Virus record (IMG/VR): IMGVR_UViG_3300045581_000181
Span: 1-21,194 of that record
DNA from: a virus
DNA length: 21,194 nt
Reading direction: 5' to 3' (one strand)
This document shows, in pieces, positions 1 to 21,194 of this stretch. Every line of letters starts with the position of its first letter. Position 1 is the first letter of the stretch. The notes beneath the pieces were generated by a model. It was not told where the DNA came from, did no database searches, and worked only from the letters and a program-made list of their open reading frames with translations. Position numbers and translations under genes: made by a program.

Positions 1-2
1 AT

Positions 3-50
3 TCGGATGATGCCATGAGTTATTTTGAGCGTCTTGCTGCTGACGACTGA
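3..50 (+). CDS. C-terminal end of an unidentified protein (partial)
   Basis: An open frame enters from the left edge and ends at TGA 48-50. It encodes only SDDAMSYFERLAADD, an acidic C-terminus, and no start lies in the window. The stop is followed 25 bases later by a strong terminator hairpin, which supports this being a genuine gene end. Too little is present to name the family. Acidic tails of this kind occur in several phage replication proteins, but that is only a remark and not an identification. Confidence 0.6.
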   Translation, partial: SDDAMSYFERLAADD

Positions 51-75
51 GCAAACGCAACCGAATCTCTCGAAC

Positions 76-107
76 AAGAGCGCGGAGCAATCCGCGCTCT
101 TTCTTTT
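76..107 (+). terminator. Rho-independent terminator
   Basis: An uninterrupted 11-bp inverted repeat (76-86 with 91-101) closes on the tetraloop GCAA, a GNRA-type loop, and runs into TTTCTTTT. It sits directly after the stop of the leftmost partial gene and before the resolvase gene, so it should end + strand transcription entering from the left. Confidence 0.9.
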
Positions 108-144
108 GTGTGCGTCAAAATCGCTGTCAACCTAGCGTTTCTCG

Positions 145-152
145 CATACATA
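145..152 (+). promoter_or_regulatory. Candidate late-type promoter element CATACATA
   Basis: CATACATA matches the T4 late promoter box TATAAATA at 6 of 8 positions and lies between a terminator and the start of the resolvase gene. The same octamer occurs at two other gene starts in this window (4256-4263 on the minus strand and 5944-5951). The spacing to the ATG at 157 is very short, so a transcript from it would be nearly leaderless. This weakens the call. Confidence 0.25.
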
Positions 153-156
153 AGGC

Positions 157-711
157 ATGAGAATAGCGGGCGTCGATTATAGTTTACGCTGCCCTGCCGT
201 GTGCGTATTTGACGGCAACAAGAAGTTTTGCATCTCTGAATGCACCTTCCACTTCATGTCACCGACCAAGAAATACGACGCTCAGTTTCCTCAGAACATC
301 AACGGAACTCTGATGCACGAACACAAGCATGAGTGCGAGCGATACTCTGCTATCTCAGATTGGGCACTACAGATAGTGAAAGACTGTGACTTGGTGTGCA
401 TAGAAGACTATGCGTTTGCCGCTAAGGGTAAGGTGTTCCACATTGGAGAGAACACTGGCATCTTCAAGTACTTGCTGTGGAAGCAGGGAGTAAAGTACTC
501 TACAGTACCTCCAACTCAAGTAAAGAAGTTTGGCACAGGTAGAGGCAATGCAAAGAAAGAAGATGTGTACGCTGCTTTCAAAGCAGAGACACGGGTTGAT
601 CTACAGTCTGTGCTTGGTACTACAGGAGCGCAGATCAAGAGTCCTGTTGCAGACCTTGCAGACGCTTACTACATCTGCAAGTACGGACATCACTTGGCTT
701 TCAAGTCTTGA
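157..711 (+). CDS. RuvC-like Holliday junction resolvase
   Basis: A 184-residue protein with the RNase H/RuvC fold pattern: GVDYSL with D7 at the first strand, E83 in CIEDYAF, and a C-terminal acidic pair D166/D169 in SPVADLADAYYI. These give the D-E-D-D set of metal ligands. The helix-rich region 95-140 (HIGENTGIFKYLLW, then TQVKKFGTGRGNAKKEDV) is typical of phage RuvC-like resolvases. The likely role is cleavage of branched recombination and replication intermediates before packaging, the job done in T4 by endonuclease VII (gp49). The start ATG follows TAAGG. The gene converges with, and overlaps by 22 bases, the small minus-strand gene at 690-839. The fold assignment is firm; the biological role is inferred from the family. 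Confidence 0.8.
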   Translation: MRIAGVDYSLRCPAVCVFDGNKKFCISECTFHFMSPTKKYDAQFPQNINGTLMHEHKHECERYSAISDWALQIVKDCDLVCIEDYAFAAKGKVFHIGENTGIFKYLLWKQGVKYSTVPPTQVKKFGTGRGNAKKEDVYAAFKAETRVDLQSVLGTTGAQIKSPVADLADAYYICKYGHHLAFKS

Positions 712-839
712 CTAGACACCACCGTATCGGTGGACTCTTCCGTTAGCCACTTCTCTGCCCATAGTTTCCACTCAACCAGTTCCTGTTCGCTGATGTTAGA
801 CTTGCCATCTGATTCGATGAGTTGCGTCTTAGTGTCCAT
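690..839 (-). CDS. Small hypothetical protein, 49 residues, last gene of the baseplate operon
   Basis: A short minus-strand frame starts at ATG 839-837, preceded by AAGGAG with 7 bases of spacing, and ends at TGA 692-690. It encodes MDTKTQLIES to VSSQDLKAK, a soluble, charged protein with a Trp-rich helix (VEWKLWAEKW). It begins 10 bases after the stop of the hub gene, so it belongs to the same operon. Its tail overlaps the convergent resolvase gene by 22 bases. The excellent ribosome binding site and operon position support it as real. I do not recognise the family. Confidence 0.7.
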   Translation of the reverse strand: MDTKTQLIESDGKSNISEQELVEWKLWAEKWLTEESTDTVVSSQDLKAK

Positions 840-849
840 AGTAATCTCC

Positions 850-2250
850 TTATGCCTTTACAACTTGAGTGAAGTAATCACCTTGTGATGGCCAGTCTCT
901 GATGTTTAGTATCTTGGAGTCTGGCAATGCAGAAGGTAATGAATCTCTTGTTAGTTCTATCCGCATAGTATATCCACTAGCGGAAACAAGTCTATGACGA
1001 ATCGCACTAACGATGTATTTACCGCTCATGTATTTATCCAACCAATCCACATAGCCGTTGTCCTTTGCTTCAAACGATGGAATGACTATGTTCACCACGC
1101 TTCCGATTCTCAAAGTAGAATCGCCTGGTACGCTTATCTGTAGTTGGCATCCTTCGATCTGCTGCATCTGTGCGTTTCTCTTCAGAACCCAATCGGAGTA
1201 TCTATCGTTGTCTTGCATGGACGATTCGCTTCCCATGAGTCCAGTATGCTTTGGATAGTACTTGAAGTACGACCAGTTCTTATCACTTAGATCGTCATTG
1301 CCTGGAGCAACTAGAGGTCTTTCGTGTACATGATCCTGACCGCTGAAGAAGTCTCTACCGTATGAGTAATCTGAGAATGCCCATTTCTTTCTTACAATAT
1401 CGTGCGTGAGCAATCTGCTAGAGAAGAATCCATTCTCTATGTTCTTCATGGTGTTGTGGTATTCCATCATCAAGAAGTCTTGAATGGTTTCGTATTCTCT
1501 TTGTAGATTTCTAACGCTCGGCTGTCCGCCTTCGGCGTTGCGAACGACTGAGAAGTACTCGAACTGTGCAACTGGCTCTGCGGTTGCTATTGCAAGATTT
1601 GAGAATGACTTGAACTGGAATCCTTGTAGGTCTTCGTAGAAAACAAAGTTGCAGTTCTCTCTGTTCTCTAGCGAAACGCCTCGAGCAGCAAGCCAATTAA
1701 TCGCGGACAACGGACTCCAATACGGTATCACGAATCTGTGCTTGTGTAGGGTTTTGTCTACTTGAAGTGGTTTCTGATTCAAAGAGTTTCCGTAGTCTAT
1801 CTTGAGATAGTCTTCGTAGATGGTCTTGACCATCTGATCTACAGTTCCCTCAAATGCTTTGCTGATCTTTGTCTGCTGACTCTTTACAAACTCCTCTGAT
1901 ACAAAGTGGAGAGTGTATCTCAACCCCATATCGTTTGGTTGTGGCTGTCTCTCGCTGATCTTGTAGATTCTGAATGTGCGGGTTATAGAGGATTTGCCGC
2001 TGCCTCCGTCTATAACTGGAACAGAGAAGGACAGTATCAGTTTTTCTCTACCACATATGCTGAAGTGATACAGTAGGTTCAGAGAGTCTAGTATCTCTAT
2101 CTGACCACTCAAGCAGTTGGTGTACATATCCTCATAGATTTCGATGCTGTCCCACAACTTCGTGATATCGACAGTTGCGCTACTTACATACGAAACCAAT
2201 GTACATTGCGTTACATCAAACGAGTTGGTTGCACTTGAGTCTTTTCTCAT
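850..2250 (-). CDS. Baseplate hub protein, gp27-like candidate
   Basis: A 466-residue soluble structural protein. The N-terminal third contains the pattern WDSIEIYEDMYTNCLSGQIE followed by LNLLYHFSICGREKLILSFS. I associate this with the first barrel of phage hub proteins (T4 gp27, 391 residues). The C-terminal part (GDSTLRIGSVVNIVIPSFEA, then YMSGKYIVSAIRHRL) is the ending typical of hub/VgrG-like barrels. The protein would form the ring below the tail tube that holds the central spike. Its start overlaps the stop of the gp53 gene (ATGA), so the genes are translationally coupled. The identification rests on fold-like patterns, length and operon context, not on a clear signature. Confidence 0.6.
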   Translation of the reverse strand: MRKDSSATNSFDVTQCTLVSYVSSATVDITKLWDSIEIYEDMYTNCLSGQIEILDSLNLLYHFSICGREKLILSFSVPVIDGGSGKSSITRTFRIYKISERQPQPNDMGLRYTLHFVSEEFVKSQQTKISKAFEGTVDQMVKTIYEDYLKIDYGNSLNQKPLQVDKTLHKHRFVIPYWSPLSAINWLAARGVSLENRENCNFVFYEDLQGFQFKSFSNLAIATAEPVAQFEYFSVVRNAEGGQPSVRNLQREYETIQDFLMMEYHNTMKNIENGFFSSRLLTHDIVRKKWAFSDYSYGRDFFSGQDHVHERPLVAPGNDDLSDKNWSYFKYYPKHTGLMGSESSMQDNDRYSDWVLKRNAQMQQIEGCQLQISVPGDSTLRIGSVVNIVIPSFEAKDNGYVDWLDKYMSGKYIVSAIRHRLVSASGYTMRIELTRDSLPSALPDSKILNIRDWPSQGDYFTQVVKA

Positions 2251-3161
2251 AACTCCTCATTGACAATGCTTTCAAACTTGGATGCTATGCTTCGTACAAT
2301 GTCTGGATGCGGCAGGATAATGGTTCTTCTGGCTTCATTGATCCTCTCTTCGTACTCCAAGTTTGTTACTGCGCGTAGTAGTTCTGCTTCTCCAAGCGGA
2401 TTCAGATACGCACCCAATAGAGTTTGCTCAAACGGAAGTGGTGCAGTTCGTCCGTACTCATCAACCGTAGATGTTGTTTGCATCTGCGTTCCTGCTTGAA
2501 CCAATGCGTTGTACGATGCCAGCGGTGCAAGTTCCATTCCGTTGTCGTCTTCAAAGTGATGCAACGCTTCCAAATTGATCTGCGCTCTGCGAATCACTCC
2601 GCTTGCAGTTGCTTCATACGATCCTGTAACAGCAATGCCTATATGGTCGCCTGGAGCAAACACACCAGACTCTTCAATCACGATTGCTTTTCCTAGAGTT
2701 CTATCCCAACAAACAAGATAACCGATGGGGCCATCTAGGTCTAGTTGAGTACCTGTAATGGCAAACACATAGTTTCCTTCCACAGCCTTATGATCTCTTC
2801 TCTTGCGGACAGATTCAAGCGGACTGTCTGTTATCGTGTCTAGGTCTAACAGGAACGCTTTGCCTGGATACTTGGACTCGCAATACTTGATAAGGTCGCT
2901 AGTGGTCATTGGCCATTCGTAATACGGATTGTGTATTTCATTGAACAGAAGAACGACCCAATGCAGTTCAGAGTCACCGTAGAGTTTGTCTGCGATAGTA
3001 TCGGGTCGATCTTGTTCCTTGATCGTGTACTCTCCGTACATGGAAGTGTCTGCTAGTCGATAGTCTATGCGTACTCGACGCAGAATATCTACGGCTACCT
3101 CGAACTTCTTGGTGCCTTTCAGATCGTAGTATAGAGTAGGAAACTTGTCGAAATATCCCAT
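2247..3161 (-). CDS. 53: Baseplate wedge subunit gp53
   Basis: A 304-residue protein whose N-terminus (MGYFDKFPTLYYD, then the LysM-like segment with YTIKEQDRPDTIADKLYGDS and LHWVVLLFNEIHNPYYEWP) is characteristic of T4 gp53. That protein joins wedges and hub in the baseplate. T4 gp53 is about 196 residues. The extra length here comes mainly from an inserted beta-rich segment at about 110-220, including GNYVFAITGTQLDLDGPIGY and FAPGDHIGIAVTG. The C-terminal EERINEARRTIILPHPDIV resembles the family ending. The start overlaps the upstream gp48-like stop in TAATG. Confidence 0.85.
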   Translation of the reverse strand: MGYFDKFPTLYYDLKGTKKFEVAVDILRRVRIDYRLADTSMYGEYTIKEQDRPDTIADKLYGDSELHWVVLLFNEIHNPYYEWPMTTSDLIKYCESKYPGKAFLLDLDTITDSPLESVRKRRDHKAVEGNYVFAITGTQLDLDGPIGYLVCWDRTLGKAIVIEESGVFAPGDHIGIAVTGSYEATASGVIRRAQINLEALHHFEDDNGMELAPLASYNALVQAGTQMQTTSTVDEYGRTAPLPFEQTLLGAYLNPLGEAELLRAVTNLEYEERINEARRTIILPHPDIVRSIASKFESIVNEEL

Positions 3162-4237
3162 TAGAATCCTGCCTGAATGTGTTCTTTCTGTAGTGGTTCG
3201 ACTTCTCTGAACTGCATTGATACTGAGATGTAAGCGGGCGCGCCGTCTTCAAAGGTAACGAATCCGCTATTCTCCTCACCGTAGGTCACATCTATCTTTT
3301 CGCATACCAATCTTCTGAGTCTAGGCATCCACTCGTTTTCTTTGCCGTTGGTGAAGAAGTTAATCTCAAACTCCGCAGGAACACCGTACATGGTTGCGCT
3401 TATCAGAGAAGGATGAGCGTAGTATCGAAGCGTTCTGATTATTTGATACACCGCGTCTGTTTCTTTTGGAGTCTTTGGCATGAACACATACTCAAAGGTA
3501 AACGAACGCTCGTCTATGTCTTTGAATGCAATCTCTTTGTTTGAGTTCTTTGCCTTTCCTTCAGACAACAAACGATTGTCTTTGCCACCTGCGGATAGCA
3601 TATCAGCAAGACCTTGAACTGATCCGCTTAGCCAGTCTCCAAATATTCCACCCCATCCCCGTCTTTCTGTATCTTTTCCTTCGTAGTTTGCAGACATAGA
3701 GAACTGGATAGGACCTGGGATATAGAGTGCTATGGAATCAACTGGTTTGCGCTGAAAGTTGGCTGCTACTCTTGTTGTTGCCACATAAGACTCTGCACCC
3801 CTAGTTCCTAGAAGACTTGCTCCTATTGCCTGTGCTGTCTTGCTTAGTGTGCTGTCTTCTGATGGTTTTGTTTTTCGATTGGTTGCTTTGTTGAACTCAT
3901 AGAAGTCAAATAGTCCTCCGTCCACAGTTGCAGCAGAACCTGCAATACCACCAAGGCCACGAGATACTATCGACTCGAAAAGTTTTCTAGTATTCTTTGC
4001 CTTCAACTTGGTTTCTAGTTTTGCTGCTTCGTCAGCGTACACAGTAATCAATAGGAAGTTTGGCATCGCTTCCGATCCAACCTCTTCGGGGTAGTTTAGT
4101 TCGATACTTCCACCAGGCGTGGAGTGTCCTAGTCTGTTAAAGCCTCCGCCTGGAGACTGTACAGTTTCCAAGGCAGCGAATATGCCCGTGTTCAGACCGT
4201 CGTTTAAAAGTCTACCTTGATTGTTTCCTGCTGGCAT
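3161..4237 (-). CDS. 48: Baseplate tail-tube cap, gp48-like
   Basis: A 358-residue protein, close to T4 gp48 (about 364). The C-terminal half carries the tube-like fold region with DERSFTFEYVFMPKTPKE, IIRTLRYYAHPSL and a final beta strand YISVSMQFREVEPL, the arrangement seen in gp48/gp54. The central part is a variable Gly-rich insertion (SRGLGGIAGSAATVDGG). gp48 caps the hub and starts tail-tube polymerisation. ATG 4237-4235 is chosen because it has GTAGGAG 5-6 bases upstream. An in-frame ATG 30 bases further up has no such site and would cross the divergent gp4 start. It is the first gene of the minus-strand baseplate operon. gp54 is the alternative identity. Confidence 0.7.
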   Translation of the reverse strand: MPAGNNQGRLLNDGLNTGIFAALETVQSPGGGFNRLGHSTPGGSIELNYPEEVGSEAMPNFLLITVYADEAAKLETKLKAKNTRKLFESIVSRGLGGIAGSAATVDGGLFDFYEFNKATNRKTKPSEDSTLSKTAQAIGASLLGTRGAESYVATTRVAANFQRKPVDSIALYIPGPIQFSMSANYEGKDTERRGWGGIFGDWLSGSVQGLADMLSAGGKDNRLLSEGKAKNSNKEIAFKDIDERSFTFEYVFMPKTPKETDAVYQIIRTLRYYAHPSLISATMYGVPAEFEINFFTNGKENEWMPRLRRLVCEKIDVTYGEENSGFVTFEDGAPAYISVSMQFREVEPLQKEHIQAGF

Positions 4238-4255
4238 AAGTTCTCCTACATATCG

Positions 4256-4263
4256 TATGTATG
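4256..4263 (-). promoter_or_regulatory. Candidate late-type promoter element for the baseplate operon
   Basis: On the minus strand this reads CATACATA, followed by CGATATGTAGGAG and the gp48-like start about 20 bases downstream. It is the second of three identical octamers at gene starts. It overlaps the ATG of gp4 on the other strand, so the two divergent operons share a gap of only 23 bases. Confidence 0.3.
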
Positions 4264-4737
4264 GCATACAAAGGCAAATACAATCCGATCAACCCCTCCA
4301 AGTACAGAGGAGACACCACTAACATCATCTATCGCAGTCTGCTAGAGCGCAGATTCATGGTGTACTGTGACTCAAACTCTGCAATACTGTGGTGGGCGTC
4401 GGAAGAACTGTCGATACCGTATGTATCCCCAGTAGATGGCAAGTGGCATAGATACTTTGTTGATTTTGTGGTGGGCATAACCGACAAATCAGGCAAACAG
4501 CAGACCATCATGGTGGAGATTAAACCGTACAGGCAATGTGTTGCTCCCAAGATCAGGGTGTTTGAGGATAATGTGGATCGAAGAAAGCGGGACTACAGAC
4601 AGTACGCACGGTCAGTCAAGGATTGGGGTGTGAACTCTGCAAAATGGGCAGCAGCGGAACAGTACTGCAAGCAGCGGGGATGGACTTTCAAACTGGTAAC
4701 AGACAAGGACCTGAAGCATGGCAAAGAACATCTATGA
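4261..4737 (+). CDS. 4: Head completion protein gp4 (gp50/gp4), TnsA-like nuclease fold
   Basis: A 158-residue protein close to T4 gp4 (about 150). The N-terminus MAYKGKYNPINPSKYRGD, then YRSLLERRFMVYCD, is the family signature and fixes the start. The nuclease-fold residues are visible as E29 in LLERRF, D in YFVDFVVG and the E-x-K of VEIKPYRQC. gp4 acts after DNA packaging, when heads are completed and before tail joining; it has been suggested to trim DNA ends. No good ribosome binding site is visible upstream. The last 20 bases overlap the next gene, which suggests coupled expression. Confidence 0.88.
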   Translation: MAYKGKYNPINPSKYRGDTTNIIYRSLLERRFMVYCDSNSAILWWASEELSIPYVSPVDGKWHRYFVDFVVGITDKSGKQQTIMVEIKPYRQCVAPKIRVFEDNVDRRKRDYRQYARSVKDWGVNSAKWAAAEQYCKQRGWTFKLVTDKDLKHGKEHL

Positions 4738-5341
4738 CTCCTTGCACGACCAGTACATGAAGTACGCCAAGGGTAGTCCATCTGGAGCGGTGGTGGAGAA
4801 TGCGGTGCAATGGTTCTACAGTCAGGTAAAGAATACTTTTGGAAGCACCCGCGTCCCGTTCAGCGTTGCGGAACAGGGAGCGGCCCGCATAACTTCAGAC
4901 AGAATTGAAGCAGGAAAGATGTATCTGTTTGAGTACTCTGCTTCCAAAGACGAGGATTACTTTGACCGATTTCCGTTGGTGATACCATTCACGCTTGAAG
5001 AGGACAGAATACTAGGCTTTAACTTGCACTACATTCCGTCCTTATATCGGGTTAGAGCAATGAGCGCCATAGTGAAGTCAGCAACACCCGACAGAAAGTA
5101 TCCGCCTACCAAAATAGCAGCCACTTCTATAGACTACACCACAATTGACGGGGGAGCATTGAACTACATGAGGATCAGCGTCAGGACTTATCTGTTTCGT
5201 AGGATTCAAAGCAAGATCGTAGAAATACCGGCAACGGGATGGTTGACCGCTGCTTTCTTACCAACTGCATCGTATCGCGGAAGCAACATGACCGAAAACA
5301 AAGTTGCAGCAGAGATGCTTAGACAAATCAGAAACCTGTAA
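4718..5341 (+). CDS. Putative head/DNA-end protein (gp2-like candidate)
   Basis: A 207-residue soluble protein. Its central segment GKMYLFEYSASKDEDYFDRF, then PLVIPF and ILGFNLHYIPSLYRVRAMSA, matches a sequence type common in T4-like phages (M-Y-x-F-x-Y, D-x-F-P-L-V, G-x-N-x-H-Y-x-P). I associate this type with the gp2 DNA end protector, from memory only. In T4, genes 2, 4 and 53 are neighbours; here the gene directly follows gp4, which fits. T4 gp2 is longer (about 274). A ribosome site AAGGA lies 10 bases before the ATG, within the end of gp4. The family pattern is fairly clear; the gp2 name is tentative. Confidence 0.5.
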   Translation: MAKNIYDSLHDQYMKYAKGSPSGAVVENAVQWFYSQVKNTFGSTRVPFSVAEQGAARITSDRIEAGKMYLFEYSASKDEDYFDRFPLVIPFTLEEDRILGFNLHYIPSLYRVRAMSAIVKSATPDRKYPPTKIAATSIDYTTIDGGALNYMRISVRTYLFRRIQSKIVEIPATGWLTAAFLPTASYRGSNMTENKVAAEMLRQIRNL

Positions 5342-5350
5342 GGGGGTAGT

Positions 5351-5938
5351 ATGCGTATTGATCGTTTTGTAGCCGCTTGGTCAAAGTATCAGCCATTGGA
5401 TGTTACCCGATGGAACATTTTCTTTGGTAGGCCTGGAGTGGACAACGAACGCCTGAACCATATGATCCGCGAGGTATCTTTGCCAGGTAAGACTCTTTCG
5501 GGCACGGATTTTGAACCGTATGGTCCTGGTCGTCATATCGCTCTTCAGCAGAGGTACGAGGACGAACTCACCATGACCTTTTTGGTAGGCAAAGACGGAT
5601 ACGAGTCAGACTACTTCAGCGCGTGGATGGAACAGGTAATCAGTCCAAGAGACAACTTTGTGTCCTATTACAAAGACTATGTGGTTGATCTTGGAGTACA
5701 ACAGTACGACAAAAAGGGAGTGCTACGGTACGCATGGAAGTTCTACGAGGTGTATCCGTACACAGTTTCGTCCACCGAACTAACCAACGAAGCAGAGGGT
5801 TCGTCCTTCTGGCTAACAACCAAAGTCACTTTCAAGTACAGGAACTTTAACTGGTCTGGAGTTACACCTGAGCAACCTGATCCAAGTCAGGGCGGTGGAG
5901 GGGGCATTTCTTTGCCTGATCTTGGCCCACTTCTGTAA
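5351..5938 (+). CDS. Tail tube-fold structural protein (gp19/gp54-type)
   Basis: A 195-residue protein with the order of elements found in myophage tail-tube proteins: RWNIFFGRPGVDNERLNHMI, EVSLPGKTLSGTDFEPYGPG, then YEDELTMTFLVGKDGYESDY, YFSAWMEQVISPRDNFVSYY and a final WKFYEVYPYTVSSTELTNEA with FWLTTKVTFKYRNF. T4 gp19 is 163 residues; the additional C-terminus here is a Pro/Gly-rich tail with a run of five glycines. It may be the tube subunit or a specialised tube-like baseplate protein. Location in the baseplate/head-completion cluster rather than next to a sheath gene favours the latter. AAGGGGG, which overlaps the stop of the previous gene, gives a strong ribosome site. Confidence 0.6.
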   Translation: MRIDRFVAAWSKYQPLDVTRWNIFFGRPGVDNERLNHMIREVSLPGKTLSGTDFEPYGPGRHIALQQRYEDELTMTFLVGKDGYESDYFSAWMEQVISPRDNFVSYYKDYVVDLGVQQYDKKGVLRYAWKFYEVYPYTVSSTELTNEAEGSSFWLTTKVTFKYRNFNWSGVTPEQPDPSQGGGGGISLPDLGPLL

Positions 5939-5943
5939 CCAAA

Positions 5944-5951
5944 CATACATA
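5944..5951 (+). promoter_or_regulatory. Candidate late-type promoter element CATACATA
   Basis: Third copy of CATACATA, in the 66-base gap before the gp26-like gene. The ATG lies 54 bases downstream and is preceded by its own AGGAG. The location between genes supports a promoter; the match to TATAAATA is 6 of 8. Confidence 0.3.
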
Positions 5952-6004
5952 CGAATGGTCGCATTATCGCAATGCGTGAATCGCTTTACCTATAGGAGAA
6001 TAGC

Positions 6005-6760
6005 ATGGCATTACCAATCATCGGAACACCCACATACGACACTACCCTTGTATCATCTGGCAAGCCAGTGAAGTTTAGACCCTTCTTGGTCAAGGAAGAG
6101 AAAATCCTACTGATGGCATTGGAGAGCAAGAAAGAGAAGGAAACCATCTCCGCTCTGCGAACCATCATCGGAAACTGTGTACAGACGCCTGGTTTCGATG
6201 TGGACTCCCTGCCTCTGTTTGATATCGAATGGCTATTCCTGCAACTGCGTTCCAAGTCTGTTGGTAATACAGTAGAACCAGTAATGCGGCTTGAGTGTGG
6301 AGCGGAAGTAAAGGTGCCTGTGAATCTTGACGAGGTTCAGCCAGTCAAGTCTGACAAGCACAACCCAACCATTGTTCTGTTCGAGGACAAGAAGCGCAAG
6401 GTTGGAGTGATGATGAAGTACCCCAAACTCGACCTGGCGGTAAAGATGTCAGGTAAGAGCAAGAACGGAATGGACAAAGACCCAATGCTGGCATTCGATG
6501 TGGTTAGAAACTGCATTGAGTACATCTTTGAAAACGAAGAGATGCACGCAGCAGAGGATGTTGGAGAGAAAGAAATTGACACCTTCTTGGAAAGTCTAAC
6601 CCAAGAACAGTTTATGAAGATCACAGAGTTTTTCGAGACAATGCCAAAACTAGAGCATGATGTGGAGATTCACAACCCTTGCACGAAGTCTCAGCAAGTG
6701 ATTACGCTAAAGGGTCTACAAGATTTTTTCCGATCCTCCTCTGCCACGACAGCATCGTAA
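6005..6760 (+). CDS. 26: gp26-like baseplate hub/tail assembly chaperone, zero-frame product
   Basis: A 251-residue soluble protein of the T4 gp26 type: an N-terminal region with VKFRPFLVKEEKILLMALES, then FDVDSLPLFDIEWLFLQLRS, a short beta domain with a Cys (MRLECGAEVKVPV) and a C-terminal helical region ending LTQEQFMKITEFFETMP. gp26 acts in assembly of the central hub (T4 gp26 is 208 residues). The gene lies directly upstream of the tape measure gene, the position of tail-assembly chaperones. The last nine codons after the slippery heptamer (RSSSATTAS region) look unrelated to the family, whereas the -1 frame continues it (see 6730-6978). The start has AGGAG 7 bases upstream. Confidence 0.8.
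   Translation: MALPIIGTPTYDTTLVSSGKPVKFRPFLVKEEKILLMALESKKEKETISALRTIIGNCVQTPGFDVDSLPLFDIEWLFLQLRSKSVGNTVEPVMRLECGAEVKVPVNLDEVQPVKSDKHNPTIVLFEDKKRKVGVMMKYPKLDLAVKMSGKSKNGMDKDPMLAFDVVRNCIEYIFENEEMHAAEDVGEKEIDTFLESLTQEQFMKITEFFETMPKLEHDVEIHNPCTKSQQVITLKGLQDFFRSSSATTAS
6709..6730 (+). other. Candidate programmed -1 frameshift site
   Basis: The heptamer T TTT TTC at 6724-6730 is in the correct phase (zero-frame codons TTT 6725-6727 and TTC 6728-6730), the canonical X XXY YYZ form. AAAGGG at 6709-6714, nine bases upstream, resembles the internal Shine-Dalgarno element that stimulates -1 frameshifting at E. coli dnaX. No strong downstream stem-loop was found by eye. A slip gives GLQDFF joined to PILLCHDSIVNMINTNFQLM. 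Confidence 0.65.
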
Positions 6761-6978
6761 ATATGATTAACACCAACTTCCAACTCATGCAGCACCACAA
6801 GTACTCGCTGACTGAGTTGGAAGAAATGATGCCGTGGGAGAGGGCGATCTATGTTCACTTATTGGTGGAGTGGGTCAAGCAAGAGAATGAGCGAATCAAG
6901 AAGGAGAACGAGCAGATGAAGGCACAGTCCGCGAAGGCCCGTGCTGCATCATCAAGAGGTAGAAAACGAACTAGGTAA
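6730..6978 (+). CDS. -1 frame extension of the gp26-like protein (chaperone fusion C-terminus)
   Basis: This is the part that would be read after a -1 slip at 6724-6730. It adds 82 residues to 242, giving a product of about 324. It contains NFQLMQHHKYSLTELEEMM, then PWERAIYVHLLVEWV and a charged coiled coil KQENERIKKENEQMK with a basic end. The segment around LMQHHKYSL and PWER is one I recall from hub/chaperone proteins of T4-like phages. An ATG at 6763 in this frame (MINTNFQLMQ, 71 residues) could in principle start it. It has no Shine-Dalgarno site and would drop the PILLCHDSIVN part, which also looks conserved. A frameshift is therefore the better explanation, with sequencing error as the alternative. 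Confidence 0.7.
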   Translation, partial: PILLCHDSIVNMINTNFQLMQHHKYSLTELEEMMPWERAIYVHLLVEWVKQENERIKKENEQMKAQSAKARAASSRGRKRTR

Positions 6979-6986
6979 GAGATCAT

Positions 6987-9900
6987 ATGCCACCACCGAC
7001 CGACATACAAACAGAAGCACTTCGTCGTATTGAAACAAGTGTTCTTGGACTACAAGAGGCATCTCTCAATATGACGGCAGTAACCGATGCTGCTCGTAGT
7101 ATCGTAACTGGTCGCATTGGTCTTGAACGCGCTGCCCCTTTGCAAACCATCGCCGATGAGGTGATTGGTGTTGCCAAAAAGCAAGCGCAACTAGAAGCAC
7201 GAACACAACTCAGAGCAGCAGGAAAGAAACTTGATCCTGACACAAAGGCTCGCATATCCGATGCCTTTGATACTGTATCTGAGGCTCTAAAGGACGGAAC
7301 AGACAACGCTGCACAACGAGCGGAACTCATACTTGATGTACAGGCAAAGTATGCAGAGGAACTAACAGACAAGAGACAAGCCAAGATAGTCAAACAGCAG
7401 ATAGCCAATGCAAAGCAACTGCTGCAAACTCAAAAGAAGGCTACTGTTGGATTCTTGGGAGAGATGGTAGAAGACTTCCGCGAAGGCCCTCTTGCAGAGT
7501 TTATCAGCAAAATCGAAAGCAACTATCTTGGAAAACTGCTTGTACGCTTTAGCAAAGATCAGATTGCTGCGGTTCGTGCCCGCAGAGATGCCGAGGTTGC
7601 TGCCGCTGCAAAGCAGGTAGAAGATCAGAGGCGTGCTGCTGCCATTACTAAAGGTAGAGAAGAGGCGCTGTTCAAGATTAAAGAGAACAGCGTCACACAG
7701 GAAGCGTTGAGTCTAAAGGAAAGACTTGCTACTGAAAAGATTCTATTGGACACCGCGAAGGATCGCGGAGAAACCATAGACGAGGGTAGACTCGCTACCA
7801 TTAATGAAAGTCTGGAAAAACTACAGACTTCGTTTACTGCGCGAGCAACGGCGGTTGAGCAAAGAGACAAGGCAGAAAGAGAATACGAACAGATTCTCAG
7901 GGATGATGCATACGCTAACATTGTTGCTGCAAGACAAAGAATACAAGATGCAGGAAGCGACCAGCAACTACGCGCAGAACTTGAAAGACAAGAACAGGCT
8001 CTGTATGTTGGTGAGCAAGGTGAAAGGTATAGAGCGGCGCTTGCAGAGGGAGAGAAACGAAAAGCAGCATTGCTGCAATCTCAAACTCAAGTGGAGCAGC
8101 AATCGAATGTGCTTCAGAGTATGTCAGAAACACAATTCAAGACTCAACTGGTAGAAAAGCAAAGAGCAGGCGAAACTGAAACCGAGTTTGCGGAGCGTCA
8201 ACAAGTAGCGTTCCAACAGTTCAGAAGCGAAGCAACCAAGACTGCTATTGAAGACCTTCAAGAAACAGAAGGAAGCCAATACGCAGAAGTGGGTAAGATG
8301 TACGAGCAGATTCTACAGTCTTTCTCGAACAACATTGCTTTGGAACTGAATGACATTGAGAAGAGCGGTAAACTAAATGAAGAACTAGTCAAGAGACTCG
8401 CTGCTGGCGATATCTCTGTGCAGAGTTATCGAGATGAAGCAAACGCTCTGAAGACTAGAATGGTTGCAGGCCCAAACGCTCAGTCGTATCAACCAATGGG
8501 TACAGGTGGATTCGATAGCGTGGGAGCAGGAGTTGGAGAGACTAGCATTGGTGTCGGAAGCGATCTTTACAATCTGCTTGCTGCTGATCTTCTGTTCCTG
8601 AAGAACTGGTCGAAGATAATTGGAGAACATCAGATTCTTGCTGCCAAAACAAGCAGCATGATGCTTGAGTACTTTAAAGCATTGCTAGACTACTTTGCTT
8701 CTGGTCCGATAGATGTTAGCGTTCACTATGATGAGCGCGGTACTAGAATGTCTGGAGACAGAAACAGAAGGAAGTTTGGCTCTGCTCTAGAAGAGTTGTC
8801 TGCGGGCGACCAGGCTCAGTCGCTTGTAATGCAAGAGAAGACCGCACAGACTGCTGCTGAAAGTTCTAGACTGAGTGCAGCCGAAGTGGATAGCCTAGCA
8901 CAGGTTTCTCCAGAACTAATGTCTCCTGAAGCAATCGCAAAGGCGCGTGCGGGTGATCCAGGCCTGGTTGAAAGACAAAGAGTGTTCGAGCAAGAGATTA
9001 CTCGACTCAACGACATTCTTCAAATGACAAAAGAGGAGCAGAAAACTGCCGTCAAAGACGCAGGGTTCCAATCCGTAGAACAGGTAGAGCAGGCAAAGCA
9101 ACTGCTAGAGCAACAAAGACAAGCAGAAGAAAACGACGCCACGAGAAGCGCGACTCTTCTGAAAGACGGTCTTGGAGCCAGTTCGCCTGGATGGTTGAAG
9201 GATATCAAAGAATACACCTATACTTTGCTAGAGCGAAGCAAAGAGATAGTAACCAACACAGGCACTAAACTACAAGAAACGCTGACTCCAAAGGCCTCTG
9301 AGAAGGCAAAAGCAGCAACCGCTCAGGCTACGGACACCGTGCCGCTACAGACCGCTGCACAAACTACACCAACGCCTGCCGCCGATGCGGCAACCAAAGC
9401 GTCTGAGAAGACTGAAGCGAGTGTTAGCGGTATGGCACCACCAGTTGCTGGTCCTGGTGGAGTTGCTATCTCCATCAATATTGGTGACAAGGTTGGTGGT
9501 ATAGTAAAGGAAATACAAAACAAGGCAACTGAGTTTGGAAGTGTGATTCAGACTCAAGTGCAAGCAGTTGCAGGGCAAGCCACAGAAATAGTTGGAACCC
9601 TGCAAACCAAGACAACAGAATTCGCTACCTCCATATCCAGTAGAATTCTTGCTCCATCTGCTTCTGCTGCACAGACCCAAGAGCAGACTGCAACCGCACA
9701 ACAGCAAGCAACAACACAAGCGGCCAAGGATCAGAAAAAACCAGATCAGAAAATGGGATTCTTGCAGAACCTGTTTGGTGGTGGACTGTTTGACAAGATT
9801 CGTGGAGCGATGGATGCCTTTAAAGGTGGATTCGCAAGCACTCTCAAGGCAATTGGAGAAGGCTTGCAATCTGTGTTTACCGCATTGGGCGATGGACTAA

Positions 9901-12053
9901 AGAAACTCGGCGATCCGCAAGTGTATCAGGGTGCTGTTGCGTTGTTTATGATAAGCGCCGCTCTGCTTGCATTTGCCGCCGCGATGTATGTGTTTGGTCA
10001 AACCAACTGGCTGGGAGCATTGATTGGTATTGTAGTGTTCGCTGCATTCGCTACCCTGTTTGCACTTGCTTCTGTGAAGTTGGCAGCAGTTGCACCTGCA
10101 ATTGCCATAGCAGCAAATGCTTTGCTGCTTGCTACTCTACCGCTGCTTGCGTTTGCTGCCTCCATGTACATTCTTGGGCAGGCCTTGCAGTTGTTCTCTG
10201 AGATTGGTCTGGTTGGAATGCTCTCTGCACTTGGATTCCTGGCAGGACTCGGACTCATTGCACCTCTGCTAGCCGCTGCAGGACCTGGACTGATCGCGTC
10301 ATCTGTTGGATTCCTATTGTTTGGTTTCGCGTTGATATCGTTGGGTCTTGGTATTCAGATGTTTGCCAAGGCAGCACTCAGCACACTACCAGTTGTGTTG
10401 CTGTTGCTGGCTGGACTTGCTGCCATATCGTATGTGTTCATGGCAGCAGTTCCTGCTATTGCAGCGGTTGGTGCATCATTCCTACTATGGGGAGTGTCTT
10501 TGATTGCACTTGGTCTTGGTATTCAGATGTTTGCCAAGGCAGCATTGACCCAACTACCTCTTGTGCTGCTGTTACTGGTTGGTCTTGCAGCGTTTTCGTT
10601 TATGTTCTTGGCAGCAGTTCCTGCCATAGCGGCGGTTGGTGCATCGTTCCTACTGTTCGGTGCTGCTCTGATCGCACTCGGTCTTGGTATTCAGATGTTC
10701 GCTAAGACAGCATTGACGCAGATCGGAATTGTTGTTGCGGCATTGTTGCTACTTGGTCTAGCAGCGGTATTTCTGGCTCCATTTGCACCCGCGATAGCCG
10801 CGGTTGCTATACCGTTGTTGCTGCTTGGTGCTGCTCTGATTGCTCTTGGTCTTGGTTTGACCATGATAGGTCAAGCAGTAAAGTCAATGTCATTCAGCAC
10901 TCTTCCTGCACTTGCTATTGGACTGATGCTATTGGCAGTAGCAGCAATACCCCTTGCAGTTGCTGCACCGTTCTTGATGATTGCTGCTTTGGGAGTGTGG
11001 GCGTTTGGATACGCATTGCAGACTTTGGGAGCAGGCATCGCCGCATTCGATCAAATAGGTACAGGAAACATACTGTCTGTGTTTGCATCTCTAATGATGC
11101 TTGCGTTTGTTGCTCCGTTCTTGCTTGGTGCTAGCCTGGTACTCATGCTTGCAGCGCCTGGATTCTGGGCGTTTGGATACGCATTGCAGTCTTTGGCGCA
11201 AGGCATCATGTCATTCAATGATGTTGGACTAGCAGGTATCCTAGCAACATTTGGTACACTATCCATGATATCCGCAATGGCACCTACGCTGTTCCTTGCA
11301 AGCGTGTTCTTGCTTGCAGCAGCGCCTGGATGGCTTGCTTTCGCTACAGCATTGATGGTATTGGGATACGCTCTTGGATTCTTCACAGAGAATGCAGAAG
11401 GCATACTACCCGCTTTGGCTGCGTTGGCTGGTCTTGCAGCAATGAGTCCGTTCCTAGCAATAGCGGGTATCGGTCTGATGATCGCCGCGCCTGGATTCAT
11501 GGCGTTTGGAGTTGCCATTGCTGTGCTTGGAGCGTCATTGGTGATCTTCGGAAAGGCAATCAACATGATTGCCGAGGGATTGGAAACGCTCGCGGATATC
11601 GTGGGATGGATTCCTCTGATTGCAGTAAGCATCGGACTCATGGTGCTGCTACTGCTGCCGTTGGTTGTTCCCATGCTGATCGTTGCTGCCGCCCTTGCGC
11701 TGTTTGCGTTCTCGTTGATTGCATACGCAAATGCGTTGGGACTAGTAACCCTTGCTCAAGCAAATGCAGCAATTCCTGAGCAAGCGTCACAGTCTCAGGT
11801 CACATACAATGTTGCAGATATGCAGATTGACAATCTGCCCCTGAGTTTCCCTGAGTTCACCATCATTCAACAGTCTGGCAATACGATGGGCGAGGGTGTA
11901 GGTAACGCTGTTGCCAATGTACTGAACTCTGTTATTGCTCCAATCATTGTCGGAGGCGGTGGTGGAGGAAACGGAACAACTGGTCCTATCCGAAACACAG
12001 AGAACACCTTCCGCAGAGTACAAGAACGCTTCTACAATGCCGCGCTGATCTAA
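6987..12053 (+). CDS. Tail tape measure protein, 1688 residues
   Basis: The longest gene in the window, directly after the chaperone frame. Residues 1 to about 480 are charged coiled coil (many EQR-rich helices such as ERQEQALYVGEQGERYRAAL). About 480-780 is mixed helical. About 780-960 is an Ala/Thr/Gln-rich low-complexity linker. About 990-1525 is a long hydrophobic array of 56-residue repeats, for example ALGLGIQMFAKAALTQLPLV. The end is a Gly-rich turn (six glycines) followed by a charged tail. Tape measure proteins span the tail lumen and set its length; their hydrophobic region is thought to help DNA passage through the host membrane. At about 0.15 nm per residue the full protein would correspond to roughly 250 nm, longer than a T4 tail, unless it is processed. 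The start is weakly supported by GGTAAGAG. Confidence 0.85.
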   Translation: MPPPTDIQTEALRRIETSVLGLQEASLNMTAVTDAARSIVTGRIGLERAAPLQTIADEVIGVAKKQAQLEARTQLRAAGKKLDPDTKARISDAFDTVSEALKDGTDNAAQRAELILDVQAKYAEELTDKRQAKIVKQQIANAKQLLQTQKKATVGFLGEMVEDFREGPLAEFISKIESNYLGKLLVRFSKDQIAAVRARRDAEVAAAAKQVEDQRRAAAITKGREEALFKIKENSVTQEALSLKERLATEKILLDTAKDRGETIDEGRLATINESLEKLQTSFTARATAVEQRDKAEREYEQILRDDAYANIVAARQRIQDAGSDQQLRAELERQEQALYVGEQGERYRAALAEGEKRKAALLQSQTQVEQQSNVLQSMSETQFKTQLVEKQRAGETETEFAERQQVAFQQFRSEATKTAIEDLQETEGSQYAEVGKMYEQILQSFSNNIALELNDIEKSGKLNEELVKRLAAGDISVQSYRDEANALKTRMVAGPNAQSYQPMGTGGFDSVGAGVGETSIGVGSDLYNLLAADLLFLKNWSKIIGEHQILAAKTSSMMLEYFKALLDYFASGPIDVSVHYDERGTRMSGDRNRRKFGSALEELSAGDQAQSLVMQEKTAQTAAESSRLSAAEVDSLAQVSPELMSPEAIAKARAGDPGLVERQRVFEQEITRLNDILQMTKEEQKTAVKDAGFQSVEQVEQAKQLLEQQRQAEENDATRSATLLKDGLGASSPGWLKDIKEYTYTLLERSKEIVTNTGTKLQETLTPKASEKAKAATAQATDTVPLQTAAQTTPTPAADAATKASEKTEASVSGMAPPVAGPGGVAISINIGDKVGGIVKEIQNKATEFGSVIQTQVQAVAGQATEIVGTLQTKTTEFATSISSRILAPSASAAQTQEQTATAQQQATTQAAKDQKKPDQKMGFLQNLFGGGLFDKIRGAMDAFKGGFASTLKAIGEGLQSVFTALGDGLKKLGDPQVYQGAVALFMISAALLAFAAAMYVFGQTNWLGALIGIVVFAAFATLFALASVKLAAVAPAIAIAANALLLATLPLLAFAASMYILGQALQLFSEIGLVGMLSALGFLAGLGLIAPLLAAAGPGLIASSVGFLLFGFALISLGLGIQMFAKAALSTLPVVLLLLAGLAAISYVFMAAVPAIAAVGASFLLWGVSLIALGLGIQMFAKAALTQLPLVLLLLVGLAAFSFMFLAAVPAIAAVGASFLLFGAALIALGLGIQMFAKTALTQIGIVVAALLLLGLAAVFLAPFAPAIAAVAIPLLLLGAALIALGLGLTMIGQAVKSMSFSTLPALAIGLMLLAVAAIPLAVAAPFLMIAALGVWAFGYALQTLGAGIAAFDQIGTGNILSVFASLMMLAFVAPFLLGASLVLMLAAPGFWAFGYALQSLAQGIMSFNDVGLAGILATFGTLSMISAMAPTLFLASVFLLAAAPGWLAFATALMVLGYALGFFTENAEGILPALAALAGLAAMSPFLAIAGIGLMIAAPGFMAFGVAIAVLGASLVIFGKAINMIAEGLETLADIVGWIPLIAVSIGLMVLLLLPLVVPMLIVAAALALFAFSLIAYANALGLVTLAQANAAIPEQASQSQVTYNVADMQIDNLPLSFPEFTIIQQSGNTMGEGVGNAVANVLNSVIAPIIVGGGGGGNGTTGPIRNTENTFRRVQERFYNAALI
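9960..11560 (+). repeat. 168-bp (56-residue) tandem repeats inside the tape measure gene
   Basis: GGTCTTGG(T) recurs at 10344, 10512, 10680 and 10848, exactly 168 bases apart, with the first three copies continuing as GGTATTCAGATGTT. GCGTTTGGATACGCATTGCA recurs at 11001 and 11169, again 168 apart. A related pair at 9969 and 10149 is 180 apart. The units thus keep the 56-residue period over some nine copies, with the middle ones nearly identical in DNA, which points to recent duplication. Each unit encodes two hydrophobic helices separated by a Gly/Ala-rich turn. Confidence 0.85.
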
Positions 12054-12057
12054 AACG

Positions 12058-12091
12058 AAAGCAGCCTGACCGTTCTTGGTCAGGCCGCTTT
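12058..12091. terminator. Terminator-like hairpin between convergent genes
   Basis: GCCTGACC (12064-12071) pairs with GGTCAGGC (12078-12085) around the loop GTTCTT. After one mismatch, AAAGC pairs with GCTTT. It lies five bases after the tape measure stop. The downstream T run is short on the + strand; on the minus strand the copy runs into a T-rich stretch (TTTCG). It may serve both convergent operons. The remaining bases up to 12204 show no gene or RNA that I can support. Confidence 0.7.
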
Positions 12092-12204
12092 CTGTCCCTG
12101 TACGCCAGGTGCTAGTGCGCTGAAAGAAGATCAGGTCGAATGCTAGGCGTTAGTGGCCACAGCGCGGGGTGTCATCGTCCACCGATACAGAGCCCTGTCC
12201 GATC

Positions 12205-12786
12205 TTACTCTTGATCCAGTTTTAGTTTTGGCAGTCTGCCTGGACGAACCTTAGTTCGCTTCCAACGGCGAGTTCGCTGCATAAGTCTGTACGAGTAGTC
12301 CATGTCAGCAATTTCGCGCTTGTACACCTCAATGTTTACTGGCAATCTATAGTCTTTGATGTACTGTAACGCACGGGCATCAGCATCCAGTTCGCAGACG
12401 CGAACACGATTAAAGATGTCTGTGATCTCGTCTGCGTCCAGTTCTAGTTTTCCGTCAACCCAATCGTCCATGAGTTCCTGTGCGTCATGGCCATTAGGCA
12501 TGGTTGTCACCGTCCACGCAGGATCGTTGAAAAACCATTGACTCATGTGACCAAACTCATGTGCAAGTACTGCAAGCCATTTGCTTCTAGGCCTGCCTCT
12601 TGCTACTGCAAGCACACCTGGCGCTTTGCCATGGGGTGCTGAGAAGTACCCTGCTAGTTCTCCTCGCGGTTCTCCAAGTGCGGTCAGGCTTGCGCCTTTA
12701 CCCCATACCAACTTCACATTAGTAAGTTCGCAACACCGTTTCACTACTTGAAGAAACTCTTGTACTCTACGGTCTGTGGTAGTCAT
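12205..12786 (-). CDS. Putative zinc metallopeptidase (HExxH)
   Basis: A 193-residue soluble protein with the zinc motif HEFGH at 76-80 (LAVLAHEFGHMSQW) and a downstream acidic motif CELDADA at 131-137. E132 or D134 could supply the third ligand, as in gluzincin-like phage and ImmA/SprT-like peptidases. The C-terminus is strongly basic (RRWKRTKVRPGR). The start ATG 12786-12784 is chosen because AAAGGAGAC stands 4-5 bases upstream; an ATG 105 bases further up lacks one and runs into the next gene. The substrate is unknown. No signal peptide is seen, so it would act in the cytoplasm or virion. Confidence 0.7.
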   Translation of the reverse strand: MTTTDRRVQEFLQVVKRCCELTNVKLVWGKGASLTALGEPRGELAGYFSAPHGKAPGVLAVARGRPRSKWLAVLAHEFGHMSQWFFNDPAWTVTTMPNGHDAQELMDDWVDGKLELDADEITDIFNRVRVCELDADARALQYIKDYRLPVNIEVYKREIADMDYSYRLMQRTRRWKRTKVRPGRLPKLKLDQE

Positions 12787-12869
12787 AGAAGTCTCCTTTC
12801 GGTTGCTAGGTAAGTATACCCTATGTACCACGGGAAGCAAGCCATGCCACCTGGCATTGGACAGATCGT

Positions 12870-13364
12870 TCAAATGTTTTTGGATGCCCACTCTGCAAAT
12901 GTGACATATGGCATTGGCGCCTGATGCTCTTGCACTTCTGGCACATCTACCATGAGTACTTTCACAGAATTGGCGTGCCAGAACCCTATATCCATGCGGG
13001 TGTTGCCACCCATGATACGCATGGCGCCAGAGGCAAATCTCAGAACAATTGGCATTGATGTGGGTTCGCCGTCCACTATGCGCTGCTCAAGGGCCTTTAG
13101 AGTTTTCTCGTTTCGGTACTTGGGATACGAAGCGTATCCTTTGATGAGAGACAGCAGTTCCTTGAAACTGCGTGTACCTGAGCGGTTCTGAATCTTGTCG
13201 TCCATGCTGCGCGTTACCGTGACTACTTTGGCTTTCGCTAACGCTTTCTTGAAGTGTTCCAGCGTGGGCCAGAAGTCACCGTACTCAGGTTCAAGGTGGT
13301 GCTTGTACTCCACATTGTACTCTTGTTCGATGTCTGAAGGGCGTGGTTGAGTCCAGTTTGCCAT
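12870..13364 (-). CDS. ParB-like (ParB/sulfiredoxin-fold) domain protein
   Basis: A 164-residue soluble protein. The C-terminal half contains LEQRIVDGEPTSMPIVLRF, ASGAMRIMGGNTRMDIGFWH and VKVLMVDVP, which follow the ParB-type pattern: a strand, then a G-G-N-[TH]-R-[LM] motif (119-124), a helix, then a strand. In ParB proteins this motif binds nucleotide. Here the domain stands alone without a DNA-binding HTH that I can see. The N-terminal half is unassigned. The start at 13364 (MANWTQPRPS) is favoured over an upstream ATG at 13406 that would overlap the divergent HNH gene. Neither has a good ribosome site. It lies 83 bases upstream of the metallopeptidase, probably in one operon. Confidence 0.55.
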   Translation of the reverse strand: MANWTQPRPSDIEQEYNVEYKHHLEPEYGDFWPTLEHFKKALAKAKVVTVTRSMDDKIQNRSGTRSFKELLSLIKGYASYPKYRNEKTLKALEQRIVDGEPTSMPIVLRFASGAMRIMGGNTRMDIGFWHANSVKVLMVDVPEVQEHQAPMPYVTFAEWASKNI

Positions 13365-13369
13365 CGCTG

Positions 13370-13377
13370 TATCTATA
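13370..13377 (+). promoter_or_regulatory. Candidate late-type promoter element TATCTATA upstream of the injected-protein cassette
   Basis: TATCTATA matches T4 late TATAAATA at 6 of 8 and lies 19 bases before the ATG of the first cassette gene, in the 32-base gap between divergent genes. Late expression would suit proteins that must be packaged in the head. This is a motif-level suggestion only. Confidence 0.3.
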
Positions 13378-13396
13378 CGGGCAACTACATAGAAAG

Positions 13397-13687
13397 ATGA
13401 AGACATTCCTACAGTTCATCTCAGAAGCAGATCGGGACTACCGTGCAGAAAGACTCAAACTGTACGGTGGCAAGAATCCCACTCCCAAGCAACTCGCTGC
13501 CCGTCAAAAGAAGGTGAAGCGTGTTCTGGCAAGACGCAAACTGGAACGCGACGGCAAGGTAAGCAAGGGCGACGGCAAGGATGTAGACCACAAGAACGGT
13601 GACGCTCTTGACAACCGCCCAAGCAATCTGCGAGTCATGGATCGTAGCAAGAACCGTGGCCGCGACAACAACAAGTGGAGAAAGTAA
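13397..13687 (+). CDS. HNH endonuclease with capsid-targeting-like N-terminus
   Basis: A 96-residue protein. Residues 1-10, MKTFLQFISE, resemble the T4 capsid-targeting sequence (MKTYQEFIAE in an internal protein) and end in I-S-E, a fit to the gp21 cleavage motif [LI]-x-E. A basic linker follows (QKKVKRVLARRKLE), then an HNH core with DVDHKNGDALDNRPSNLRV at 62-80 (D64-H65 and N77) and SKNRGR at 84-89. The start at 13397 is chosen because it begins with the targeting peptide; an in-frame ATG at 13343 lies inside the divergent gene. It is first in a run of seven overlapping genes. If packaged, the nuclease would enter the host with the DNA. A free-standing homing nuclease is the alternative, but its operon position and leader argue against this. 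Confidence 0.8.
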   Translation: MKTFLQFISEADRDYRAERLKLYGGKNPTPKQLAARQKKVKRVLARRKLERDGKVSKGDGKDVDHKNGDALDNRPSNLRVMDRSKNRGRDNNKWRK

Positions 13688-14739
13688 TGAAGAGTTTCAA
13701 ATCGTTCCTATCAGAAAATGTCAGCAAAGGCGAAGACTACGAGGTAGTCATCGTGAACGCATGGAACTGCAAGCAAGAGAACAAGAAGACCTGCAAGAGC
13801 GGTGGTGCAATACCGATTGCAGTTGGTCGTGCCATTGTTGATTCGCTGGCATCCTATGGATTCAAGAGTGGTGTCGCTACTAGACTAGGTGACGCTTCTA
13901 TCGAAGTGACCCCTGAATGGGCGAAGTACTTTGAAGGTGGAAAGGTTCCTAGCGGCACCAAGACTCCAAAGACAGATGTTATGATTGGTAAGAAGCGATG
14001 CAGCGTAAAGATGGGCGTGGGGCAACTCATGTCTGCTGCAAAGGCTGAAAGCACCGCTACCTTCTACGCTGCCGCCAAAAAGAGCAAAGGCACAAGCGCA
14101 GCGGTTGCAGCAAAGGTAGAAGAGCAGATCAAGAGTCTTGCGAGTTCAACCCTAGCGAAGAAAAAGGGTGAAATCGCTCCGATGATTAAGGCTGGTAAGG
14201 ACGCTGCAATCAATCGTGCCGAAGCAGCGCACAAGGCGCTCATGCAGACTCTGAAAGATGCCTTTGCAAACGATGCAGGGTTTGCTGCTGCCTTCGTACA
14301 CGAAGCAATGAGCGGTGATGTAAAGTTCGGAAAGAGTTCTCTTGCCCGTGCAGAGTACATCCTTTCCACCAATGCAGACGGCAGCAAAGTCAGCGTGTAC
14401 ACCATTGACGATGCAGCGTACTGTGCTGCTGTTGCCAAGAAAGCAAGAGTGCAAGTGCGGTTCAAGACCACCTCTGAGAAAAAGGGTGACAAGAAAACTG
14501 GATACTACCGCTACTGGAGCGTGGTCGCCCTTATCATGGGCAAGATGGAAGAAGAGTTTGCCGCTGCTGGTGATACTCTCACAGAAGGTATACTCACCGA
14601 CATTTGGGGTCGTATCACCGCATTCGTGTCAGAGATATGGAACAGCATCAAGAGTTGGCTCTACGAGTCATGGCAAAATCTCATGGCGTTCCTAGACATT
14701 GATGTGGATGTGGTGTTCGACAACGCTATCGAGTTCTGA
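13687..14739 (+). CDS. Putative head-packaged protein, possible PD-(D/E)xK-type nuclease
   Basis: A 350-residue protein. MKSFKSFLSE at 1-10 is a capsid-targeting-like leader ending L-S-E. The region 94-121, PKTDVMIGKKRCSVKMG then GQLMSAAKAE, has an acidic residue (D97), ten residues later S-V-K108, then Q113 and E121. This resembles a PD-(D/E)xK nuclease core with Ser in place of the second acid. A later segment HEAMSGDVKFGKSS may add an N-terminal-type glutamate. The middle is Lys/Ala-rich helix. The C-terminal 50 residues (GILTDIWGRITAFVSEIWNS, then WLYESWQNLMAFL) form amphipathic, Trp-rich helices that could touch a membrane. TAATG overlap with the HNH gene and GGAG 7 bases upstream support the start. 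The nuclease assignment is tentative; the leader is clear. Confidence 0.6.
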   Translation: MKSFKSFLSENVSKGEDYEVVIVNAWNCKQENKKTCKSGGAIPIAVGRAIVDSLASYGFKSGVATRLGDASIEVTPEWAKYFEGGKVPSGTKTPKTDVMIGKKRCSVKMGVGQLMSAAKAESTATFYAAAKKSKGTSAAVAAKVEEQIKSLASSTLAKKKGEIAPMIKAGKDAAINRAEAAHKALMQTLKDAFANDAGFAAAFVHEAMSGDVKFGKSSLARAEYILSTNADGSKVSVYTIDDAAYCAAVAKKARVQVRFKTTSEKKGDKKTGYYRYWSVVALIMGKMEEEFAAAGDTLTEGILTDIWGRITAFVSEIWNSIKSWLYESWQNLMAFLDIDVDVVFDNAIEF

Positions 14740-14748
14740 GGTGCAACC

Positions 14749-16011
14749 ATGAAGAGTTTCAAAGCGTTCTGCAAGCAACTGGATGAAGCATCGGAGATGA
14801 TGCTTGAGAAGAAGATACTTCTCGGCGGTAAGACTACAACCCAGTATCGTACCCAATACGACCGAGCAAAGAAACAGATGGCTAAGGCGACCAACGCTCT
14901 TGCTCCAGCCAAGCGGAAAGCATTAGACGATCTGTGGTACAACACATTTGGTAAGGTGATGGATCAACTTATTTCAGTCGAATACGGAAGCAGCAAACCA
15001 TCAGATGCCAAAGCAAAGAAACTAGACGCGCTGATAGCAAAGTGGGAGAAAGAGAGCGGGCCGCTGCTTGATGCTGCCAAGAAAAACATGGACGCAGCAG
15101 CAGCAAAGTGGGCGAACGAGAAAGACCCATGCAAGCGCATCTTCCAAAAGACCATATTCCAAGAGATCGTCGGCAGCGAAATAGACACCGACAAGGAAGC
15201 AGACATATGGACACAGGTAGCAGCGTATGTTAGTGCGCCTGGAGACTACGGAGTAGTCAAGAAGGCGTACACCGAACTGCTCAAGTGCAAGGGATCGTAT
15301 TCGCAACTGGAGCCTGGTGTTAAAGCGATCTACCGTGGTATCAATGTGAGTCTAAAGACCGCATTGAAACTGGTCAATATCAGTAAACTCACCGACAAGA
15401 AATCGTCCATGAGTGCTAAGATTGGTCCAAAGCAAATGCTTGGTCACGCAACCAAGTACAGTCCTCGCAAACCTGTTGAGAGTTGGAGTTCCAATCCCAA
15501 TGTCTCCTATGGCTTTGCCTCAGGTGAGAACAGTATGTCTGGTAGTGGATACTATGAGTTCTCGCTCGCAGAACTACGCAAATCAGTAAACACTCTGAAG
15601 CGACTGATAGCAAAGCAACAGAAGATTGCTTCCAAAGAAAAGAAGTCGGAGTGGGACAAAGATGACTTGTATGCAGTCAAGGACGAAATTGCATACGAGA
15701 TTCAAGACTACATCAATGTCTATATGGCATCAGACTCACCTGTTCCAGTTGTGTATCAGATCACTCCCGATAAGTACTGTGTGATGAATCCTCTGTTCTC
15801 AAACAAGATTGGTAATGTGGTTGGAGTTGGTAATGAGTTTGAGGTTACACGCATAGAAACCAATGCAGCGGATGCAACAGTTTGGATTCCTCAAGAAGTG
15901 ATAGACGGTGCGTATCTAGTCGCAGAGATTCAAGACCTCATCAAACAAACAAAGATCAAGACCCCAGCCATTAAGGTTGCAGTACCTGTTAAACTCAAGA
16001 AAGGCCGATGA
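14749..16011 (+). CDS. Putative head-packaged ADP-ribosyltransferase (Alt-like in role)
   Basis: A 420-residue protein starting MKSFKAFCKQLDEASE, a capsid-targeting-like leader with L-D-E at the putative gp21 site. The N-terminal half is Lys/Ala-rich helix. The C-terminal half shows the R-S-E signature of mono-ADP-ribosyltransferases: R196 in AIYRGIN, S245-W-S247 in KPVESWSSNPNVSYGF, and E363-F-E365 in GVGNEFEVTR. An E-x-E pair is typical of arginine-specific enzymes. T4 Alt is a head-packaged ADP-ribosyltransferase that modifies host RNA polymerase immediately after injection; a similar role is inferred here. The target is unknown. GAGGTG stands 6 bases before the start. Its motif PVxSW[ST]xxPxV is shared with the protein at 17296-17979. 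Confidence 0.72.
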   Translation: MKSFKAFCKQLDEASEMMLEKKILLGGKTTTQYRTQYDRAKKQMAKATNALAPAKRKALDDLWYNTFGKVMDQLISVEYGSSKPSDAKAKKLDALIAKWEKESGPLLDAAKKNMDAAAAKWANEKDPCKRIFQKTIFQEIVGSEIDTDKEADIWTQVAAYVSAPGDYGVVKKAYTELLKCKGSYSQLEPGVKAIYRGINVSLKTALKLVNISKLTDKKSSMSAKIGPKQMLGHATKYSPRKPVESWSSNPNVSYGFASGENSMSGSGYYEFSLAELRKSVNTLKRLIAKQQKIASKEKKSEWDKDDLYAVKDEIAYEIQDYINVYMASDSPVPVVYQITPDKYCVMNPLFSNKIGNVVGVGNEFEVTRIETNAADATVWIPQEVIDGAYLVAEIQDLIKQTKIKTPAIKVAVPVKLKKGR

Positions 16012-16012
16012 T

Positions 16013-17299
16013 ATGAAAGCAGCAAACAGTAAAGCAATGCGTAGCGCGGAAGACAAGGTGTTCAAGAACATTTGGTCTTCGGTATATCCAACACCGCGCA
16101 ACTCTGACTACACGAAGATTGTGAATGCTGTTCGTCAGGGTGCTAATGCCCCAGGCAAACTACCACTTGACAAGGCAGCAACAGAACTAGTGCCTTGGGT
16201 TGAGGATGTCACAGCAGAGATTGAGGGTGACGGTGACGCATTCCTGTTCTCTGACTCCGATATACTGGATGTTGCATACGGTGTTGCAGAGCGTCTGCTT
16301 GATGAACTGCGTAAGAAGGGCGTGATTCCAGCCAAGGGAGTACGCGAGGGTAAAGTTCCTGCCAAGAAAGCAGACGACGAGAGCGAAGACACCGCAGAAA
16401 GCGCGGGCAAGTCATTCAAGGATTTCCGCAAGCAACTAGATGAGCAAGTGTACATGGGTGAGACTGACTCGCGTATGTACGGTGACGATAGTGTGCTGAA
16501 GCCAAGCAAGGGAAAACCAAAACCTTGCAAGGGCAAAGACTGCGATAAACCAAAGCCGTTCAAAGGATACGAGGAAACAGAGCAGGAACCAACAGGTCTA
16601 GACGAAGGCGCAGTCAAAGCAGCAATGGAAGATTGGATGTACAGTCTTCCAAAGCCATTGGTAGCAGAGATCAACCGCAAGTACGCAGGTAAACTGAAGG
16701 CGGCAGAACTAACTGGTCTATCGAAAGGTGATCCAGTTCGCAAGGCTCTGATTGCTCTTCTAGACAAATACAAGGTTCCGCCTGCACTTGGAGACACCTC
16801 CCGAGACTCAGACATTTCTGCGCTTGAACTCATGTTCAATTCATTCTTTGGTGAGAGTGTAGAGATGAGCGAAGCAGTAAACTTCGGAACCAATGCCTAC
16901 GAGATTCAGAAATCTGGCTCCAATTGGGAAGTATGGAAACTTTCGTACAGTCAAGGAAGCGTCAGATTCCCCGATGGTCGCAAGGGCACCAAACTCCGTG
17001 GAGATTTCAAGTCACGCGATGAAGCAATGGCGTATGCAAAGAAGGATGCAGGAGTCAAAGAAAGCGTGGAACTAGAAGAAGCCTTCAAGAAGATTGGTGT
17101 TTCTCCTGACGGCAAACCCGTGTACTCCATGAACAACAAGTATTATGTGGTTTCGTATTCGGTGATGGCCAGAGAAACCGCTATCTTTGCTTCCGACCCC
17201 AAAGGCAATGTATCCAAGTGGGCAGATGTGTGGTCACAGAGGGGATTTGTCGATCCTGATAATGCAATGACATCACTAGAGAAGTCGCTAAACAAATGA
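16013..17299 (+). CDS. Multi-module protein with an internal capsid-targeting-like sequence
   Basis: A 428-residue protein of unknown family. Start ATG 16013 directly follows the previous stop; the ribosome site is weak. Residues 1-131 are a helical module ending in an acidic linker (KADDESEDTAESA). Residues 132-144, GKSFKDFRKQLDE, are almost the same as the leader of the preceding gene (MKSFKAFCKQLDE), but no start codon stands there. A Lys/Pro/Cys-rich linker follows (KPKPCKGKDCDKPKPFKGYE). Two similar points, ESVEMSEAV (281-289) and ESVELEEAF (350-358), each precede a small beta-rich module: NAYEIQKSGSNWEVWKLSYS, and KPVYSMNNKYYVVSYS. The layout suggests a fusion of packaged modules or a precursor cut by the prohead protease. 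Confidence 0.65.
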   Translation: MKAANSKAMRSAEDKVFKNIWSSVYPTPRNSDYTKIVNAVRQGANAPGKLPLDKAATELVPWVEDVTAEIEGDGDAFLFSDSDILDVAYGVAERLLDELRKKGVIPAKGVREGKVPAKKADDESEDTAESAGKSFKDFRKQLDEQVYMGETDSRMYGDDSVLKPSKGKPKPCKGKDCDKPKPFKGYEETEQEPTGLDEGAVKAAMEDWMYSLPKPLVAEINRKYAGKLKAAELTGLSKGDPVRKALIALLDKYKVPPALGDTSRDSDISALELMFNSFFGESVEMSEAVNFGTNAYEIQKSGSNWEVWKLSYSQGSVRFPDGRKGTKLRGDFKSRDEAMAYAKKDAGVKESVELEEAFKKIGVSPDGKPVYSMNNKYYVVSYSVMARETAIFASDPKGNVSKWADVWSQRGFVDPDNAMTSLEKSLNK

Positions 17300-17979
17300 A
17301 GCCTGCATCGTTCAGCAAATGGATACATGAGAATTTCGGTAAGGTGTTGTTTGCACCTGACCGAAAAGATGTACCCAAGCCTGCTGAACCGAATACCAAA
17401 GACGAACAGCAAGCATGGGAGGCATTCAAGAAACATTACATCGGAGGTAAGGACGGTGACTTGGTGCGCGCCCTCCCAGATATCCTGGCTGCAAAGCGCA
17501 AAGGCCTGTACCGCGAGTTTCTTGAAGTGCCGTCCACATACAAGTACGCATATCGCCTTATGTCAGACATGACTAGTGCGCTTATGTCTACTGCGGTTGG
17601 TGTGGTTCCAGTAGAGTCTATGTCAAAGGGACAGCGGAACGGAGGAGTCTATCGTCCAAAGCCAGGATCACCAGTTTCATCTTGGACTGTTGAGCCTGCT
17701 GTGGTGTCTAGACTGCTGCAAGACTTTGGTAGCCTGTACCGTAGAAACAAAGACTCATATCACATCTTGCTCGTGGCACAGATTGCTCAGAACCGCGATG
17801 GCTTCATCATCAATCCTGACAAGTACGATGATGTACCAGCAATGGCAGGTCAGTTCTCGTATCAGCGCGAGATCATCTCTGTGAAGCCTATCAAGTTGGA
17901 GCGTGTCATCTACTGCGACAAGGATGAGTTCAACAAAAACGACAAGCAAATCATCGACTGGCTATTGGGGGAGATATGA
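17296..17979 (+). CDS. Second ADP-ribosyltransferase-like protein with capsid-targeting-like N-terminus
   Basis: A 227-residue protein beginning MKPASFSKWIHENFGKV. Residues 1-12 fit the leader pattern with a two-residue insertion and end I-H-E. The rest shows an ADP-ribosyltransferase pattern: R87 in YKYAYRLMSD, S128-S-W-T131 in SPVSSWTVEPAVVSRL, and Q190-R-E192 in FSYQREIISV followed by PIKLERVIYC. A Q-x-E pair occurs in C3-type enzymes that modify asparagine or similar residues, so the target may differ from that of the E-x-E protein upstream. Its start overlaps the previous stop (ATGA) and the next gene overlaps its stop in the same way. Enzyme activity is inferred from three short motifs. 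Confidence 0.6.
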   Translation: MKPASFSKWIHENFGKVLFAPDRKDVPKPAEPNTKDEQQAWEAFKKHYIGGKDGDLVRALPDILAAKRKGLYREFLEVPSTYKYAYRLMSDMTSALMSTAVGVVPVESMSKGQRNGGVYRPKPGSPVSSWTVEPAVVSRLLQDFGSLYRRNKDSYHILLVAQIAQNRDGFIINPDKYDDVPAMAGQFSYQREIISVKPIKLERVIYCDKDEFNKNDKQIIDWLLGEI

Positions 17980-18551
17980 AGAAACTACGAGTATTTGACT
18001 TTGACGATACGCTTGCGCTCACGGATAGTGCTGTTCGTGTGTTTCGCGGCAATGAGTTTGTCCGTAACTTGTCTTCTGAAGAGTACAAGCACTACAAACT
18101 CAAGGACGGTGAGCGATTTGACTTTGATGCTTTCGACAAGATCATCAATCCAAAGGTGATTAAACCCACGATGGCTGTGCTGCGTAAGGTACTTGGTAAG
18201 CCAAGTCCTGCCATGATCCTTACTGGTAGAGGCAAAGCAGAACCCATACGAGATTGGTTGGCAACCATCGGAGTCAAAGTGGAAGAGATAGTTGCACTCG
18301 GTAGAACCGTCAGTAACACTAGCGGTCTTGCAGCGGCCAAGCGTAAGTGGATTGCAGACGCCATCAAGCGAGACGGCTGGGAGTTCGTTGAAGTGTTCGA
18401 GGACAGCAAAGAGAATCTTGCTGCCATGGAATCTCTGAAGAGCGAGTTCCCTGATGTGAAATTCGTGTTGCGGTATGTGGGACACTACGCAGAGAAGATG
18501 AAGGAAGGCAGAGAACTTTTCCGCTTTGGATCGTGGTTAATGGAGGCATGA
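17976..18551 (+). CDS. HAD-superfamily phosphatase (Swiss-army-knife/PNKP-like type)
   Basis: A 191-residue soluble protein with HAD motif I VFDFDDTLA (nucleophile D8, D10), motif II ILTGRGKAEP (T83), a Lys-bearing segment AKRKWIADAI (K122-K124 area) and motif IV VEVFEDSKENL (E142, D143). This set matches the HAD phosphatases seen alone or in RNA repair fusions, and the phosphatase part of T4 polynucleotide kinase. Nucleic acid 3'-phosphate removal is the likely type of reaction, but the substrate is not shown. GGGGGAGAT gives a strong ribosome site, and the gene is coupled to the one before by ATGA. It has no capsid-targeting leader. Confidence 0.72.
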   Translation: MKKLRVFDFDDTLALTDSAVRVFRGNEFVRNLSSEEYKHYKLKDGERFDFDAFDKIINPKVIKPTMAVLRKVLGKPSPAMILTGRGKAEPIRDWLATIGVKVEEIVALGRTVSNTSGLAAAKRKWIADAIKRDGWEFVEVFEDSKENLAAMESLKSEFPDVKFVLRYVGHYAEKMKEGRELFRFGSWLMEA

Positions 18552-18973
18552 TGTACGAGTACAGAATCGTTGGCATACCCAAAGTAATCGACGGCGACAC
18601 CCTAGATGTGGTGTTTGATGTTGGATTCAAGATACACACATGGGAGCGTTGTCGTCTTCTAGGCATAGACGCACCCGAGAGCAGAACCACAGACCTGAAA
18701 GAGAAGCAGTACGGTATCGCTGCCAAGCAGTTTGTTGAAGACTGGCTCAAGCGACATCCAAATCTGTGGGGTCGAACCACCAAAGACGACAAGTACGGGC
18801 GTATGCTAGTTGAAGTGTTTGCAGACGGGTTCGGTAGTTCCCTCAATACCGTCATGCTCACAGACGGATACGCATGGTCGTACTTGGGTGAACACAAGAC
18901 CAAAGACTTTCAGCAACTAGACGAGCGACGCGCGGCCGCTGTCAACCGTTTCAGCGCGCCCGAAGCATCTTGA
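18551..18973 (+). CDS. Staphylococcal nuclease-like (thermonuclease) protein
   Basis: A 140-residue protein made up of one SNase domain. The active-site residues are all present: KVIDGDTLDV (D14, D16), RCRLLGIDAPE (R35, D40, E43) and KYGRMLVEVF (R84), followed by the usual ADGFGSSLNT and GYAWSYL. The family cuts DNA and RNA with calcium, leaving 3'-phosphates. No signal peptide is present, so it would work inside the host cell. GGAGG at 18542-18546 fits ATG 18551 better than ATG 18548 or GTG 18533. The gene directly follows the HAD phosphatase, a functional match (3'-phosphate maker and possible remover). Its last 23 bases overlap the convergent glycosyltransferase gene. Confidence 0.85.
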   Translation: MYEYRIVGIPKVIDGDTLDVVFDVGFKIHTWERCRLLGIDAPESRTTDLKEKQYGIAAKQFVEDWLKRHPNLWGRTTKDDKYGRMLVEVFADGFGSSLNTVMLTDGYAWSYLGEHKTKDFQQLDERRAAAVNRFSAPEAS

Positions 18974-20081
18974 TCCATCGAACACACGCATCGGTGTTGT
19001 GATCCTGTAGCAGTTGTTCGTTTGCACTTAGCAAAGCCTCTCTGCTCCAATGCTTTAGATTTGCTGCCTTCTTTATGTACTTGATTGCACCCGACAAGCA
19101 TCCGTGATGCTTTGGATGCTTGTGATATGGTAGTCCGTTGTACGCCGCACGAAGGGCAGACAGCACTTCCTCTTTGTTGGTTGCCTCTGCCTGACACTCA
19201 GGAACCACAAACTCTATCTCATTGGAAACTACAATGGGAACTCTTGCGTGTACAAAGTCTGCCGCCACCACATTGAATGTCTCTGTAAAGGACACTTGCA
19301 TACCAATGTCCATGTGTCTGACCAGGCACATAAACTCTTCGTGTCCGTACCACGGATGCTCTACTAGATGATGATTGGTGTTGGCAAACATCGCTCGTAG
19401 GTTTCGTAGGATAGGTCCTGCTTCTCTCTGTTCGTGTTCCGAGATGTTTACATGGAACCACAGAGTCTTGTCAATGCTCTCTGCAAACTCCATTGCCCAT
19501 ATCGCTTGCTGCGAGTGATTCTTGAGAACGCGCAAAGCACCAAAGCAACCAATGTGAAGCGCATTCGCATGGGGATAGGTAAACGGATCGGTGCAGGTTT
19601 CGTTTAGATCGGTGTAGATGTTGGGGGTGTACGAAACCAGGCCTGGATAGATGGTGTTCATATCGTGCAGCATTTTACGGTTGTTCACGCTGATCTCAAT
19701 GTCTATACCAGACTCTGCCAGAGCGTGATACGCATTCAACCACTCGAATGCCATACCCTCGGAGGTCAGAAAGGGAACCATAGAATGCAGACGCACGATC
19801 CACTTCACGGACGGGTGTAGTCTTGCAAGCGTTTCAAACTTGCTGGGCACCACCCACAAGGCTTCAACGAAGCAATGGGTTGGTTTGTACTGAGTGACCA
19901 ACCTATCAATGCAGTTGTTGTCGATTGCTTCCACGACATCTGCTTGAATGCCAAACTCATTAAGTTTGGATGCCACAAATCGACACGAGTTAACTAAACC
20001 ATACGCCTTGGTTCGCGTTCCGTATGCCATCCGCTGCTTGATGATAAAGAGTACCTTCACGGGAGGTCTTCTTCTGTGCAT
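18951..20081 (-). CDS. GT4-like (GT-B fold) glycosyltransferase
   Basis: A 376-residue soluble protein. The N-terminal domain begins VKVLFIIKQRMAYGTRTKAY and continues with alternating strands and helices (PTHCFVEALWVVPSKFETLA). The C-terminal domain shows HIGCFGALRVLKNHSQQAIW, then DIGMQVSFTETFNVVAADFV and RVPIVVSNEIEF, the donor-sugar side of GT-B enzymes, with D replacing the second E of the E-x7-E motif. ATG 20081-20079 is preceded by AAAAGGAAT, 8 bases away, and is preferred to an ATG 81 bases further upstream. Phage enzymes of this sort glucosylate DNA bases, modify virion proteins or alter host surface sugars; the sequence does not show which. It is the only gene on this strand for several kb. 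Confidence 0.7.
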   Translation of the reverse strand: MHRRRPPVKVLFIIKQRMAYGTRTKAYGLVNSCRFVASKLNEFGIQADVVEAIDNNCIDRLVTQYKPTHCFVEALWVVPSKFETLARLHPSVKWIVRLHSMVPFLTSEGMAFEWLNAYHALAESGIDIEISVNNRKMLHDMNTIYPGLVSYTPNIYTDLNETCTDPFTYPHANALHIGCFGALRVLKNHSQQAIWAMEFAESIDKTLWFHVNISEHEQREAGPILRNLRAMFANTNHHLVEHPWYGHEEFMCLVRHMDIGMQVSFTETFNVVAADFVHARVPIVVSNEIEFVVPECQAEATNKEEVLSALRAAYNGLPYHKHPKHHGCLSGAIKYIKKAANLKHWSREALLSANEQLLQDHNTDACVRWIKMLRAR

Positions 20082-20163
20082 ATGAGATTCCTTTTGGTTT
20101 GGTATATCTATGGCAACGGAACTGTCTTGTCTACATACCATTAGACATTCTGAAAGGAACACT

Positions 20164-21102
20164 ATGAAATCACTATGGTCATTCGCTTTGATCCCACTTC
20201 TGTGCTTGGCTGCAACGCAGCCAGGTGGTTGCGCTTCTCAACAGAAGAAAGAACCGCTAACGGATAGCGGAGCCATCACCAAACTCTCAGACGCTGCTGC
20301 TGATATCAAACGCGACACGGTTAGCATCGTGGACGACGCCAAGATCATCAAGGAAGAAGCACAGAAAGCAGACACCCATATAGACAAAGCGTATGACGAT
20401 CCCAAGATTGCAACCGAGTCAAAGGAACACCTTGACTCAGCAATAGAGTCCATCTCAGAGATCAAGAGTCATAGCGATCAGATTGTAGAAGCAGGCGCGC
20501 GGGTTCAAGCAGAGACAAGCAAAATGGAAGTTGTCGCTACTCGCATCCAGGACCTCGAGGGTCGCGTCGCTGAACTAGAGAACATCGAAAAAGAAGGTCG
20601 CGCTCAGGCCATGCAGAAATTGTATGGATACATCACTCTGTTTTGGGTGATTGGATTCATCGTGATTGCAGGTGGAGTCGCCTTTGCGTTCTTTGCAAAC
20701 AAGCGAATGGGTCTGCTTGCAATGCTAACTGGTGGTCTTATGATTGCATTCGCAAGTGCAAGCCAGTACTATCTCAAGGAAGTTGCATTGGTAGGTGGAG
20801 TCTTGCTAGGTGGATTGGTTCTCATGGGCGTTGGTATCTTGCTGTGGAGTATGTTCCAAGCAAACAGAAGTGCAACTGCTATGCGTGAAGTCATAGAGAT
20901 GATTGAGATTCTAAAGGAAACAATGACCGATGGAGAGCGTGAGCGTATATTTGGACCAGATGGTGTTGCTTCTCATGTACAGAGCGACTTTACAAAGGAG
21001 TTGATCGCAAAGATCAAAGAGAAGAATGGCTTCAAGAAACTCGAACAAGCGCGGAATATCGCCAGGGCCGAGACACAATCCCAAGAAGGGCAAGCATCAT
21101 AA
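20164..21102 (+). CDS. Membrane protein with lipoprotein-like signal, coiled coil and three TM segments
   Basis: A 312-residue protein starting MKSLWSFALIPLLCLAATQ. The positively charged start and hydrophobic stretch are followed by PGGC (C23), an imperfect lipobox. Residues 25-150 are charged helix or coiled coil (TRIQDLEGRVAELENIEKEG). Three hydrophobic segments follow at about 155-178 (LFWVIGFIVIAGGVAFAFF), 183-201 and 207-231 (VALVGGVLLGGLVLMGVGIL). The C-terminal 80 residues are charged helix. AAAGGA 6 bases upstream fixes the start. Possible roles include lysis (holin or spanin-like) or superinfection exclusion; no family is recognised. The 3' end overlaps the next gene. Confidence 0.7.
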   Translation: MKSLWSFALIPLLCLAATQPGGCASQQKKEPLTDSGAITKLSDAAADIKRDTVSIVDDAKIIKEEAQKADTHIDKAYDDPKIATESKEHLDSAIESISEIKSHSDQIVEAGARVQAETSKMEVVATRIQDLEGRVAELENIEKEGRAQAMQKLYGYITLFWVIGFIVIAGGVAFAFFANKRMGLLAMLTGGLMIAFASASQYYLKEVALVGGVLLGGLVLMGVGILLWSMFQANRSATAMREVIEMIEILKETMTDGERERIFGPDGVASHVQSDFTKELIAKIKEKNGFKKLEQARNIARAETQSQEGQAS

Positions 21103-21194
21103 AGACTTCGATCTGAAGATCGGAAAGAAGTTATGGCAGGTGCGCTTCGTTGGTAACGACGAGATATCATCGTCTGCGTGGGGAGAAAGCGATC
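21026..21194 (+). CDS. Start of an unidentified protein (partial), possibly a small metallopeptidase
   Basis: An open frame begins at ATG 21026 inside the end of the membrane-protein gene (a different frame, 77 bases overlap) and runs past the window edge. It encodes MASRNSNKRGISPGPRHNPK, then a Lys/His-rich stretch, then IGKKLWQVRFVGNDEISSSA and WGESD. The last part resembles the N-terminus of small phage SprT-like or similar metal peptidases (K-x-W-x-V-x-F-V, then W-G-x-x-D), from memory only. An AGAGAAG stretch ahead of the ATG is a weak ribosome site. The true start may differ. Confidence 0.5.
   Translation, partial: MASRNSNKRGISPGPRHNPKKGKHHKDFDLKIGKKLWQVRFVGNDEISSSAWGESD

What the first reader, a model, noticed from the sequence alone, without database searches (positions are those of the whole stretch)
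13397..17979. A cassette of capsid-targeted, probably injected effector proteins
Seen directly: the N-termini MKTFLQFISE|A, MKSFKSFLSE|N, MKSFKAFCKQLDE|A and MKPASFSKWIHE|N of four genes, and the internal GKSFKDFRKQLDE|Q of a fifth, share a K-[ST]-F-x-x-F type peptide ending in [LI]-x-E. Known: T4 internal proteins and Alt enter the prohead by a similar leader (MKTYQEFIAE), which gp21 removes after [LI]-x-E. Inference: this operon encodes a set of proteins packed with the DNA and delivered at injection. The cargo is unlike that of T4: two nuclease-like proteins, two ADP-ribosyltransferase-like proteins and one multi-module protein in consecutive, coupled genes.
Basis: partly seen in the sequence, partly recalled or inferred. 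Interest (0 to 1): 0.88.

Follow-up and report, generated by a model that had tools for sequence, protein, structure and literature searches.

The report
Phage cargo operon with capsid address tags
A T4-like virus of bacteria carries a row of enzyme genes that each begin with the short 'pack me into the head' tag known from phage T4, and comparison with other viruses shows that the same tag is attached to dozens of unrelated proteins in aquatic T4-like phages, so proteins that a phage probably injects can be predicted from sequence.

Summary
Four of 21 window genes start with a T4-type capsid-targeting leader (aromatic residues at 4 and 7, then [LI]xE); shuffles give 0.046. Syntenic relatives L014 and L254 keep the leader while its letters change, and the cargo behind it is swapped.

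The leader is general: it heads at least 56 unrelated families in 254 loci; a leader pattern matched 40 times in 21 phage records, its reversed control never. Cyanophage protein GC190 of S-SM1 starts MKKFSAFLNE|A and was found in purified S-SM1 virions (PMC3037559).

New here: leaders also sit inside fused proteins, exactly where two cargo proteins that exist separately elsewhere are joined. The window's multi-module protein fits this, and its HAD protein ends on such a site. I infer that the prohead protease frees the modules.

The T4 system is known; this enzyme cargo, the breadth and the internal leaders were not found described in the papers searched. HNH is firm; ART and PD-(D/E)xK assignments rest on motifs. 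The prohead protease lies outside this fragment. Injection is inferred.

The parts
13397..13687 (+). HNH endonuclease, 96 aa, with leader MKTFLQFISE|A (13397-13426)
   Evidence: Pfam HNH_3 E 1.3e-9; orthologues L014 MKTFFQFISE|V and L254 MKTFFQFISE|A
13687..14739 (+). Putative PD-(D/E)xK-type nuclease, 350 aa, with leader MKSFKSFLSE|N (13687-13716)
   Evidence: Homologues in HTVC008M and Melnitz; invariant KTPKTD...S-x-K-x-G and invariant F4, L8, E10 in four sequences; no Pfam match
14749..16011 (+). ART-like protein 1, 420 aa, leader MKSFKAFCKQLDE|A (14749-14787)
   Evidence: Invariant R196-G-I, S245-W, E363-x-E365-V-T-R in L254, L003, L004; L254 orthologue starts MKSFLSFISE|A
16013..17299 (+). 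Multi-module protein, 428 aa, internal leader GKSFKDFRKQLDE|Q (16406-16444) plus further [LM]xE|A sites between modules
   Evidence: L254 keeps the internal leader EGKRFADFRKQLDE|Q at the same place; L014 has it near the N-terminus, MSNINKSFRDFRKKLDE|QVY
17296..17979 (+). ART-like protein 2, 227 aa, leader MKPASFSKWIHE|N (17296-17331)
   Evidence: L003/L004 homologues (50%), L005 (34%); invariant YKYAYRLM, SWT, Y-Q-x-E; gene absent from L254 at this place
17976..18551 (+). HAD-like phosphatase, 191 aa, ends on leader-like core FGSWLME|A (18525-18548)
   Evidence: PHROG 415 E 3.7e-11; L254 orthologue (75%) continues about 90 residues past LRFGSWLSE|A; a HAD homologue in L085 has an N-terminal leader MKSFKDYLIEE
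18548..18973 (+). Staphylococcal-nuclease-like protein, no leader; last gene of the overlapping run, not claimed as cargo
   Evidence: Pfam SNase E 7.5e-15

Best explanation
This operon encodes virion cargo of a T4-like myovirus. Each leader docks the protein onto the scaffold core while the prohead assembles. The prohead protease (gp21 type) then cuts after [LI]xE, and the released enzyme stays in the head among the DNA and enters the next host cell with it. There, HNH and PD-(D/E)xK-like nucleases and ADP-ribosyltransferase-like enzymes would act at once on host DNA, host proteins or defence systems. The leader works as a plug-in address tag, so cargo genes are gained, lost and exchanged behind it. 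Some cargo has fused into chains with the leader kept at the joint, where the same protease would separate the modules. Shown: leader, its conservation, cargo turnover, fusion junctions, co-occurrence with the protease in related genomes. Inferred: packaging, cutting, injection and targets of these particular proteins.
For: Leader statistics. T4 experiments place targeting at residues 4 and 7 and processing at 8 and 10 (PMC9026906), the positions kept here. Orthologues keep them: nuclease MKSFKSFLSE / MISFKSYLYE / MLSFTGYSNLSE / MQGFKTFLSE with invariant F4, L8, E10 in the alignment; ART1 MKSFKAFCKQLDE versus MKSFLSFISE. Collection scan: at least 120 stretches, 97% of matches opening an ORF of 80 aa or more. 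Of 38 other MKxFxxF[ILM] ORFs not chosen for it, 31 have E at 10, the window's two among them. 40 matches against 0 for the reversed pattern. At least 56 unrelated families. S-SM1 GC190 MKKFSAFLNE|A lies in a genome with gp21 and GC190 was found in virions. Major capsid proteins of the same group carry the same kind of site: FLSE|A in Melnitz, FLGE|I in HTVC008M, ILTE|T in S-SM1. Peptidase_S77 in all eight T4-like records of 141 kb or more that were checked. Fusions at leaders.
Against: No prohead protease, scaffold or capsid gene lies in this fragment, and none was found in the contigs of its closest relatives, which are also partial. No proteomic data exist for this phage. ART1 and ART2 got no Pfam or PDB support and the models were poor, pLDDT 43 and 42. 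ART1's leader has three extra residues before LxE and ART2's is shifted by two. Internal placement of a targeting leader has no experimental precedent that I found. Many records used for counting were themselves found through the leader.
Confidence: 0.83

Rival explanations
1. The leaders are real packaging tags, but the proteins act inside the head or during assembly (scaffold filler, DNA condensation, head-size control) and are not effectors that act in the next host.
For: Core proteins gp22, gp67 and gp68 of T4 are also cut by gp21 and are mostly lost (PMC9026906). No injected activity has been measured here.
Against: The cargo has enzyme domains: HNH_3, and elsewhere behind the same leader NUDIX, ADPrib_exo_Tox, AAA_33, GNAT, CTP_transf. 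It turns over rapidly between near relatives, which suits an arms race. T4 IPs and Alt with such leaders are injected.
Confidence: 0.1
2. The N-terminal peptide is a different signal (for example for an anti-host or membrane target) or an amphipathic start that merely resembles the T4 leader.
For: It is short and its last residues vary; ART1 and ART2 depart from the strict register.
Against: Position-specific conservation matches T4 mutagenesis; E10 is kept in 31 of 38 unselected cases; a leader-bearing cyanophage protein is in virions; the cleavage-like site resembles that of the group's gp23.
Confidence: 0.05
3. The HNH gene is an ordinary mobile endonuclease gene, and the nuclease gene a selfish or replication gene, with leaders acquired by chance.
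For: HNH genes are common phage mobile elements; a protein that by eye resembles the nuclease (GC1453 in S-SM1) has no leader.
Against: Leader and gene stay together in L014 and L254 (89% identical HNH), and the nuclease leader is kept at 34-41% identity in HTVC008M and Melnitz.
Confidence: 0.04

Closest known systems
T4 internal proteins IPI, IPII, IPIII and their capsid-targeting sequence (Mullaney and Black 1996; reviewed in PMC9026906)
   Same: Ten-residue leader with key residues at 4 and 7, [LI] at 8, E at 10, cut after LxE; non-homologous cargo behind one leader in a variable region
   Different: T4 cargo is small and inhibits type IV restriction enzymes (PMC12373910). Here cargo is larger, includes enzymes, and some leaders lie inside fused proteins
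T4 Alt, head-packaged ADP-ribosyltransferase
   Same: Injected ADP-ribosyltransferase with a gp21-cut propeptide, also cut near its C-terminus (PMC9026906)
   Different: No detectable sequence relation of ART1 or ART2 to known ARTs; two of them sit in one operon
Head-packaged NAD/ADP-ribose effectors predicted from gene context (PMC9503650)
   Same: Prediction that phage ARTs and Nudix proteins ride in the head
   Different: There the argument is fusion to MuF or portal or gene neighbourhood; here a processing leader gives gene-by-gene evidence
Polyvalent proteins (PMC5512222)
   Same: Multi-domain phage proteins thought to be injected
   Different: Here module joints carry prohead-protease-type leaders, which suggests cutting into separate proteins
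Cyanophage core protein T4-GC190 (cytidylyltransferase) in the S-SM1 virion
   Same: Carries the leader MKKFSAFLNE|A and was detected in virions (PMC3037559)
   Different: Other cargo; the passages of the paper that I read do not mention a leader

Membership tests
T4-type capsid-targeting-sequence proteins | Aromatic residues at 4 and 7, [LI] at 8, E at 10 | tested here: met
   HNH and nuclease exactly; ART1 with three extra residues, ART2 shifted by two
T4-type capsid-targeting-sequence proteins | Leader kept under divergence | tested here: met
T4-type capsid-targeting-sequence proteins | gp21-type protease in the same genome | tested here: inconclusive
   Absent from the 21-kb fragment; present in all eight T4-like records of 141 kb or more that were checked
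T4-type capsid-targeting-sequence proteins | Cut after LxE and present in virions | not testable with these tools
   Published virion detection known to me only for leader-bearing GC190 of S-SM1
T4-type capsid-targeting-sequence proteins | Leader at the N-terminus | tested here: not met
   Not met for the gene at 16013 (internal) and the HAD gene (C-terminal core); met for the other four
HNH endonuclease (PF13392) | Profile match above the curated cut-off | tested here: met
   38 bits against 24.8
ADP-ribosyltransferase superfamily, R-S-E class (ART1, ART2) | R on the first strand, S motif, [QE]xE motif | tested here: met
   ART1 R196, SW245-246, E363xE365 invariant; ART2 R87, SW129-130, Q190xE192 invariant. 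Motif level only
ADP-ribosyltransferase superfamily, R-S-E class (ART1, ART2) | Profile match to a known ART family or structure | tested here: not met
ADP-ribosyltransferase superfamily, R-S-E class (ART1, ART2) | ART fold | tested here: inconclusive
   Models too poor to compare, pLDDT 43 and 42
PD-(D/E)xK nuclease | D ... [DES]xK active-site pattern conserved | tested here: inconclusive
   Invariant D97 and S106-x-K108, but no profile or PDB match
T4-like myovirus | T4-type tail and neck proteins | tested here: met
   PHROG matches to baseplate wedge, tube cap, head closure, DNA end protector, tail tube, baseplate hub

The most novel reading that the evidence does not exclude
T4-like phages of aquatic bacteria possess a general protein-delivery system: one short address tag, dozens of exchangeable enzyme cargos, and polyprotein cargo chains in which repeated internal leaders let the prohead protease load several effectors from one gene.
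Probability: 0.5. Interest if true: 0.87.

Novelty: new variant of a known kind. Interest (0 to 1): 0.74.

Why it matters
If right, virion-delivered effectors of a very abundant group of aquatic phages can be read straight from genome sequence, most of them in genes now called hypothetical. That gives a ready list of first-minute anti-defence and takeover proteins, explains why an enzyme such as the cyanophage cytidylyltransferase appears in virions, and suggests natural multi-cargo designs for protein delivery into bacteria. The long-standing question of what T4-like phages inject beyond IPs and Alt becomes directly testable.

Tried and rejected
AlphaFold models of ART1 and ART2 failed (pLDDT 43 and 42), so no fold search was run. 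PDB profile searches with ART1, ART2 and nuclease alignments found nothing credible. Profile comparison of ART1 with another leader protein aligned only the leader, and ART1 with ART2 gave nothing. tblastn of ART1, ART2 and the multi-module protein against 50,697 phage records found no match, nor did the L254 ART1 orthologue. T4 late-promoter TATAAATA is not enriched (3 sites, 7.9 expected) and sigma-70 and terminator scans are at chance. A loose internal motif is not above chance (12 against 8.8); only the narrow form K[ST]FxxF[LIM]xE is (8 hits beyond residue 60, two of them mis-called starts, against about 0.05 in shuffles). The HTVC008M match is antisense in a structural gene and is taken as chance. 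I considered that the internal leader was a mis-called start; no start codon precedes it in frame nearby, and L254 keeps the fusion.
Full report
What the window is. It is a whole 21,194-base viral record, a fragment of a T4-like myovirus: PHROG matches include a RuvC-like resolvase, baseplate wedge, tail tube cap, head closure, DNA end protector, tail tube and baseplate hub. The nearest annotated relatives by one tail protein are T4-like phages, mostly aquatic, at about 28% identity or less.

The observation. The genes form a tight run: HNH and nuclease overlap in TAATG, gaps of 9 and 1 nt follow, then ATGA overlaps. Two proteins fit the exact T4 register (aromatic 4, aromatic 7, [LIM] 8, E 10) and four fit a flexible form. 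Shuffling residues 2-30 of all 21 proteins gives 0.0019 and 0.046 on average, and no shuffle in 20,000 reaches the observed numbers. T4 work cited in PMC9026906 places targeting mainly at residues 4 and 7 and processing at 8 and 10, with cutting after [LI]xE.

Conservation. L014 is syntenic with the window: the same tail block and metallopeptidase, then the cargo. Its HNH starts MKTFFQFISE|V and its nuclease, 70% identical, MISFKSYLYE|A. In four nuclease homologues, including HTVC008M and Melnitz at 34-41% identity, F4, L8 and E10 are invariant while other leader letters change. L254 is a second syntenic relative. It has HNH MKTFFQFISE|A, nuclease MKSFKSYLSE|A and, on the ART1 orthologue (53% identical), the canonical MKSFLSFISE|A where the window has MKSFKAFCKQLDE|A. 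ART2 is missing there, and in L014 the cargo behind the nuclease is a different 690-aa protein. So leaders stay and cargo turns over.

Generality. Among 38 further MKxFxxF[ILM] ORFs in the loci that were not chosen by E10, 31 have E at 10. Over 21 phage records a leader pattern matched 40 times and the same pattern read backwards never; many of these records had been found through the leader, so the reversed pattern is the fair yardstick, not the raw count. Clustering the mature parts gives 56 groups without detectable similarity. Pfam domains behind leaders include HNH_3, CTP_transf_like, ADPrib_exo_Tox, AAA_33, DPBB_1 and GNAT, and NUDIX in L003. ADPrib_exo_Tox in L152 (E 3.7e-13) shows that a recognised ADP-ribosyltransferase domain rides on this leader.

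Link to virions. S-SM1 protein GC190 starts MKKFSAFLNE|A, and its S-SM2 counterpart MKSFFQFLSE|A. PMC3037559 reports detection of GC190 by mass spectrometry in purified S-SM1 virions. S-SM1, HTVC008M and Melnitz encode the gp21 protease, and their major capsid proteins carry a like site at the expected propeptide end: ILTE|T, FLGE|I, FLSE|A. Peptidase_S77 was found in all eight T4-like records of 141 kb or more that were checked; a 415-kb record without the leader pattern lacks it. The window and its near relatives are fragments without the capsid block, so the protease of this phage was not seen.

Internal leaders. The gene at 16013 has no N-terminal leader, but residues 132-144 read GKSFKDFRKQLDE|Q. 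In L014 the homologous peptide is near the N-terminus; in L254 it is internal at the same place. The HAD protein ends in FRFGSWLMEA, while the L254 orthologue reads LRFGSWLSE|A and continues for about 90 residues, so the window copy looks like a fusion that lost its second half, or one that never gained it. The pattern recurs elsewhere. L207 is a 462-aa protein whose residues 1-254 match a separate leader protein (L022, 55%) and whose residues 247-462 match another (L048, 72%) from its third residue on. L211 matches L110 (39%) from the second residue of the free protein, and a NUDIX protein in L003 continues into a paralogue of its neighbour from the leader on (36%). The narrow leader motif beyond residue 60 occurs 8 times, two of them mis-called starts, against about 0.05 in shuffles. 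I infer that cargo genes fuse and keep the second leader, which could let the prohead protease free the parts. Whether an internal leader still targets is unknown; in such chains the first leader may do the targeting, and the window's multi-module protein has none at its N-terminus.

Enzyme identity. HNH is certain at profile level. The 350-aa nuclease has an invariant D97 and S106-x-K108 pattern that suits PD-(D/E)xK, without profile support. ART1 keeps R196-G, S245-W and E363-x-E365 across four sequences; ART2 keeps R87, S129-W and Q190-x-E192. These are the marks of R-S-E ARTs from general knowledge, but profile searches and models did not confirm them.

Known and new. That T-even phages pack diverse internal proteins by such a leader is established (Repoila et al. 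1994 as cited in PMC12373910; PMC9026906), and the 2022 review suggests that the leader may be a device of T4-like phages for packing various proteins. PMC9503650 predicted head packaging of phage ARTs and Nudix proteins from gene context. I found no paper in the searched library that describes the leader across aquatic T4-like phages, this enzyme set, or leaders at fusion joints; the library lacks most subscription journals. Hence: a new variant of a known kind.

Noticed in passing
window 12205-12786 (-) and 12870-13364 (-): A zinc-metallopeptidase-like protein (LAHEFGH) and a ParB-like protein lie divergent to the cargo operon and are kept at the same place in L254; the metallopeptidase also in L014. 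The ParB-like gene probably starts at 13364 (MANWTQ), not 13406, which leaves about 32 nt between the divergent starts.
   Followed up: partly
L005:7817-9148: A phage contig with no Gp23 or S77 match carries an ART2 homologue (34%) behind another N-terminus, MPSVRRVAARYREAM; this may be a leader of another head system.
   Followed up: no
L022:2677-3564 and L207:5181-6566: L022 ends shortly after a leader-like EGKNFAQFMLE, as the window HAD ends on FGSWLMEA; both look like fusions that lost the downstream cargo.
   Followed up: partly
L164:2888-4717: An internally repeated 610-aa protein starts MKTYQEFISE|A, one letter away from the T4 leader MKTYQEFIAE, with VELEESS and ELEESS sites at the repeat borders.
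   Followed up: no
window 13687-14739: All four nuclease homologues keep an LxE site about 50-55 residues before the C-terminus (LTEG, LTEG, LHEG, LTEI); possibly a C-terminal propeptide, as in T4 Alt.
   Followed up: partly
window 6987-12053: The 1688-aa tape-measure-like protein has no PHROG match and long alternating hydrophobic repeats.
   Followed up: no
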